The translations under genes were made by a program, and so were the position numbers. Source: an uncultured Poribacteria bacterium (GTDB taxonomy: Bacteria > Poribacteria > WGA-4E > WGA-3G). From it: 64,000 nt of DNA. A model generated the notes under the pieces. It was not told the DNA's origin. It worked only from the letters and a program-made list of their open reading frames with translations, and made no database searches. Of the stretch, positions 1-64,000 are shown one piece after another. The DNA is taken from assembly GCA_951812525.1 (NCBI GenBank), contig OX638316.1, forward strand, positions 3,280,506-3,344,505, written 5' to 3'. Numbering within the stretch: position 1 is the stretch's first letter; each line of letters starts with the position of its first letter.

Positions 1-29
1 TACATTTTAATTGCAAGCGGTGAACGAAA

Positions 30-1292
30 ATGAACACGTTGGAATCCAAATTAGGTGAAGTCGATCCGCAAATCGTCGAAATCGCCTCCAAAGACTTAAC
101 ACGCCAGCAAGATTCTCTCATGCTAATCCCGTCGGAGAACTACGCTAGCCGTGCTGTTATGGAGGCACAGAGCACCATTCTCGCCAATAAATATGCTGAA
201 GGCTACCCGGGTGAGCGCTACTATAACGGGTGCAAATTTATGGACGATGTCGAATCACTCGCAATTGCGCGCGCCAAAGCACTCTTCGGGGCTGAACACA
301 TTAATGTCCAACCGCACGCCGGTAGCCAAGCGAACATGGCAGCCTACCATGCGCTACTCGAACCGGGTGACACGATTTTAGCCATGTCTCTCAGTCATGG
401 TGGCCATCTTACCCATGGCGATAATGTTAACTTTTCGGGACGCTATTACAATGTTGCAGCTTATGGCGTGGACGCTGAAACCGAGCGTATTGACATGGAA
501 AAGATTGCCCGTCTGGCAACTGAGCATCGTCCGAAACTCATCGTTGTCGGTGCAACAGCCTATCCCCGACACTTCGACTTTGCTGCATGGCGGGAGGTTG
601 CCGATTCCGTAGGTGCCTATCTCCTCACCGATATAGCCCATATTGCAGGACTTATTGCCGGTGGTGCTCATCCAGACCCTGTTCCGTATAGCGATGTCGT
701 TACGACAACAACGCACAAGACTTTACGGGGGCCCCGCGGCGCAATGATTATGTGTAGATCTGAATACGCAGAAAAAATTGACCGAGCTGTGTTTCCCGGT
801 TTACAAGGTGGTCCTTTTCTTCACACAATCGCAGCAAGAGCCGTCGCTTTCAAGGAAGCAAGCGAACCCGCTTTTAAAACGTATCAAGCACAGATTGTTA
901 AAAATGCCAAGGCACTCGCTGCAAGGTTAATCGAAAACGGTTTCCGGTTAGTAAGCGGTGGTACCGATAATCACCTGATGCTGATAGATCTCACCTCCAG
1001 ATACGAAAAGCTGAGTGGACGACAAGCCGCTGATCATTTGGAAGATGCTGGAATTATTGTTAATAAAAATACGATACCTTTCGACAAAAGGAAACCGAGA
1101 ACTACGAGCGGTCTACGTATCGGGACTCCTATGATTACCACGCGTGGCATGAAAGAAGATGAGATGGTTCAGGTTGCCGATTTTATCGCAGAGACCCTCG
1201 AAAATAGGCAGAAAGCTTCAATCAAACGGCGAATTCGGGAGAAAGTCAAAGAGTTCTGCACACAATTCCCGATTTATGAATATTTAGGGTAG
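30..1292 (+). CDS. glyA: Serine hydroxymethyltransferase
   Basis: PLP-dependent cytosolic enzyme that converts serine and tetrahydrofolate to glycine and 5,10-methylene-tetrahydrofolate. The 420-residue length fits the bacterial family. Visible signatures are LIPSENYAS near the N-terminus, the [13 protein letters not shown] substrate/folate segment, and the PLP-lysine motif [13 protein letters not shown] around residue 230. The ATG at 30 places SHMT-like sequence immediately after the start; the 29 bases before it do not show a strong ribosome binding site. It is followed after a short repeat-bearing gap by folC, another folate gene, so the two may be co-expressed in one-carbon metabolism. 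No irregularity is seen. Confidence 0.97.
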
Positions 1293-1353
1293 TAGGCACT
1301 CTCCCTATGCCGTAAAACTAAGGTAGTAGGTACCCTTCGTGTGCCGTAAAACA
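1291..1353. repeat. Two tandem intergenic hairpin repeats
   Basis: Two similar units lie back to back between glyA and folC. Each has the form GTAGGNAC...GTGCCGTAAAAC, with GGCAC/GTGCC-type arms in the second unit. A closely related unit precedes the gene at 25290. They fill most of the gap and end just before the folC start. They belong to the dispersed intergenic hairpin family discussed in the findings. Confidence 0.6.
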
Positions 1354-1358
1354 AAAGT

Positions 1359-2720
1359 TTGGACTATAAAGCCGCACTTGTCTATATCGAAAAGTTCATT
1401 GACTATGAAAGAAGCCCTGACTTTTCTCGGCAGGCGAGACGCTACAATCTGAATCGAATCTCGTTGTTGTTGGAGTTGCTCGGCAATCCACAAGAGAGAT
1501 TACGGGTTATCCATATTGCAGGAAGCAAAGGGAAAGGCTCTACCGCCGCATTCATAGCATCAGGACTGACCCATGCAGGCTATAAAACAGGTTTGTTTAC
1601 ATCCCCGCATCTCATTACACCGCGAGAGAGATGCCGGATTGATAATGAACTAATTTCGGAATCAGATATTGCCTTCTATATTGACAAGTTCAAGCCCGCA
1701 ATCGATGTCGTTTCCGCTTCCGAATTCGGGCGCGTTTCGTTTTTTGAAATATATACTGCCCTCGCCTTCTCCTATTTTGCTGACCAAGCGACAGATTTCG
1801 CTGTTATTGAGGTCGGTTTAGGCGGTAGACTCGATGCAACGAATGTCGTCACACCCGTCACAACTGTCATTACACCAATTGGTTTAGAGCATACGGCGAT
1901 ATTGGGAGAGACATATAGCGAAATCGCTGGTGAGAAAGCAGAAATCATTAAACACGGATGTCCGCTTGCACTCGCACCACAACATCCAGAAGCGCAAGCA
2001 GTATTTGAAAAGGTCGCCAGTGAACGGGACGTTCCTATTGTTGCAGTCGAAAATTTTCTGAAGAGAGATGCCGGTTCTTCAGCGCCTCGGATCGTCTACA
2101 ATACAGACGGTATACCTGTAGCGCAGTACTTTGATGTGGAAACCGATTCGGATAGTTATCCGCAACTTACGACACCACTCCTGGGACACCACCAATTTGT
2201 GAATGCCACAACCGCTCTCGCTGGGCTCGAATGCCTGAAGCAGCAAGGATACAGAATTCCCAAAGACGACGTTTATGCAGGATTCAAAGACGTGCAATGG
2301 AACGGGCGGATCCAGCAAATGAGGTCTTCACCGGTTGTTGTACTTGATGGTGCGCACTCTCCAGTCTCAATGGAAGCGTTGTGCCGGACGCTGCGCGAAG
2401 GTTTCCGCTGCGCTCAGGTGATTTTTGTTGTTAGTTTAATGAAAGATAAGAATCTTAAGACAATTGGCAATATTGTCTCGAAAACCGCCGATGCGGTGAT
2501 TGCCACACAGGTTCCTGATAATCCGCGTGTTATGCCCGCTGAAGCGATACGGAACGCTTGGGCTGGCGCATGTCCGAAGGTTGTTACATGTCCAGATCCA
2601 GAAAATGCATTCGCAAAGGCACTGTCCGACGCATCACCGACAGATTTAATCTGCATCACAGGTTCACTTTACCTCGTCGGTCAGGCACTGGAATGGTTTT
2701 CAGTACTCGATGGTCGATAG
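1359..2720 (+). CDS. folC: Folylpolyglutamate synthase / dihydrofolate synthase
   Basis: Mur-ligase-like ATP-dependent enzyme that adds glutamate to dihydropteroate and/or folates. The 453-residue protein starts with a typical FolC N-terminus and carries the P-loop variant IAGSKGKGSTAAF around residues 53-65, then FTSPHL, the VIEVGLGGRLDATN segment, and VVVLDGAHSP at the start of the C-terminal domain. The start is TTG at 1359; no earlier in-frame ATG fits the family N-terminus. There is no clear ribosome binding site because a hairpin repeat ends about five bases upstream, so translation may be weak or coupled. Whether both synthase activities are present cannot be read from sequence. Confidence 0.93.
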   Translation: MDYKAALVYIEKFIDYERSPDFSRQARRYNLNRISLLLELLGNPQERLRVIHIAGSKGKGSTAAFIASGLTHAGYKTGLFTSPHLITPRERCRIDNELISESDIAFYIDKFKPAIDVVSASEFGRVSFFEIYTALAFSYFADQATDFAVIEVGLGGRLDATNVVTPVTTVITPIGLEHTAILGETYSEIAGEKAEIIKHGCPLALAPQHPEAQAVFEKVASERDVPIVAVENFLKRDAGSSAPRIVYNTDGIPVAQYFDVETDSDSYPQLTTPLLGHHQFVNATTALAGLECLKQQGYRIPKDDVYAGFKDVQWNGRIQQMRSSPVVVLDGAHSPVSMEALCRTLREGFRCAQVIFVVSLMKDKNLKTIGNIVSKTADAVIATQVPDNPRVMPAEAIRNAWAGACPKVVTCPDPENAFAKALSDASPTDLICITGSLYLVGQALEWFSVLDGR

Positions 2721-2914
2721 GAAGATCATTTTTGTTTGAATCGCTTTATAGTGTCAATTGATTAAAAAGCATAATAGATTGAGATAACAGTACAAATTTA
2801 ACAAATGTTTTGAATAGAAGTCCGCATCTGGGTTCCGTCTCGTTACTGGGAAGGAGCTGGACAAAATCGAACAGGACTTTAATCTGTAGACTTATAAAAA
2901 AAGAGAGGTATTTA

Positions 2915-5275
2915 ATGCGTGAAATCAGCTGCAAGAGACGGTGGCTAAGTTGGAAAACATTTCTGATATCCCTCCCCGTTTTGAATTTAGCCACCGCTGC
3001 TTTTGCCCAAACAGAAGCCTATCCAAATATCCCAACCGCATGGTGGATTGCGCCTATCGGTTCGCTGATCGCTTTGGGGTTTGCGCTCTACTTCTACCGC
3101 GCTGTGATGAAACAGGATGAGGGCAACGAAACAATGCGTGACATCGCGCAATCTGTTCGCGAAGGTGCGATGGCATATCTCAGACAACAATACAAAGTCG
3201 TCGGTATCGTTTTTGTTGTTCTATGTCTCATTTTTCTCTTCATGGCTTTCATTCTTAATGCTCAAAACAAGGTAATCCCGTTCGCCTTCCTGACAGGCGG
3301 TTTCTTCTCAGGGCTTTGCGGTTTCCTCGGCATGAAGACAGCGACTAACGCCTCCGCACGCACCACGAGTGCAGCGATGCAAGGACTTAATGCTGGCTTA
3401 AAGGTCGCATTCCGAGCTGGCGCAGTTATGGGGTTAGTGGTTGTCGGGTTCGCACTCCTTGATATTACCGGATGGTTTCTGATACTTTACTATCTTTTTC
3501 CCAAGATATTGCCCGGATTTTTATCCGAGGTGAATCCGCTGCCGCAGATTACGGTAATCATGCTAAGTTTCGGTATGGGGGCTTCAACGCAAGCTCTCTT
3601 TGCCCGCGTTGGTGGTGGTATCTATACAAAGGCTGCCGATGTCGGAGCAGACCTCGTTGGGAAAGTTGAAGCAGGGATTCCAGAGGACGATCCACGTAAC
3701 CCCGCTGTCATCGCAGATAATGTCGGTGATAACGTTGGTGATGTTGCAGGTATGGGAGCAGACCTCTACGAATCTTATGCAGGCTCCATTCTGGCAACCG
3801 CTGCGCTCGGTGTCGCTGCAGTCGCTGCCCAGGATTACAATAACCTTGCTCTACAACTTAAATACCTTTCAGCACCAATGATCATCGCTGGTATTGGCGT
3901 AATTCTCTCGATTTTAGGTATCTATCTCGTCCGAACAAAAGAGGGCGCCTCAATGAAACAGTTGATGGCTTCCCTTAACTTCGGCATTAATGGAAGTGCC
4001 GTAGGCATTGCGATTATATCACTTCCTGTGCTTATCTACCTCGATCTCCCCAACAAATGGCAGATTTGGGGTGCGATTATTGCTGGGTTGGTCGCAGGAT
4101 TGGTGATCGGCAAGGTCACTGAAATTTTTACCTCTCACGATTATGCACCGACACGTGCGATCGCAAAGCAGGCGCAAACTGGACCCGCGACAGTCATTAT
4201 TGAAGGCGTTGCCGTTGGTATGGAATCAACCGCAATTCCTGTCATAACCATTGTCACAGCGGTCGCTGTTAGTTATTATCTCCCCGGTGGTATGCAGGAA
4301 CCCTTGATGGGGCTTTACGGTGTGGGTATTGCTGCTGTCGGTATGCTTGCGACACTCGGTATCACCCTCGCTACGGATGCGTATGGACCGATCGCAGATA
4401 ATGCCGGTGGCAACGCTGAAATGGCGGACCTGGATAAAAGTGTCCGAGAACGCACCGACCAATTGGACGCACTCGGAAATACCACAGCCGCAACTGGCAA
4501 AGGATTCGCAATCGGTTCAGCCGCGCTCACGGCACTCGCACTCTTAGCTGCCTATATTGAAGAAATTCGGCACGGTCTTATTGACTTGGCAGGTGAAGAT
4601 ACCCTTAACATACCCGGCGAAGGTGTGGTCGATACGGCAAAGGTTACAATTAGCCAGTTTATGGACTACTACGATGTTACCCTAATGAACCCACAAGTCC
4701 TCATCGGACTGTTCATCGGGGCAGTCATGGCGTTCTATTTCTGTGCTTTGACAATGAAAGCCGTCGGACGTGCCGCTGGTGCTATGGTGGAAGAGGTTCG
4801 CCGTCAATTTCGTGCTAAGCCCGGTATTATGAAAGGCGAAGAGAAACCTGACTATGCCCGATGTGTTGAAATCTCAACAGTAGGGGCGCAGCGGGAAATG
4901 ATTTTCCCATCGCTTATCGCTATTGTTGTGCCTGTGGCAGTCGGCTTAGTGTTCGATGTCGGTGGCGTACTCGGTTTGCTGGCGGGAGGCTTAGCGACTG
5001 GCTTTGTACTCGCAATTATGATGGCAAATGCTGGTGGTGCATGGGACAACGCCAAAAAATTCATTGAAGAAGGCAAGCACAAGGACGAATATGGTGCCAA
5101 AGGTTCAGAGCAACACAAAGCCACTATTGTTGGTGATACAGTCGGTGATCCGTTCAAGGATACCTCTGGTCCGTCGCTTAACATCCTGATTAAGCTAATG
5201 TCTATGGTCTCTGTTGTTTTTGCCGGACTCATTGCGAAATACGGTGGTATGCTGAACAGCTGGCTGGGAATGTAA
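2915..5275 (+). CDS. hppA: K+-dependent membrane pyrophosphatase (ion-pumping)
   Basis: Integral-membrane pyrophosphatase that couples PPi hydrolysis to H+ and/or Na+ export. Signatures are GADLVGKVEAG, DNVGDNVGDVAGMGADLYES, the ATDAYGPIADNAGG segment, and the C-terminal GDTVGDPFKDTSGPSLN loop. The motif GNTTAATGKGFAIG has alanine where K+-independent enzymes have lysine (GNTTKA), which predicts a K+-dependent enzyme; the pumped ion is not decided here. The ATG at 2915 is chosen because it follows AAGAGAGG by seven bases, giving 786 residues. An open frame extends 35 codons further upstream but lacks family character. The N-terminus has a hydrophobic stretch ending AAFAQ that resembles a cleavable signal peptide, followed by the usual multi-helix core. 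Confidence 0.95.
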   Translation: MREISCKRRWLSWKTFLISLPVLNLATAAFAQTEAYPNIPTAWWIAPIGSLIALGFALYFYRAVMKQDEGNETMRDIAQSVREGAMAYLRQQYKVVGIVFVVLCLIFLFMAFILNAQNKVIPFAFLTGGFFSGLCGFLGMKTATNASARTTSAAMQGLNAGLKVAFRAGAVMGLVVVGFALLDITGWFLILYYLFPKILPGFLSEVNPLPQITVIMLSFGMGASTQALFARVGGGIYTKAADVGADLVGKVEAGIPEDDPRNPAVIADNVGDNVGDVAGMGADLYESYAGSILATAALGVAAVAAQDYNNLALQLKYLSAPMIIAGIGVILSILGIYLVRTKEGASMKQLMASLNFGINGSAVGIAIISLPVLIYLDLPNKWQIWGAIIAGLVAGLVIGKVTEIFTSHDYAPTRAIAKQAQTGPATVIIEGVAVGMESTAIPVITIVTAVAVSYYLPGGMQEPLMGLYGVGIAAVGMLATLGITLATDAYGPIADNAGGNAEMADLDKSVRERTDQLDALGNTTAATGKGFAIGSAALTALALLAAYIEEIRHGLIDLAGEDTLNIPGEGVVDTAKVTISQFMDYYDVTLMNPQVLIGLFIGAVMAFYFCALTMKAVGRAAGAMVEEVRRQFRAKPGIMKGEEKPDYARCVEISTVGAQREMIFPSLIAIVVPVAVGLVFDVGGVLGLLAGGLATGFVLAIMMANAGGAWDNAKKFIEEGKHKDEYGAKGSEQHKATIVGDTVGDPFKDTSGPSLNILIKLMSMVSVVFAGLIAKYGGMLNSWLGM

Positions 5276-5345
5276 TGGTGATGTATCTATTCACCGTGTA
5301 AATGTGGGCAAGTTTTGTAAAGCGCACGCAAAACGGAGCGCAAAT

Positions 5346-5864
5346 ATGAAACCAAAGAACACCATCGGATTCGCCTTAAGTCTGATCCTCCTCTTCGCAA
5401 TAGGGTGCGAGCGGACACTCAACGAGATTGTAACGAAATCCGATGATGTTGTCAGACCCACTGTAGACGTTGGCAGTGAGCCAGACAAAAAGCCAGTTTC
5501 AGAATCCGTTTTTATCGGTGATGCAGGTGGAAGGTTCGGAACGGATAGATATGTCCTGAACGCTGCCACAATAACTGACGATACGCTGACGGTTAACGTA
5601 TCCTACGGCGGCGGATGCAGAACCCATCAATTCACGCTCGTCGCCTCGGAATCGTTTATGGAGTCATCTCCGGTTCAGTTGCACGTTTCTCTCGCCCACA
5701 ACGCAAATAATGATCTCTGTAGAGCATGGTTAACTGAAGATTATCGCTTCGATCTTACGCCAATCAAGGCCATGTTTCAAGAGAGTTACCGACAGAAAGC
5801 AGGCACCATCGTTTTACGACTCAAAGATACTCCCGAAGAACTTGTCTATGAATTTGCTATGTAG
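5346..5864 (+). CDS. Putative small lipoprotein, unknown function
   Basis: A 172-residue exported protein. The N-terminus MKPKNTIGFALSLILLFAIG followed by Cys is a lipoprotein signal with a slightly atypical lipobox (AIGC). The start ATG at 5346 is preceded by GGAG. After a linker, the body holds SYGGGCRTHQFTLVAS and LAHNANNDLCRAWL, then FDLTPIK and an IVLRL strand, suggesting a small beta-rich domain with two Cys in addition to the lipid-anchor Cys. I do not recognise a named family. It lies between hppA and ilvD, all on the + strand, with gaps of about 70 and 92 bases, and no function can be inferred from this context. Confidence 0.75.
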   Translation: MKPKNTIGFALSLILLFAIGCERTLNEIVTKSDDVVRPTVDVGSEPDKKPVSESVFIGDAGGRFGTDRYVLNAATITDDTLTVNVSYGGGCRTHQFTLVASESFMESSPVQLHVSLAHNANNDLCRAWLTEDYRFDLTPIKAMFQESYRQKAGTIVLRLKDTPEELVYEFAM

Positions 5865-5956
5865 TTATAATCACCAAATCTCGGCGTTGTAGAGAAATAG
5901 AGTTCCTTTGCTTCCGCCTGTTGCTTGTTTATTAATTTGTAGGAGAACACAGACAA

Positions 5957-7636
5957 ATGTCCAATAAACTGAAACCCCGAAGTTATGCCATTACTGATGG
6001 ACCCGATCGCGCTGCCGCACGCACAATGCTCATGTTCGGCGACGGCGGACTGTCGCCGGAAGATCTTGACAAACCAATCATCGGGGTTGCCAATACATGG
6101 ATCGAGATCGGACCTTGTAACTTTCACCTGAGACGGCTCGCCGCCAAGGTCAAAGAGGGGATTCGCGCTGCAGGCGGCACACCCCTTGAATTCAATACCG
6201 TCAGTATCTCTGATGGTATCACGATGGGCACAGAGGGTATGAAGACCTCGCTCATCAGCCGAGAGATCATTGCCGATTCGATCGAATTGGTTTCCATCGG
6301 TAACATGTTTGATGGTGTTGTCGCACTCTGTGGATGCGACAAGACTGTTCCCGGCACCGTCATGGCATTGGCGCGGTTAGACATTCCATCGCTTACTATT
6401 TACGGTGGTTCAATTATGCCGGGTAAGTTTCAGGGACGCGATGTCACCATTCAGGACGTATTTGAAGCAGTCGGGCAACACGCAGAAGGCACAATAACCG
6501 TTGAAGAACTCGATGACTTGATTAGCAAAGGATGTCCGGGCCCCGGTGCATGCGGTGGACAATTTACCGCCAATACGATGGCGACAGCCGTGGAAATGTT
6601 GGGCATTGCTCCGATGGGCAGCGGTAGTGTTCCCGCTGTTGTAGAAGACAAAGATCAAGAGGCGTACAAAGCCGGACAACTCATTATAGACATGCTCGCT
6701 GCCGATCGGCGACCGAGTCAAATTATCACCCGTAAGTCGCTTGAGAATGCGATTACCTCTGTCGCCGCGACCGGCGGCTCTACCAACGGCGTTCTACACC
6801 TCCTCGCCATCGCACACGAAGCACAAGTTCCAATAACGCTTGAGGATTTCCATGCGATTAGTCAAAGGACACCCGTGTTAGCAGATCTGAAGCCCGGTGG
6901 GCAGTTTGTCGCTAACGATCTCTATGAGGCAGGTGGGATCCCCTTCTTGGCGAAACGCTTGGTAGAAGCAGGTTTGCTCCACACCGATGAACTCACCGTC
7001 ACTGGTAGAACTATCGGTGAGGAGGCGAACGCATCCACTGAAACCTCAGGACAACAAGTCGTCAGACCTGTAGATGCACCACTCAAACCGACGGGTGGTT
7101 TTGCTATCTTGAGGGGTAATCTCGCACCAGATGGGTGTGTTATCAAGTTAGCCGGGCAGGACAAAACCCTCCATCGCGGTCCAGCGCGTATCTTTGACCG
7201 TGAGGAAGACACTTTCGCCGCCATTAAGGGTGGAGAGATTAAACCCGGTGATGTTGTTGTGATTCGTTATGAAGGACCTACTGGCGGTCCCGGTATGCGC
7301 GAGATGTTAGGTGTAACAGCCGCACTTGTCGGTGCTGGTTTGAGCGAGGATGTCGCCCTTTTAACAGACGGTAGATTTTCCGGTGCAACACACGGTTTCA
7401 TGATCTGCCATGTCGCTCCTGAAGCGGCAAGAGGTGGTCCCATCGCTATTCTCCAAGAAGGAGACGAGATCGTAATTGATGCCAAGGAACGCCGACTTGA
7501 TGTCCAGCTCTCCGATGCTGAAATCCAAGCACGCTCTGAACAGTGGACACCACCTGAACCGCGTTATACTCGCGGCGTTATGGCGAAATATGCGAACTCA
7601 GTATCTTCTGCCTCCGAAGGTGCTGTGACGGGATAG
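5957..7636 (+). CDS. ilvD: Dihydroxy-acid dehydratase
   Basis: Fe-S enzyme of branched-chain amino acid synthesis that dehydrates 2,3-dihydroxy-isovalerate and 2,3-dihydroxy-3-methylvalerate. The 559-residue length fits the family. Conserved segments are [35 protein letters not shown] (cluster cysteine region), and [11 protein letters not shown] near the C-terminus. The start ATG at 5957 follows GTAGGAGAAC. It is separated by 22 kb from ilvB-ilvH-ilvC, so the pathway is split over two loci in this window. A hairpin terminator follows it. Confidence 0.97.
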
Positions 7637-7661
7637 TATTCCATTCGCTTTCTATCTGTAT

Positions 7662-7691
7662 GGGCAAGTCTTCGGACTTGTCCTTTTTTCT
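7662..7691 (+). terminator. Rho-independent terminator after ilvD
   Basis: A near-perfect stem GGCAAGTC-TTCG-GACTTGTCC with a UUCG-type tetraloop is followed directly by a T-rich run (TTTTTTCTTTTC). It lies about 25 bases after the ilvD stop codon. Confidence 0.85.
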
Positions 7692-8177
7692 TTTCACTAG
7701 AGATTTGTAATGGATTATAAAAATAAATGATGGTAATTCATTATTTGCAGTGGTTTCGTACCGCAAACTGTTAGTTTGCAGAGTTTAATCACTATTGGCG
7801 TCCCATAATCGTCCCTATATTTTGTGCCGCAAACTGTTAGTTTGCGACCACTCAGCGAATTCCGGACAAGACCATCACCCCTCCCCTGTAGGAGCGATCT
7901 CCCGATCGCGACGCTTGCTGTAGAATAGACTCCTGATCCCGCCATCTTCAGACTTTACATTCCACGCCGCACGTCTTTAAATCCTGAAAATCCTGATTCA
8001 GACAACCCCAACCGCTAACCTTCAACTACTCTGCGGCGCGTGCAACTCCACCAAGGGCACAGGCACACCAGCCGAACGCATCTCTCGGCTGAAACAGCAG
8101 AAAGTCCTATAACCACAATATAGGGGCAATTATGTATATCTATTTACCAGCAACCAATGAATTATACGTATTGCCTA
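7692..8177. other. Gene-free, repeat-rich intergenic stretch
   Basis: I see no credible gene here. The stretch holds two copies of a hairpin with core CGCAAACTGTTAGTTTGCG (7762-7779 and 7828-7846) and one GTAGGAGCGAT...CGATCGCGAC hairpin (7889-7914). It also holds a segment AATCCTGAAAATCCTGATTC (7980-7999) of the kind seen as dispersed intergenic DNA, and an ACCGCTAACC tract near 8010. Open frames crossing it are low-complexity products of the repeats. Confidence 0.6.
7762..7846. repeat. Paired hairpin repeat (two copies)
   Basis: The palindromic core GCAAACT-GTT-AGTTTGC occurs at 7763-7779 and again inside 7828-7846, both within a larger GTNCCGCAAACT...AGTTTGC context. These are likely members of the dispersed intergenic hairpin family. 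Confidence 0.7.
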
Positions 8178-8225
8178 CTGCAACCCTGCAAGATTGAAAC
8201 ATTGCACGCCTGCAACCTTGCAACA
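8178..8225. repeat. Octamer tandem repeat, copy 1
   Basis: Six consecutive 8-base units can be read as CTGCAACC, CTGCAAGA, TTGAAACA, TTGCACGC, CTGCAACC and TTGCAACA. The same 8-base periodicity with a TTGCARG-type core recurs at 12666-12705 and 13345-13368. Confidence 0.65.
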
Positions 8226-8256
8226 CACATCCAAACAATTCTCACAAAAAAAATAT

Positions 8257-8284
8257 TTGACTTTTTTTTCATTTCCGATACACT
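8257..8284 (+). promoter_or_regulatory. Candidate promoter of the CRISPR array
   Basis: TTGACT (8257-8262), a 16-base spacer and TACACT (8279-8284) match a housekeeping promoter. It lies about 240 bases upstream of the first repeat, on the strand expected to be transcribed from the repeat 3' end ATTGAAAC, at the AT-rich start of the leader. Confidence 0.5.
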
Positions 8285-8525
8285 GAATAACAGTGAAATC
8301 CAAACGCGACGCACAGACCTGTTGAGAACGCATCCAAAAACGCCCACGAACACAGGCAGCGTCTCACTCCAGCGCAGTTTTCGTAAAAAAATCGCGTTTG
8401 GATCAGTGTTTATCGGGGTTCATCGCATTTTCGGGGCAAATATTCAGTGAAAAAAAGCCCTGCGGAGTTCGCGTTTGGATTTGGGCGTACGGAGCCCCGT
8501 CACCACTGGGCGCAAAAAGGGTGCT
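8285..8525 (+). other. Probable CRISPR leader
   Basis: This 240-base stretch lies between the candidate promoter and the first repeat and has no credible gene. The 11-mer CGCGTTTGGAT occurs at 8393-8403 and 8470-8480 and in inverted form (ATCCAAACGCG) at 8298-8308. Leader assignment to this side is supported by the degenerate repeat lying at the opposite end of the array. Confidence 0.5.
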
Positions 8526-9239
8526 CTTGCAATACACTATCCCGTTTGAAGGGAATTGAAACTTATTTGCGTGTAGGTAATTCGCCCACGGACCTGTCTT
8601 GCAATACACTATCCCGTTTGAAGGGAATTGAAACTTTTTTCGAATTTCTGCCGCGTATTCCGGAATCTCTTCTTGCAATACACTATCCCGTTTGAAGGGA
8701 ATTGAAACCTTAAAATCAAGATGAAAAAGAAATCTTGCAGTCTCAAAGTTCTTGCAATACACTATCCCGTTTGAAGGGAATTGAAACTCTAAGCTCAGAA
8801 TCAGAAATGGGTTTAACATCCTCAATACTTGCAATACACTATCCCGTTTGAAGGGAATTGAAACATTTACCGTTCCAGCGATTTCAATTTCCTCGCCATC
8901 TATGCTTGCAATACACTATCCCGTTTGAAGGGAATTGAAACAAAAGCCAGGCGCTTCTCGTCCTTGAGTCTTTTGATCTCCTTGCAATACACTATCCCGT
9001 TTGAAGGGAATTGAAACGCAACGGCAAATTCTCCATTGGAGATTGTTTTACCTCGCTTGCAATACACTATCCCGTTTGAAGGGAATTGAAACTTGATAAT
9101 TCTTCCGTTCGGAAGGGTCTTTTCTTCTTCCTTGCAATACACTATCCCGTTTGAAGGGAATTGAAACGCCGCCATTGAAACTTTCTTCCTTGAGATACTC
9201 CGCTTGCAACACACTATCCCGTTTGAAGGGAATTGAACC
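8526..9239 (+). CRISPR. CRISPR array, 10 repeats of 37 bases and 9 spacers, no cas genes nearby
   Basis: Repeats of 37 bases begin at 8526, 8598, 8672, 8751, 8828, 8905, 8981, 9056, 9131 and 9203. Each starts CTTGCAATACACTATCCCG and ends GGGAATTGAAAC. The first nine are identical. The tenth (9203-9239) has two changes, one near its start and one in the final bases, as expected of a leader-distal repeat. The nine spacers are 35-42 bases and all different. The ATTGAAAC 3' end is typical of type I-A/B/D or III repeats and gives + orientation. No Cas1, Cas2, effector or processing nuclease is encoded within the window, so the array must be served in trans or be inactive. None of the spacers has an obvious match inside the window by eye. 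The repeats create misleading open frames on both strands. Confidence 0.98.
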
Positions 9240-9378
9240 CAGACGCGCAACAAAAAAAGAGAACCGGACAGGGCACCACACACCCCATCCCGTTCTCTCT
9301 TTGCTTTAACCCAACCGCCTATCTCAACAAACACCGCTCGACGCTCACACAGCCTTACCAATTGCTACGCTAACAACC

Positions 9379-9567
9379 AGCCCCAGCAGGGCGGAATGTT
9401 TATAGAACTTCGGGCACTCTACCCTCCTTAACAAGCAGCCCCAGCAGGGCGGAATGTTTATAGAACTTCGGGCACCCTACCCTCCTTAGCCCCAGCGGGG
9501 CGAAATGTGTATAGAAATGTCCGTGCCAAGAGTGTTGAGCTCCAGCGGAGCGACAGGTGTATAATCA
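9379..9567. repeat. Cluster of four CCCAGC-GGGGCG intergenic repeats
   Basis: Four units with the pattern AGCYCCAGCRGRGCG followed by RAATGTKTATAGAA lie at about 9379-9417, 9437-9475, 9488-9523 and 9538-9567. The first two are nearly identical and form a 58-base tandem duplication; the last two are diverged. Each has a small CCCC/GGGG-type hairpin. An ACCGCTAATCACC-type tract follows to about 9605. No gene is visible between the CRISPR array and 9650. Confidence 0.75.
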
Positions 9568-9651
9568 CCAACCGCTAATCACCAACCGCCAACCCCTAAC
9601 CCCTATTCCACCGCCGACAGATCCGACCGATATGATGAGAACCACCCAAGA

Positions 9652-9738
9652 CTATCCGTCACCCGCACCCCTCGCACCCTCCGCTACCGCCCCAACCGCC
9701 GCATCGTAAACACACTTCAACGTCCGCAACGCTATCTT
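9652..9738 (-). pseudogene. Relic of the 3' end of the small gene at 11821-12027
   Basis: On the minus strand, 28 codons end in the same residues as the small gene at 11821-12027 (CVYDAAV, then AVAEGARGAGDG, then stop). A stretch of 42 bases (9650-9691) is identical to 11819-11860, and similarity continues with substitutions to about 9738. Upstream of that, the frame is closed by a TGA and no start or family-like sequence follows, so only a truncated 3' end remains. The FRG-TPR gene lies between the two copies. Confidence 0.75.
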
Positions 9739-10071
9739 TCAGATTCCTCCCTGTTTTCTCTTTTTAGATTTTTCTATCGTTAAACAACAAAAACCAGAAC
9801 TGTTCACGTCTCCAGGAGCGCGTTTTACCCCTAATTGTTGTTTAACTATTTTAATATATACTTTTTAAATTGTTTAAGGGTGCCACCAACCCACACCACA
9901 CCTATGTTCGTGGATTTTAAGGCATACGTTTACAGGAGAAAAGGCATACGTTTACAGGAAAGGGGAAATTGCGTTATAGACACCCGCTATGGCACTGGCA
10001 TCCTGCGATAGTGAAAATAGGTATTTTCATCTAAAGGCATACATTTACAGGAAGAAAGGCAATAATTTATA
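9739..10071. other. AT-rich gene-free region upstream of the FRG-TPR gene
   Basis: No credible gene is seen. The stretch contains an AT-rich segment (9740-9890) and the direct repeats at 9919-10052 described separately, with a TA-rich tract near 9855. Confidence 0.5.
9919..10052. repeat. Direct repeats upstream of the FRG-TPR gene
   Basis: A 19-base unit AAGGCATACGTTTACAGGA occurs at 9919-9937 and 9941-9959, a 22-base period. It recurs with one change at 10034-10052, and a fourth degenerate start AAGGCA is at 10056. The units are in the same orientation and sit about 20-150 bases upstream of a candidate promoter at 10072. They could be operator sites or iteron-like sites. Confidence 0.7.
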
Positions 10072-10100
10072 TTGAAAAACTTATGCTTTTATTGTACATT
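10072..10100 (+). promoter_or_regulatory. Candidate promoter of the FRG-TPR gene
   Basis: TTGAAA (10072-10077), a 17-base spacer and TACATT (10095-10100) lie 48 bases before the start codon and directly after the direct repeats. Confidence 0.45.
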
Positions 10101-10147
10101 AGAAGCACTCGGGGCTTGTCAAGTCAAGTGGAATTTGCTAAACAAGG

Positions 10148-11800
10148 ATGAAAAAGAATCTACATTGCGGAGCAAAGATAATAAGCATGCCAGACCATTC
10201 CAACTCTGAAAACCAACCACGCACAATTCAAGACATCATCAGCACAATAGAATCTAAATCAGCAGATGGAGTTTACATTTACCGTGGTGAACGGAAACTT
10301 CATAATGAACGTCCACATCGTGGAAAAGTCTCTTCAAACCTTTGGCGCGAATACGGTATTGACGACGAAGGATTTGATATAGAGGTTATCCAAACAGAGA
10401 TGCTGAATGCTACCAAGAAGCATATAGGACAATTACCCCAAGATTTTCGTGTAGATTTCACAACATCCCCAAATGTGTCCGGCACCGATACCACAGAAAC
10501 TATTGATTTTGAACTCCTCACCGAAATTCAACACTACGAAGGAAAAACGAACCTTATAGACTTTAGTACCGACTACCTTATCGCTCTCTTCTTTGCCTGC
10601 GACGGTTCCCCTAATGAAGATGGTCGGGTTATCCTCCAAAAAACCGATCCAATTAACCACTGGATCAAACACCCTCAAAATCCTCGACATCGCGTCATTG
10701 CACAGAAAAGTGTATTTGTTAGACCTCCAAGAGGTTTTATTGAACCCGAAGAGAACGATATTGTCCGTATTCGAGCAAACCTCAAACAACCCATACTACA
10801 GCATTTGAGGAAGTATCACAGCATATCCACGGAATCCATTTATAACGACCTTCACGGATTTATTAGAAATCAAGACATTCACGGGGATGCGTACACGTAC
10901 TTTTATAAGGGTTTTGCCTGTCACAAGAGAGCAGATGAAGCAACAACCGTAGATCAAAAACCGGAAGAATATGAAAGAGCAATCGAGCATTATACCAAAG
11001 CGAAAGAATTGAAATCGGACTTTTCTGAAGCCTATATGAATCGCGGCATTATTTACGCAGAAAAGAGGGATTTTGACCGTGCCATTAAAGACTATGACAT
11101 GGCAATAAAACTTAAACCTGATTACGCTGAATATTATAACGATAGGGGGGGTGCTTATGACAGTAAAGGTGATTTTGATACTGCCATCACAGACTTTGAC
11201 ATGGCAATAAGACTCAAACCTGATTACGCCACTGCTTGTAACAATAGAGGGCTTGTTTACGTAAAAAAAGGTGATTTTGACCGTGCCATCACAGACTTTG
11301 ACACAGTAATACAATTGGAACCAAATCATTTTGAAGCCTACAATAATCGTGGGAATGTTTACACAGAAAAGGGTGATTTAGACCGTGCCATTGAAGACTA
11401 TAACATGGCAATAAAACTCGAACCTGATTACGCTGAAGCTTATAACAATAGGGGTGGTGCTTACAGGGAAAAAGGTGATTTTGATACTGCTATCAAAAAC
11501 TATAACATGGCAATAAGACTCAAACCTGATTACGTCGGTACTTATAACAATAGGGGGATTGCTTACGCAGGAAAAGGTGATTTTGATACTGCTATCAAAA
11601 ACTATAACATGGCAATAAGACTCAAACCTGATTATGCTGAAGCTTATAACAATAGGGGTGGTGCTTTCTATGGAAAAAGGGATTTTGACCGTGCTATCAA
11701 AGACTGTAACAAAGCGATACAACTTAATCCCAATTTTACCAAAGCTCATAATAACCTCAATATGGCGTTGAGAAACAAGAAAAAGCGTGATCAAAATTGA
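10148..11800 (+). CDS. FRG-domain protein with C-terminal TPR array
   Basis: A 550-residue protein with no signal peptide, probably cytoplasmic. The N-terminal half looks like an FRG domain: GVYIYRGERKL around residue 40 and the diagnostic later motif LTEIQHYEGKTNLIDFSTDY near residues 125-145, followed by a hydrophobic ALFFAC segment. From about residue 275 on there are at least seven 34-residue TPR units with the pattern AYNNRG..Y..KGDFDTAI..Y.MAI.LKPDY. Several units are almost identical at the DNA level (102-base period), which suggests recent expansion. The biochemical role of the FRG domain is not settled to my knowledge. The gene stands alone on the + strand next to a CRISPR array and a minus-strand accessory operon. 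The ATG at 10148 has a poorly spaced GG; an alternative ATG at 10187 is possible. Confidence 0.85.
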   Translation: MKKNLHCGAKIISMPDHSNSENQPRTIQDIISTIESKSADGVYIYRGERKLHNERPHRGKVSSNLWREYGIDDEGFDIEVIQTEMLNATKKHIGQLPQDFRVDFTTSPNVSGTDTTETIDFELLTEIQHYEGKTNLIDFSTDYLIALFFACDGSPNEDGRVILQKTDPINHWIKHPQNPRHRVIAQKSVFVRPPRGFIEPEENDIVRIRANLKQPILQHLRKYHSISTESIYNDLHGFIRNQDIHGDAYTYFYKGFACHKRADEATTVDQKPEEYERAIEHYTKAKELKSDFSEAYMNRGIIYAEKRDFDRAIKDYDMAIKLKPDYAEYYNDRGGAYDSKGDFDTAITDFDMAIRLKPDYATACNNRGLVYVKKGDFDRAITDFDTVIQLEPNHFEAYNNRGNVYTEKGDLDRAIEDYNMAIKLEPDYAEAYNNRGGAYREKGDFDTAIKNYNMAIRLKPDYVGTYNNRGIAYAGKGDFDTAIKNYNMAIRLKPDYAEAYNNRGGAFYGKRDFDRAIKDCNKAIQLNPNFTKAHNNLNMALRNKKKRDQN

Positions 11801-11820
11801 CCGGCTACGAACGATAGGGA

Positions 11821-12027
11821 CTATCCGTCACCCGCACCCCTCGCACCCTCCGCTACCGCCAAAACCGCCGCATCATAAACACACTGCAACGCCTGCAAAT
11901 ACGCCATCTCCGCACGCTGGATCTCCTCCGAATCCCCACGCACTCGCACCTTCCGAACCCGCTCCAAACACACCGCCATCTCCCGGTTCGCCCTGTCTAA
12001 TATGTCCCACTGAATATCCCTAATCAT
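11821..12027 (-). CDS. Small helical protein, third gene of the zinc-motif operon
   Basis: A 68-residue acidic/basic protein beginning MIRDIQWDILDRANREM and ending GARGAGDG, probably mostly helical. Its ATG (12027-12025) overlaps the TGA of the upstream gene (12026-12024) in an ATGA arrangement, and GGGGAAG precedes it at good spacing. Both points support it being a real, translationally coupled gene. Its 3' end is duplicated as a relic at 9652-9738. Its stop lies only 20 bases from the stop of the convergent FRG-TPR gene. I do not recognise the family. Confidence 0.65.
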   Translation of the reverse strand: MIRDIQWDILDRANREMAVCLERVRKVRVRGDSEEIQRAEMAYLQALQCVYDAAVLAVAEGARGAGDG

Positions 12028-12659
12028 CTCTTCCCCTTTCCAAGCGTATAAATCTCCGCAAGCGAAAAATCCCGCACCTGCGTCCACGGCAACTTCGGCA
12101 TCAAACCGATCGGCTCTAACTTATAACCCGCCACCGTCACAGGCAACCGATCCAGCATACTCGACGACAGCGACAGATAAAAATCGTATAAATGAAAATG
12201 AATCCTGTTATAGATCCCGTTCGTCAACATCACCCACCGCACCTTCCGATCACTCACCGCAACCGCCAGAAAATGCGGAATCAGCTCCAGCGAATGCCAC
12301 GCCTCAAAAGGACCACCACGCTCCGTCAACTTCACAGCGATCCGGATCGCATGCCGCTTCGGAACATCGTGAATCGTCACACGATGCCAATCCAGCTGCG
12401 TATAATACTTCAAGAACGAATCACACGACCGCCGCCATCGCTCCTTGTTCTCCGTATCCCGATCCGCACGTGCCCAGATCGTCCGATACCGTTTCGGCAG
12501 CCAGTTATCCGCATAAGGACACGTCAAGAAATGTGAGCTCCCCTGATGCGCTCTCCCCTTCTCGTCAAAATCAGCGTTGTATGGATGCGGCTTAGCGTTC
12601 TTAATACCCCACACGATCCAACTCTTGCAGGCAGCGCACCGCATTGCGAGACGACTCAT
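12024..12659 (-). CDS. Zinc-motif hypothetical protein, paralog of the upstream gene
   Basis: A 211-residue protein. The N-terminus has a C-x2-C...H-x3-C arrangement (CAACKSWIVWG, then SHFLTCPYA), resembling small zinc-binding modules common in phage and plasmid proteins. It is followed by a conserved body with HDVPKRHAIRIAVKL and TERGGPFEAWHSLELIPHF, and then VAGYKLEP. The same blocks in the same order occur in the protein at 12661-13281, so the two are tandem paralogs. I chose ATG 12659 because an AGGA about ten bases upstream lies inside the octamer repeat and because codons further upstream are repeat-derived. The preceding stop is one base away and the following start overlaps by four bases. 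Function unknown. Confidence 0.75.
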   Translation of the reverse strand: MSRLAMRCAACKSWIVWGIKNAKPHPYNADFDEKGRAHQGSSHFLTCPYADNWLPKRYRTIWARADRDTENKERWRRSCDSFLKYYTQLDWHRVTIHDVPKRHAIRIAVKLTERGGPFEAWHSLELIPHFLAVAVSDRKVRWVMLTNGIYNRIHFHLYDFYLSLSSSMLDRLPVTVAGYKLEPIGLMPKLPWTQVRDFSLAEIYTLGKGKR

Positions 12660-12660
12660 C

Positions 12661-13281
12661 TCATGTCCTGCAGTTCTGCAAGATTGCAGGCTTGCAGGCT
12701 TGCAACACAGAACTGGGCTCCAGCCGATACCCCGCCACCCACACCGGCTTCCGTTCCGACATCTCCCCGAACACCGACAACGCAACCCCATGCAGATGCT
12801 GATGCACCCGATTGAAAAGCGCGGGCTTTATTAGTAGTGCAACAACCATCTTTTCTTCAACCGCAATCCCGTGAAAATGCCGAATCGCATCCATCGCATG
12901 CCACCGCTCAAAAGGACCGCCACGCTCAACAAGCTTCACGGCAACACGAACAGCGTGCTTTTCAGGAACATCGTAGATCGCAAGCCTCCCCCAATCCACA
13001 TCCCGCAGTGGCTTATCAGAAACACACGACGCTTTCCACCGGTCCATGGCTTCCGTATGTGCATCCGCACGCCCCCGCAAATTGCCGCGGCTACTCGGTT
13101 GATAATCCGACGCAAACGGACACGTCTCCTTATGCGGGTTACGTCGATACGGTGTCCCGTCATTCTCAAAACCGACATTGTAAGGAAGTGGTCTACCATA
13201 ACGATACCCCCACCAAATCAATTCCTTACAACCCCGGCACCGCCCAATCTCTTTTCTCAGGTGCTTCGGTAAATGTCTCAT
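12661..13281 (-). CDS. Zinc-motif hypothetical protein, first gene of the operon
   Basis: A 206-residue protein, paralog of the gene at 12024-12659. It has CRGCKELIWWG and then HKETCPFASDY (putative zinc ligands C-x2-C...H-x3-C), IYDVPEKHAVRVAVKL, VERGGPFERWHAMDAIRHF and WVAGYRLEP. The ATG at 13281 is well supported by GGAGGTG five to six bases upstream. The last roughly 15 residues (VLQACKPAILQNCRT) are encoded by the octamer tandem repeat at 12666-12705, so the C-terminus looks like repeat DNA read through to the next stop. Function unknown. The arrangement of two paralogs plus a small third gene suggests a common role. Confidence 0.75.
   Translation of the reverse strand: MRHLPKHLRKEIGRCRGCKELIWWGYRYGRPLPYNVGFENDGTPYRRNPHKETCPFASDYQPSSRGNLRGRADAHTEAMDRWKASCVSDKPLRDVDWGRLAIYDVPEKHAVRVAVKLVERGGPFERWHAMDAIRHFHGIAVEEKMVVALLIKPALFNRVHQHLHGVALSVFGEMSERKPVWVAGYRLEPSSVLQACKPAILQNCRT
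12666..12705. repeat. Octamer tandem repeat, copy 2, inside a coding 3' end
   Basis: Five 8-base units (TCCTGCAG, TTCTGCAA, GATTGCAG, GCTTGCAG, GCTTGCAA) lie at the junction of the two zinc-motif genes. On the minus strand they encode the C-terminal residues of the first gene and supply the AGGA that precedes the second gene's start. Confidence 0.65.
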
Positions 13282-13656
13282 CGTCCCACCTCCATCACAT
13301 CTACAGTAAAAGTCCTAACTTACTTCTCATCTCATTCGCTATAGTTCTGCAAAGTTGCAAGATTGCAGCTAAACCATCAGCCATCTAACCCAAAACCCAT
13401 AACCCAAAGTGAGCATAGCGAACGTACTGACAACCCTTACAACGCATAATAAACCCCTATATAAATAAGTTTATACTAATTAAGTATAATTATATAAAGT
13501 TTTTATGCAACAATTTTTTTCAAAAAGGTTGTATTTTTCACTATTTTGTGGTGTACTATTCTGACCAGTTCGGGTGGTACTGTGAGGCATACCGCACCGT
13601 ATATCTGCCACACTCCCACCGTAACAGGGGGATAAAGGACTGGGCTGGGAAACCAA
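13282..13656. other. Intergenic region between divergent genes
   Basis: It contains the third octamer repeat (13345-13368), an AACCCATAACCC tract near 13390 and a very AT-rich stretch (13440-13550) likely to hold the promoters for the divergent genes. No exact promoter could be fixed and no convincing gene is seen. Confidence 0.5.
13345..13368. repeat. Octamer tandem repeat, copy 3
   Basis: Three 8-base units (TTCTGCAA, AGTTGCAA, GATTGCAG), two of them identical to or nearly identical to units at 12674-12689. It lies upstream of the zinc-motif operon. Confidence 0.6.
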
Positions 13657-13917
13657 ATGGATATATTGGAAGAACTTAAAGCGCGTGATGAGCGCATTGA
13701 AAAATTGGAACGCGCACTTTTGTTAGTGCTGAGTTTAAACGTTGGGAATCATCTCGACAAGTCTTCTAAGAATTGTTTTAGCCATGTTCAATCTTTCGCA
13801 GTAGAGCAGGTGAAATCCCTTGTTGCCGAGTCTGGGAGTACAGAGAAAGTCATCGATGATTTACTCGCTGCTTGTGAAAAGCGTTATCGTATTGAACTCG
13901 ATACATTAGGTCGATAA
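13657..13917 (+). CDS. Small coiled-coil hypothetical protein
   Basis: An 86-residue protein. The N-terminus MDILEELKARDERIEKLERA has a heptad-like charge pattern suggesting a short coiled coil. This is followed by a hydrophobic helix and an acidic helical C-terminus (VIDDLLAACEKRYRIELD). No recognisable family, no signal peptide. The ATG at 13657 has only a weak purine-rich upstream sequence (CTGGGAAACC). It precedes the cupin gene, which appears to have its own promoter, so it is probably a separate unit. It could be a chance frame, but its amino acid composition looks protein-like. Confidence 0.55.
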   Translation: MDILEELKARDERIEKLERALLLVLSLNVGNHLDKSSKNCFSHVQSFAVEQVKSLVAESGSTEKVIDDLLAACEKRYRIELDTLGR

Positions 13918-13942
13918 CCTCATTAAAAAGTCGGAAAGGGTC

Positions 13943-13971
13943 TTGTAAAATCGTTCTCAATTTGTTAGAAT
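13943..13971 (+). promoter_or_regulatory. Candidate promoter giving a leaderless cupin transcript
   Basis: TTGTAA (13943-13948), a 17-base spacer and TAGAAT (13966-13971). Transcription would be expected to begin about seven bases later, at or next to the ATG at 13979. No ribosome binding site is visible before that ATG. Confidence 0.5.
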
Positions 13972-13978
13972 ATGTGTT

Positions 13979-14380
13979 ATGAATCAACAAAAATCCATCA
14001 TCCTCAACCAAGCAGAACTCGACTGGGAAACTTGGGAGGATTCAAATCTTGCTGCCAGAAGTCCCGTTCGTTGGAAGATTCTCATATCCGGTGAACGTGT
14101 ACCTAGTGAACGACTCACCACGGGGATAGCAGAGATGGCACCAGGGACCCTCCTTCCGCTGCATCATCACGAACCCGAAGAGACATACTACGTCATCAGT
14201 GGGTGCGGGTATGTGACAGTAGAAGATCACGAGGCATCGCTCAGTGCTGGGGCATCCGTCTTCATACCCTCTAATGCAAAACATTCGCTCCGTTGCACTG
14301 GTACCGAGAACCTGATCTTTCTATTCACTTTCGCGGCAGACCGGTTCGATGAAATCATCTATCATTTCGATATGCCTTAG
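13979..14380 (+). CDS. Cupin-domain protein
   Basis: A 133-residue single-domain cupin, cytoplasmic. The metal-binding cupin motif 1 is visible as PLHHHEPEETYYVISGCG around residues 60-77, and motif 2 as FIPSNAKHSL near residue 100. These supply the usual His/His/Glu and His ligands. Substrate is not predictable from this fold. It is followed after about 50 bases by the enoyl-CoA hydratase gene on the same strand; co-transcription is possible but not shown. The ATG at 13979 lies just after the promoter at 13943-13971, so translation may be leaderless. Confidence 0.9.
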   Translation: MNQQKSIILNQAELDWETWEDSNLAARSPVRWKILISGERVPSERLTTGIAEMAPGTLLPLHHHEPEETYYVISGCGYVTVEDHEASLSAGASVFIPSNAKHSLRCTGTENLIFLFTFAADRFDEIIYHFDMP

Positions 14381-14433
14381 TTAATTGGCGACCCAGTTTA
14401 AGGGTTTCAGGAAGGTAAAGGTAAATTACTAAA

Positions 14434-15423
14434 ATGTCAATGTCCAAAGCAATAAATACTAAGCCTATCATTTCCAATGCGGATGCAAGCCTGATAGATA
14501 TCGGCGACGGCATTGCCCGACTTGAGCTGCATAGCAAAATGAACATCATAGGAGACGGCACATTGGAGATGTTTGATGCAGCGTTGGACGAGGTTGAAGC
14601 CAATTACACAGGTATGATTGTCGCCACGGAAGCGAAACATTTTTCGGTAGGACTCAATCTCATTCTCCTGTTGGAGCGCGCGAAGAACCAGAATTGGGAC
14701 GCGATTTCTGACACAATCCATAAACTGCAGGCTGTTTGCACAAGACTCCGGATGGCATCAAAACCAGTCGTGGCAGCGACAAGCGGTATGGCACTCGGTG
14801 GCGGGTGTGAACTCGCGTTCGGTGCTGATGCTGTCCAGGCTTTTACTGAAAGTCACATCGGACTCGTTGAACTCCGCGTTGGGCTTATTCCGGCGGGTGG
14901 TGGTACCAAGGAAATGGCACTTCGGTGTCTGGAGGGCGTAGAATGCCCCGCACCGGTTCAAAGTCTGTTTCCACATGTTAATAAGGCTTTTGAAACACTC
15001 CGAGACTCGAAGATTTCACAAAGCGCATCGGACGCAATCGAACTCGGTTATCTCCGACCTACGGATCCTATTTCATCAGATCAAGAAACGCATCTCGACA
15101 ACGCCAAGCAACTCGCACTCTCGATGCACGAAGCTGGGTATTCTCCACCCAAACCGCGAGACGTATTTGTGCTTGGTGAAGAGGGGATCGCTCGATTGAA
15201 TCTGCAAACACATCTACTTCGGCAGGCAGACGCTATCGACGACTATACGCAGCACCTCGCTAATCAATTGGCTTATGTTCTCTGTGGTGGCAAACTTTCA
15301 GCACCACAGTTTGTTACCGAACAGTATCTGCTCGACTTGGAACGTGAGGTATTCATCAGTCTTTGCGGAGAACAGCAAACACATGCAAGGATAGAGGCAA
15401 CGCTCCAGAGAGGGAAGAAATGA
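14434..15423 (+). CDS. Enoyl-CoA hydratase/isomerase, FadN-type hydratase part
   Basis: A 329-residue crotonase-fold protein. It shows LELHSKMNIIGDGTLEM, then HFSVGLNLILLL, the oxyanion-hole region SGMALGGGCELAFGAD (with the first catalytic-type Glu), and IGLVELRVGLIPAGGGTKEM with the second Glu. The sequence resembles the C-terminal hydratase part of FadN-type bifunctional beta-oxidation enzymes, but the N-terminal 3-hydroxyacyl-CoA dehydrogenase part is absent and no such gene is nearby. Its stop overlaps the thiolase start in an ATGA arrangement, so the two are translationally coupled and likely act together in fatty-acid beta-oxidation. The ATG at 14434 is taken as start; MSMSK gives a second possible Met two codons later. 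Confidence 0.88.
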   Translation: MSMSKAINTKPIISNADASLIDIGDGIARLELHSKMNIIGDGTLEMFDAALDEVEANYTGMIVATEAKHFSVGLNLILLLERAKNQNWDAISDTIHKLQAVCTRLRMASKPVVAATSGMALGGGCELAFGADAVQAFTESHIGLVELRVGLIPAGGGTKEMALRCLEGVECPAPVQSLFPHVNKAFETLRDSKISQSASDAIELGYLRPTDPISSDQETHLDNAKQLALSMHEAGYSPPKPRDVFVLGEEGIARLNLQTHLLRQADAIDDYTQHLANQLAYVLCGGKLSAPQFVTEQYLLDLEREVFISLCGEQQTHARIEATLQRGKK

Positions 15424-16610
15424 AGCAAATGACACCCAATGCTGTCATCGTATCCGCTGTACGCACAGCCGTAGGAAGAGCTGGCAGAGGCACGCTAAAG
15501 AACACGCGTCCGGATGAACTCGCCGCTGCTGCCCTCCGTGGTGCAGTTGAGAAACTTCCTCAACTCGACCTTGAGGCGATAGACGATGTCATCATCGGAT
15601 GTGCTACACATGAGGGACCGCAGGGTTACAATGTTGCCCGAATCGCGAGTTCTCGTGCAGGGCTTCCCGTCTCTGTGCCTGCCATCACAATCAATCGCTT
15701 CTGTGCATCTGGTTTAGAAACAATTGCGATGGGTGCTGAGCAAATTCTATCTGGACGTTCCGAGATAGTTATTGCTGGCGGTGTAGAGAGCATGAGTCAA
15801 GTGCCGTTCGGTGCTAATCTCTCCCCGAATCCCGCTCTCATAGAACATGCTCCCGATGCCTATCTTAGTATGGGCTTGACTGCTGAAAATCTGGCGCGGA
15901 AGTACGACATATCTCGCACCGCACAAGATACTTATGCGTATGAGAGCCACCGCAAGGCAATCGCCGCGATTGATGCTGGCAAATTCCGAAAAGAAATCGT
16001 TCCACTTATCATAGAGGACACAAACTTTAATTCTGAAGGCACTTCTGAAACCGTTAGTTCTGTCTTTGATACGGATGAGGGACCACGCCGAGATACTTCA
16101 CCAGAAGCATTGGCATCCCTCAAGCCTGTTTTCCATGTAGATGGGACAGTAACCGCTGGCAACGCATCCCAGATGAGCGATGCTGCCGCTGCTGTTATCC
16201 TGATGTCCGAGGAACGCGCGAAAGCGACAGGTTACGATCCGTTAGCCCGTTTCGCCAGTTACGCCACAGCCGGTGTCCCACCTGAAATCATGGGAATCGG
16301 ACCGGTGCCTGCCATTCCAAAGGCACTCGCGTCTGCAGGACTCACCTTAGACGATATAGATGTCATAGAACTTAATGAAGCCTTCGCCGTGCAAGCCCTC
16401 TCCGTGATTCAGGGAGCGGAATTGCCGACCGAGAAGGTGAATGTCAATGGTGGTGCAGTCGCATTGGGGCATCCACTCGGTTGCACAGGCACGAAACTTA
16501 CTGTAAGCCTGATTAATGAAATGCGCAGGCAAAATCACCAATACGGTATGGTGACAATGTGTGTCGGCGGCGGGATGGGTGCTGCCGGTGTTTTTCTATC
16601 ACCTGAATAG
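15420..16610 (+). CDS. fadA: Acetyl-CoA acyltransferase (thiolase)
   Basis: A 396-residue thiolase, the last step of beta-oxidation (or the reverse condensation). The active-site Cys lies in [15 protein letters not shown] near residue 90, the His in the [14 protein letters not shown] motif near residue 355, and the second Cys in [11 protein letters not shown] near the C-terminus. The start ATG at 15420 overlaps the preceding stop (ATGA) and is preceded by AGAGAGGGAAG. A longer frame upstream overlaps the hydratase gene and lacks thiolase character. With the hydratase it forms a two-gene beta-oxidation unit that lacks a dehydrogenase partner in this window. Confidence 0.93.
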
Positions 16611-16719
16611 GGGTGCCGATATCCACAGGCGCGCTGGTACCCGTTATAGAAATTATTTATATCATCAACCAAATCACTACTTTTCAACATAGGAATCTCC
16701 GCAGAGGTAATTATAAAAT

Positions 16720-17733
16720 ATGCAAACTCACGTCTATTTCTCCATAGCAGGAGAAAACAGGGTCGCCATTTATACATTTGATGTTTCTGATGGTAGCATT
16801 GAATTTCAAGAAAATATTGAGGTCAGCGGTTCTCCCGGTCCTTTAGCACTCTCGCCGTGTGGCAACTACCTGTATGCCGGGCTGCGATCCAGCCGAGAAA
16901 TCGCAAGTTTTCGTGTCAATGAAGAGACGAAACACCTCACACACTTGCGGACAGTCCAGTTAGATGCCGATACGTGCTATATTGCGACGGACAAGACTGG
17001 GAGTTTTCTGCTTTCTGCCTATTACGGTGCTGGCAAGGTTACCGTCCACGCAATTGGTGACGATAAAACCGTCCAAGGTGAACCGCTTCAGACCGTTGAA
17101 ACCGATATACATGCACACTGTATTGAGACAGATGCCTCAAACCGATTTGCATTCGTGCCGCATACCGTCCCTCGAAACGCTGTCTATCAGTTCCAATTCG
17201 ATGCGGGTACAGGTTTGCTCACGCAAAACCCTTTCGGAAATCTCAATCCGGGTGCTCCAATCGGACCGCGGCATTTCTGTTTTCATCCGAGCAAACCGGT
17301 TCTCTATTTTTCAAATGAACAGGGATCCAGCGTCTCTGCGTACACGCTTCGAGAAGGAGATACACCCGGAATCTTGGTAGATCTACAGGAAGACCTTTCT
17401 ACGCTCCCCGCAGATTTTGATGAGGACAACACCTGTGCGCAGATTCACGTCGATCCGCAAGGCAAGTTTCTCTATGTTTCCAATCGTGGACACGACAGTA
17501 TCGCAGGATTCGCCATTGACGAAGAGAGCGGCAAATTAAGTGCTGTCGGACATCAACTCACCGAACCTACGCCACGTGTTTTCAATATTGACGAGACAGG
17601 TAATTTCCTCTTTGTCGGCGGGCAAGGTTCTGGTAGACTTGCCACCTACCGTATCGACCGAGAAACTGGGACGTTATCGCCGCTCGCGAACTTCGCAATC
17701 GGTGAAAGCCCGATGTGGGTACTGTTTATGTAA
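16720..17733 (+). CDS. Lactonase family beta-propeller protein
   Basis: A 337-residue protein of the 6-phosphogluconolactonase-like (YkgB/Pgl) beta-propeller family. Repeated blade motifs are visible: GPLALSPCGNYLYAG, YIATDKTGSFLLSAYYG, PRHFCFHPSKPVLYFSNE, IHVDPQGKFLYVSNRG and PRVFNIDETGNFLFVGGQ. There is no signal peptide, so it is probably cytoplasmic. The family includes true 6-phosphogluconolactonases as well as unassigned lactonases, so the substrate is open. tmk begins 11 bases after its stop, suggesting co-transcription. The start at 16720 is preceded only by a weak purine tract. Confidence 0.9.
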   Translation: MQTHVYFSIAGENRVAIYTFDVSDGSIEFQENIEVSGSPGPLALSPCGNYLYAGLRSSREIASFRVNEETKHLTHLRTVQLDADTCYIATDKTGSFLLSAYYGAGKVTVHAIGDDKTVQGEPLQTVETDIHAHCIETDASNRFAFVPHTVPRNAVYQFQFDAGTGLLTQNPFGNLNPGAPIGPRHFCFHPSKPVLYFSNEQGSSVSAYTLREGDTPGILVDLQEDLSTLPADFDEDNTCAQIHVDPQGKFLYVSNRGHDSIAGFAIDEESGKLSAVGHQLTEPTPRVFNIDETGNFLFVGGQGSGRLATYRIDRETGTLSPLANFAIGESPMWVLFM

Positions 17734-17744
17734 AAAGAGGGAAA

Positions 17745-18365
17745 ATGGCACAACGCGGAATTTTCATTACATTTGAAGGTGTGGAAGGTGCTGGCAAGAC
17801 CACACAAGCAGAACGACTCGCAGATGCCTTGGGTCCCAATGTGGTACGCACCCGCGAACCCGGAGGCACACCCATTTCTGAGCGGATTCGAGACCTCTTT
17901 TTTGCATCCGAAGGCATAACACCGATGACAGAGTTACTGCTGATTGCTGCCGCACGCGCCCAACATGTGGACGAACTCATACATCCAGCATTGAAGGCAA
18001 ATAAAATTGTTATATGCGATAGGTTTATTGATGCCTCTGTGGCTTATCAGGGATATCGCGGTGGCATCGACCTTGAACTTATTCAGCAATTAAATCACAC
18101 TGCCACTAGTGGTCTAATGCCCGACCTCACCTTTGTCCTCGACCTGCCGCCAGAGATCGGTATACAAAGACAACAGGACAGTGCTACAGATCGCAACCGT
18201 TTGGACAACGAGCCGTTAGAATCCCATCGCAAGGTTCGCGAAGGGTACCTGTTCGCTGCGAGATCTGACCCACATCGCGTCAAAGTGATAGATGCAACAC
18301 AGTCTCCAGACGCTGTCCATGCTGACCTCTTAGCCGAATATCAGAGGTTTATCCTCTCTCGGTAG
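17745..18365 (+). CDS. tmk: Thymidylate kinase
   Basis: Phosphorylates dTMP to dTDP. The 206-residue length fits. It has the P-loop ITFEGVEGAGKTTQ at residues 8-21, the TREPGGTPISE substrate motif, the VICDRFIDASVAYQGYRGG DR motif, and a lid region RQQDSATDRNRLDNE. The ATG at 17745 is preceded by AGAGGG at good spacing; an upstream in-frame start would overlap the lactonase and lacks support. A hairpin repeat begins at its stop, followed by holB about 100 bases on. Confidence 0.96.
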   Translation: MAQRGIFITFEGVEGAGKTTQAERLADALGPNVVRTREPGGTPISERIRDLFFASEGITPMTELLLIAAARAQHVDELIHPALKANKIVICDRFIDASVAYQGYRGGIDLELIQQLNHTATSGLMPDLTFVLDLPPEIGIQRQQDSATDRNRLDNEPLESHRKVREGYLFAARSDPHRVKVIDATQSPDAVHADLLAEYQRFILSR

Positions 18366-18388
18366 ACGAGGTTTCCTAACCTCGCCAA
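18362..18388. repeat. Intergenic hairpin repeat between tmk and holB
   Basis: GTAGACGAGGTTTCCTAACC followed by TCGCC forms a GGCGAGGTT/AACCTCGCC-type hairpin with a short loop. Closely similar units occur at 34826-34848 and 45347-45372. Confidence 0.7.
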
Positions 18389-18463
18389 TTCAACCGGTAT
18401 AAGTAATTCTAAAATTTACCATAAAGCTTCCTATCAAAGTAGGAAAACCTGTTCAAGGGAAAA

Positions 18464-19420
18464 ATGCAAACTTCAATCATTGGACACCAACAAATTGTTG
18501 AACAACTCCAGCGAACCGTAGCATCGGATCGTATTGCCGGGGCATACCTTTTCGTCGGACCGAAGGGTGTTGGGAAAGAGAGAGTCGCTCACCATTTCGC
18601 GCAACTCATCTTTTGTCAGCAAGACACACAGCCACCCACAGTGTGCGGAACATGTCTCGCCTGCCGGAAAGCGGATTCTGGCAACCATCCAGATCTCCAG
18701 CTCATCCGACCTGAAGGCAGTCTGCTGAGAATAGGACAAATTCGGCAGTTGCAAAAACAGATTATCTACGAACCGCTTGAAGCGAGTCGGAAGGTTTACA
18801 TCTTGACGGACGTAGAGCGGATGAATGCAGAGGCGGAAAACTGTTTGCTCAAGACCCTTGAAGAGCCACCTGCATCCTCCGTTTTGATTCTGCTCACATC
18901 AAACATCGAGGCACTACTACCAACAACCCGTTCTCGATGCCAAATTCTCCAATTTCATCCGATGCCAACGCGAGAATTAGCGGAAGTCTTGACAGATCAA
19001 TTTTCAGTCGCACCCGAGCAAGCGACAACGCTCGCAATCGCCGCAGGTGGAGCAATCGGAAAAGCACTCACCCAACTTGAGAAGGGTGGCACGTTTACCG
19101 AAGAAGTCCCGGAAATCCTCAAGGAAACGGATTTATTAGCCGCTTTTAGACTCGCTGAAAACCTTAAAGATAATCCTGAAATTTTAGACGAATTGGTCAC
19201 GTGGTATCGCGATCTACTCTTTTTACAACAAGGCGCACCCAACGAATTGATAACACATATCCACTCGCTTGAGGAACTCCAACGCATTGCCCCTTACTAT
19301 TCCCGCTTACGTATACAACAAGCCATCCAAATTATTTTTAGCACCAAATCCCTCCTCGAAAACACAAACACGAACGCTACCTTGGCTTTAGAGGTAATGT
19401 GTTTAAAATTGCTTAAATAA
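18464..19420 (+). CDS. holB: DNA polymerase III delta' subunit
   Basis: Clamp-loader subunit that cooperates with DnaX (tau/gamma) and delta to load the sliding clamp. The 318-residue protein has IIGHQQIVEQL at the N-terminus and a P-loop FVGPKGVGKE near residue 33. A zinc-module region CGTCLACRKADSGNHPD follows, then VYILTDVERMNAEAENCLLK and the arginine-finger motif LPTTRSRCQ near residue 150. The C-terminal half is the diverged helical collar. It follows tmk on the same strand; a tmk-holB order is common in bacteria. The ATG at 18464 is preceded by AAGGGAAAA. Confidence 0.93.
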   Translation: MQTSIIGHQQIVEQLQRTVASDRIAGAYLFVGPKGVGKERVAHHFAQLIFCQQDTQPPTVCGTCLACRKADSGNHPDLQLIRPEGSLLRIGQIRQLQKQIIYEPLEASRKVYILTDVERMNAEAENCLLKTLEEPPASSVLILLTSNIEALLPTTRSRCQILQFHPMPTRELAEVLTDQFSVAPEQATTLAIAAGGAIGKALTQLEKGGTFTEEVPEILKETDLLAAFRLAENLKDNPEILDELVTWYRDLLFLQQGAPNELITHIHSLEELQRIAPYYSRLRIQQAIQIIFSTKSLLENTNTNATLALEVMCLKLLK

Positions 19421-19546
19421 CGTGAGTTCGACTTTAGCATATAGTGAATCAACGCTTCAATTGTCCTCGCTACTTTTCTCTTAAAATATGCTGTGCCTAC
19501 TAACCGTCAACTGCCAATTGCCAACTGAATAACCCTACCAATTCTC
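19421..19546. other. Short intergenic stretch with an inverted/tandem tract
   Basis: It holds an AACCGTCAACTGCCAATTGC tract (about 19502-19521), similar to tracts near 9580, 32090 and 50760. No gene is seen. Confidence 0.4.
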
Positions 19547-19575
19547 TTGACAGTATTGAAAGCCCCTGATAAATT
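19547..19575 (+). promoter_or_regulatory. Candidate promoter of the binding-lipoprotein gene
   Basis: TTGACA (19547-19552), a 17-base spacer and TAAATT (19570-19575), 64 bases before the start codon at 19639. Confidence 0.5.
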
Positions 19576-19638
19576 CTCATTAATGAATAAGGTTTGCACT
19601 AATTTTTTAAATTTAAGATTAAATAGGAGGAAGGAACG

Positions 19639-20859
19639 ATGAACTTGAAAGTTTTTACCCTAGCCCTCATAAGTTTAGTTTCAATATGGTTTGTTTGTCT
19701 TTCAGGCTGTGATGAAGCGAGACAGGTAGTGAGTTCCGAAGTTTCTGCTCCCAGCGATGTACCTGTGGTTAAAATCGGCGTGATTCAACCATCAGGCATC
19801 GCTGTCAGTTTTACGAAGGGGGCTGAACTCGCCAAAACTCAAATCAACGATAGGGGCGGGGTCCTCGGAATGCAGGTTGAGTTCCTCATTAGGGATAATC
19901 AGGGAACGCGCGACTTACCGGATGCCGCAGAAAGTATCCGTCTCGCAAGGGAATTAATTGAGCAGGAAGGTATTGTCGCATTACTGGGTCCTCTTTTCTC
20001 AACCAATTCCGAACAGGTTGGTCCTGTTGTTACCCAGCTGCGTCGTCCTATGATTCCTGCTTCGTCTGGTCAGAATGTAACAACTGTCGGTGGTGAGTTT
20101 GTTTTTCTTATTGTTGCACCGTCGTCAGTACAAGCCGCAACAATGGCGGAATTCGTAACTAAGGAAGATGAACTTAATGTGAAAACCGCTGCGATTCTTC
20201 TGCAAACTGAAGATGTCTATTCTGAAAATGTCGCCGGTGCTTTTGAGGAAAGTTTTCAGGTGTCTGGTGGAGAAATCATTGGTAACGAGGTTTATCAACG
20301 TGGCGATCGAAACTTTGACGCCCAGTTGATGAACATTAAAGCTGCAGCTCCAGATACGCTATTTATCTCCGGTTTTAATCCCGAAGTTCCCTTGGTGATG
20401 GCGCAAGCCAGAGAGATGGGAATTAAATCTATCTTTATCGGTGGCGATGGGTGGGATGAACCTGAGAAACTTCTCGGCACCTTAGATGATAATGCTTCCT
20501 TGGAAGGATCTTATTTTGTCAGAGATTTTAGCACGGAATCCCCAGAAGCAGCACCCTTTGTTGAGGCTTACACAGCTATGTTCATGATGCCACCAGATGG
20601 TCCTGCAGCCTGGGGCTACGATGCGATGTCGGTATTGGCTATCGCAATGGAAAATGCAGGGATCTTAGAGCCTGATGCAATTCGGGATGCTATAGCCAGT
20701 ATTACGGATTATCAAGGGGCAGCTGCTATTGCGGGTTACGATGCAGATCGCCACCCTATTAAAAGCGTGGCAATTCATACAATTCGTAATGGACAGATAG
20801 TCCTTTACAAAACCGTATCACGGACTGTGAGACCCAGAGAATCTGTATTTGACAGATAG
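19639..20859 (+). CDS. ABC transporter substrate-binding lipoprotein, branched-chain amino acid (LivK-like) type
   Basis: A 406-residue exported protein with a lipoprotein signal ending CLSGC near residue 29. The mature part fits the Peripla_BP_6 family: KIGVIQPSGIAVSFTKGAEL, RDNQGTRDLPDAAESIRLAR, GIVALLGPLFSTNSEQV, and FISGFNPEVPLVMAQAREMG. It should bind an amino acid or amide-like ligand outside the membrane. No permease or ATPase genes of a Liv system are adjacent, so it works with components encoded elsewhere or serves as a sensor-type binding protein. The ATG at 19639 is preceded by AGGAGGAAGGAACG, a strong ribosome binding site. Confidence 0.9.
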   Translation: MNLKVFTLALISLVSIWFVCLSGCDEARQVVSSEVSAPSDVPVVKIGVIQPSGIAVSFTKGAELAKTQINDRGGVLGMQVEFLIRDNQGTRDLPDAAESIRLARELIEQEGIVALLGPLFSTNSEQVGPVVTQLRRPMIPASSGQNVTTVGGEFVFLIVAPSSVQAATMAEFVTKEDELNVKTAAILLQTEDVYSENVAGAFEESFQVSGGEIIGNEVYQRGDRNFDAQLMNIKAAAPDTLFISGFNPEVPLVMAQAREMGIKSIFIGGDGWDEPEKLLGTLDDNASLEGSYFVRDFSTESPEAAPFVEAYTAMFMMPPDGPAAWGYDAMSVLAIAMENAGILEPDAIRDAIASITDYQGAAAIAGYDADRHPIKSVAIHTIRNGQIVLYKTVSRTVRPRESVFDR

Positions 20860-20878
20860 TCCCTATAAATCCAATCTA

Positions 20879-20906
20879 CGGAGTGCGGTCCCCAACCGCA
20901 CTCTAA
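20879..20906. repeat. Intergenic hairpin repeat
   Basis: GGAGTGCGGTCCCCAACCGC followed by ACTC forms a hairpin with GAGTGCGGT/ACCGCACTC arms just after the binding-protein gene. It belongs to the GTAGG...GGTTT...ACC-type family. Confidence 0.7.
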
Positions 20907-20940
20907 CATCGTAATTAATCCTCTCAAACCGTTTTTCTTC

Positions 20941-21548
20941 TTATTTTATTTGCGTTCCGAAAGCGTTGGAGACGACAACGAGATCCAGCACATTCACGAC
21001 ACCATCTCTGTTAACATCCGCACGGTTTTGTCCCTGCTGCCCGATGTTATTGGCAACCAGCACCATATCTTGGATATTCACGTTCCCGTCAGCGTTGACA
21101 TCCGGCGAATTCTGCGACAGCGCACTAAGATCGACGGAGAAATGCTGTTCTGTTGATCGACCCGCGTCATCTATGACGCGAAGGGCAACCTTATCGGTTT
21201 CCGATGTCAAGGCACTCGTGGTGAATGTAGCAGTGGCAGGACTACCAGTTGCGGATTGACAATCAAGTAGATTCAGATCATCGTAGCCGCCATCGGCTAC
21301 AACGAAATGAAAAAACTGTGCTTGATGCAGACCATCGGCATCAGTGATTGTAAAGGTGAACGTCACGTCAGTTCAGCGTAAACACTCTGAACGGCTGTGA
21401 TTAAGGTCTCTATGTTGGAATCTATATTCGGCTGAGCGATTCGATCACTTGGCAAAAAATAGATTAAGCCTATTTCGGATTGACCCTCTGATCCGAGGGC
21501 AATCTGAAAAGAAACGATTAGTGTTAACCAGAAACACACAAACTTCAT
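20941..21548 (-). pseudogene. Decayed secreted dockerin-repeat protein
   Basis: Two open segments on the minus strand look like the two ends of one gene. The first (21548-21363) begins with AGGAGTTT upstream and encodes a signal peptide (MKFVCFWLTLIVSFQIALGS), then about 35 residues of a mature N-terminus, before a TGA. The second (21366-20941), in another frame, has no signal and encodes a beta-rich segment followed by a dockerin type I pair: NADGNVNIQDMVLVANNIG and NRDGVVNVLDLVVVSNAFG. The abrupt switch suggests loss of the central part with a frameshift. Alternatively, sequencing or assembly error could have created the break. Confidence 0.6.
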
Positions 21549-22294
21549 TTTTAAACTCCTTTGTAATTTTTTCTGTGATAGAAATACCGTTTGGCGTTGG
21601 ACGGACTTATTTGTGCGTTGTTTTTATACTATATTAAGACAATTTATGTATTATTTTAAATATATTTATAATATGTCCTAATATATGAATTATACGGTTT
21701 TTTATAAAAAAAGCAAGTATTAAATGCGTAAAAACTTTCTGGATATGGAAGTAAGACTTAGCAACGGTGAAAGACCTGTCATATCCGAAAAAAGCGTAAG
21801 TTTTGAAACCGCACACGACAGTCAAAGTATCGGTCGCGCTCAATAGGTTCAAGGAACTTTCCGTAGCGTGCCGTATGACCCACACCGCAGGATGGCACCT
21901 GTGTTGCCCGAACTTGATTCGAGAATTGTCCCTAAGAGGACGAAAGATGTCCCAATACCGCTAAACTTCAAATAGAAGTAGCGGTAAAACCTAAAAGAAC
22001 CGGTGTGAGAGCTGCGTCAAAAGAACCCCACTCTTGTAAGTATGGGAGCGATCAATTCCAAAATGATGTTATCTTTTTAATTCCTTGTGTATTCTATGAA
22101 GCTTTAGCATCATTGAATTGGGGATTGTGCCGCGTTCTGCGAGTGCTGCCTTGGCGTAGTGTACCGGCATCAGGATCTTCGGGATAGAGAAAAGTCCGTG
22201 GGGAGAGATTGAATGGAGAGGATAGGCACGGTTTGGTATGCAGATTGCATGAATCAATGCTGCCAAACCGTGCCGACCTAATTTTAAGGGTGGT
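21549..22294. other. Long intergenic region, no gene recognised
   Basis: About 750 bases. 21600-21720 is very AT-rich and probably promoter DNA for the minus-strand dockerin gene. 21720-22200 has more balanced composition but no frame with protein-like sequence, and I could not match it to a known RNA. Near the 3' end, a perfect 12-base inverted repeat (GGCACGGTTTGG at 22225-22236 and CCAAACCGTGCC at 22263-22274) follows the stop of the minus-strand gene. It could act as a transcript end without a T-run. Confidence 0.45.
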
Positions 22295-23071
22295 TTACTT
22301 TACTTTTAATTCTGCCCACCATAGGGTCAGTGCCTCGCGCTTTGCAGGCATGCTTCCTACGATGTGTGCCTCGTCCGATGGGTGTAGTGTTTCGTGACCG
22401 TTCATGAATGTTCCGGCAGAATCACCGTCAGAACTTTCGTTGTTGCACCAATCCGGGTGGTTACCTTCCTCAAAGACATGTGAATGTTTCACCTCATGGG
22501 TGTGCCATCCGAAATTGCCGTGTTTGTGTTCCCATCCGTGTGTATGCAGGATTGAACTGATGCCATCTATGTATTGCCCAATGTATTGCAATGTATAAGT
22601 GTTGCTTTCAACATCGTGATGTAGTTTGCTGTCGAGATCGATTTCTCCTGAGATCAGGCTGTCGCGAATCTCAGTCGCAATATCTTCATCTGATGCTCTG
22701 GCATAAAGCACAACATAGGTCTTGGGACTTCCATCAAGGACATTATGTACGCCTCCACTGGTTGAGTCGAGCATCAGTAAGTAAGTCCCGCCGTGTTCTG
22801 TGGGAGTTTCGTGTATGTGCTCTCGCGAGAGGTCTAATTTATCGTGGACGATTCCTTGTGGTGCCATGACGGGGTGAACAACGGCGTGTCTATGCCACGT
22901 TCCATTCAAGTCATGGGAGTGGTAATCAGTGAAATAGATGTCAGTGAACCCTTCAAAAGTTTGGCTGTGGTTCTCGTGTGCAGAAACGTTGCTGACTGCG
23001 GTAAAGGCGGCGATGAGCATGAAAGATATGATCGCGGCCTTAATGGTTTTGGAGGAAACAAAATTTTTCAT
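22295..23071 (-). CDS. Histidine-rich secreted protein, unknown function
   Basis: A 258-residue protein with a clear signal peptide (hydrophobic IISFMLIAAFTAVSNV, cleavage likely after VSA). The mature part holds 26 histidines, many in HxH or HH pairs such as DYHSHDLNGTWHRHAVVH, HTHGWEHKHGNFGWHTHE and VKHSHVFEEGNH. This suggests metal binding in the periplasm or outside the cell, possibly for Zn, Cu or Ni. The fold is not recognised. The ATG at 23071 is preceded by AGGAGCTT on the minus strand. A 12-base inverted repeat lies after the stop. Neighbours (dockerin relic, metG) give no functional hint. Confidence 0.82.
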   Translation of the reverse strand: MKNFVSSKTIKAAIISFMLIAAFTAVSNVSAHENHSQTFEGFTDIYFTDYHSHDLNGTWHRHAVVHPVMAPQGIVHDKLDLSREHIHETPTEHGGTYLLMLDSTSGGVHNVLDGSPKTYVVLYARASDEDIATEIRDSLISGEIDLDSKLHHDVESNTYTLQYIGQYIDGISSILHTHGWEHKHGNFGWHTHEVKHSHVFEEGNHPDWCNNESSDGDSAGTFMNGHETLHPSDEAHIVGSMPAKREALTLWWAELKVK

Positions 23072-23241
23072 TTTAAGCTCCTTTATGATCGTATATTATG
23101 GAATGATAATTGTATCAGATTTATTTATGTATTTGGTTAACGGGAACTATGTTTAATTGTTTACAATATTGATATTTTATTGTCGTGATGTATATTTTAG
23201 CTAACCCAAAACTGAATGCTCTAATTCTTATTGAAGACAGA

Positions 23242-23270
23242 TTGACAGAAGGGCTTTCTTGTGGTATAAT
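23242..23270 (+). promoter_or_regulatory. Promoter of metG
   Basis: A consensus housekeeping promoter: TTGACA (23242-23247), exactly 17 bases, TATAAT (23265-23270). It lies 55 bases before the metG start codon. Confidence 0.85.
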
Positions 23271-23324
23271 TTCTAAACAAGTTAGTCAATGCAGCTTAAA
23301 CAGGAACCCAAAAAAGGAAATATA

Positions 23325-25220
23325 ATGAGTGCATTTTACGTCACCACTCCTATCTACTACGTAAACGGCGAACCACATGCAGGACACGCCTATACCACTA
23401 TCGCTGCCGATGCGCTGGCGCGCTATCACCGTCTCAAAGGCAATAAGGTTTTCTTCCTTACTGGTATTGATGAGCACGGCGCAAACGTTCATAAAGCAGC
23501 CGAAGATGCAGGTCTTACCCCACAAGATTACTGCGATAAAATGGCTCCCATATTTACAGCACTTTGGAAACGACTGAATATCTCGCACGACATCTTTATG
23601 CGCACGACAAGCAACATACACAAGCGGGGCGCAGAGAAATTCCTTACTGCCCTCTATAACAGCGGAGATGTCTACAAAGGTTCTTATGAGGGATACTATT
23701 GCCGTCCGTGTGAAAGATTTATTCCTGAAAAAGAATTGACTGACGAAAAAATTTGTCCTATTCATAAATTACCTTTGGAATGGCTTGAGGAAGAGAACTA
23801 TTTCTTTAAGCTCTCCAAGTATCAGGATCGTTTACTCGCTCACATTCATGAAAACCCTCAATTTATCTATCCCGAAAGTCGTCGCAATGAACTGTTGAGC
23901 GTCCTCAATTCCGGGTTGGAGGATATAAGCATATCTCGTTCCTCCGTCTCATGGGGAATCTCACTGCCATTTGATTCTGAGCATATCGTCTATGTTTGGA
24001 TCGAAGCATTGATGAACTATATGACAGCACTCGGTTATGAAACCGATAGTGAGCGTTATCGCACCTTTTGGCCCGCCAACGTTCACATGATGGCAAAAGA
24101 CATCACCCGTTTTCACGCCCTAATTTGGCCCGCACTGCTAATGGCTGCTAACTTACCGCTGCCGAAGCAGATTGTCGGGCACGGTTGGTTGACGAAAGAT
24201 GGCGAGGCACTGAGCAAAACACGGGGTATCTTCATTGACATGGATGGCGACATCGCAACTTATGGCATTGATGCCTTCCGTTATTACTTACTGCGCGAAT
24301 TCAGTTTCGGAAACGATGGCGACTATCGTCCCGCCCGCTTGCACGCACGCTACAACGCCGATCTCGCAAACGATTTAGGGAACCTACTCAATCGTGTCCT
24401 TGGTTTGGTTAACAAAAACTTTGAAGTGATTCCTGATCCGACGACACCAGGGGAGTTTGACGACGAAATTAGGGCGATAGCGCAGACTGCGATTGACCAA
24501 TTGGACGCACACATAAAGAAGTTCGCATTTGATAATGCACTAGAAACCATTTGGGAGTTTGTCCGACGCATCAACCGGTATGTCCAGCAGACCCAAGTCT
24601 GGACGCTCGCAAAACCTGAGACGAAACCGAGAATGGGGACTATCCTTTACAATAGTTTAGAAGCACTCCGAATCATCTCTGTACTGATTTCGCCTTTTGT
24701 TCCCGATACCGCTGAAAAAATTCAGAAACAAATTGGTTTAGAGGAGTTCGATACTGCAACAGAGTGGGGGTGTTTACCCGTAGGCATAAAAGTCAGCAGG
24801 GGTGAACCTATTTTCCCGCGCGTAGATGCCAAAAAGCAGAAACAGGCACAGCCAAAGGCGGCAGCTAAACCGAAACCGAAGACAGAACAGAAAACCGCCG
24901 ACTTAGTTTCCTTCGCTGATTTCCAAAAATTGGATCTACGGGTTGCCCGTATTCTTGCTGCTGAACCGATTGATGGAGCCGATCGACTCCTCAAAATGCA
25001 AGTTGATCTCGGCACTGAAAAACGCCAAGTGGTTGCTGGAATTGCCGAACACTACACGCCAGAGGCATTGGTAGGAAAACAGGTAATAATCGTCGCAAAT
25101 TTAGAACCTGCAACCATTCGGAATGTCGAATCACAAGGTATGGTCCTCGCCGGAAGTGGCGACGCAGTCGTCCTTGCAACCCTTGAAAAAGAGATGCCTC
25201 TCGGCACGCAAGTAAGATAG
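23325..25220 (+). CDS. metG: Methionyl-tRNA synthetase
   Basis: Class I synthetase charging tRNA-Met. The protein has 631 residues. N-terminal TTPIYYVNGEPHAGHAYT holds the HIGH-type signature (HAGH). A zinc-binding insertion shows YCRPCERFIPEKEL and CPIHKLPLEW (C-x2-C...C-x2-H). The KMSKS-type loop is ALSKTRG near residue 305. A Lys/Pro/Ala linker near residue 510 leads to a C-terminal EMAP-II/Trbp111-type tRNA-binding domain (FQKLDLRVARILAAEPIDGA). The ATG at 23325 is preceded by AAAAAGGA; an in-frame upstream codon at 23289 lacks support. A consensus promoter lies upstream. Confidence 0.97.
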   Translation: MSAFYVTTPIYYVNGEPHAGHAYTTIAADALARYHRLKGNKVFFLTGIDEHGANVHKAAEDAGLTPQDYCDKMAPIFTALWKRLNISHDIFMRTTSNIHKRGAEKFLTALYNSGDVYKGSYEGYYCRPCERFIPEKELTDEKICPIHKLPLEWLEEENYFFKLSKYQDRLLAHIHENPQFIYPESRRNELLSVLNSGLEDISISRSSVSWGISLPFDSEHIVYVWIEALMNYMTALGYETDSERYRTFWPANVHMMAKDITRFHALIWPALLMAANLPLPKQIVGHGWLTKDGEALSKTRGIFIDMDGDIATYGIDAFRYYLLREFSFGNDGDYRPARLHARYNADLANDLGNLLNRVLGLVNKNFEVIPDPTTPGEFDDEIRAIAQTAIDQLDAHIKKFAFDNALETIWEFVRRINRYVQQTQVWTLAKPETKPRMGTILYNSLEALRIISVLISPFVPDTAEKIQKQIGLEEFDTATEWGCLPVGIKVSRGEPIFPRVDAKKQKQAQPKAAAKPKPKTEQKTADLVSFADFQKLDLRVARILAAEPIDGADRLLKMQVDLGTEKRQVVAGIAEHYTPEALVGKQVIIVANLEPATIRNVESQGMVLAGSGDAVVLATLEKEMPLGTQVR

Positions 25221-25259
25221 GAATCACACGCACTCTGCTGTGTTAAAGACAGGGCAAAG

Positions 25260-25286
25260 TGGTAGGCACACGCCGTGTGCCGTAAC
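25260..25286. repeat. Intergenic hairpin repeat before the AddB-like gene
   Basis: GGTAGGCACACGCCGTGTGC followed by CGTAAC has GGCACACG/CGTGTGCC perfect arms. It resembles the units at 1291-1353 and ends just before the start at 25290. Confidence 0.75.
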
Positions 25287-25289
25287 AAG

Positions 25290-28200
25290 ATGCCAAATAT
25301 AGAAAACACCCTTAAAAGCCGAATTGAAAACGATGAGGCAAACACTTTTGTCGTTATTGTGCCGACCGATTCTGCCCGTTCGCATCGCCAACGCGAATTG
25401 GTCGGTTATCACCCGAATCGAGCGGTTGCCAACCTGCGCGTCTATACACTCGGAAGTTTCATTCAAAGGCTATATAGCCAAGTCCGCCCAGCGAAACTGC
25501 ACATTTCCCAAGGAGTCCAAAACCTCTGGTTCCATGAAATCGCGAATCCTCAATCGGACAACCCTGATTCCCACCGTTATGATACATTCCGACCCAGTCA
25601 AAACATTCCTGTGCCGGATAGCACGCTTTCACTCATTGCATCGACAATTAACCGCCTTAAGGAATACGGAGAGGATACGCTAAATAGTAGAAATGGTGAA
25701 TCACAGAATCCAACCGAGGATGACTTCGGTCGCATTTATAACGATTATGAGACCAGACTCAAAGACCATTGGATAGATGAACAAGGCAAACGTCTGCATC
25801 TTGCTAATGCTGAAAATTTTGGTCCCGTTATGATCGGGGCATTTCCAAGAGTCAATCTTGTTGTTGTTGAAGGATTTACCGCTCTTTCTAAAGCCGACAT
25901 CAAAATCTTGACGCACATTGCCAAGATGACTCAGATAGAGATGTGGTTTCGGACCGACTGGCTTGAAGGAAATGAGGAATTATATAAAAACATTACCGAT
26001 CTCGTCTCGCAATTTAGGACCGCGAATGCCTGCATTGATCCAAACTACGAGCGCGAGCCTGATCGACATCAACATTACGCCAATAACCTGTTCCGAGCGG
26101 ATGACCCTTGCGTAACCCCAATTGCAGCTCCTCACATTAAAGTGTTGGAACCAGCCGATCGTTCTGAAGAGGTGACACAGATTGCACACCTGATCCAAAA
26201 ACATGTCTCACAGAAGGACTGCAAGTTAAGTGAGATCTGTGTTGCCTGTTACAATATAGGGTTGTACCAACACCGCATCGCTGAGGTTTTTCCCGCTTAT
26301 GAGATACCCTATTCGCTGGCAGAAAGTATTCCGTTGACAAAGTCGGAGGTTGTCAAAGCAATCTTTTCTCGCCTTTCGTCAGATCGGACCCCACTAAGCG
26401 ACACCTATTTTTCTGAGGTGAAGCCTGCTTCAGACACACGTCAGTTTCACCCAAGCGAGTTTCAGGAATATGTTGAGGATTTGCTTAAAAAAGGGGAGAT
26501 CATCCAGCATATCCTAAACCCGATGTTCGGAAAAGATTCTAAAGTCGTTGAAGCCGAGGTCGAGGCATATCGCCAATTCAATAGGATTCTTAAAGAACTA
26601 TGTAGTGTTTTAATGTCAGAAGGCGTTCGATCAGATTCCCTGCGTAATTATATTGAGAAACTCCACCGCGTTGCGAAACATACGAACTATCGAAACAGTG
26701 CTACAACAAAAGGTGAGGCTGTCAGGATTGTTCAACTCAGTGACCTCAGAAGCCAGGAGTTTGATATCGTTTTCTTAGGTGATTTTGTAGAGGGCAGTTT
26801 TCCGGAGAATTATCGTCCGGATCCACTGCTTCCAAACCACCCGTATCGTACGGAAGAAGAGCAGTTGTACAATAATCGGTTTATGTTCTATGGAGCACTC
26901 AAATCTTTTCGAAAGCAGTTATACCTCCTTGTACCACAACGTGAGCGCGAAGCGGAACTGATTCCTTCACCGTTTCTTGAACAATTAAAGGCAGTCGCTG
27001 ATGTCGAGGAAATGAAAGTTGATGATCCTACACAAGGCAGTGTTTCAGGTTTCCTCAACACCTATGGTAACCACGTATGGACAGCAGATACGCCTGCCAA
27101 TACCGCATTTCCTAATAAACTGGCGAACATGCGTCCTTTGATAAACCATGTCATCGGGGTTGAAAAGAGCCGTGAGGAAACGCACGAATATTTGGCTTAT
27201 GAAGGCGTGCTAACGGCAGGGATGCTTTCTGCTAAAAACCGAGAGCGTTTGGAGAGACGGCGTGGATGGACTTATTCCGTCACAGAATTGGAAACTTACG
27301 CCAAGTGTCCGTTTCAGTACTTTGCTGGTAATGTTTTGAAACTTCGTGTTGCAGAAGATGAGGAGGATGAGTTATCAAGTCTTGAAAGAGGATCGCTACT
27401 CCACAGAGTACTCCGCACATTCTACTACAATCGTCGAGAGCGAGAAGAACCACCCATCGGACGCTGTGCGGATGATGACTTTGAAAAAGCGACGCAGCAA
27501 TTGGATGAAATTTTGAGAAACGCCTCTGAAGAACACCGCGAGAAACGCAAAGAGACGCCTATCGGCGAAAACAATCTCTTTTGGGAAATGGATATAGAGA
27601 AGCTTCGCGTTGCCTTGCATAAATGGCTCCAAGCAGAACGCACCTATGATGTTCCCGTCCTGCCGCGTTATTTTGAAGTCGGTTTTGGACCGAAACGTGG
27701 ACAGGCGGATTCGGAATTCTGGAGAGATCCAGAACTTAGTTGTATGCAACCGATCGCCATCGGTGCCGTAAATATGACTGGTCAAATCGACCGTATTGAT
27801 GTCAGCAACGGGACCTTTAATATTGTTGACTATAAGACCGGCAGCTCCACTGTTAGAATGTCAGAGATCCTCAGTGGACGGAGTCTTCAACTCCCTATTT
27901 ACCTACAAATCGCAAAGAAATTGTTAGAGGAGGGCAAACTGACCGGATTAGAGCCGGCAGCAGGCTTGTATCATAAAGTCAGACTCGACAAATGCACAAT
28001 TGAACTCGGTATCGGAGCAAAATCCCAAAACGGCGTTGCTTACAATCAGTATAATGGTACAGATTGGAAAAAGGTGTATTCCACAAGTGGGCAGTTGTTA
28101 GAGGATGCGCTTTTCGATGAGCGACTCGTGCGCGTTAACGGTTATGTTCAACAGTATGTTGACAGTATATCTAAAGGCAATTTTCCACTCATCACACACG

Positions 28201-28340
28201 TTGATACCTTTGTAGATTCAGAGGAAGAAGGCGATACACCGATCACACCAAGTGATAAAACGGTGCCTTGCAATTATTGTAATTATAAGCGTTCCTGCCG
28301 AGTCGGCGCAATTGCTGAAAGCAGTCAATCCGACGACTAA
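25290..28340 (+). CDS. AddB/RexB-like PD-(D/E)XK nuclease
   Basis: A 1016-residue protein resembling the AddB/RexB subunit of ATP-dependent double-strand-break resection nucleases. The first two thirds are a helicase-like region without an obvious Walker A site; a motif such as LRSQEFDIVFLGDFVEGSFP is visible near residue 490. The C-terminal third carries the nuclease: ELETYAKCPFQYFAG, GSLLHRVLRTFY, then catalytic GQIDRID and VDYKTGSS and the QLPIYLQ helix. A final cysteine set (CNYCNYKRSC) with the earlier CPFQ Cys could hold a 4Fe-4S cluster as in AddB. No AddA partner gene is adjacent. The ATG at 25290 follows a hairpin repeat and lacks a clear ribosome binding site; a GTG five codons upstream is an alternative. 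Confidence 0.85.
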   Translation: MPNIENTLKSRIENDEANTFVVIVPTDSARSHRQRELVGYHPNRAVANLRVYTLGSFIQRLYSQVRPAKLHISQGVQNLWFHEIANPQSDNPDSHRYDTFRPSQNIPVPDSTLSLIASTINRLKEYGEDTLNSRNGESQNPTEDDFGRIYNDYETRLKDHWIDEQGKRLHLANAENFGPVMIGAFPRVNLVVVEGFTALSKADIKILTHIAKMTQIEMWFRTDWLEGNEELYKNITDLVSQFRTANACIDPNYEREPDRHQHYANNLFRADDPCVTPIAAPHIKVLEPADRSEEVTQIAHLIQKHVSQKDCKLSEICVACYNIGLYQHRIAEVFPAYEIPYSLAESIPLTKSEVVKAIFSRLSSDRTPLSDTYFSEVKPASDTRQFHPSEFQEYVEDLLKKGEIIQHILNPMFGKDSKVVEAEVEAYRQFNRILKELCSVLMSEGVRSDSLRNYIEKLHRVAKHTNYRNSATTKGEAVRIVQLSDLRSQEFDIVFLGDFVEGSFPENYRPDPLLPNHPYRTEEEQLYNNRFMFYGALKSFRKQLYLLVPQREREAELIPSPFLEQLKAVADVEEMKVDDPTQGSVSGFLNTYGNHVWTADTPANTAFPNKLANMRPLINHVIGVEKSREETHEYLAYEGVLTAGMLSAKNRERLERRRGWTYSVTELETYAKCPFQYFAGNVLKLRVAEDEEDELSSLERGSLLHRVLRTFYYNRREREEPPIGRCADDDFEKATQQLDEILRNASEEHREKRKETPIGENNLFWEMDIEKLRVALHKWLQAERTYDVPVLPRYFEVGFGPKRGQADSEFWRDPELSCMQPIAIGAVNMTGQIDRIDVSNGTFNIVDYKTGSSTVRMSEILSGRSLQLPIYLQIAKKLLEEGKLTGLEPAAGLYHKVRLDKCTIELGIGAKSQNGVAYNQYNGTDWKKVYSTSGQLLEDALFDERLVRVNGYVQQYVDSISKGNFPLITHVDTFVDSEEEGDTPITPSDKTVPCNYCNYKRSCRVGAIAESSQSDD

Positions 28341-28396
28341 TTTCCACCCGCTGTTTCTCACTGCTGAAGTTTGAAATTCCACCCTTCAGAAAAAAC

Positions 28397-28425
28397 TTGC
28401 ACACTTCCGACAAATCTGCTATACT
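28397..28425 (+). promoter_or_regulatory. Candidate promoter of the superoxide dismutase gene
   Basis: TTGCAC (28397-28402), a 17-base spacer and TATACT (28420-28425), about 90 bases upstream of the start codon. Confidence 0.65.
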
Positions 28426-28514
28426 TTTTCAAATCTTGAGCATGTTGCTGGCACACCCTTAGCGCGCAACTTGCAAGGACATCTTAAAATAACAATATAG
28501 GAGGCTATTTTTAA

Positions 28515-29120
28515 ATGGCACACACATTACCAGCGCTCCCTTATGCCCACGATGCTTTGGAGCCCCACATTGACGCACAGACGATGGAAATCCACCACGG
28601 CAAACACCATCAAGCTTATATCAATAACTTGAACACCGCCTTAGAAGGACTCGGTGCTGTCGCCGATATGGATATTCACGACTTGCTCAGCAATCTTGAT
28701 CAGGTCCCGGAAGACAAACGCCAAGCCGTCATCAACAACGGTGGTGGGCACGCCAATCATTCGCTCTTTTGGTCCGTTATGAGCCCCAACGGCGGCGAAC
28801 CTGGTGGAGAAATCGCAGCCGCGATCACCTCGACTTTCGGATCGCTTGAAGCCGCAAAAGAACAGTTTGTTACAGCCGCAACCACACGCTTTGGTTCCGG
28901 TTGGGCATGGCTCGTCCTTGGCGACAGCGGATTGGAAATCTACTCTACAGCGAATCAGGACAGTCCGATTATGCAAGGACATGTTCCACTTCTTGGAATT
29001 GATGTCTGGGAACACGCATATTATCTGAAATACCAAAACCTCCGTCCAGCTTACGTTGAGGCGTGGACAAACGTCATCAACTGGACACGCGTCAACGAAC
29101 TCTACGTCGCAAATGCCTAA
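28515..29120 (+). CDS. sodA: Superoxide dismutase, Fe/Mn family
   Basis: Converts superoxide to oxygen and hydrogen peroxide. The 201-residue length is normal. Metal-ligand segments are visible: [13 protein letters not shown] near residue 27, [11 protein letters not shown] near residue 77, and [13 protein letters not shown] near residue 160. TANQDSP is typical of the Mn-type group, so Mn or cambialistic use is favoured but not certain. No signal peptide; cytoplasmic. The start at 28515 is preceded by TAGGAGG. It has its own candidate promoter upstream and a partial hairpin repeat plus the ilv regulatory region downstream. Confidence 0.96.
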
Positions 29121-29153
29121 TTTACCATGACGCATTTTGAATTTTGGTAGTTG

Positions 29154-29183
29154 TAGGAGCGATTTTCGGATCATGGCTCTTCA
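29154..29183. repeat. Intergenic hairpin repeat, degraded
   Basis: GTAGGAGCGATTTTCGGATC followed by ATGGCTC resembles the units at 7889 and 56924, but the second arm is altered. Confidence 0.5.
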
Positions 29184-29228
29184 TATTTCGCTGACGCGGT
29201 CTATCCGCGCCAGCGAAATCAAATTTTC

Positions 29229-29257
29229 TTGACACGCGCCCTTAAATGTGTTATACT
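29229..29257 (+). promoter_or_regulatory. Promoter of the ilvBHC operon
   Basis: TTGACA (29229-29234), exactly 17 bases, TATACT (29252-29257). It lies directly upstream of the T-box leader, leaving a roughly 465-base transcribed leader before ilvB. Confidence 0.8.
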
Positions 29258-29339
29258 TAAAGTGTAAAGATAATTTTTTTAGCACGCCTGTGAAACTTCA
29301 TTAAAATTGCGTGCGTAATTAACAATTAAATAGATTACC

Positions 29340-29657
29340 CGAGAAAAGCGTTGAAGGGGAGGAGTAAGTCGTCCGAACTTGAAAGAGATGGAGACTCATG
29401 GGCTGAAAGGTCTCCTCAAGATTTCACGACTGAAGGTCGCCCTGGAGCTGCTGATCTGAACAACATCCGATTGCGACAAGTAGGATTAGCCGGTGTGATG
29501 TCCGTTATCGCATCCCAAAGAGTGCTCTTTCTTATTGCAGAATGGCTTTGTAAGCCTGATGCTTTAGTGAAGATGAGGAAGGGAATTGGAGTGGTACCAC
29601 GGTAAGGTCAGTGTAAATGTCCTTCTCGTCTCCAAAATTGGAACGAGAGGGCTTTTT
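29340..29657 (+). promoter_or_regulatory. T-box leader controlling ilvBHC
   Basis: A tRNA-sensing attenuator. The hallmark T-box sequence is present: AATTGGAGTGGTACCACGG (29584-29602), with the tRNA-end-binding bulge TGGT at 29592-29595, followed by an intrinsic terminator at 29621-29657. The 5' part can fold as Stem I. AGTA lies at 29363-29366; AGTCGT (29367-29372) pairs with ACGACT (29426-29431), and GGAGAC (29390-29395) pairs with GTCTCC (29410-29415). The loop opposite AGTA contains GTC (29436-29438), a plausible valine specifier codon, and the bulge base T fits a tRNA with A as discriminator. Uncharged tRNA-Val would favour antitermination and expression of acetolactate synthase. The T-box call is strong. 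The specifier assignment is tentative. Confidence 0.88.
29621..29657 (+). terminator. T-box attenuator terminator
   Basis: CCTTCTCGT pairs with ACGAGAGG around a loop, followed by GC and TTTTTT (29652-29657). The loop side CTCCAAAATT can instead pair with AATTGGAG upstream, giving the alternative antiterminator. Confidence 0.85.
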
Positions 29658-29729
29658 TAATTTCAACGACTCCCCGTAGGGAATAGGGAACTGCATCCCT
29701 CACCCTCACAACTTATGAGGAAAATTGGC

Positions 29730-31406
29730 ATGGAACTTTCAGGAGCGCAAATCCTTATTGACGGTCTCAAGCGGGAAGGTGTCGAATATATCTTCGGTGT
29801 GAATGGTGGTGCAGCGATGCCGATTTTCGATGCCTTATACAGCGAACAAGACATCAAATTGATTCCGATGCGGCATGAGCAAGGGGCTTCCCATGCCGCT
29901 GATGGGTACGCTCGCGCCACCGGAGATGTCGGCGTTGTACTCGCAACCTCCGGTCCTGGTGCAACGAATCTTGTCACCGGTATCGCAACCGCCTATATGG
30001 ATTCGATTCCTATGGTTGCAATCACTGGGCAGGTTTTCACACACTATATCGGTAGCGATGCCTTCCAAGAATGCGATGTTATTGGTGTAACACGTCCCGT
30101 CTGTAAGCATAGTTATCTCATCAAGGATACCGACGAGATCGCAGATGTCGTCGCCGAGGCATTTCACATCGCGAAGACTGGAAAACCAGGTCCTGTCATT
30201 ATTGACATCGCTAAAGATGCACAGATACGTGAGGCACTGTTTCAGTATCCAGAAACAGTTGACATCCGCAGCTATAAGCCGCAAGTACATGGCGATCCAG
30301 TGCAAATTGAGAAAGCAGCGGCACTGATTAAAGAAGCCAAACGTCCGATGCTTTACGCCGGCGGCGGTGTAGTACTCGCCAACGCCAGTGAGGAACTGCG
30401 ACAGCTCACCCTTAATACACAGATACCGATTACCGTTACCTTGATGGGGCTTGGCGCGTTCCCTGAAACACATCCATTGGCGATGGAAATGCCCGGAATG
30501 CACGGCTCCTGTTGTGCAAATTACGCCTTCACCGATGCCGATCTTGTTATCGCTGTTGGCGCAAGGTTTGACGACCGCGTTACCGGTGATCTCAGTAAAT
30601 TCGCTCCTAATGCCAAGAAAATCCACATTGATATTGATGCCTCATGTATCGGGAAAAATGTCCCCGTGGATGTTCCGATTGTTGGCGATGCGAAGAATGT
30701 CCTGACGGAATTGAACAAGCAGGTGGGTGCAACAGACATCGACCCGTGGCGCGCCCAAATTCAGGAATGGAAGCAGAAGTATCCATTTGAATACGAGCAA
30801 AAGGGTGATAAGGTGATGCCTCAGTTCGTCATTGAGCAGATTTATAAACATTACAGCGATGCCATAGTCGTTGCGGATGTCGGACAACACCAGATGTGGG
30901 CAGCACAATACTTCAAATTCACCGAACCTAGACAGTGGCTCAATTCTGGAGGGCTTGGCACGATGGGCTTTAGCCTACCCGGCGCAATCGGCGCGCAACT
31001 CGGATGTCCAGACAAAACCGTCGTCAATATCAATGGTGACGGATCGTATATTATGACAATCCAAGAGTTGGTGCCAGCCGTTACAATGAAGCTGCCGCTT
31101 AAGGTCTTTATCATCAACAATATGTATCTGGGGATGGTGCGTCAGTGGCAGGAACTCTTCCACGGCAAGCGCTACTCTGCCGTTGATTATCACGATAATC
31201 CCGATTTTGCCTTGCTTGCAGAGGCATTCGGTGCTACCGGACTTCGGGTCGAACACCCCGAAGATGTCGAACCTGCATTACAGAAGGCAAAGGGGATTAA
31301 CGACGGTCCCGTCGTTATCGACTTCATCGTTGACGAAGAGGAGAATGTATTCCCGATGGTACCAGCAGGTGCCGGTCTTGGGGATGTTATCCGTGGGTTA
31401 TCTTAA
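29730..31406 (+). CDS. ilvB: Acetolactate synthase, large (catalytic) subunit
   Basis: TPP-dependent enzyme making acetolactate/acetohydroxybutyrate, first common step of valine, leucine and isoleucine synthesis. The 558-residue protein has GVEYIFGVNGGAAMPIFDAL, the catalytic-Glu segment RHEQGASHAADGYARATG, GPGATNLVTG, and the TPP/Mg motif NINGDGSYIMT...NNMYLGMV near the C-terminus. ATG 29730 is preferred over ATG 29715 because GAGG lies nine bases before it. ilvH and ilvC follow on the same strand and the T-box leader lies upstream. The second TPP enzyme at 57322 is a different, AlsS-like form. Confidence 0.95.
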   Translation: MELSGAQILIDGLKREGVEYIFGVNGGAAMPIFDALYSEQDIKLIPMRHEQGASHAADGYARATGDVGVVLATSGPGATNLVTGIATAYMDSIPMVAITGQVFTHYIGSDAFQECDVIGVTRPVCKHSYLIKDTDEIADVVAEAFHIAKTGKPGPVIIDIAKDAQIREALFQYPETVDIRSYKPQVHGDPVQIEKAAALIKEAKRPMLYAGGGVVLANASEELRQLTLNTQIPITVTLMGLGAFPETHPLAMEMPGMHGSCCANYAFTDADLVIAVGARFDDRVTGDLSKFAPNAKKIHIDIDASCIGKNVPVDVPIVGDAKNVLTELNKQVGATDIDPWRAQIQEWKQKYPFEYEQKGDKVMPQFVIEQIYKHYSDAIVVADVGQHQMWAAQYFKFTEPRQWLNSGGLGTMGFSLPGAIGAQLGCPDKTVVNINGDGSYIMTIQELVPAVTMKLPLKVFIINNMYLGMVRQWQELFHGKRYSAVDYHDNPDFALLAEAFGATGLRVEHPEDVEPALQKAKGINDGPVVIDFIVDEEENVFPMVPAGAGLGDVIRGLS

Positions 31407-31424
31407 TTTTCGCAAGCCAATTCG

Positions 31425-31450
31425 GTAGGTGCGGTTTCAAACCACACCAT
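31425..31450. repeat. Intergenic hairpin repeat between ilvB and ilvH
   Basis: GGTAGGTGCGGTTTCAAACC followed by ACACC, with GGTGCGGTTT/AAACCACACC arms. It is one of the clearest members of the family. Confidence 0.75.
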
Positions 31451-31512
31451 ATCTGCGCACAGCACGCGTATAACCATAGCAAAGAGGGACGGTTACGACA
31501 CCGAGCATTTTG

Positions 31513-32010
31513 ATGAATCCTGAAGAACGACACATCTTTTCCGTTTTGGTCGAAAACCGATTTGGAGTCCTCGCCCGCGTCGCGGGACTCTTCAGCGGAC
31601 GCGGTTTCAATATTGACAGTCTCAATGTCGCCGAAACGCATGACAAGAGCATTTCGCATATAACTCTTGTCACACATGGAGACGCCCAGATTATTGAACA
31701 GATCTACCATCATTTAAACAGACTCATTGACGTTATTGAGGTGACTGACCTTTCCACGGGGACTCACGTTGAGCGAGAACTCGTCATTATCAAGATTGCT
31801 ACTGATGATCCTCAAAAACGTACCGAGATTCTACAGGTCGCGGAAGTCTTCCGTGGGCGGGTTATAGATATGAAACCTACCTCCCTTGTCCTTGAAATTA
31901 CAGGTGATGAGGGTAAATTGAAGGCAGCGATTGATATTTTCAATACGTATGGTATCCTCGAATTATCACGCACCGGCAAGATAGCGATGCTACGCGGATC
32001 TGAAAAATAG
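31513..32010 (+). CDS. ilvH: Acetolactate synthase, small (regulatory) subunit
   Basis: A 165-residue regulatory subunit with an N-terminal ACT domain (HIFSVLVENRFGVLARVAGL, FSGRGFNIDSLNVAET) that in this family binds valine for feedback inhibition and stimulates IlvB. A C-terminal domain follows (RELVIIKI...RGRVIDMKP...GKIAMLRG). The ATG at 31513 is used; a TTG one codon earlier is possible. It lies about 100 bases after ilvB, with an intergenic hairpin repeat in between. Confidence 0.95.
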   Translation: MNPEERHIFSVLVENRFGVLARVAGLFSGRGFNIDSLNVAETHDKSISHITLVTHGDAQIIEQIYHHLNRLIDVIEVTDLSTGTHVERELVIIKIATDDPQKRTEILQVAEVFRGRVIDMKPTSLVLEITGDEGKLKAAIDIFNTYGILELSRTGKIAMLRGSEK

Positions 32011-32134
32011 TATATAGTTGTCAGTTTCCAGCGGTCAGTTAATCCTTGTCGCAGGCGAAAACGCTTTATCTCCTACAAACGAGTTACTGACAACCGATAA
32101 CTGACGACTGATAACGAAAGAAGGAACAGGCTTT
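32011..32134. repeat. Tandem/inverted GTCAGTT-ACTGACAACC tract
   Basis: The gap between ilvH and ilvC contains GTTGTCAGTTTCCAGCGGTC (about 32016-32035) and, inverted, ACTGACAACCGATAACTGAC (about 32086-32105). Together they could form a long imperfect hairpin. Related ACTGACAACTGTTAACTG sequence occurs near 50790. The tract ends shortly before the ilvC start. Confidence 0.55.
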
Positions 32135-33127
32135 ATGGCAACAATTTATTACGATAGTGATGCCAATTTTGATTTACTAAAAGAGCGCACCGTCGCTGTC
32201 GTTGGTTACGGCGCACAAGGACGCGCACAATCACTCAACCTCAAAGACAGCGGGGCAAACGTTGTCGTCGGATTATACGAAGGCAGCCGTTCAAAACCAC
32301 GTGCAGAAGCGGAAGGCTTGACCGTTAAAACCGTTGAAGAAGCCGCAGCGATGGCTGACATCGTTCAGGTTCTCATTCCTGACGAACGCCATGCTGCTGT
32401 TTACCGCGACCAGATCGCTCCGAATATGCAAACCGGGAATATGCTCCTCGTCTCACACGGATTCAGTGTCCATTTTGGTCAGATTGTTCCCGCCGATGAT
32501 ATCGATGTCGCAATGATTGCACCAAAAGGTCCCGGTTCTCTCGTCCGTGAAGTCTTTGAAGGTGGTGGCGGCGTTCCATGCCTTATCGCTATTCATCAAG
32601 ACACCACGGGGCTTGCGCGCGACGTTGCACTTGCTTATGCCAGAGGCATTGGTGGCACGCGCTCGGGTGTCATTGAGACAACGTTCCGTGAGGAAACCGA
32701 AACCGATCTCTTTGGTGAGCAAGCAGTACTCTGTGGCGGAACCGCCGCACTCATCAAAGCCGCGTTTGACACACTCGTCGAAGCCGGATATCAACCGGAG
32801 ATGGCTTACTTTGAGTGTCTCCACGAACTCAAACTTATTGTCGATCTCATCTACACCGGCGGATTGAGCAAGATGCGGAATGATATTAGCAATACCGCTG
32901 AATACGGAGATCTCACACGCGGTCCGATGCTCATTGACGATGGAATCAAAGACAAGATGCGCCAGATCTTGAAGGACGTGCAGGAAGGTATCTTCGCTCG
33001 CGAGTGGGTTTTAGAGAACGAGGCGAACCAACCGGTACTTGGAGCACTCCGCCGACAGGAAGCGGAATTACAGATCGAAGAGGTCGGCAAAAATCTGCGC
33101 AGTATGATGAGTTGGCTCGACGAATAG
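32135..33127 (+). CDS. ilvC: Ketol-acid reductoisomerase
   Basis: Isomerises and reduces acetolactate/acetohydroxybutyrate to the dihydroxy acids. The 330-residue length indicates the short class I form. It has the Rossmann motif [15 protein letters not shown] near residue 25, the cofactor loop [29 protein letters not shown], the metal site segment [22 protein letters not shown] near residue 190, and the C-terminal SNTAEYGD motif. The start at 32135 is preceded by AAGAAGGAACAGGC. It likely forms one transcription unit with ilvB and ilvH under the T-box. Confidence 0.97.
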
Positions 33128-33146
33128 AAAATCCTTTCATCGGCTA

Positions 33147-33173
33147 AGGTGGGTGCTGTTTCCAACTGCGCCA
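33147..33173. repeat. Intergenic hairpin repeat after ilvC
   Basis: AGGTGGGTGCTGTTTCCAAC followed by TGCGCC, imperfect arms, of the same type as 31425-31450. Confidence 0.6.
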
Positions 33174-33184
33174 ATCATATAGGT

Positions 33185-33613
33185 GTGTCCAACACAACAG
33201 ATACTTTCTCCATCCGGGAGTGCCGTCCAGAAGAGGCAGAAGCACTCCTGGCATTGTGGCAGGCTGCTGGAACATCGCCAAGCGTCACTGATACAATTGC
33301 AGACATCCGAGGCGCAATAGAAAGTTCTGCATCGGTATTAGTTGCTGAGGCGGATCAACGCATCGTCGGTTCCCTAATTGCAACTTTCGATGGGTGGCGA
33401 GGTAACATGTATCGGATAGCAGTCCATCCTGACTACCGACGGCGTGGTATTGGACGCGTCTTAGTCAGAGAAGGCGAAAGATGTTTAGCAAAACAGGGCG
33501 TTAAACGCATCACTGCACTCGTGGAAGAGAAATATCCATGGGCTACGGCTTTCTGGTCATCGGTCGGATATAAAATAGAGCCTGGAATAATTAGGTTTTA
33601 TCACAATTCCTAA
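33185..33613 (+). CDS. GNAT-family N-acetyltransferase
   Basis: A 142-residue GCN5-related acetyltransferase. The acetyl-CoA binding motif RIAVHPDYRRRGIGRVLVRE is clear near residues 80-100, preceded by the VLVAEADQRIVGSLIA strand pair and followed by KYPWATAFWSSVGYK, a typical C-terminal element. The acceptor substrate is not predictable. The GTG at 33185 is preferred because an upstream GTG (33149) falls inside an intergenic hairpin repeat. No strong ribosome binding site is seen for either. It is followed after 28 bases by the FG-GAP protein gene. Confidence 0.88.
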   Translation: MSNTTDTFSIRECRPEEAEALLALWQAAGTSPSVTDTIADIRGAIESSASVLVAEADQRIVGSLIATFDGWRGNMYRIAVHPDYRRRGIGRVLVREGERCLAKQGVKRITALVEEKYPWATAFWSSVGYKIEPGIIRFYHNS

Positions 33614-33641
33614 CAGTAGTAAGCACGCGAGGAGGTCAGCT

Positions 33642-34760
33642 ATGAAGTTCAAGGGATATCTACTTGACGACACCGTCAGAAGTGTGTACGGATTGGCAGT
33701 CGCGGATATAAACGGCGACGGTCAGATCGACATCATCGCCGGCTCTACAGGTGAACCCATCGTCGCTTGGTACGAGGCACCCCACTGGAAAAGGCATCTC
33801 GTGACCGATCAGGGTAGCGGACACATTACCATTGCGCCTTACGACCTAACCGGCAACGGAACCCCAGATCTCATCATCGGAAGTGGTTTCAATCGTGGCG
33901 TAAACGCTGCAGGTGGATACCTCCAATGGCTTGAGGCACCCTCGCAAGATGGGCAAAACTGGAAAAACTACCGCATTGCCGATATCCCTTTCATTCATCG
34001 CATTGCACTGGCAAATCTTTCAGGAAACGCCTCAACCTCTGCACCTTTCCTCATCGTCGCATCGATCCGCGGTGAGGACGGCAAACCCGGTGAATGGCAC
34101 AGTCCTGGCTCTCTCTGGTGCTACGAATTGCCGGATACCCCGCGAGAGATAAACTCTTGGCAATCCCATCACCTTGACGATTCCCTACACATCAACCACG
34201 GTTTGACTATCGGAGATGTCGATCAGGATGGACGCGACGACGTGCTGATTAGCTGCACAGAAGGGCTGATTTGGTATGAACCTCCTGCTGCACCAATGAC
34301 GGAAAAATGGGGCAAATGGATCATCAGTGCCCGCGAGTGCAGCGATACATTCGCCGCCGATATTGATGGAGACGGCGTCAACGAAATTTTAGCCATTGAA
34401 CCGTGGCACGGCAATAATCTTGTCTGGTATAAAGCCACCGGCGATCTGCGAACCGATCCGTGGCAACGTTATCTCATCGACGATACACTCAATCGAGGAC
34501 ACTCCCTCGCCGCCGTTGATGTTGATGACGACGGTGTGCTTGAAGTTATCTGTGGATACAACGGCGAAGGCACCAGTTTGCATCTCTACCGTCCGGAGGA
34601 TCTCGCACAGAACCGATGGCGTAAAGAGACGATCGACGATGGCGGCATCGGTATTGGACAGATGCACGTCCTGGACATGAACGGAAATGGCAGATTAGAC
34701 ATCGTCGCTAGCGGTCTCAGCACAGGCAACGTCAAGTGGTATGAAAACCAACCCAGTTAA
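33642..34760 (+). CDS. FG-GAP/VCBS-repeat protein without signal peptide
   Basis: A 372-residue predicted beta-propeller. Calcium-binding-like blades repeat: ADINGDGQIDIIAGS, YDLTGNGTPDLIIGSG, GDVDQDGRDDVLISC, ADIDGDGVNEILAIEPW, VDVDDDGVLEVICGY and LDMNGNGRLDIVASG. Between them are strands like WYEAPHWKRHLV. No signal peptide is visible at MKFKGYLLDD, which is unusual for such repeats, as most are exported. A strong GAGGAGGTC precedes the ATG at 33642. Related propellers occur in the large protease at 53051-56905. The function is unknown, possibly sugar- or protein-binding. Confidence 0.85.
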   Translation: MKFKGYLLDDTVRSVYGLAVADINGDGQIDIIAGSTGEPIVAWYEAPHWKRHLVTDQGSGHITIAPYDLTGNGTPDLIIGSGFNRGVNAAGGYLQWLEAPSQDGQNWKNYRIADIPFIHRIALANLSGNASTSAPFLIVASIRGEDGKPGEWHSPGSLWCYELPDTPREINSWQSHHLDDSLHINHGLTIGDVDQDGRDDVLISCTEGLIWYEPPAAPMTEKWGKWIISARECSDTFAADIDGDGVNEILAIEPWHGNNLVWYKATGDLRTDPWQRYLIDDTLNRGHSLAAVDVDDDGVLEVICGYNGEGTSLHLYRPEDLAQNRWRKETIDDGGIGIGQMHVLDMNGNGRLDIVASGLSTGNVKWYENQPS

Positions 34761-35499
34761 GAAACCTTAACGACACAACCTCATAGAACACTGTACTGCT
34801 CCAGTCCAATCAATGAATTTCGCTGGCGAGGTTTCCTAACCTCGCCGGTCTATCCAGATAGGTGTGATTTCCTAACGGCACCGATTTTCCAAAAAACTTT
34901 AATATTTCTCTGATGAGGTTTCTAACCTTCCTACTCAAGGTAGGTGCAGTTTGAAATTGTGCTATTAAAGCACAATTTGTCTTAGCTTTACATTCCGCAC
35001 TGCTTCTCCAGAGACTCCTTATATTCCCCTGAGTAATTTTTGCAACAGAAATACAATTTATGTGGGAAACTGCGCAATTTTTGCATATAACCATGCAGTT
35101 TTTGCGTATCTGGCAATGAACATATCGGGAATTGCAAACGTATTTCCACTATAGTTTTTTGTAGTGAATACTGACGCTACATTTTATAAACCCAGTGTGG
35201 AACTACATTTAGGGGAAACTCAGTGAAGGCATTCTTAGGATCTGAACCGTCTTAACACCGATATTATATTTCTTTAAGGATATTGGCACGAAACTTGCCC
35301 AATTAATAACGTCACTTGTGAAAGTACTACAATTTTAGCGTATTTGACATAGAACGAATTGCAAAGGACCTGAAACGGTAGATAAGTTACGAGTGATATT
35401 TTGTTAAACATTAGATTTATCACCTAACTGAAAATCGCTAACCTCGTATAGTTGCAACCACCCGCAGGCTGACAAACCTGCGATAGAAGGGACAGAACG
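34761..35499. other. Long intergenic region with several hairpin repeats
   Basis: No gene is visible. It contains hairpin repeats at about 34826-34850, 34858-34882 and 34938-34964, a TTTACATTCCGCAC block at 34987-35000 like those near 7956 and 56957, AT-rich DNA, and a small hairpin CGCAGGCTGACAAACCTGCG (35463-35482) just before the next gene. Confidence 0.6.
34826..34964. repeat. Three intergenic hairpin repeats
   Basis: Units GGCGAGGTTTCCTAACCTCG (34826-34845, nearly perfect arms), ATAGGTGTGATTTCCTAACG (34858 on) and GGTAGGTGCAGTTTGAAATT (34939 on) lie within 140 bases. The first matches the tmk-holB unit. Confidence 0.7.
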
Positions 35500-36045
35500 A
35501 TGAATGGAAATAGAACTGAAAATCCTCAGTCAACGGCATCCGAGATACTTGAAATCACAGAACAGATACTCAGCCTCTCTGAGCAGATGGATACCCTCGC
35601 CGGTCAGATGCTTAACCTCGCTATTTCGGCGGGACTGGAAGGTGATGTTTCTGACAATGGCTGGACAATAGAAAGATTTGGGGCATTAGTACCCGAATTA
35701 CTTAAAAAACGCTATGAAAGACAGAACAGGGATGGAGAATTATACAGATTAGGAGCAGAATTAAAGAATTTTATTCAAAAACAGGGATGGGATTTAACCC
35801 ATCAATTTACGGTAAAACATATTTTCTTTTTCTCCAGAAATAGACGGCTTTTTGGTATTAATCTTTTTTCCTCGCGACCAAGACTTACTTTCTGCGGGGT
35901 AACGGAAAGTGATGTGAGATCAATTGTTCCTGAATATAGTTTTACTTCTTATCCACAGTATTCACAATTGGTGTGCGACCGAGGTACAGCAGTAGAAGAC
36001 CTTCGCGCCCTTTATGAATTTATCTATCACAACAATTCATCTTGA
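35500..36045 (+). CDS. Hypothetical protein with helical N-terminus
   Basis: A 181-residue protein with no signal peptide. The first about 50 residues (EILEITEQILSLSEQMDTLAGQML) form a long amphipathic helix. The C-terminal half is a mixed region with HQFTVKHIFFFSRNRRLFGINLF and VPEYSFTSYPQYSQLVCDRG. I do not recognise the family. The ATG at 35500 is preceded by AGAAGGGACAGAACG, a reasonable ribosome binding site. It ends 52 bases from the stop of the convergent gene at 36098. Confidence 0.7.
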   Translation: MNGNRTENPQSTASEILEITEQILSLSEQMDTLAGQMLNLAISAGLEGDVSDNGWTIERFGALVPELLKKRYERQNRDGELYRLGAELKNFIQKQGWDLTHQFTVKHIFFFSRNRRLFGINLFSSRPRLTFCGVTESDVRSIVPEYSFTSYPQYSQLVCDRGTAVEDLRALYEFIYHNNSS

Positions 36046-36097
36046 TCGTAGACAGCGGATTCCAATAGAAATTTTTACCCGGAATAACAACCGGCAA

Positions 36098-37231
36098 CTA
36101 TTCTTCAATCGCTTCAACATTCGCGCGGGGCAAGGTCGTCTGTTCACCGTCTTCAAGTTCAACCCGCAATACACGCACCTGTGCTTCTGTTTCTAAGTTT
36201 TGAAGTTCTACCGGCAGTTCCGTGACGCGTCCCAATTGCCCGAAATACGGCTCCCGAATGATACGCACCAAGCTGCCAACACCCAAAATGCCTCCAGCAG
36301 CACCGTCCTCCGCATCGGATGCTGATCCTTCAGCTTCTGATGCGAACGGAATCACAATCTCTGGACGAACGACCCCAGCACGAATCTGTGTTGCCCCGTT
36401 AATAGAGGTCTTCATCCCTTCCCGCGCTTTCAAGAGTGTGAATGTCTGCTCCGCTATTGCGATACGTCCGAACCCTTCCGTAATAACCAGTGTGATGCCA
36501 ATCTCTTCAGAGCCGGTAATAGCAACACCGAGTTCGTAGCCGAGAAGCTCCCGTAGATCTGCGTCATCAATTCCGCCAGCGATGATACCTCTCACCCCGT
36601 GCTGAATCGCTTTCTGAATCGCATCTGTCGTAACCAACGCACCACCAACCAGAATAGTATCTCGATGTTCTGGGAGGATCTGTTCAGCCATCAAATCATC
36701 ACTCGGCGATTTGGCGACAATGACCAAGTCTCCTACCGTCTCGCCACCGACCCCAAAAATACCTTGGATATAGGTGCCGTACGTCTCTACAGTGACCCCT
36801 TCAGTCGCGACAGTCTCTGTTACCGTGCCATTTGTATACGCCTTGACCTCGACTGGGATAGGGGGTTCACGGAGGATGACTTGTCCTGTAACATCCGATA
36901 CCGCTTCAATTGTGCCATCAATCGGTGAACGTGCCTGCGATTTGAAAAGCCCAAAGAGCCCTTTTGTTGTGGCGATAATCTCATCTTTTGAAACGGGTTC
37001 GCCTATGGATTTGAGCATATATTCAGCGATTTCGTTTGCTTGGATGCTGAGTAGATTCGCGACGTTCAGGAGTTGAACGTTGCCCGGCAGGTCTGCCTTT
37101 GCAACGACATCTTCTGCTTTGACTGTTGCACCGGCTTCGACGAGCACCTCGCCTTCGAGTGGGAGCCGGCGTTCTTTTAGAATCGTCATTCCCTCGGTAA
37201 CCTTAAGACCGGGGGTGTATGCATGCGCCAT
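36098..37231 (-). CDS. Barrel-sandwich (biotinyl/lipoyl-like) and KOW-like domain protein
   Basis: A 377-residue cytoplasmic protein. The N-terminus contains a lipoyl/RnfC-like barrel-sandwich hybrid: LPLEGEVLVEAGATVKAEDV, then LLNVANLLSIQANEIAEYML, and RSPIDGTIEAVSDVTGQVIL, but without a biotin or lipoate MKM or DKA lysine. The middle part has GGETVGDLVIVAK and GVRGIIAGGIDDADLRELLG. The C-terminus, GSLVRIIREPYFGQLGRVTE, resembles a KOW/SH3-like element. The combination suggests a conserved protein of unknown role. The ATG at 37231 has no strong ribosome binding site visible (TTGAGGTTAATTA). Confidence 0.75.
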   Translation of the reverse strand: MAHAYTPGLKVTEGMTILKERRLPLEGEVLVEAGATVKAEDVVAKADLPGNVQLLNVANLLSIQANEIAEYMLKSIGEPVSKDEIIATTKGLFGLFKSQARSPIDGTIEAVSDVTGQVILREPPIPVEVKAYTNGTVTETVATEGVTVETYGTYIQGIFGVGGETVGDLVIVAKSPSDDLMAEQILPEHRDTILVGGALVTTDAIQKAIQHGVRGIIAGGIDDADLRELLGYELGVAITGSEEIGITLVITEGFGRIAIAEQTFTLLKAREGMKTSINGATQIRAGVVRPEIVIPFASEAEGSASDAEDGAAGGILGVGSLVRIIREPYFGQLGRVTELPVELQNLETEAQVRVLRVELEDGEQTTLPRANVEAIEE

Positions 37232-37404
37232 TAATTAACCTCAATTTAAAGATATAATTTATTTTTGCAAATTTCTATAAGTATATAGTCCTGATTGATA
37301 TGGTATTATTGAAAATCTCATCAACGAGATACAGTAATATATTATACCATTTTCATTATATTTATGCTAAAATGAAATCAGAATTTAGATAAGGTGAATC
37401 AACA

Positions 37405-38253
37405 ATGTCAAACCAAAGCGTAACCTACAAAACCGACAAAATCATGCCGACGTGGGAACAACTCGCTGAAATCGGGCGCGATCTCCAGTTTTATCCAAGC
37501 GTCACCGAGCGTCCAAAGGTGTTAACCCAGAGACAGTTGGCTGATTTCAACCGAGTCGGCTATATCAAAGGTATCCCAATTTTCGATGAAACTGAGATCA
37601 GTGAACACCGCCAGTACTTTGATGCCTTGTTAGCAAATGTCCTCTCAGCAGGCGGGAGTAGTTATTCAATTATCTCCGCGCACATGAAATATGGAAAGGT
37701 CTACGACCTTCTCACGCATCCAAAGATCGTCGCCTGCGTGAAAGACCTGATCGGCGAAGACGTTATCGGTTGGGGCGCGCACTACTTCTGCAAAATGCCG
37801 CACGACTCAAAAACAGTCGGCTGGCATCAAGATGCCGGTTACTGGCCCCTTACACCCTCCAAGACCGTTACCGTCTGGCTCGCAATTGACGATGCCACCG
37901 TCGAAAACGGTGCGATGCGGTTTATTACAGGTTCACACCATCTTGGACACTTGATACCGCGGCACAGCGCACCCGACGATAATAGCGTATTAGGTCAAAT
38001 CGTTGAAGATGCCGAGCAGTACGGCGAACCCGTGGATGTTGAACTCAAAGCAGGCGAAATTTCTATCCATACCGATCTACTTTTACACGGATCAAACGCC
38101 AATCCGTCGCCGAAGCGACGGTGCGGTCTTACTTTACGCTACTGTACCACCGATGTCCAAGCATCCTTTCGTTGGGATAAAGAAGGAGTCATTGTAAGTG
38201 GAGATGATAGAAACGGAAAATGGGGAAACCCACCGCGTCCGTCTGTTGATTAA
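37405..38253 (+). CDS. Phytanoyl-CoA dioxygenase family protein
   Basis: A 282-residue Fe(II)/2-oxoglutarate-dependent oxygenase (PhyH family). The metal triad is visible as the H-x-D motif in GWHQDAGYWPLTPSKTVTVW and the distal His in AGEISIHTDLLLHGSNAN near residue 230; the 2-oxoglutarate Arg probably lies in RRCGLTLRY. MRFITGSHHLGH is a family hallmark. The substrate is unknown; the family hydroxylates many small organic acids besides phytanoyl-CoA. It is monocistronic by position. The start at 37405 has AAGGTGAATC upstream. Two further members lie at 42243-44264. Confidence 0.9.
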   Translation: MSNQSVTYKTDKIMPTWEQLAEIGRDLQFYPSVTERPKVLTQRQLADFNRVGYIKGIPIFDETEISEHRQYFDALLANVLSAGGSSYSIISAHMKYGKVYDLLTHPKIVACVKDLIGEDVIGWGAHYFCKMPHDSKTVGWHQDAGYWPLTPSKTVTVWLAIDDATVENGAMRFITGSHHLGHLIPRHSAPDDNSVLGQIVEDAEQYGEPVDVELKAGEISIHTDLLLHGSNANPSPKRRCGLTLRYCTTDVQASFRWDKEGVIVSGDDRNGKWGNPPRPSVD

Positions 38254-38273
38254 TCCAACCGCCAACCGCCAAA

Positions 38274-38306
38274 TTGGTAGGGGAGATTTCCAACCTCGCT
38301 GGTGCT
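38274..38306. repeat. Intergenic hairpin repeat
   Basis: TTGGTAGGGGAGATTTCCAA followed by CCTCGCTGG, an imperfect member of the GTAGG-type family. It lies in the gap between convergent genes. Confidence 0.55.
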
Positions 38307-38318
38307 CTGGCACTGCTA

Positions 38319-39053
38319 TTAAATAATAATCTCTAGAAGTTCAGGCAAAGCACAGATTTGCAGATCAGGATAAGATGTAAACCCATCTGGGAGCGGGTCA
38401 TTATCCTTATTAAACCAGATTATTGGCATAGGTACCTTCTTGGCACAAAGGATATCGAATGGATGATCCCCTACATATACCGCATCCTCAGGCTTAACTT
38501 GTGCTTTCTGTAAAGCGATATGGAGTATTTTCGGGTCCGGCTTTGAAATACCGATTTCTTCAGAAGCGATTATAAAATCAAAATAGTCAGCAATTCCTTC
38601 CTGTCTACACAAGTCGGGTAATATCTTAGGAAAATTGGAAACAATACCAAGAGACAGGTCTGTCGCTTGAAGTTCGTCTAAGACTTTATGTGTATCTGGA
38701 GGCGCACTCCAATTTTGTGCATGCACCTGAACGTACTGAAGTTTTTTAACCAAATCATCAATATTTACTTTTCTTTTTTTAAAAGCTTCTTCAAGAACAA
38801 CAGACTCCCATTTCCTGTCAAATTCCTCTTCAGACATTCTCGGTGCCCCTCTCTGTTCTTCCATGATAGTTTGTGCAACCCATAACTCACCCACTTTACA
38901 ACCTCGCTTCAAATCTGCCAATTCGACATCTATAGCGAGTTGCTGACACCTATCGAACAGTACTTCCTCTGAGGGCGGGGTCAGGAATAATAACGTCTGT
39001 CCAACATCAAAAATAACAAGTTTGATTCGGGTTACGTCCATGCTTGCTTCCAT
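38319..39053 (-). CDS. HAD-superfamily hydrolase
   Basis: A 244-residue haloacid-dehalogenase-like protein. Motif I is KLVIFDVGQTLLF, with the nucleophile Asp but Gly in place of the usual second Asp (DxG). Motif II is LGIVSNFP, motif III is the Lys in GISKPDPKIL, and motif IV is VYVGDHPFDILCAKK. A helical cap lies between residues 25 and 115. The missing second Asp may limit phosphatase activity or indicate another substrate class. The ATG chosen at 39053 gives MEASMDVTRIKLVIFD; a Met four codons later is an alternative. It is separate from the ABC permease unit upstream on the same strand by about 200 bases. Confidence 0.87.
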   Translation of the reverse strand: MEASMDVTRIKLVIFDVGQTLLFLTPPSEEVLFDRCQQLAIDVELADLKRGCKVGELWVAQTIMEEQRGAPRMSEEEFDRKWESVVLEEAFKKRKVNIDDLVKKLQYVQVHAQNWSAPPDTHKVLDELQATDLSLGIVSNFPKILPDLCRQEGIADYFDFIIASEEIGISKPDPKILHIALQKAQVKPEDAVYVGDHPFDILCAKKVPMPIIWFNKDNDPLPDGFTSYPDLQICALPELLEIII

Positions 39054-39252
39054 TATGATACTGTAGAATACGTTGTTGTTAAAATGATACTACGTTTGAC
39101 AGAAAACAATCAAAAAGTACGTAGGTTAGGTTGAGCGGCAAACAAAAACGACCTTATACTTCCAAACAAAACTACTGATTCCCAATAATTTGTATAAAAA
39201 CAGGGTAAGCGAAACCCAACGAAACAAACTGAGGACTGACAACCCTTCACTA
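39054..39252. other. Short intergenic region
   Basis: No gene. It is probably the promoter region of the HAD gene and the end of the permease operon. It contains an ACTGACAACCC segment (about 39235-39245) of the tract family near 32090 and 50790. Confidence 0.35.
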
Positions 39253-40722
39253 TTATTTCACATCACTTCTCATAAACGCTAAGGAAGCCGCCATAAACAA
39301 GAGTAGTGCCAGTAAGACTAACAACGTCATATCCAACACTGCCCCTTTAAAAGTGATACCTAAAGTCAGTTTATCTGAAAATTTAGGGATGCTGTTAAAA
39401 GGAACAGGTTTTTGAGACAGTCCTTCCTTTACAAGATAGATGTGGGAGCTTTCCTTATCCCCTCTATCTTCTGATTGGATGAAGTCAACGAACTGTTTTC
39501 TATAGCGACGTGCTTGTTGGACAAACCTTTTATGTCTGGCGAATCCTGTCCCAGCCAGAGATTCTACGCTGTATTTGTAGATAGATGCTGGAGAGAGTCG
39601 CGTAATTTGTTGCGTAAACGCAACCTGCGCAAGCTGTTTATTGAGATGTTCATCATACATTCTGCTCTTTGCATTAGCACGTTCGTTTAGGTAGTCAGCC
39701 CACAGCCTTAGCACCTCAACTTTAGGCGGTTGATCGGAAGGCGAACCTGTTCGGTAAAGTCTATCCCCCTCTTTGTGCCGCTGGTCAATTTCGTCTTCTG
39801 TGGTTTTCTTTATCCGAGAAATTTCGTTTTTGGTGGGGACCTGCTGGAACCCGCTTGCTAATACTCCCATTGTGTTCGGAATAAGGACCACAAACACTAT
39901 CCAAATCAACAACAATATCAGCAAGCTGCTTGACGAATCAGAAAATTGGCTTGAAATGAACAATCCAAACCACAAGAATATTGAGATGTAGATGGAGGAG
40001 ATAACAATGATAATCGCGACTCTTCCCCATTCACTTCCGTCGAGTGACACCAAATCCGACGTACTGACGATCAGTAAGTTTAACAATATCCCTATAACCA
40101 ATGGTGCTATCATGCTAAGAAACGCCCCAATAAATTTCCCCAGAAGCACGGTGGCACGGGACACAGAGTTAGCCATGAGTAGACTTAACGTCCCTGTTTC
40201 ACGCTCACCAGATATGGCATCGTAAGTGAACAGGATCGCCATAAAACTCATAACCAACCCGATGATGAATACCCAATCTAATTCTGTGAAATTTGGTAAT
40301 GAATCGTTTTTACGGAATGTGTCCTGTGGATACTGAAGCTGCCAGTTCTCTGACCAAGAGTAACCAAAGCGATAATCGGGAGTGTTCTTGCCGATACCGA
40401 AATTACCGGTAGAGGCACCTTCGGCTCGTTTTGGTAAGTTTGCGTCTTCACCCGTAGCGATGAAAGTCAGGGGACTCGGAGGCTTGTACAGATATCCAGG
40501 ACCTTTTACTGCAAGTTCACCTAAGTTACTGCTTCTCTTTTTCAAGGATTCAACGGCGTTGTTGGTGTCTTGAGAATATTCTGTGATCCTTCGCGGATAT
40601 TGACTGCTAACAAATATCACAGCATTCATCACCATCAATACCATCACAAGGCTCAGCGTGAGGACAAATCGAAAGCGCGTCAGGTTATCAAGGATTTCTC
40701 GTTTTGCTATGTGCCAGATCAT
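39253..40722 (-). CDS. ABC-2-type transporter permease (second of two)
   Basis: A 489-residue membrane protein starting MIWHIAKREILDNLTRFRFV. It has one N-terminal membrane helix (FVLTLSLVMVLMVMNAVIFV), a large extracytoplasmic part, four or more central helices (WVFIIGLVMSFMAILFTYDA, FIGAFLSMIAPLVIGILLNL, IWIVFVVLIPNTMG), a second soluble part and a C-terminal helix (LLVLLALLLFMAASLAFM). The cytoplasmic motif SGERETGTLSLLMANSVSR is typical of ABC-2 permeases of the type annotated for multi-copper enzyme maturation. It is homologous to the preceding gene in the operon, 33 bases upstream. No ATP-binding subunit is encoded nearby, so it must be supplied in trans. The ATG at 40722 is chosen over an in-frame codon ten residues upstream. 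Confidence 0.85.
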   Translation of the reverse strand: MIWHIAKREILDNLTRFRFVLTLSLVMVLMVMNAVIFVSSQYPRRITEYSQDTNNAVESLKKRSSNLGELAVKGPGYLYKPPSPLTFIATGEDANLPKRAEGASTGNFGIGKNTPDYRFGYSWSENWQLQYPQDTFRKNDSLPNFTELDWVFIIGLVMSFMAILFTYDAISGERETGTLSLLMANSVSRATVLLGKFIGAFLSMIAPLVIGILLNLLIVSTSDLVSLDGSEWGRVAIIIVISSIYISIFLWFGLFISSQFSDSSSSLLILLLIWIVFVVLIPNTMGVLASGFQQVPTKNEISRIKKTTEDEIDQRHKEGDRLYRTGSPSDQPPKVEVLRLWADYLNERANAKSRMYDEHLNKQLAQVAFTQQITRLSPASIYKYSVESLAGTGFARHKRFVQQARRYRKQFVDFIQSEDRGDKESSHIYLVKEGLSQKPVPFNSIPKFSDKLTLGITFKGAVLDMTLLVLLALLLFMAASLAFMRSDVK

Positions 40723-40755
40723 GTTGTCTCCATTCAGACAATCTATAACCACCCG

Positions 40756-42243
40756 CTATACCACATCGTAGCGCAAGAATGAGATAAACGCTCCCATGAA
40801 GAATAGGATATTTAACACTGTGAGTATCATAATATCTAATGATGCACGCTGCAAACTTCCACTGATACTTTCGCTCTGTTCCTTAAATCTGGGTATTTTG
40901 CTTAAGTCAAAAGGTTCTTCAAATTCAGTCGTGAACCATCTGCGTGAAGAAAATATTTTTTCATCTCTCAAGTATTCAACCCATTCACGGCGATATTGTC
41001 GAGCCTGTTCCATGAACCGCCAGAAACTTCCGAGATCTGTTTCTGCAAGAATTGCGGCAGCATTGTAATAAACCGCTGTTGGTGATATACGGGATATGTT
41101 TAGTGCCAATAAAGACTGTCGGTTCGGATTTTCATCGAGATATGCTTTACGTATTTGCCATATTCTGTCCGCGTATTGTGCCCGGAGATTTTCCTTGAAG
41201 TCGTAGCATTCTTGGGCAAAAGGCACGCCTTCGTCGCTCCGAAAACCGCTCGCGGAAACTGTCTCGCCACTGTCGTAATCGTTAATGCCTGAAGATGCTC
41301 CAGAACCGCTAAGACTGGCACGGTCAAGAGGATTCTCAACGCCTCGTTTCTCGAAATAATCTTTGACTTCGGCTCCATATTGCTTCCACTGTTCACTCGC
41401 CTGTTCTTTGTATGGTTTCTCCGATTGTATTGGACTTGCATGTTCCACCAATAAAACCGTTAGATTCGGAACAACAAGCACAAAAAGCACCCATACACAC
41501 ATTGAGAACATCAGGGTGATAGAAGGTCGATGTGTTTGAGCGGAAAGGAAGAGTCCAATAAGAAAAAAGAGGGAGACATAAAGCATGGATAGGAGGAGGA
41601 TTAACAGTATCCGTCCCCAATCCGAGCTGCTGAATGAGACATAAGGGGAAAATTGTATTACCAATAAGCCTGCCACAAAGCTAGCAATAAGCGGAAATGA
41701 GATAGATGCCATCCCTGCGATATATTTCCCCAAAAGCAGCGTCGGTCTCGAAACCGCACAAGAGAGTGCCAATCCCAAGGTACCCGCTTCCTTTTCCCGC
41801 GATATCGCGTCGTAAGAGAAAAGTAGAGCCAGCAGACTCATCACTACTTGGAAAATTACAGTGAAATCAATGGACGCAAAAATATTCAGATACGGATTAT
41901 CAGAACCATGTTGTTCAGCAACAGCAGGAACATACCCGTGTGCTATCGTTACTGTATTTCCTTTTCTTTTATCCACGCCTTCATTGAAGATGCTCAACAG
42001 TTTCGGCTTTCTATTACCCTTCAATGTGCGAGTGAGTCCGAATTCGGAGTATCTCTGTACCTGTTTTATTTCATCTTCATTTTCTCGGATAGCCGTTTGG
42101 TAGCTTTGAAGTCTATCCTCGTAACCTCTGGTCAAAACGAAGAGATTTGTCACAATCAGAGAAAAATAGATAAGTAATCCCATGAGGAATCTAAAACTTA
42201 AAATATTTGCTGTGATCTCTCTTCTGACAATCGTCCAAAGCAT
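40756..42243 (-). CDS. ABC-2-type transporter permease (first of two)
   Basis: A 495-residue paralog of the gene at 39253-40722, starting MLWTIVRREITANILSFRFL. It has an N-terminal helix, a long soluble loop, central helices (FTVIFQVVMSLLALLFSYDA, IAGMASISFPLIASFVAGLL, LLILLLSMLYVSLFFLIGLF) and the motif SREKEAGTLGLALSCAVSRP, ending in a last helix near residue 480. The start ATG (42243-42241) shares one base with the TGA of the upstream PhyH gene (TGATG), so the permease is translationally coupled to a dioxygenase. A GTG one codon upstream is an alternative start. Substrate is unknown. Confidence 0.87.
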   Translation of the reverse strand: MLWTIVRREITANILSFRFLMGLLIYFSLIVTNLFVLTRGYEDRLQSYQTAIRENEDEIKQVQRYSEFGLTRTLKGNRKPKLLSIFNEGVDKRKGNTVTIAHGYVPAVAEQHGSDNPYLNIFASIDFTVIFQVVMSLLALLFSYDAISREKEAGTLGLALSCAVSRPTLLLGKYIAGMASISFPLIASFVAGLLVIQFSPYVSFSSSDWGRILLILLLSMLYVSLFFLIGLFLSAQTHRPSITLMFSMCVWVLFVLVVPNLTVLLVEHASPIQSEKPYKEQASEQWKQYGAEVKDYFEKRGVENPLDRASLSGSGASSGINDYDSGETVSASGFRSDEGVPFAQECYDFKENLRAQYADRIWQIRKAYLDENPNRQSLLALNISRISPTAVYYNAAAILAETDLGSFWRFMEQARQYRREWVEYLRDEKIFSSRRWFTTEFEEPFDLSKIPRFKEQSESISGSLQRASLDIMILTVLNILFFMGAFISFLRYDVV

Positions 42244-43040
42244 CACAATGCCTCTTCCAAGAACCCCAACTCACCTAACCGATCAATCCAACGTTGTCGC
42301 TTTTCACTTCCGTCTGGGTTTGCGATCCAGTGTGGATCGTAGAGCGAGGCACCGGGTCGATTAAAGTGTTCCGGACTTTTGGCGTTGCTGCGCGCCCGCT
42401 CGCGTGTGGCAGCATCTTCTACAGAGGTTTTCGGGTTGTTGTAGTAAACCACCGTACACATTCGACGATCGTCACTACCGCCCCAGCTTGCGTGCCAGCA
42501 CCGCATATCAAAAGCGACTACGTCGCCCGGTTCCGATTTACAAACATAGCCCGGAACATCAGAAATCTCCAGACCCAGTTCATTCAAATTTTCACGTAAA
42601 TCATTGTGAAGCGGATTCTTGTGAGAACCAGGAATCAGTCGTAACGCTCCAGTTTCGGCATCGACAGGTTCCAAATAATACGCAAATTTCACTCCGTAGC
42701 AATCTTTGGTTGGATCGACATTATGATCGGGATGCCAACCGGTGTTGCCTACATAACGGTTCGCGTCCGAGACACAGAAAAACACATCGTCACCGTAGAG
42801 TTGCTCTGCCACTCCGCTAAACCGTGAATCTTCTGGCAAATTCGCGAAAAATGGTGTTTCCGGTCCCAGCATCGGCAGCCAATGTCGGTGCGTCCCGTCA
42901 AATGGAGCATGCTGATAGGCAGCATCCATCGCTGCTTCAAACTCACAGTGTATCGTGTTCAGCTCGTCCTTATTGAAGAGTTGTCGAAAAATCAGGAATC
43001 CCAAGGTGTCAAAGTGCTTGATTTGTTGTTCTGTGAGCAT
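42243..43040 (-). CDS. Phytanoyl-CoA dioxygenase family protein
   Basis: A 265-residue Fe(II)/2-oxoglutarate oxygenase. It begins MLTEQQIKHFDTLGFLIFRQ, a typical PhyH N-terminus. The iron triad is seen in GWHPDHNVDP (H-x-D) and, distally, in FDMRCWHASWGG. ALRLIPGSHKNP is conserved, and the Arg in DDRRMCTVVYY is a candidate 2-oxoglutarate ligand. The ATG at 43040 is preferred because GGAGGAAC lies just upstream. Its stop overlaps the following ABC permease start by one base and the next dioxygenase gene lies 30 bases upstream, so all belong to one transcription unit. Confidence 0.9.
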   Translation of the reverse strand: MLTEQQIKHFDTLGFLIFRQLFNKDELNTIHCEFEAAMDAAYQHAPFDGTHRHWLPMLGPETPFFANLPEDSRFSGVAEQLYGDDVFFCVSDANRYVGNTGWHPDHNVDPTKDCYGVKFAYYLEPVDAETGALRLIPGSHKNPLHNDLRENLNELGLEISDVPGYVCKSEPGDVVAFDMRCWHASWGGSDDRRMCTVVYYNNPKTSVEDAATRERARSNAKSPEHFNRPGASLYDPHWIANPDGSEKRQRWIDRLGELGFLEEAL

Positions 43041-43070
43041 GATGTTCCTCCGCATTTTGTGGAATTACGA

Positions 43071-44264
43071 TCACGTTTCCCAACTAGTAATAAAATCGTC
43101 GACGCTAAAATCCGTGGGCATATCGTTCGGATTATATTCAGATGTCCGTTGGAAGCCAGGCTGATGGATCTCATCTGGAAGTTTCAGTTTTTCATCGAGT
43201 GGTTGGAATCGCTGCCACAGTTCGGTTGCTTGTTCAGGAGTAAAATGGTTTCCGAGATAGATAATGTCTCGACCATTGCCCCACAAAGCGGCAGGATTAG
43301 CAGTTATGTGCTTCAGCTTATATACTCTGTTAGCCAGTTTTGAAAGCATGATAACACTCACCATCTGCTCGTATGGTGAAGGGTGCAACACTGCCAATTC
43401 AGCACAAAATTGGTCTCTATCCCCATTGATAATGCTATGGAAGATAGCGGCTATTCGGTCGAACTCCTCGAAAAAGAGCGCATCCCACGCCTCAAACTGC
43501 TTCCGTGTTGTATGTGGAAGATGATGATAAAAACCGGGTTCCCAGTGTCGCCAATGAACGTTGGGCAGTGCTGCAAATCCAAATGGACGATAACCGGGGT
43601 GAAGTGTGCGCCGCATCTTGCTACTGTAATAACTTCCCCAATGCAACAGCAGATGTGTGTATACAACCCCGTCTCCAGCATTCAGTTCAACAGGAATTCC
43701 GTCCGACAGTGGAACGGATGGATTTTCTGCGAGTTGGCGGTGCTCCACCTCGGTGTTAATCCGACGATGACTGCGGGGGACAATCCAGAACACACTGTCA
43801 TCGTACAAGGCGATATTCCACTGAAGATAGCTGGGACCGTGGTGCTCCATGTTTGAAATCATTCCACGCAACGGAGCAGGTTCGCCGGGACCGATGTCGC
43901 GATGCCAAAGCATCGGACCCACATCGCGGCTCCCACTGCAGATACAAGTAAATTGGTGTGGCACAACGTGTTCTGCTGCCATCAACTGTTGGCTGACACC
44001 CAACGTATTTTCGTGAAGCAGAAATTCAATCGCCGAGGCAGACATTTCATCACAATCGGCGTCAAATTTCAGACGCGGTTGCCCAGAACTCTCCCAATCA
44101 CCGCCTCGTGGGTCACTCGGAAAACGCCGTTGGGCGGATATCTCCTTCCTCTGATCGACCATGTGTTCAATGCTGCGCCGCAACGGCTCAAGTTCTGCTT
44201 TCGGCACGACCTCTCGCAGGATATTGTAACCTTCCTCTTTGAACTGTTGTCGGTCAACTTGCAT
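43071..44264 (-). CDS. Phytanoyl-CoA dioxygenase family protein, long form
   Basis: A 397-residue PhyH-type oxygenase, longer than usual through a C-terminal extension of about 130 residues. It starts MQVDRQQFKEEGYNILREVV. The iron ligands are visible as MLWHRDIGPGEP (H-x-D) and THLLLHWGSYY; IVPRSHRRIN replaces the common PGSH. The C-terminal part (from about residue 265) is helical with YEQMVSVIMLSKLANRVYKL and is not a recognised domain. AGAGGAGAC precedes the ATG at 44264. It is followed by the second dioxygenase and two permeases, and preceded after 28 bases by a 2-hydroxyacid dehydrogenase. Confidence 0.87.
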   Translation of the reverse strand: MQVDRQQFKEEGYNILREVVPKAELEPLRRSIEHMVDQRKEISAQRRFPSDPRGGDWESSGQPRLKFDADCDEMSASAIEFLLHENTLGVSQQLMAAEHVVPHQFTCICSGSRDVGPMLWHRDIGPGEPAPLRGMISNMEHHGPSYLQWNIALYDDSVFWIVPRSHRRINTEVEHRQLAENPSVPLSDGIPVELNAGDGVVYTHLLLHWGSYYSSKMRRTLHPGYRPFGFAALPNVHWRHWEPGFYHHLPHTTRKQFEAWDALFFEEFDRIAAIFHSIINGDRDQFCAELAVLHPSPYEQMVSVIMLSKLANRVYKLKHITANPAALWGNGRDIIYLGNHFTPEQATELWQRFQPLDEKLKLPDEIHQPGFQRTSEYNPNDMPTDFSVDDFITSWET

Positions 44265-44292
44265 GATATGTCTCCTCTTCCTGAGGTGATTT

Positions 44293-45318
44293 TTATCGTG
44301 CTAACTTACCCCGCAGTTTTGGACTATCTATAACATCTCGATTGACAACATACGACGGGATTTGCCCGGAAGCCACGCTGATGATACTTCCACACGCACT
44401 CTTGGCATTACCGTCGAAGCATTCGTCCGTCCAGCAGATACTGTGCGGTGTAACGATGACATTGTCCAGCGTCAAAAGCGGATCATCATCGCTAATTGGC
44501 TCCTGTTCAAAGACATCAAGTCCTGCGCCTTGGATCCTTCGGTTTTGAAGTGCTTCTGTGAGTGCCTTCTGGTCAACGATCGGACCGCGGGCGGTGTTAA
44601 TCAAGTAAGCCGTAGGTTTCATCAACCCGATACGTCTTGCATCGACAAGTCCGCGTGTGTCTTCATTCAATGGACAGCAGACGCACACGAAATCAGCAGT
44701 CTCCATCAAGGTGTCCAAGTCAACGAGTTCTACACCTACCTCTGCCGCCTCAGCAGCTGTAACGTACGGGTCGTAGGTGATATGGCGCATCCCGAAGGGT
44801 TTCGCCAGTTTGAACGCCTCTTTTCCAATGTTGCCCATGCCGACAAGTCCCAGCGTTCTACCGACTAATCCCATGCCTCTGTAGTTTTGTGTATTTCTCC
44901 ATCCGCCGGCACGGATAAGCCGATCCTTTATCAACAGCATGTGACTCAGCGATAAAACAAGAGTCATGATAGAAGTGGCAACTGGACGGCGAACCCCATC
45001 AGGCGCGATTGTCAACAACACACCATTTTCGGTACAGGCTTCCACGTCCACCTTATCATATCCAACACCAAATCGGGCGATAATCGCCAATTTATCAGCA
45101 CCCGTGAATGTTTCTGCCGTGATGCCCGCTCCCAATACCAAGAGTGCGTTATAATCCTGCACCTGTGCACCTGCTAATGCCGGTGTATTCTCTGCAATAT
45201 ATTCCCAATGCAGACCAGCACTATCAAAAAGTGGACCGACGATGTCGTCTAAATCAGAGGTGCCATCGGGTCCCAAAAAGTCCCGCGTGACACCCACGCG
45301 AAATACAGATTTATCCAT
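44293..45318 (-). CDS. D-2-hydroxyacid dehydrogenase (PGDH-like)
   Basis: A 341-residue NAD-dependent dehydrogenase that interconverts 2-hydroxy acids and 2-oxo acids. The Rossmann motif LGLVGMGNIGKEAFKLAKP lies near residue 155. The catalytic Arg lies in NTARGPIVDQ, the Glu in LDVFEQEPI and the His in VIVTPHSICW. The substrate-binding N-terminal part is MDKSVFRVGVTRDFL. Position next to two 2-oxoglutarate dioxygenases suggests that a hydroxylated acid could be further oxidised, but this is only inferred. The ATG at 45318 follows AAAGTAGGAATTG on the minus strand, and an intergenic hairpin repeat lies between it and the binding-protein gene. Confidence 0.92.
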   Translation of the reverse strand: MDKSVFRVGVTRDFLGPDGTSDLDDIVGPLFDSAGLHWEYIAENTPALAGAQVQDYNALLVLGAGITAETFTGADKLAIIARFGVGYDKVDVEACTENGVLLTIAPDGVRRPVATSIMTLVLSLSHMLLIKDRLIRAGGWRNTQNYRGMGLVGRTLGLVGMGNIGKEAFKLAKPFGMRHITYDPYVTAAEAAEVGVELVDLDTLMETADFVCVCCPLNEDTRGLVDARRIGLMKPTAYLINTARGPIVDQKALTEALQNRRIQGAGLDVFEQEPISDDDPLLTLDNVIVTPHSICWTDECFDGNAKSACGSIISVASGQIPSYVVNRDVIDSPKLRGKLAR

Positions 45319-45346
45319 TTACAATTCCTACTTTCACTAAAATTGG

Positions 45347-45373
45347 TAGGCGAGGTTAGAAACCTCGCCGCTC
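45347..45373. repeat. Intergenic hairpin repeat
   Basis: GGTAGGCGAGGTTAGAAACC followed by TCGCCG, with GGCGAGGTT/AACCTCGCC arms. It is nearly the same stem as at 18362 and 34826. Confidence 0.75.
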
Positions 45374-45395
45374 TGTCTCCTATCCACATCTACAC

Positions 45396-47198
45396 CTACT
45401 CTGACACAATCCGTGCGTTTCGAATATATTTCCATCCGATTGGCGAAAGCCTGAGATTTTTAACGCTACTATCAATAACCAAAATTCTCTGTGCGTGCGC
45501 CAAGGCGACCCACGGTGCGTCTCTGTGAACGATTGCCTGTGCTTGCTGGTAAAGAGCAATACGCACATCTCGATCGGTACGTAATTTAGCACCTACTCTA
45601 TCTATACCACGCAATCCCAAGTTCCTCTCAAATTCCTGGATACCTTGATCTGTAATCATTCTGGCACGCTCGAGAATATCCTGTAGTTCATCATTTCGAT
45701 AAAATGATATGTTATATGCCGGCTTCTCAGCGGCAGGGATACTCAAAAGATAGAAAAAGTTATCAGGGTCAGCAGTGTCAGCAATCCATCCCAACATTGC
45801 CATATCGTGCTCTCCATTTGCTGTTTTCTCAAGATAAGTCGCCCAATCATAGGTTACAATTTCCGCTTCAATGCCGATATTTTGAAGGTCGGATTGAATA
45901 GCTGCTGCTAGTGATCGTCCGTCCGGGATATACGGACGCGGAACGGGTAATGCCCACAGGGTCGTCTCAAAGCCATCGGGATATCCCGATTCAGCAAGAA
46001 GTTGTTTTGCGAGTTCTGGATCGTAAGTATAATCCTCAATGGAATTATCATAGCCCCAGAGTGTGGGTGGAATCGGGTTTTTGGCGGGGATTCCCAAACC
46101 CTGATAGAGGTGCTGAACAATTTCGGTCTTGTTAATACCGTGGTTGATAGCGAGTCGCACCTTAAGATCATCAAATGGAGGTTTCTCCATATTCATCGCT
46201 AGATACCCGATATTGAGACTCGGCTGCATGAGAAGTCCAAGGCTTGGGTCGCCTTGAATGAGCGGTATTTCATCGGGATTTGGGAATTCCATGGCGTGGA
46301 GATTGCCTTTTTGGAGTTCGACGAGCCGCACAGCGTTATCGGGAATAGAACGGAAGATCAGCCTATCTAACGCTGGTTTGCCTGCCCAATGTGTCTCGTT
46401 TGAGGTGAGGACAATTTTGTCATTCCTGTCCCATTGAACGAACTTGAAAGGGCCTGTTCCTACCGGATTATTACCGAAATCATCACCGAAATTCGCAGCT
46501 GCTGTCGGACTAACAATAGAAAATGACGTGCCTGCCAATGTGCTGATAAAAGGGGCATACGGTGTTTTGAGTTGAATCTGCACTGTAAACGGATCAAGGG
46601 CAATAATCTGGTCGATAAATTCTTCTTGAATATTACGGAAGAGTGTGAAAGGTCGGGTGAACGAAAATATAACTGCCTCGGCGTTCAACGGTGTGCCATC
46701 GTGGAATAGGATGCCTTGTCGTAAATGAAAAGTCCATGTCAGTCTGTCAGCAGAGCGTTCCCACGATTCAGCAAGGGCGGGTTCGAGATCCGTTGTGCTC
46801 CCCTTATATTGAACGAGTGTATCGTAGAGCATATCACAAACTTTCGCCGATTCACCGTCTTCGATGCGCGCGGGATCAAGCGTAATCGAATCACCCCCAC
46901 GTCCGAAGATTAATGTGCCGCCTGTAGACGGAGCTGCCGATTTTCTGCCACTCATAATGTTGGTGACGAAGACTAAATCGAGGACATTCACAGTCCCATC
47001 GCCATTGACATCAGGGTTTGGCACCTGTGTTGGATCGATGCTTTTACCAAATCTCGAAGCCACGAGGACTAAATCGAGGATATTCACAACGCCATCGCCG
47101 TTGGCATCGCCTATGACCATCGCGTCCTGCGCTATACTGTCTGCTAAAAATATAAGTGATAAAACGAGTATTAATACTGCAAAAGTCGTTTTTTTCAT
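45396..47198 (-). CDS. Solute-binding protein family 5 with N-terminal dockerin repeats
   Basis: A 600-residue exported protein. After a signal peptide (VLILVLSLIFLADSIAQ) come two dockerin type I Ca-binding repeats, NGDGVVNILDLVLVASRFG and NGDGTVNVLDLVFVTNIM (about residues 33-83). A short linker follows, then a full peptide/nickel-type binding protein (SBP_bac_5): GRGGDSITLDPARIEDGES, LRQGILFHDGTPLNAEAVIF and VGTGPFKFVQWDRNDK. Compared with its two tandem paralogs it has about 26 extra residues near the C-terminus (starting GIQEFERNLGLRGIDRVG). The dockerin suggests docking to a cohesin partner, which is unusual for a transport receptor. The downstream gene on the strand is the hydroxyacid dehydrogenase; no peptide permease genes are adjacent. 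Confidence 0.9.
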   Translation of the reverse strand: MKKTTFAVLILVLSLIFLADSIAQDAMVIGDANGDGVVNILDLVLVASRFGKSIDPTQVPNPDVNGDGTVNVLDLVFVTNIMSGRKSAAPSTGGTLIFGRGGDSITLDPARIEDGESAKVCDMLYDTLVQYKGSTTDLEPALAESWERSADRLTWTFHLRQGILFHDGTPLNAEAVIFSFTRPFTLFRNIQEEFIDQIIALDPFTVQIQLKTPYAPFISTLAGTSFSIVSPTAAANFGDDFGNNPVGTGPFKFVQWDRNDKIVLTSNETHWAGKPALDRLIFRSIPDNAVRLVELQKGNLHAMEFPNPDEIPLIQGDPSLGLLMQPSLNIGYLAMNMEKPPFDDLKVRLAINHGINKTEIVQHLYQGLGIPAKNPIPPTLWGYDNSIEDYTYDPELAKQLLAESGYPDGFETTLWALPVPRPYIPDGRSLAAAIQSDLQNIGIEAEIVTYDWATYLEKTANGEHDMAMLGWIADTADPDNFFYLLSIPAAEKPAYNISFYRNDELQDILERARMITDQGIQEFERNLGLRGIDRVGAKLRTDRDVRIALYQQAQAIVHRDAPWVALAHAQRILVIDSSVKNLRLSPIGWKYIRNARIVSE

Positions 47199-47204
47199 AC
47201 TATT

Positions 47205-48743
47205 TTACTCCTCCAAATAAATATCGCGAAGATATTTCCATCCAATCGGTGGAAGCAGGAGATTCTTCACGCGTTTATCAATAACCAGAATCCGTTGTGA
47301 ATGCACCAATGCTACCCACGGTGTGTCCCTATGGAAAATTGCCTGTGCTTTTCGGTAAAGAACAGTGCGTTCAGATTGATCTGTGCTAGTCCGCGCCCGT
47401 TCCAATACATCTTGCATCTCATTGCTTCGATAAAAAGAAAGATTAAGTATAGGCTTGTCGGCGGCAGGGATACTCAAAAGAGAATAAAAAAGGTCATCAG
47501 GGTCATCACCCGAATTCCATCCTAACATTACCATATCGTGTTCTCCATTCAGTATCTTTGAAACGTATGTGCCCCAATCGTATGTCACAATTTCTGCCTT
47601 GATCCCGATGTCTCGGAGTTCGGATTGAAGGAGATCCGCAAGCGCAAGCCCGTCCGGGATATAAGCGCGCGGCACCGACAATGCCCAAAACGTTGTCTCA
47701 AATCCATCAGGGTAGCCTGCTTCTGCCAGAAGCTGTTTTGCGAGTTCTGGATCGTAAGCATAATCCTCAATTGAATCATCATAACTCCAGAGCGTTGGTG
47801 GAATCGGATTCTTCGCCGGGATGGCTCTGCCTTGATATAGGTCTCTAATAATTGTTGCTTTGTCGATTGCATGATTTATCGCAAGCCGTACCTTCGGATT
47901 GTCAAAAGGAGGTTTCTCCATATTCATCGCTATGAACCCGACATTCAGACTCGGTTGCATGACGAGTTCAAGCCGTGGGTCGTCCTGAATTAGAGGTACG
48001 TCATCAGGATTCGGAACTTCCATTGCGTGGATGTTACCTTGCTGGAGTTCAATTAGTCGCATAGTGTTGTCCGGAATAGAACGAAAAATAAGCCCATCCA
48101 ATGCGGGTGCTCCTGCCCAATGTCCATCGTTTGCGGTGAGAACAATTTCATTGTGCTTATCCCATCGGACAAACTTGAACGGACCTGTGCCAACAGGATT
48201 ATTGTCAAAATCCGCCCCGAATTTCGCAACCGCTGTCGGACTCACAATAGAAAATACGGTTTTCGCCAGTGTGCTGATAAAAGGCGCATACGCCGTTTTG
48301 AGTTGGAACTCAACCGTAAATGCGTCTAATGCAACAATACGATCAATAAGTTCTTCATGAAAGTCGCGCAACAGTGCCTCAGGTCGCGTCAGTGAAAAGA
48401 TAACAGCATCCGCATTAAACGGCGTGCCATCATGAAACTGGATCCCTTGCCGTAAATAGAACGTCCATATCAATCCATTGGGTGTACTTTCCCACGCTTC
48501 TGCCAAAGCGGGTTCAATATCAGTTGTGTTATCTCTGAATTGAACGAGCGTATCGTAGATCACCTCACAAACTTTAGCAGATTCGCCGTCAAGCGGTTGT
48601 ATCGGGTCAAGGTGAATGGAATCACCCCCGCGGCCAAAAATCAAGGTATCGTCCGAGACGCTTGCCTCTAACACATAACTGCTTCTAAGAAATAGAACTG
48701 AAAGTCCGATAATTATTGCTGTAAAAATCAAATTTTTCATCAT
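47205..48743 (-). CDS. Solute-binding protein family 5
   Basis: A 512-residue peptide/oligosaccharide-type periplasmic binding protein, paralog of the neighbours on both sides. The signal peptide is NLIFTAIIIGLSVLFLRSSY; the mature part starts near DDTLIFGRGGDSIHLDPIQP. Other landmarks are FYLRQGIQFHDGTPFNADAV, NPVGTGPFKFVRWDKHN and NPIPPTLWSYDDSIEDYAYD. No dockerin. The gap to the next gene (the dockerin-bearing paralog, whose ATG is at 47198) is only six bases, so the two are surely co-transcribed. ATG 48743 and 48740 are both possible. No obvious lipobox cysteine. Confidence 0.92.
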   Translation of the reverse strand: MMKNLIFTAIIIGLSVLFLRSSYVLEASVSDDTLIFGRGGDSIHLDPIQPLDGESAKVCEVIYDTLVQFRDNTTDIEPALAEAWESTPNGLIWTFYLRQGIQFHDGTPFNADAVIFSLTRPEALLRDFHEELIDRIVALDAFTVEFQLKTAYAPFISTLAKTVFSIVSPTAVAKFGADFDNNPVGTGPFKFVRWDKHNEIVLTANDGHWAGAPALDGLIFRSIPDNTMRLIELQQGNIHAMEVPNPDDVPLIQDDPRLELVMQPSLNVGFIAMNMEKPPFDNPKVRLAINHAIDKATIIRDLYQGRAIPAKNPIPPTLWSYDDSIEDYAYDPELAKQLLAEAGYPDGFETTFWALSVPRAYIPDGLALADLLQSELRDIGIKAEIVTYDWGTYVSKILNGEHDMVMLGWNSGDDPDDLFYSLLSIPAADKPILNLSFYRSNEMQDVLERARTSTDQSERTVLYRKAQAIFHRDTPWVALVHSQRILVIDKRVKNLLLPPIGWKYLRDIYLEE

Positions 48744-48935
48744 AGTTTTCGGACTTTCCTCCGAAGTCTAAAGACTTGGGGAGACGTCCGCTCCTAATAA
48801 GTAAAATTAAATCATATTAATAGGAAAAAAATCACGTGTGATATATTACCACAGTCAATGATTTAACTTATGAGGTGAAAATTTGGTTTACATTACACAT
48901 AGGTGTTCCAATTTCTTAGGATTGACTAGTTCATA
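48744..48935. other. Intergenic region between two binding-protein genes
   Basis: It contains a hairpin-rich stretch CTCCGAAGTCTAAAGACTTG (about 48757-48776) with a GTCT/AGAC core and AT-rich sequence that may carry a promoter for the minus-strand genes. No gene. Confidence 0.45.
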
Positions 48936-50528
48936 TTACCTTTCGAGCCAAATTTGACGGAAGTATTTCCACGTTAAAGGATGGAGTTTGAGATTCTTAA
49001 CCTTTTTGTTAACGACCAGAATCTGTTGGGCGTGTGCTAACGGCACCCACGGGACATCTTTGTGGAAAATATGCTGTGCTTCTCGATAGAGCGAAACGCG
49101 TTCTTCTTGATCCGTGCTTGCCCGTGCGCGCTCAAGTACATCTTGCATCGCATCACTCCGATAAAACGATATGTTCCCTACAGGTTTCTCTGCTGCCGAT
49201 TTGCTCAAAAGATAATAGAAAAAGTTATCCGGATCACCTAAGTCGGCACTCCAACCTAACATTGCTATATCGTGCTCCCCGTTTTTCGTTTTTTCTAGAT
49301 AGGTTCCCCAATCGTAGGTCACAATCTTTGCCTCGATGCCTATGGTTCGAAGTTCGGATTGCAACACCTCAGCAAGCGCACGTCCATCCGGGATGTACGG
49401 ACGCGGGACCGGCAATGCCCAGAGGGTCGTCTCAAACCCATCAGGATAACCTGCCTCTGCCAGCAGCTGCTTTGCCAGTTCAGGATCGTAAGCGTAATCT
49501 TCGATTGTGTCGTCATAACTCCAAAGGGTTGGAGGAATCGGATTTTTCGCCGGGATACCCATTCCTTGATAGAGATGTTCAATAATGGCAGCTTTGTTAA
49601 AGGCATGATTTATCGCAAGTCGTACCTTTAGATTGTCGAATGGAGCCTTGTCCATGTTCATCGCCAAATAACCGATACTCATACCCGGCTGCATCAACAA
49701 TTCAAGCATCGCATCGTCTCGAATCTGTTGGAAATCGTCTGGGTTTGGAAATTCCATCGCATGTAAGCTTCCCTCTTGGAGTTTTATAAGCCGTACCGAA
49801 TTATCGGGGATGGACTGGAAGATAATCCTATCCAACGGTGGTCTGCCACCCCAATACGCATCATTCGCTTCAAGTACAACCTTATCGTTCCGATCCCATT
49901 GTACAAACTTGAATGGACCCGTACCAACGGGATGATTCGTGAAATCCTCTCCCCATTTTTTCAACGCCGTTGGACTCACAATTGAGAATGCAGAAATCGT
50001 CAGTGTCGGGATAAACGGTGCGTATGCCGTTTTGAGTTGGATTTGGACTGTGAATTCATCAACGACAGTGATTTTATCCACAATCTCTGCCAAGCCGGTA
50101 TAATTCCAATAGTTATAGGCACCGCCGACCTTATGGAATGCGTGTGTATCGTCGTGTTGTCGGTTGAGAGAAAAAAGGACAGCTTCAGCGTTGAAAGGGG
50201 TTCCGTCGTGGAAAGTTACGCCTTGCCGAAGATGGAAAGTCCATGTCAAACCGTCTGCTGAGCTCTCCCAGTTCGTAGCGAGAGCCGGTTCAAGTTCCGT
50301 GCTTTCATCTTTATATTGAACGAGTGTATCGTAAATGTTTTCGCAGACTTTAAAGGATTCTCCATCTATTTCATGGCTAGGGTCGAGTCCGACAGAATCG
50401 CCACCGCGCCCGAAAATTAGGGTGCCGCCCTGTTCTATATGTGAATCGGCACGCACCGGTGAGAACGCTGTAAGCGGCAAGATAAGAAGGGTGAGTAAGA
50501 AAAAACATGCAGAAAACCTGTTGTTCAT
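48936..50528 (-). CDS. Solute-binding protein family 5
   Basis: A 530-residue member of the same family, first in the minus-strand run. The signal peptide is FFLLTLLILPLTAFSPVRAD. The mature part is EQGGTLIFGRGGDSVGLDPS, FHLRQGVTFHDGTPFNAEAV, NHPVGTGPFKFVQWDRNDKV and NPIPPTLWSYDDTIEDYAYD. It has a small insertion around the QHDDTHAFHKVGGAYNYW segment that the other two lack. GGAGGAACTC precedes the ATG at 50528. The three paralogs probably arose by tandem duplication and may bind different oligopeptides or sugars, sharing a permease encoded elsewhere. Confidence 0.92.
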   Translation of the reverse strand: MNNRFSACFFLLTLLILPLTAFSPVRADSHIEQGGTLIFGRGGDSVGLDPSHEIDGESFKVCENIYDTLVQYKDESTELEPALATNWESSADGLTWTFHLRQGVTFHDGTPFNAEAVLFSLNRQHDDTHAFHKVGGAYNYWNYTGLAEIVDKITVVDEFTVQIQLKTAYAPFIPTLTISAFSIVSPTALKKWGEDFTNHPVGTGPFKFVQWDRNDKVVLEANDAYWGGRPPLDRIIFQSIPDNSVRLIKLQEGSLHAMEFPNPDDFQQIRDDAMLELLMQPGMSIGYLAMNMDKAPFDNLKVRLAINHAFNKAAIIEHLYQGMGIPAKNPIPPTLWSYDDTIEDYAYDPELAKQLLAEAGYPDGFETTLWALPVPRPYIPDGRALAEVLQSELRTIGIEAKIVTYDWGTYLEKTKNGEHDIAMLGWSADLGDPDNFFYYLLSKSAAEKPVGNISFYRSDAMQDVLERARASTDQEERVSLYREAQHIFHKDVPWVPLAHAQQILVVNKKVKNLKLHPLTWKYFRQIWLER

Positions 50529-50988
50529 GAGTTCCTCCAGTATTTGTTAAAAGATGTATTTATCATACAAACTACTTTCGGAAATGTCAAGTGCCCTTTT
50601 CGGAAATTACAGACATTTCACTAACAACTAACTTGCTTTCATCATCAGACCCGATACCTCACCAAACCTTTCCCTTTACTTTTCATTCATATCTCCCTTG
50701 CCGTTAGAAACACCCATACTCAGAAAACCCATCTCACAACCACACAGCCACTGATTGCTAATCGCTAATCGCTAACCGCTATTAACACTGACAACTGTTA
50801 ACTGAAAACTGACAAGTAAATAAATGTACCCTTTCACTATAAAAATCGTTTAATTAAACGTATTCATGTCTTAAAACGACAGTGAAATTATAAATTCAAC
50901 AAATTCAGCGAAAAAGTATATCCGGGAGTTGACTGCCACAGTGCTGAGCAGCCTCTTTTCCAGCATATAACGCTTCCATTAAAAAATT
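50529..50988. other. Intergenic region between divergent genes
   Basis: No gene is seen. The middle (about 50750-50815) is an ATTGCTAATCGCTAATCGCT tandem tract running into ACTGACAACTGTTAACTGAA, a low-complexity tract family recurring near 9570, 19500, 32090 and 38255. The right part is AT-rich and presumably carries the promoter of the + strand gene. Confidence 0.55.
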
Positions 50989-53043
50989 ATGTTATCTTTT
51001 GACCAACTCATTCAAAGTTTAACAGACACGACCCAACCGAGCGTCGTGCGTAGCACTGCCATTGAGAGTCTTGTGGAGCGAGGAGAAACACGGGGTGTGG
51101 GGTTCCTAATTGAGGCACTCACTGATGCTGATTCAATGGTACGGCGCGAGGCGGCAAAAGGACTGCAGAATCTCGGGGCAGCGGGTGCAATAGAACCGCT
51201 CCTCCAGGCGTTGCAAGCCGAATCCAAAGATTTAACGGTCTGGGCAATGCTTGAAGCTGTCGGCGAGTTGGGAAATCCCAGCGCACTGCCGACGTTGGAA
51301 TCGCTAAGCAACGCTGACTCTATGCTCACGCGGATAGAGGTGAAGAAATGCATTAGTAGGATCCACGAGCGCTATGGCAACGGGAACGCAGCGGAAGCTC
51401 CAGAAGCGGAAGAAACCATACCTGCGCAAACTCGCATCACACAGGAACCCGAATCATCTCCATTCGAGGATACACCACTTCCGGATTCAGGCGTAGTGGA
51501 AGCGGAAGCAGAACCAGAAGTGGAAGAGACGGAAGAAAATCCAGACTCACTTCTAAGTTACCTGATTAACAGAGCGAACGCACAAATATCCCGTTCTGCC
51601 AAGACAACGACAGGTGAAACTGATGAAAAACAGACGAGTGTTTCCGCAGAAGAGACCTTTGAAGAACCTTCGATAGACCCAGACGAGATAAATATGATGG
51701 AGTCGGATGCAGAGCCCTCGGTAGACCCAGACGAGATAAATGTAATGGAGTCTGAAGAGATAGTGGAGGAGGAGAATTACGCACAATACATTGAGGTGGA
51801 ACGCGAGCGCATAAATGAAACAGAATTTGATGAAACAGAACCCGTAGAAGATGTAGGAACAGAGACAGAGTATCCAGAAACTGAAGAAGGTGCTGAGATA
51901 TTTGACACCGAACTCCCAGAACCAGAATCAGACACAGAAATACCCGATACTAGGTCGCGAGACTTCGAAGAAGACACAGAAATAGAGGATTTAGTAAAAT
52001 CGATCTCACAATCGCCACGTCTCGCCGGTTCGTCTGTTGCCCTGCCTGTATTGGCACCGAATGCCTCAACTGTACCGTATCATCCGAATGTAGCACCAAC
52101 CGAAGAAAAAAGCGAGAACTTTTTCCTTGCTGTACTACACCCAGGCAGGTACCTCTCGAAACGCTGGGTATCCCGTACACGAGCGTATCTTATACTGTGG
52201 GTTGCCCTTCTTGCTGCCACGATTGGTTTCATGCAATTTCAGAAGCATCAACGGGTAGAAAAGACACCACTGTTAAGTATGGGACTCTCTGACACCGAAG
52301 TTCCCGGGTTCGTAAAACGCTCCTTGGCAGAGGGCGATTTTTACATCCAAGAAGGATACTATAGACAAGCCATTAGTGCATATCAGTTGAGTCGAGACCT
52401 TGGTGCTTTACCTGTTCAATTTTATAGGAAACTCGGATTCGCATACTTCAAGGAAGGTCAGTACGCACTCGCAGCTGAGGCGTATGAACTATTTCTGGAG
52501 GAACGAAAAAAGGAGGCACCGAGCGCGTTTACCGCTGAAGCCTCACTGAGCGGTATGTATCCGTCCAGTTCTGTTGAGGCCAAGGTTGTACAGGACTACG
52601 AAACCTATAATATCCTTGGCACAGTCTATATGAAACTCGGACGCTTGCAGGACTCCCAACGCGCTTATGAACAAGCAATGCATCTCGCACCGAAATATGG
52701 CGAAGCCTATAACAATCTCGCACGTCTCTACGTTGACGGCTATCAGCAGAAACTCGGACTCGCTGAAGCGTTAGCCTATACAGCTGTTGCCCTGAATCCT
52801 GATGTCGCCGCTTATTACGATACCCTCGGTTGGATTTTGTCAAAACGTGGGCAGCTGAATAAGGCAATAAAAACTTTAGAACGCGCTATTAATCTTCAAA
52901 GAGATGCCGTTGAGTCGCACTACCACCTCGCTCAGGTCGCCCTGAAAGCCAATGAGCGACAGAAGGCAATAAAATCCATTCGGCAGGTGCTTAAACTCAA
53001 TCCCGCTTATGTACATCTGAATACGGCGAATGAAAAACGATAG
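50989..53043 (+). CDS. HEAT-repeat / acidic linker / membrane anchor / TPR protein
   Basis: A 684-residue protein with four parts. Residues 1 to about 125 are HEAT/PBS-type repeats (AIESLVERGETRGVGFLIEA, MVRREAAKGLQNLG). About 135-345 is a very acidic, Glu-rich linker containing a duplicated unit DPDEINMMES / DPDEINVMES. Near residue 400 there is one membrane helix (AYLILWVALLAATIGFMQF) after basic residues, so the acidic part should be cytoplasmic and the rest outside. The C-terminal 250 residues contain TPR units (AYQLSRDLGALPVQFYRKLG, YNILGTVYMKLGRLQDSQRA, AYYDTLGWILSKRGQLNKAI). It could be a scaffold. It converges with the protease gene, with stops seven bases apart. Confidence 0.85.
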   Translation: MLSFDQLIQSLTDTTQPSVVRSTAIESLVERGETRGVGFLIEALTDADSMVRREAAKGLQNLGAAGAIEPLLQALQAESKDLTVWAMLEAVGELGNPSALPTLESLSNADSMLTRIEVKKCISRIHERYGNGNAAEAPEAEETIPAQTRITQEPESSPFEDTPLPDSGVVEAEAEPEVEETEENPDSLLSYLINRANAQISRSAKTTTGETDEKQTSVSAEETFEEPSIDPDEINMMESDAEPSVDPDEINVMESEEIVEEENYAQYIEVERERINETEFDETEPVEDVGTETEYPETEEGAEIFDTELPEPESDTEIPDTRSRDFEEDTEIEDLVKSISQSPRLAGSSVALPVLAPNASTVPYHPNVAPTEEKSENFFLAVLHPGRYLSKRWVSRTRAYLILWVALLAATIGFMQFQKHQRVEKTPLLSMGLSDTEVPGFVKRSLAEGDFYIQEGYYRQAISAYQLSRDLGALPVQFYRKLGFAYFKEGQYALAAEAYELFLEERKKEAPSAFTAEASLSGMYPSSSVEAKVVQDYETYNILGTVYMKLGRLQDSQRAYEQAMHLAPKYGEAYNNLARLYVDGYQQKLGLAEALAYTAVALNPDVAAYYDTLGWILSKRGQLNKAIKTLERAINLQRDAVESHYHLAQVALKANERQKAIKSIRQVLKLNPAYVHLNTANEKR

Positions 53044-53050
53044 GAAAAAC

Positions 53051-56000
53051 TTAGCGAATGACGGAAAGTTTGCCGATCCGTCGGTCGGTCTCTGATTCAA
53101 GAATATAGACATAAGTCCCGCTACTAATTCCAGAAAGATCCCAAACCTTTCTGTCTCTTTCACGTTCCGTCTTCCCAAACGACGCGATACAGTTGCCCCC
53201 GACATCATAGATATAAATATTGGTGCCTATAGGCAGTTTATCAAACGTAACCTGACCGCATTCCACAGGATTAGGGTAGACGATTGTTTCAGTTAACGTG
53301 GGTGTCGGAAGTAGTATTGTCAACACGCTCGCGTCGTCGTCAAGTTCGGCACCATATATATCCGAAATTTGCAATGCTTCAATTTGATAGCGATTGCCGG
53401 TCAGGAAGACAGCAGGAGAAAATGTGAGTACTGCCCGCTGCCGTGACCTATCAAGAATCGCCGAAGTTGGCGTATAACTCCCTAAATGGATTTCTACATC
53501 TCCGTGTCTGTGTAGACGGTAACGTCCAGCGTGCGTTGCTGAAATTCCCATCGGTTTATCAAACTGTAGCAGAAGTTGATTTGGCGGTGAATAGTCAGCA
53601 GTACGTAACCTCGGTCGCCGCGTCGGCACAACAGATACCAAGCTCGACTGCCTTGAAAGTCTGCCGTTTGAATCCCGTGACGCAAGCGCGTACCAATAAG
53701 TTTGTCCCGTTGCAAGCCCTGTATCTGTAAACGCCGTTTCTCGAATCCCTTTACCGACCTGTTTCAGCGAGTCCCGACGTTCCCCACGATAGAGCGTATA
53801 TGTTACAGATTCCCCTGCAGCTTCCCATGAAAGAAAAACTGAACTTTCGCCAGTAGGTTTCGCTGTAATACCCCACGGCGCGCTAAGCGGATGTCCCGAT
53901 TGCGCTTCTGAGGCGAAAATCGTCAAAGCATTATCGCTATTAAACAACAGCACATTTACGCCATCGCTGTCAACATCAGCCACAATTGGGTTAAAAGTGC
54001 TTGTAGCCGGGTAATGCCAAATAGGGCGATAATCTCCTCCGTCGTATTGGATAAGATAGAAGTTCGGAGAAACAGCGAGGCACAACTCATTCTGCCCGTC
54101 GTTATTTGCATCAGCAATAGTCATACCGTTTCCGCCATCTCGCACATCGCGAATACGTTGCGTCCATACAGCGCGGTAGGTATCGTTACCATCCGAAGCG
54201 AAAACGGTCAAAAGCCAGTGATAATAACGGATATCTAGTGGCGTATTGCCGATCTCAGTGCCAGTTTGGGCACAAATAGCAAACTCCGCCTTACCATCAC
54301 CGTCCATATCACCGGCGGCGAAAAGTTGTGGCACACCCTCAGGCAGCGTGTGAGACCATGTTTGTCTATATCGGTTGTTCCCAGCTGCTTCGTACAAAAA
54401 TATATCGCCGTCATTGTCGCCTGCTAAAATCTCTATCTGTCCATCGCCGTCAAAATCGCCCGTAGCAAAATTCGCACTAAGTCCGTTGTTTCCGAACGTC
54501 GGATTTTCAAGTATAGCCACATTGCGGTGGTTGTTATTGCCGCTTGCCTCGTATACAAAGATGGCATTGGTAGCATCGTCACGGGCGAAGATTTCATCTC
54601 TTCCATCTGTGTCCGCATCTATGATGGTTCTGCTCCAATTGCCTTCTGCTTCCCAGATGCGTTCCGTCGGAAACTCGCCTTGCGCAGACTGCTCCAGCAG
54701 AAATATTACATCTAGAGCGTTGCACAATATCTCTATACGTCCGTCGCCATCGGTATCTGATATCGCCTGCGGCCATAGTGATTCAGCAAACGAAAAGATT
54801 GCCTCGAATTTGCCGTTATCCTGTATCTCATAAATCTGTGCCAGACCCGTGTCCATATCAGTAGCAATAATCTCTAATTTCCCATTTCCGTTCATGTCCA
54901 CCGGCGTGATGATGGCATGCAATCCTTGTTCAGCAGATGCGATTTGCGAGAGGCGTAACGGATGAATCGGTGCATCTTGTGTTTCGATCTCATACAGCGC
55001 GCCGTTGTTGTCATCAATACGTAGATGCCCAGCGCGGTTTACCACTGACAGTCGGTACAGGTAGTTCCCGGGCAGTCCACCTAAATCGGACACATTCACA
55101 ATATGGAGCAGGTTCTCTGCATCTGAGTGTGCAGTCCTACTAACATTTCCGGCTGCATCAAGTATCTCTATCTTACCGATAGATACCTCATCGGTCTGCC
55201 ACATAACGACCGAGTCAATTCTGTTCCCAGCAAGCCATCTCTGTGATGCATGTCGAGAAATAAGGGGTGCTGTCTGACTTACGTCAACCACGACTCTGTC
55301 TCTCTTGATTTCACCGCTTTCTGTTTTGACATTGAGCCTCAGTGTATAGCGGTTTTTCGCTAAATCGGCAGTGTTCCACTTGTGCAAGCAGACGTTGAAC
55401 TTTGGTTTCGTTTGCACAGGTCCTAAAGGAAACCATAGCTCAGGTATTTCTCCAATTCCATATTCCAGCCAGTACTCAGTAAACCCGGATCCTCCAGCAC
55501 TGCCGAAGATCTCGATATTGCTGATATTATTGGATTCTACTGTTTGGGGAGACATTTGGTGGGCATCAATCTGTGCAATGATCCCTGCTGATGCAGTTAG
55601 CGCGGCGTATGCGTCAAGTGAGCCAGCACCGACGAGAGCATTGATAAAAAGGGAGTCTGCAGTGGCGATAAGGGTTTCCTGAACCTCTGTGTTGGTATAC
55701 GCTGGGTTCGCCGCGATCACCAAACCCGCAATACCAGAGACGTGTGCAGCTGCCATTGACGTGCCAGATCTGTTTTGATACCCTCCGTTAATATCTGTAC
55801 TCGGTATTTCCTCACCGGGGGCAGCAATATCGACGGTCGCACCGAAATTAGAATCGCTGTACAATTGCTTTTCTTGTCCAAGTCCAGCGACGGAGATAAC
55901 CTTCTTAAGAGCAGCAGGATAGTACGATCCACGTGTGCCTGAGTTTCCCGCTGCACCGACCAGCACGCAACCGCGAGCGTATGCGTATGCTAAGGCATCT

Positions 56001-56905
56001 TTTATGATGAAAGCGTTCACCGTGTCTCCCCAACTCATATTAATCACTTGGGCACCGTTATCCGCTGCGTAAACGATCGCCGCAGCAAGGTCGTCGTTCT
56101 GGAGATACTCACCCCCACCATATTTGAAGCCTGCTCTCAACGGCATGAGACGGCACTTCCAAGCAATACCAGCGATTCCAACCCCGTTGTTCGCTTCCGC
56201 AGCGATAATACCGGAGACATGCGTGCCGTGTCCCGTCTCATCTTCAGGATCATTGTCACGGACTGTCGAATCGCCGCTTCCCGGTAATGTCGGAGCATCG
56301 CTAAAATCCCAACCGTTGATATCGTCAACATAACCGTTTCCGTCATCATCGATGCCGTTGTTCGGGATTTCACCACTATTTCGCCACAACTGTGAACGAA
56401 ATTCAGGATGTCGAGTCGTTATACCGCTATCGACAACAGCCACCGTCACGTGTGGACTTCCCCGCGTAATACGCCACGCTTCCGGTATATTTATTAACCT
56501 CAGATTCCACTGTTCGCCATAACTCGGATCATTTGGCACTGTTTCTGAAAAGGGCTGACTGAGACGATTCAACTCGACTGTTGAAATCGCAGGATGCCGC
56601 GCATACCGTCGCTGCAACGGTTCTAATGCCCATGCCACTGGAAACCGAATGAGATAGATATTCCGAAGTTCTGGATGTTGTCCGGCAGGCGTAGTTGGTG
56701 AGAAAATAGGGGAAACGGACACTGCACCAAGTTGTCGATTCAACTTATCAAGTTCTGCATCAGAAGCATTTGGATGTAGACGTACAATCAGTTCACCGGG
56801 GGTATAAGTGATACGAGCGAAGTCGTCTGAATGACTTTGGGCATAAACTATTTGTCCGTATGTAAACAACACGAGAATATATAGATAGATAAAATTTCGT
56901 TTCAT
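53051..56905 (-). CDS. Large secreted subtilisin-like protease with FG-GAP repeats and sorting-type C-terminus
   Basis: A 1284-residue exported serine protease. Signal peptide FIYLYILVLFTYGQIVYAQ; then an inhibitor-like propeptide; then an S8 domain with Asp159 (VAVVDSGITTRHPEF), His226 (ETGHGTHVSGI) and Ser383 (SGTSMAAAHVSG). After it comes a beta-rich region, then repeated FG-GAP/VCBS units (TPVDMNGNGKLEIIATDMD, GDFDGDGQIEILAGDNDGD), then a fibronectin-like stretch (PWGITAKPTGESSVFLSWEA). The C-terminal about 80 residues look like a type IX secretion tail: ETIVYPNPVECGQVTFDKLP, IYIYDVGGNCI, SSGTYVYILESETDRR and a GKLSVIR end. It is probably surface-anchored or released. Stop codons of the convergent gene lie seven bases away. 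Confidence 0.93.
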   Translation of the reverse strand: MKRNFIYLYILVLFTYGQIVYAQSHSDDFARITYTPGELIVRLHPNASDAELDKLNRQLGAVSVSPIFSPTTPAGQHPELRNIYLIRFPVAWALEPLQRRYARHPAISTVELNRLSQPFSETVPNDPSYGEQWNLRLINIPEAWRITRGSPHVTVAVVDSGITTRHPEFRSQLWRNSGEIPNNGIDDDGNGYVDDINGWDFSDAPTLPGSGDSTVRDNDPEDETGHGTHVSGIIAAEANNGVGIAGIAWKCRLMPLRAGFKYGGGEYLQNDDLAAAIVYAADNGAQVINMSWGDTVNAFIIKDALAYAYARGCVLVGAAGNSGTRGSYYPAALKKVISVAGLGQEKQLYSDSNFGATVDIAAPGEEIPSTDINGGYQNRSGTSMAAAHVSGIAGLVIAANPAYTNTEVQETLIATADSLFINALVGAGSLDAYAALTASAGIIAQIDAHQMSPQTVESNNISNIEIFGSAGGSGFTEYWLEYGIGEIPELWFPLGPVQTKPKFNVCLHKWNTADLAKNRYTLRLNVKTESGEIKRDRVVVDVSQTAPLISRHASQRWLAGNRIDSVVMWQTDEVSIGKIEILDAAGNVSRTAHSDAENLLHIVNVSDLGGLPGNYLYRLSVVNRAGHLRIDDNNGALYEIETQDAPIHPLRLSQIASAEQGLHAIITPVDMNGNGKLEIIATDMDTGLAQIYEIQDNGKFEAIFSFAESLWPQAISDTDGDGRIEILCNALDVIFLLEQSAQGEFPTERIWEAEGNWSRTIIDADTDGRDEIFARDDATNAIFVYEASGNNNHRNVAILENPTFGNNGLSANFATGDFDGDGQIEILAGDNDGDIFLYEAAGNNRYRQTWSHTLPEGVPQLFAAGDMDGDGKAEFAICAQTGTEIGNTPLDIRYYHWLLTVFASDGNDTYRAVWTQRIRDVRDGGNGMTIADANNDGQNELCLAVSPNFYLIQYDGGDYRPIWHYPATSTFNPIVADVDSDGVNVLLFNSDNALTIFASEAQSGHPLSAPWGITAKPTGESSVFLSWEAAGESVTYTLYRGERRDSLKQVGKGIRETAFTDTGLATGQTYWYALASRDSNGRLSRQSSLVSVVPTRRPRLRTADYSPPNQLLLQFDKPMGISATHAGRYRLHRHGDVEIHLGSYTPTSAILDRSRQRAVLTFSPAVFLTGNRYQIEALQISDIYGAELDDDASVLTILLPTPTLTETIVYPNPVECGQVTFDKLPIGTNIYIYDVGGNCIASFGKTERERDRKVWDLSGISSGTYVYILESETDRRIGKLSVIR

Positions 56906-56923
56906 GTACTTTCGTATTTCCGG

Positions 56924-57001
56924 TAGGAGGGATCTCCGGATCCCGACTCTTAGTTTTACATTTCCTGCCTCTTCAGTAGGAGGGATTTCCGCATCCCGAC
57001 T
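56924..57001. repeat. Tandem pair of GTAGGAGGGAT hairpin repeats
   Basis: Two units, GTAGGAGGGATCTCCGGATC followed by CCGACTCTTAG, and about 49 bases later GTAGGAGGGATTTCCGCATC with the same flank. Each is followed by TTTACATTTCC. They lie in the promoter region upstream of the minus-strand protease gene. Confidence 0.75.
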
Positions 57002-57152
57002 CTTAGTTTACATTTCCAGTCCTTGTATTACATTCTTGTTCGGGACAAGGCACGTAACCCGAATAAATTCGGGCATCCATCAACAGGAATCCTTCACATA
57101 AGTAAACTTATTTCTTAAAACTAAATAACCCTGATGCCCAAGAGTACCTAAA
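57002..57152. other. Intergenic region with a CCCGAATAAATTCGGG hairpin
   Basis: The perfect inverted repeat CCCGAATAAATTCGGG (57058-57073) may belong to another intergenic repeat. The remainder is AT-rich. No gene. Confidence 0.5.
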
Positions 57153-57181
57153 TTGTAATTTTACACGCCGTATGCTATACT
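57153..57181 (+). promoter_or_regulatory. Candidate promoter of the AlsS-like gene
   Basis: TTGTAA (57153-57158), a 17-base spacer and TATACT (57176-57181) with an extended TGC before the -10. It gives a leader of about 135 bases. Confidence 0.6.
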
Positions 57182-57321
57182 ATTATGGTATGGATTTCGT
57201 GAAGAAAAAACAAATTATTTGTGCCGGTCGTCAACAATATCACTAAGTTTAGCGTTAAGGAATTCCAATAACTGACTTAGAATTCATAATTTGCTGTTAA
57301 TAAACATAAGGAAGTACACTC

Positions 57322-58959
57322 ATGAAAGCGTCAGAACTCACCGTTAAATGTCTTGAAAACGAAAACGTTGACTACATTTTTGGAATACCCGGCGAAGAAA
57401 ACTTAGATTTGATGGATGCCCTGTTGGAATCAAAGATTCAATTTATTCAGACGCGCGATGAACGCGGTGCCGCCTTCATGGCGGATGTCTATGGTCGCCT
57501 GACCGGTCGTGCCGGGGTCTGCCTCGCTACTCTCGGTCCCGGAGCCATGAACCTTGTCACTGGAGTCGCTGATGCCAATATGGATAGAGCACCTCTCGTC
57601 GCGATTACGGGTCAAGCGGGTCTCGACAGGATGCACAAAGAGTCGCACCAATACATGGATGTGGTCTCCGTTTTCAAACCGATGACGAAATGGAACACTC
57701 TCATCCACCTCCCCGAAATCATTCCCGAATCCATTAGTAAAGCCTTCAAAACCGCAACGAGTGAAAAACCCGGTGCAACCCATATCGATTTTCCTGAAGA
57801 CGTTGCAAAGATGCAGATTGACGCCGAACCGATCCGGCACGATTTTCCGAGTGAAGCAGAACCTGTTGACTCCTGTCTGCAACGCGCCGCACAACTCATT
57901 AACGACGCGAGACACCCTATTATCCTCGCAGGAAATGGTGTCGTCCGGCAAGGTGCCTCTCGAATGCTGACCCAATTCGCAGAAATGACGAATATCCCAG
58001 TTGCTCACACTTTTATGGGCAAAGGGAGCATCCCGTGGACCCATCGACTCTCCTTGCTCAGTGTTGGATTGCAAGCAAATGATTTCGTCTCTTGTGGGTT
58101 TGACCGCGCAGACCTCGTCATCGCCATTGGCTACGATATTGTTGAATACCATCCAAGTCTCTGGAACCCAAACAGTGACAAGAAACTCGTTCATATTGAT
58201 ACAGAACCTAGCGAAAGTGATGCCGCTTATGTCACGGATGTCGAAATGGTAGGCAACATTCGACAGAGCCTCAGGCATCTGATGGCGCAAGAAATTTATC
58301 CCAAGGATTCAGAGTATGCCTCAAATACGTTGCGGAAAATCATACTTGATCAACTTGAGGAACATCGCGATGACCCAGGGTTTCCGATGAAGCCGCAAAA
58401 AATCTTGAGCGATGTCCGTTCCGTACTCGCTGAGGATGATATACTCATTTCCGATGTTGGCGCACACAAAATGTGGATTGCGCGGATGTATCCGTGCTAT
58501 CAGCCGAATACGTGCATCATCTCCAACGGGTTTGCTTCGATGGGCATTGCGGTGCCTGGAGCTATCGCCGCCAAACTTATCTATCCCGAACGTAAATGTT
58601 TGGCTGTCTGTGGCGATGGCGGATTCCTTATGAACTCTCAGGAACTCGAAACCGCTGTGCGGGTCGGGATCCCATTTGTCACCCTTATCTTCAATGATGA
58701 AGCTTATGGGCTTATTGAGTGGAAACAGATGAACGGCTTTGGTAGGCCTGCACACATCGATTTTACGAACCCTGATTTTGTCACCTATGCTGAAGCTTTC
58801 GGTGCCAAAGGCTACAGAGTCGAAAGTAGTAACGAACTCGTCCCTATACTAAATGATGCGTTCACGCAGAAGGTCCCCTCGGTCATCGACTGTCCCGTTG
58901 ATTACGCCGAGAACCTACGATTGACTAACGAACTTGGGCATCTAACATGCCCCATTTAA
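57322..58959 (+). CDS. Acetolactate synthase, AlsS-like
   Basis: A 545-residue TPP-dependent enzyme. Landmarks are CLENENVDYIFGIPGEENLD, the catalytic Glu in TRDERGAAFMADVYGRLTGR, LGPGAMNLVTGVADANMDRA, HKESHQYMDVVSVF and the Mg/TPP motif VCGDGGFLMNSQELETAVRV. IPGEENLDLMDALLE and the HKESHQYMD segment are characteristic of AlsS-type (catabolic) rather than anabolic IlvB enzymes. No regulatory subunit gene or acetolactate decarboxylase is adjacent. AAGGAAGTACACTC precedes the ATG at 57322. Pyruvate is the expected substrate; other alpha-keto acids cannot be excluded. Confidence 0.9.
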   Translation: MKASELTVKCLENENVDYIFGIPGEENLDLMDALLESKIQFIQTRDERGAAFMADVYGRLTGRAGVCLATLGPGAMNLVTGVADANMDRAPLVAITGQAGLDRMHKESHQYMDVVSVFKPMTKWNTLIHLPEIIPESISKAFKTATSEKPGATHIDFPEDVAKMQIDAEPIRHDFPSEAEPVDSCLQRAAQLINDARHPIILAGNGVVRQGASRMLTQFAEMTNIPVAHTFMGKGSIPWTHRLSLLSVGLQANDFVSCGFDRADLVIAIGYDIVEYHPSLWNPNSDKKLVHIDTEPSESDAAYVTDVEMVGNIRQSLRHLMAQEIYPKDSEYASNTLRKIILDQLEEHRDDPGFPMKPQKILSDVRSVLAEDDILISDVGAHKMWIARMYPCYQPNTCIISNGFASMGIAVPGAIAAKLIYPERKCLAVCGDGGFLMNSQELETAVRVGIPFVTLIFNDEAYGLIEWKQMNGFGRPAHIDFTNPDFVTYAEAFGAKGYRVESSNELVPILNDAFTQKVPSVIDCPVDYAENLRLTNELGHLTCPI

Positions 58960-59097
58960 CTCAGAAAGCCTGATGTCGGTTTCTATCCCACTGACACACA
59001 AGTAAATGCTATTATCGTTCACAACGATGATAAAACCTTTTGTCTCATTGCTTTCCGATATACTTCGTTTTTTTACAGGAGGATACGCTACCAAAAA

Positions 59098-60138
59098 ATG
59101 GCAGTTTCAACAATTGAGTGGGCGGACGGCAGAATCCGATTGATTGATCAGACGCTGTTGCCCAACGAATTTAAACAGATTTATTGTGATGACCTTCCCT
59201 CAATCTGGGAAGCCATTAAGTCGCTGCGTGTGCGGGGAGCACCCGCGATCGGCATCGCAGGTGCTTTGGGAGCCGTACTGGGGATCTGGAATTCTACTGC
59301 GAAAACCTACGACGCTTTTGCCGCAGAACTTAAATCCGCTACCGACTACTTGGCAACTTCGCGTCCGACAGCCGTTAATCTCTTTTGGGCACTGGATAGG
59401 ATTACTCGAATCGCACAAGAGCATCAGCACCTGCCGATTTCCGAACTCAAAAAGGTCCTGCTCGCCGAAGCTTTGGAGATTATCGCTGAGGATAAAGCGA
59501 TGTGTCGCTCCATCGGACAACACGGAATGGCATTGCTAAATGAAAACGATACCATTCTCACACACTGCAACGCTGGCGGATTGGCTACATCTGACTATGG
59601 AACCGCCTTGGCTGTGATGTTCAGTGCACACGAAGCCGGTAAGCAGATACAGGTTTACGCCGATGAGACGCGTCCCCTCTTACAAGGCGCACGGCTCACC
59701 ACTTGGGAGTTGATGCAAGCGGGGATTGATGTGACCCTTATCTGTGACAATATGGCTGCGCAAGTTATGAAAGAGGGCAAAATCCAGTGTGTTATTGTTG
59801 GTGCCGATCGAATTGCCGCTAACGGTGATACCGCAAACAAGATCGGTACCTACAATGTCGCTATCCTCGCCGGTGCACACGACATCCCCTTTTATGTCGC
59901 CGCACCGACTTCAACATTGGACTACGCGCTTGAAACCGGAGCGGAGATTCCTATCGAACAGCGGTCAGCAGAAGAGGTAACGGAGGGTTTCGGAAAAGTA
60001 ACAGCACCTGAAGGCGTGAAGGTCTATAGTCCCGCATTTGACGTCACGCCTGCAGCGCTGGTCACGGCGATCATTACTGAAAAAGGCGTAGCGCGCCCTC
60101 CTTATACAGCGAGTTTGAAGGCTTTCCAGGACGCTTAG
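59098..60138 (+). CDS. mtnA: S-methyl-5-thioribose-1-phosphate isomerase
   Basis: Methionine-salvage enzyme converting S-methyl-5-thioribose-1-phosphate to the ribulose form. The 346-residue protein has RVRGAPAIGIAGALGAVLGI near residue 45, the catalytic-Cys segment THCNAGGLATSDYGTALAV near residue 158, and IVGADRIAANGDTANKIGTY near residue 235. ACAGGAGGATACGC lies upstream of the ATG at 59098. A separate gene for MTA phosphorylase or the later MtnB-D steps is not in the window, so the salvage pathway must continue elsewhere. Related ribose-1,5-bisphosphate isomerases exist, but the motifs favour MtnA. Confidence 0.93.
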   Translation: MAVSTIEWADGRIRLIDQTLLPNEFKQIYCDDLPSIWEAIKSLRVRGAPAIGIAGALGAVLGIWNSTAKTYDAFAAELKSATDYLATSRPTAVNLFWALDRITRIAQEHQHLPISELKKVLLAEALEIIAEDKAMCRSIGQHGMALLNENDTILTHCNAGGLATSDYGTALAVMFSAHEAGKQIQVYADETRPLLQGARLTTWELMQAGIDVTLICDNMAAQVMKEGKIQCVIVGADRIAANGDTANKIGTYNVAILAGAHDIPFYVAAPTSTLDYALETGAEIPIEQRSAEEVTEGFGKVTAPEGVKVYSPAFDVTPAALVTAIITEKGVARPPYTASLKAFQDA

Positions 60139-60158
60139 GCTGCATATTTCATGATGTG

Positions 60159-61445
60159 TTATGCAGCTTGCGCAATGCTCGCGCGGGTGCCTTCGATATC
60201 GAAGCAGGCGTACTGATTGGTATTCATAATCCGAGTGGCAAACGCTATCGCTTGTTTCTCCGTGAGATAGCCGTCTGCGATTTCAGCTTCAAGGGCGCGA
60301 CGGATTTCGTTTCTCGCTTGAATCGCGTATGCCATCGCACTCGTCGGCCAGCCTGTGTCGCCGCCGAAGGCGAACAGTTTATTTGACGGCACCGCATGGA
60401 TGCAACGACGCAGGAAATCACGCGAGCTATACGGATCGATGCTCCATGCCCAACAGAAATCTACCCAGATGTTTCGATAATGCTTGGCGAGTGCGACCAG
60501 TTCGTCGTTGTAAGGGTAGGCGATGTGCATCAGGACAAACTTTGCGTCGAGATACTGCGCGAACAACGCACACATATTTCCTGCTGGAATCCGTCGGACC
60601 GGCATCCGGTCATTGCCTGCATAGTAACCCGTGTGAATTTTGAAGGGGAGATTGTGTTCAATTGTAAGTTCGACACCGCGTGCCCAACACCAATCACCAA
60701 GACAGAGACGCGTTGCCTCATCAATTTCTCCAGCAGACTTTGTCAGCACAGCATTGAGCGCAGCGGAAGCCTCGGTATCACTGCGTTCTATCCAGTTGAG
60801 CGTACGATTGTAGGCATGTTGCGATTTTACGGCAATGGCGCAATCGGCATGCTTGGCAAATATCGCCTCCATTCCGCGTTTTAGGGAGGCAAGATTACTG
60901 ACTTCGACACCTGTCTCGGCGTGAATCGCACTTGGGTCTACTTGCCCGTTACAAAATGTTGCCCACGAGAGATCGTAAAGGAAAAAATCAGGACCAGAGG
61001 TGTCCGGAGTACACTGCCAACTGAAATCATCTGTTTGAATGTGGTCGAGATTCGCGAGGTCGTGTAAAATGTGATAACGTTTTCCGGGCGTGCAAAGCGT
61101 CTTTAAGTTATCAGCACCCGCGAGTCCATCGCCTGTCAGTTCGTCGAGTCCATAGATATGTTTCGCGATCAGGCTGACAGCCTCGCCATATCCAGTAAAC
61201 TGTGTTGCTTCCCATGCGTCTCGGATACCCTCAAACCGCGATGCAATATCTTGAGACGCGTCCATCAGGTTACGCATCGCTTCTGGGGAAGCACCGGCTG
61301 TCACTAAGTCAGCAGGGACATAGTTCCCGAACAGGTCCTGGAGGATATCAGGTCCATCCTCGACCCAGTCGTTTTCACGCCGCATGTGCTCGTGTGTATC
61401 AACGAGGCGGATAGATTGAATGTGATGTGTCAAATCAGTTGCCAT
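60159..61445 (-). CDS. Amidohydrolase family 2 protein
   Basis: A 428-residue metal-dependent TIM-barrel hydrolase. The N-terminal metal motif appears as LVDTHEHMRREND (H-x-H) near residue 18. Other landmarks are the His in FKIHTGYYAGNDRMP near residue 270 and VLMHIAYPYNDELVALAKH, and a final active-site Asp probably in FGGDTGWPTSAMAY near residue 370. The protein has no signal peptide and its substrate is unknown. The ATG at 61445 has TAGGAGATCTTAC upstream on the minus strand. It is convergent with mtnA, 20 bases apart. Confidence 0.87.
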   Translation of the reverse strand: MATDLTHHIQSIRLVDTHEHMRRENDWVEDGPDILQDLFGNYVPADLVTAGASPEAMRNLMDASQDIASRFEGIRDAWEATQFTGYGEAVSLIAKHIYGLDELTGDGLAGADNLKTLCTPGKRYHILHDLANLDHIQTDDFSWQCTPDTSGPDFFLYDLSWATFCNGQVDPSAIHAETGVEVSNLASLKRGMEAIFAKHADCAIAVKSQHAYNRTLNWIERSDTEASAALNAVLTKSAGEIDEATRLCLGDWCWARGVELTIEHNLPFKIHTGYYAGNDRMPVRRIPAGNMCALFAQYLDAKFVLMHIAYPYNDELVALAKHYRNIWVDFCWAWSIDPYSSRDFLRRCIHAVPSNKLFAFGGDTGWPTSAMAYAIQARNEIRRALEAEIADGYLTEKQAIAFATRIMNTNQYACFDIEGTRASIAQAA

Positions 61446-61970
61446 GTAAGATCTCCTACAAATTGGATACTAAAAACGTAGTATCCGTATAGGGTTATTT
61501 AGTTTTTGCCTCTAATTATGATTTAGGCAGACAGATGTTAGCATTTTTACGAAATAATGCGTAACTTTTCACGCCAGATCTCGTAAAAAGTATTCATACA
61601 CATAAAGCAAGTATATAAAACGATGGTGAATTATAAAAAGCTGAAAACCGAAAACTAAATAACCCGAATTCCACAGTACTATACTTGACAAATATATTGA
61701 ATTGTGTTTTACTATATAATGTTTTAGGATTCGCCTCTGCTTTGCCTACTGCAAGGCGGAATTTGTGGGTTCTGCATCTGATTTGCAAACCTGCTACAAA
61801 GAGGCAAAGTTGCCCTATTATAAAATAGAAGGTTTATTCTGTCAAGAGAAACGGTGAATTCGCGGAGGCTTACGTGTGCAAGCCGCCTCCATAAAAGACA
61901 AATGCTCGCGTAGGAACGTAAATGGTTAGCGTCATTTTCCTGAAGACGGACAAGACCGCAGGAGCATATA
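61446..61970. other. Long leader/promoter region of the cold-shock-domain gene
   Basis: About 525 bases without a gene. TTGACA (61685-61690) and TATAAT (61715-61720) are both present but 24 bases apart, so TACTAT at 61710 may be the real -10. The roughly 250-base 5' leader contains a stem, GGAGGCTT/AAGCC-GCCTCC (61865-61889), and a pair of GAGGCAAAG/CTTTGCCT-like segments (61740 and 61800). A strong GCAGGAG precedes the start codon. Long structured leaders are common for cold-shock genes, but no known RNA element was recognised. Confidence 0.45.
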
Positions 61971-62912
61971 ATGCCTACAGGACGGATTAAGTACTACAAT
62001 TTCGATAAAGGCTTCGGATTTATCGCACAAGATAGCAGTGATGCTGATGTCTTCTTACACAGTTCTGCAATTAAACAGCCCGAATACGAAGAACTCCGCG
62101 TCGGGCAGCGGGTGAAATACAACATTGTTGAAGGTGAGAAGGGGTTGGTTGCCCAAAATGTTGAAGTTCTTTTGACTCCGACAGAGCGCCGATGGCTCCG
62201 ACAGGGAAAAGCAATCATTCCTCGCGGTTACGCAGGTTTCCCAGGACAAAGTGAAGGCCCATTGTTCGGGAATGAGCGCACCTCCGCCTTTGATAACCAA
62301 GCGTCCCGACCAAAGCCGATTCGCAGTCGCCGCGATCGAGACCCATCTTTGGCATCTTCAAAACCAACAGTGAGACCACATAGTCAGACCACGTCAGCAA
62401 AAAACTTTGGCGATGAGGATGTGAAAGAACAAACTTCAAAACAACTCAGCTTCGGTGACCTCTACATCCTCAAGCAGATTAATTTTGAAACACCAATGTT
62501 TTTCGCGTTGTACGACGATGTACAACTTCCGGCGACTGTCCTTGAAATGACGCTCTCCCGTTTGACACTCAATAGTAATGGAAAAGAGCAGCACATCCCT
62601 AAAACGGATGTTAAATATTGTTATAAGGATATTGATGCCGAAAGAGTTCAGGCAGCTATTGACATTGACGAAGAAGTCAAGGCACAGCAGCTGACGCAAT
62701 TAACCGCCGATGCCCAAGCCTGTGAGATTGATACCGAGGCAGTCCAAAATGCCCGAAGAAATAAATCTCCGATTCAGGTTACTCTCCGGGAGGGTGAGAT
62801 TTTTCGCGGGGTTATAGATTGGGTGAGTCCTTATGAGATTAAACTCATTTTAGCAAATGGCTCAAAGGTCGTTGTCTTCCGGCATGCTGTCTACACGCTT
62901 TCCTTGGATTAG
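61971..62912 (+). CDS. Cold-shock-domain protein with C-terminal Hfq/Sm-like domain
   Basis: A 313-residue predicted RNA-binding protein. Residues 1-67 are a cold-shock domain with RNP1 (KGFGFI, residues 13-18) and RNP2 (VFLHSSAI, residues 27-34). Residues about 70-155 are a basic, Ser/Pro/Arg-rich, probably disordered linker. Residues about 160-210 may be a degenerate Sm-like fold (FETPMFFALYDDVQLPATVL, then PKTDVKYCYK). Residues 262-313 closely follow the Hfq Sm pattern: SPIQVTLREGEIFRGVIDWV and VVVFRHAVYTLSLD, where FRHAVYT matches the Hfq Sm2 motif YKHAIST. GCAGGAGC lies before the ATG at 61971. The next gene follows eight bases after the stop. Confidence 0.88.
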   Translation: MPTGRIKYYNFDKGFGFIAQDSSDADVFLHSSAIKQPEYEELRVGQRVKYNIVEGEKGLVAQNVEVLLTPTERRWLRQGKAIIPRGYAGFPGQSEGPLFGNERTSAFDNQASRPKPIRSRRDRDPSLASSKPTVRPHSQTTSAKNFGDEDVKEQTSKQLSFGDLYILKQINFETPMFFALYDDVQLPATVLEMTLSRLTLNSNGKEQHIPKTDVKYCYKDIDAERVQAAIDIDEEVKAQQLTQLTADAQACEIDTEAVQNARRNKSPIQVTLREGEIFRGVIDWVSPYEIKLILANGSKVVVFRHAVYTLSLD

Positions 62913-62920
62913 GTACTGCT

Positions 62921-63490
62921 ATGCAAGCCTATCACGAGCTCCTCGATGAGATTCATGGCGATGTCGAACGTTTACGCCAGGAGTCTGGAGGAGTCCCGTG
63001 TCCATCTGACTGCTTTTCCTGCTGCCAAAATACAGCGACAATGGCGATAAGCGAGGTTGAAGCCCGTCATCTGAAAGTCGGATTAGAAATGCTCCCCGTG
63101 CAGCTCCGCACACACATCCGCCAGAAAGCCGAGCGAACCATCAAAAAATTGGTATCACACGGCTACGATGCTGAAAACGTTATACCCGATGCTGGCATGA
63201 AAGCAATCGGAGTGATAAAGGGCACGCCTGAGGGTGAGTGCCCTATGTTAATTGGGGGAGTCTGTGCCGTTTACGAACACCGTCCAGTCATCTGCCGAGT
63301 CTGGGGATATCCGATTCATAACGGCAATGAATTAGCCTGTTGTCATAAAACCTTTATTGGACAACGCAGCCGATACCGCCCGCTCAATTACACCCGTTAT
63401 TGGAATGAGTGTAAGAGGCTTAGCAGCGAATTGGGGGCAGAAAAGAAAGCACCGAACTGCTATCTCGTCCGTCGGTTGCTGTCCGAATAG
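62921..63490 (+). CDS. YkgJ-type cysteine-cluster protein
   Basis: A 189-residue protein of the YkgJ/UPF0153 type, thought to bind Zn or an Fe-S cluster through its cysteines. CPSDCFSCCQNTATMAISEV near residue 27 has the C-x3-C-x2-CC pattern. ECPMLIGGVCAVYEHRPVIC near residue 107 gives the second set, and ELACCHKTF gives a further Cys pair. No enzymatic role is known for the family. ATG 62921 lies eight bases after the cold-shock/Sm gene, so both are likely one transcript. No strong ribosome binding site is seen before it. Confidence 0.9.
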   Translation: MQAYHELLDEIHGDVERLRQESGGVPCPSDCFSCCQNTATMAISEVEARHLKVGLEMLPVQLRTHIRQKAERTIKKLVSHGYDAENVIPDAGMKAIGVIKGTPEGECPMLIGGVCAVYEHRPVICRVWGYPIHNGNELACCHKTFIGQRSRYRPLNYTRYWNECKRLSSELGAEKKAPNCYLVRRLLSE

Positions 63491-63504
63491 GGCACTATGA
63501 ATTC

Positions 63505-63822
63505 CTAAATTGCGGATGCCTCTTCGCTTAACTCGCGCAAAAACTGGAACGTGTAAATTCCAGTGCGGTGCCCATCACTCCAAACCAAACGCACGGCGTA
63601 GCGTCCTACCTGCTGAATGTCCACAAGATGTAGATTCTCGAAAAAGTCATCGGAGGGTAAGATATGGAAAGGGTCTTTTTCTGAACGCGTCGCGTCGCAT
63701 CGCGCACATGGACACTTTTGACGGAGGAGACGATAAGATAACTCGCTCTGGTGTGAATCCTTCCACTGGATCTCCAAACTTGTATCGCCTCTTTTAATGT
63801 GGGTGGGTCGAAATTTCTGCAT
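63505..63822 (-). CDS. DUF971 / gamma-butyrobetaine-hydroxylase N-terminal-like protein
   Basis: A 105-residue protein of the DUF971 type, which corresponds to the N-terminal zinc-binding region of gamma-butyrobetaine hydroxylase and often occurs alone. MQKFRPTHIKRGDTSLEIQW starts it, then YRLLRQKCPCARCDATRSE (C-x1-C-x2-C) and RLVWSDGHRTGIYTFQFLRE. The ATG at 63822 gives the usual family N-terminus. An upstream in-frame start at 63876 would add 18 residues without family character. A role in Fe-S metabolism has been suggested for some members; nothing in the neighbourhood tests it. Confidence 0.88.
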   Translation of the reverse strand: MQKFRPTHIKRGDTSLEIQWKDSHQSELSYRLLRQKCPCARCDATRSEKDPFHILPSDDFFENLHLVDIQQVGRYAVRLVWSDGHRTGIYTFQFLRELSEEASAI

Positions 63823-63938
63823 AGTCGGCTCCAACAGGTTATAACAAAAAATACGGTTGTCGATTCGCGTTACCAAATAGGCTCACAAATCGACAACCGT
63901 TCAAGAGGCAGCAGTCCAAGGATTGTGCTAACTATCTA

Positions 63939-64000
63939 TTATTCAAAGTATTCAGCATTAATATCTATGAACTCTTCCCATTCTTCAGGGACATCTTCTT
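63939..64000 (-). CDS. Partial gene, C-terminal end only
   Basis: On the minus strand the last 62 bases read EDVPEEWEEFIDINAEYFE, then TAA at 63941-63939, an open acidic C-terminus that runs off the window edge. It has a protein-like composition and no other gene covers it. The family cannot be named from 20 residues. Confidence 0.4.
   Translation of the reverse strand, partial: EDVPEEWEEFIDINAEYFE

Follow-up and report, generated by a model that had tools for sequence, protein, structure and literature searches.

A class I T-box predicted to sense valine tRNA ahead of the ilvB-ilvN-ilvC operon in Candidatus Poribacteria

T-boxes have been described in Firmicutes, Actinobacteria, Chloroflexi, Deinococcus-Thermus, and Geobacter (PMC2494555, PMC3766115), and it has been asked whether they were born in Firmicutes and then spread or arose in an ancestor of several phyla (PMC3766115). 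A leader preceding the ilvB gene of a Poribacterial genome, for which the original prediction proposed a T-box in a lineage outside Firmicutes, raises the questions of whether it is a genuine T-box, how long the lineage has had it, and which tRNA it would sense. The window analysed here is a stretch of 64,000 nucleotides that forms part of a single 5.06-Mb contig (genome G000), and its IlvB shares 94% identity with the protein of a Candidatus Poribacteria MAG, which places the host, a sponge-type bacterium, outside Firmicutes as proposed. Our analyses indicate that the leader is very probably (at a probability of roughly 0.93) a genuine class I transcription-attenuating T-box controlling ilvB-ilvN-ilvC, with tRNA sensing predicted from its sequence.

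Table 1 Features of the ilvB leader and operon in window coordinates, together with the second T-box of the same genome.
Feature	Position	Strand	Evidence
Putative sigma-70-type promoter, TTGACA-N17-TATACT, extended -10	29229..29257	+	11/12 consensus positions; predicted function
T-box leader, whole (RF00230)	29342..29636	+	105.4 bits, E 3.1e-22, full-length match
Stem I: K-turn base, specifier loop, distal T-loop-like motif	29348..29448	+	Rfam alignment, covariation
Distal T-loop-like motif of stem I, AGAGA / GGCUGAAA	29384..29388 / 29401..29408	+	
Specifier GUC (Val)	29436..29438	+	Register from alignment with the pheS T-box (UUC) and 67 aligned ilv leaders
Stem II with S-turn GAA/AGUA	29451..29489	+	97.6% paired, 6/7 pairs covary
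Stem IIA/B pseudoknot, CGG/CCG + GAUGU/GCAUC	29491..29514	+	Covariation
Stem III with inserted inner hairpin, between RRRNG (GAGUG) and AA	29525..29583	+	93% paired, 5/7 covary
Antiterminator, UUGGAG/CUCCAA + ACG/CGU around UGGUACC bulge	29586..29635	+	Constrained fold -15.1 kcal/mol
UGGU bulge, predicted to pair with tRNA ACCA end (discriminator A)	29592..29595	+	UGGU in relatives
Intrinsic terminator and U tract, CCTTCTCGTCTCCAAAATTGGAACGAGAGGGCTTTTTT	29621..29658	+	Fold -18.1 kcal/mol
ilvB, acetolactate synthase large subunit	29730..31406	+	TIGR00118, 796.6 bits, cut-off 538
ilvN/ilvH, acetolactate synthase small subunit	31513..32010	+	TIGR00119, 188.6 bits, cut-off 56.9
ilvC, ketol-acid reductoisomerase	32135..33127	+	TIGR00465, 440.9 bits, cut-off 226
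pheS T-box of the window genome	L112:4318-4545 = G000:C1:1288317-1288544	-	UUC specifier

When the whole window was scanned against Rfam, the T-box family was the only one above threshold, and it matched the leader over the complete model (positions 1-219 of 219) with a score above the gathering cut-off of 93 bits. An Infernal search had been suggested as a check on the original prediction, and the T-box core, TGGT bulge, terminator, alternative pairing, and promoter that it described were all present where it had placed them. A chance match is rejected by the E-value (3e-22) together with the covariation described below. The fold of the whole leader is not unusually stable compared to shuffled sequences (z -1.1), which is expected because the element is a switch; given that this z-score is uninformative, the case for a T-box is carried by the covariance model and the covariation. 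The gene order can be read directly, and the predicted ilvBHC operon indeed follows the leader, with ilvB, ilvN (equivalent to ilvH), and ilvC each scoring above their NCBIfam cut-offs. The ilvB start is an ATG at 29730 with GAGGA upstream, with an alternative start at 29715. Just upstream of the T-box promoter, in which TG precedes the -10 hexamer, the same strand carries a superoxide dismutase gene of the Mn/Fe type (28515-29120).

The RRRNG and AA motifs that flank stem III can be read directly in the leader as GAGUG and AA, and the leader has the stem II S-turn and the IIA/B pseudoknot expected of class I, with double-sided changes in 12 of 15 pairs. Like Firmicutes class I T-boxes such as that of B. 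subtilis tyrS, it combines a stem I bearing a specifier loop and distal motif, a stem II S-turn, a IIA/B pseudoknot, stem III, a UGGN antiterminator, a terminator, and a specifier ending in C. It differs from them in its Poribacterial host and in the long variable insertions of the stem II and stem III loops, whose lengths differ widely between species; by analogy, its mechanism would not depart from that of class I. We aligned 42 diverse ilv leaders with MAFFT and evaluated covariation on the structure from the Rfam alignment, to which the pseudoknot and two further antiterminator pairs were added (54 pairs). Standard pairs were found in 93.9% of cells, and 38 of the 54 pairs changed on both sides, compared to 14.9 ± 2.2 in shuffled alignments and 13-19 when the structure was slid by 1-3 columns; doubly changed cells numbered 137, compared to 31.9 ± 5.7 and 20-38, respectively. 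The slid structures make the fairer control, because related sequences inflate the shuffle test. Stem I (helices 1-5), whose covariation had been named as a further check, was 86.5-100% paired, with 18 of its 21 pairs changed on both sides somewhere in the alignment, and in the IIA/B region (helices 7-8) all five pseudoknot pairs covaried and were 96% paired.

Of 85 Poribacteria genomes searched, 79 have T-boxes, usually two each, and among the 56 better assemblies (completeness of 90% or more, contamination of 5% or less) 55 have them. We retrieved about 130 Poribacteria leaders for reading and aligned 67 ilv leaders; the two usual T-boxes are one with GUC, which precedes ilvB or, in two deep lineages, ilvD-ilvB, and one with UUC before pheS. 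In these deep lineages, G004 and G002, the valine T-box lies ahead of ilvD, followed by ilvB, ilvN, and ilvC (L253:1-5555 and L254:1284-7301), and G002, the most distant genome bearing a T-box, has both the valine and the phenylalanine T-box. Given that both reach the deepest lineage sampled, they are older than the radiation of the phylum, and T-boxes are apparently nearly universal and ancestral in Poribacteria. A search for the leader in plasmids returned no match. Within the window genome the T-box search recovered two elements only, those before ilvB and pheS, and ValS is encoded elsewhere, so that ilvBNC would seem to be the sole target of the valine signal; the single ilvD found in this genome (window 5957-7636) is unlinked to the ilvBNC operon and ~40% identical to a deep-lineage ilvD protein over the 150 residues searched. 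With few T-boxes per genome, placed on amino-acid or tRNA-ligase genes, Poribacteria resemble the cases known from Geobacter leuA, Deinococcus-Thermus, Chloroflexi, and Actinobacteria, from which they differ in target genes and specifiers.

How this regulation came to Poribacteria had been left as a choice between horizontal acquisition and ancient origin. Its antiquity within the phylum is borne out, in that the T-box is older than the diversification of the known members, and the phylum ancestor may have either inherited it or received it from a Firmicute-like donor. In an IlvB tree, the sampled Poribacterial proteins formed one group (support 98) in which G002 and G004 branched first, a pattern that fits descent within the phylum; the deeper placement in this tree is weak, because it was built by a quick method with outgroups picked for their resemblance to the query. 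The alternative, that the T-box-ilv unit reached Poribacteria recently by horizontal transfer from a Firmicute and is not ancestral to the phylum, would accord with the position of Poribacterial IlvB on the Bacillota/Atribacterota side of the tree (support 94, not starred) and with the order valine T-box-ilvD-ilvB-ilvN common to deep Poribacteria and Bacillota. We nevertheless consider it unlikely, given that the Poribacterial group branches from the deepest genomes inward, that G002 already has both T-boxes, and that some T-box is present in all but 6 of the 85 genomes. In the Bacillota loci L049 and L054 and in L008, a T-box whose specifier reads GUC in the alignments precedes ilvD-ilvB-ilvN, at a distance of ~2 kb from ilvB. 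The two Bacillota T-boxes share their specifier and target pathway with the window T-box, and their order ilvD-ilvB-ilvN is also that of G002 and G004; in contrast, the window T-box lies directly before ilvB, with ilvD unlinked.

The same T-box search, in which the phylum name of each comparison set was taken from its centre genome, recovered T-boxes in all 50 Atribacterota genomes (2 to 15 each), in 26 of 100 Nitrospirota genomes, and in none of 40 Calditrichota and 99 Bacteroidota genomes. Atribacterota and Nitrospirota are absent from the phyla listed in the T-box distribution papers (PMC2494555, PMC3766115). We conclude that the sampled Poribacteria diversified after the T-box was in place, with transfer into their ancestor and older inheritance both compatible with the data. 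T-boxes outside Firmicutes are already known, and their occurrence in Poribacteria appears unreported: the limited literature collection searched contained no paper joining T-boxes with Poribacteria and no relevant one on Poribacteria and riboswitches, which is not proof of novelty.

As to the tRNA, the specifier loop of the window leader reads GAA-G-GUC-G-CCC, and in the same register the second T-box of the genome, in the rplT/pheS interval ahead of pheS-pheT, which encode phenylalanyl-tRNA synthetase, reads GAA-U-UUC-A-UCC, which corresponds to phenylalanine. This matching register identifies the window specifier as GUC, for valine, and the loop opposite AGTA in which GTC had originally been noticed is this specifier loop. 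The genome encodes a tRNA-Val(GAC) whose acceptor stem ends in ...ACCGCCC-A, with no encoded CCA; its discriminator A fits the UGGU bulge, as had been supposed from the T of the bulge. The tRNA-Ile, tRNA-Leu, and tRNA-Phe that we checked also have discriminator A, so that the bulge is non-discriminating and specificity is left to the specifier alone, and UGGU occurs in every correctly anchored Poribacteria leader. The leader could thus be a T-box whose effective ligand is another branched-chain tRNA, of isoleucine or leucine, since the bulge fits these equally and the ilvBNC products serve all three branched-chain amino acids. One leader (L145:425-727, genome G026) does have AUC, for isoleucine, at the same position before ilvB, but all other ilv leaders that we aligned or parsed retain GUC, those before ilvD included, while the flanking bases drift, which makes such a ligand very unlikely for the window leader. 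UUC is likewise found in all parsed pheS leaders. The leader with AUC and its sister with GUC (L098, genome G025) represent a natural specifier switch. Odd specifier readings returned by pattern parsing for L089, L202, L219, and L242 were rejected as products of wrong anchors, at TGGAACC sites in L219 and L242; the MAFFT alignment gave GUC for L202 and UUC for L089, and a later pheS alignment gave UUC for L219. Of the outcomes that had been set against valine control at the start, namely no Infernal match, a stem I without covariation, and a different amino acid in homologous leaders, none was found apart from the one AUC, so control of ilvBNC by valine tRNA remains the best reading, predicted from the match, the stem I covariation, and the conservation of GUC.

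By analogy with the T-box family, tRNA binding, the sensing of charging, and a termination switch would be expected. After initiation at the promoter, RNA polymerase would transcribe stem I, where the anticodon and elbow of tRNA-Val(GAC) would be recognised through the GUC specifier and the distal T-loop-like motif. The free ACCA end of an uncharged tRNA would pair with the UGGU bulge and stabilise the antiterminator, allowing read-through into ilvBNC; with the charged tRNA, the antiterminator's 3' half would join the terminator hairpin and transcription would end before ilvB. The CUCCAA segment is common to the antiterminator (-15.1 kcal/mol) and the terminator (-18.1 kcal/mol), and because the 3' arm of the former is the 5' arm of the latter, the two structures are mutually exclusive. 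A simple terminator scan of the window did not pick up this terminator, which reflects the limits of its stem and loop rules, and the terminator pairs showed no covariation above controls in the aligned ilv leaders, partly because their 3' side is misaligned where loops vary. The hairpin and U tract are kept in four relatives (L148, L155, L178, and L195) despite a loop ~50 nt larger. Operons of the ilv type are a classic attenuation target in Proteobacteria and this leader precedes one, but an ordinary translation-coupled attenuator, merely T-box-like and encoding a leader peptide rich in Ile, Leu, and Val codons, is hardly credible given that the helices covary as RNA, that the T-box match is full-length, and that no short ORF with a run of such codons is seen between the promoter and ilvB in any of the three forward frames.

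In most of the window's own family, the second T-box departs from the class I architecture. Stem II and the IIA/B pseudoknot are kept in the pheS T-boxes of families f2, f3, f5, f7, and f8, and in the window's own family both are missing from most of them (relatives L197-L241), with genus g2 keeping both. In 33 of the 39 parsed pheS leaders of this family, stem I and stem III are connected by a linker of roughly 11-20 nt, mostly A-rich, whose fold energy is 0.0 in nearly all cases. The stem-II-less leaders still have stem I, stem III, and the antiterminator; 18 of 45 pairs changed on both sides, with 59 doubly changed cells compared to 20.6 ± 3.6 in shuffled and 0-9 in slid controls, and UUC is invariant among the 25 pheS leaders aligned. 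The pheS T-box of the window genome has a small hairpin, CCCGUCC-GUUACUA-GGACGGG, without the pseudoknot, which may be a vestige of stem II. Stem-II-less T-boxes of the class II (glyQS) type are described as glycine-specific (PMC10482949), a restriction attributed to strong, all-G-C codon-anticodon pairing (PMC7583486). The linker replacing stem II in the family, in place of which the window genome's copy keeps its hairpin, resembles class II, but the specificity is not for glycine; given the UUC specifier and the pheS target, we do not file these T-boxes there. Most pheS T-boxes of this family have lost stem II and IIA/B yet probably remain working phenylalanine switches, and a phenylalanine T-box of this build, with its putative function, would be a new variant.

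Together, these results add Poribacteria as a phylum with near-universal (79/85), apparently ancestral T-boxes, which bears on the question of where T-boxes arose (PMC3766115), and the presence of T-boxes in Atribacterota and Nitrospirota as opposed to their absence in the sampled Calditrichota and Bacteroidota sharpens that question. If the pheS T-boxes do function as proposed, a T-box can dispense with stem II without being glycine-specific, even with the A-U-rich pairing of UUC with GAA, which would call into question the all-G-C codon-anticodon helix as the reason why glycine T-boxes manage without stem II. The putative stem-II-less phenylalanine T-boxes of Poribacteria would represent a natural test of the purpose of stem II.
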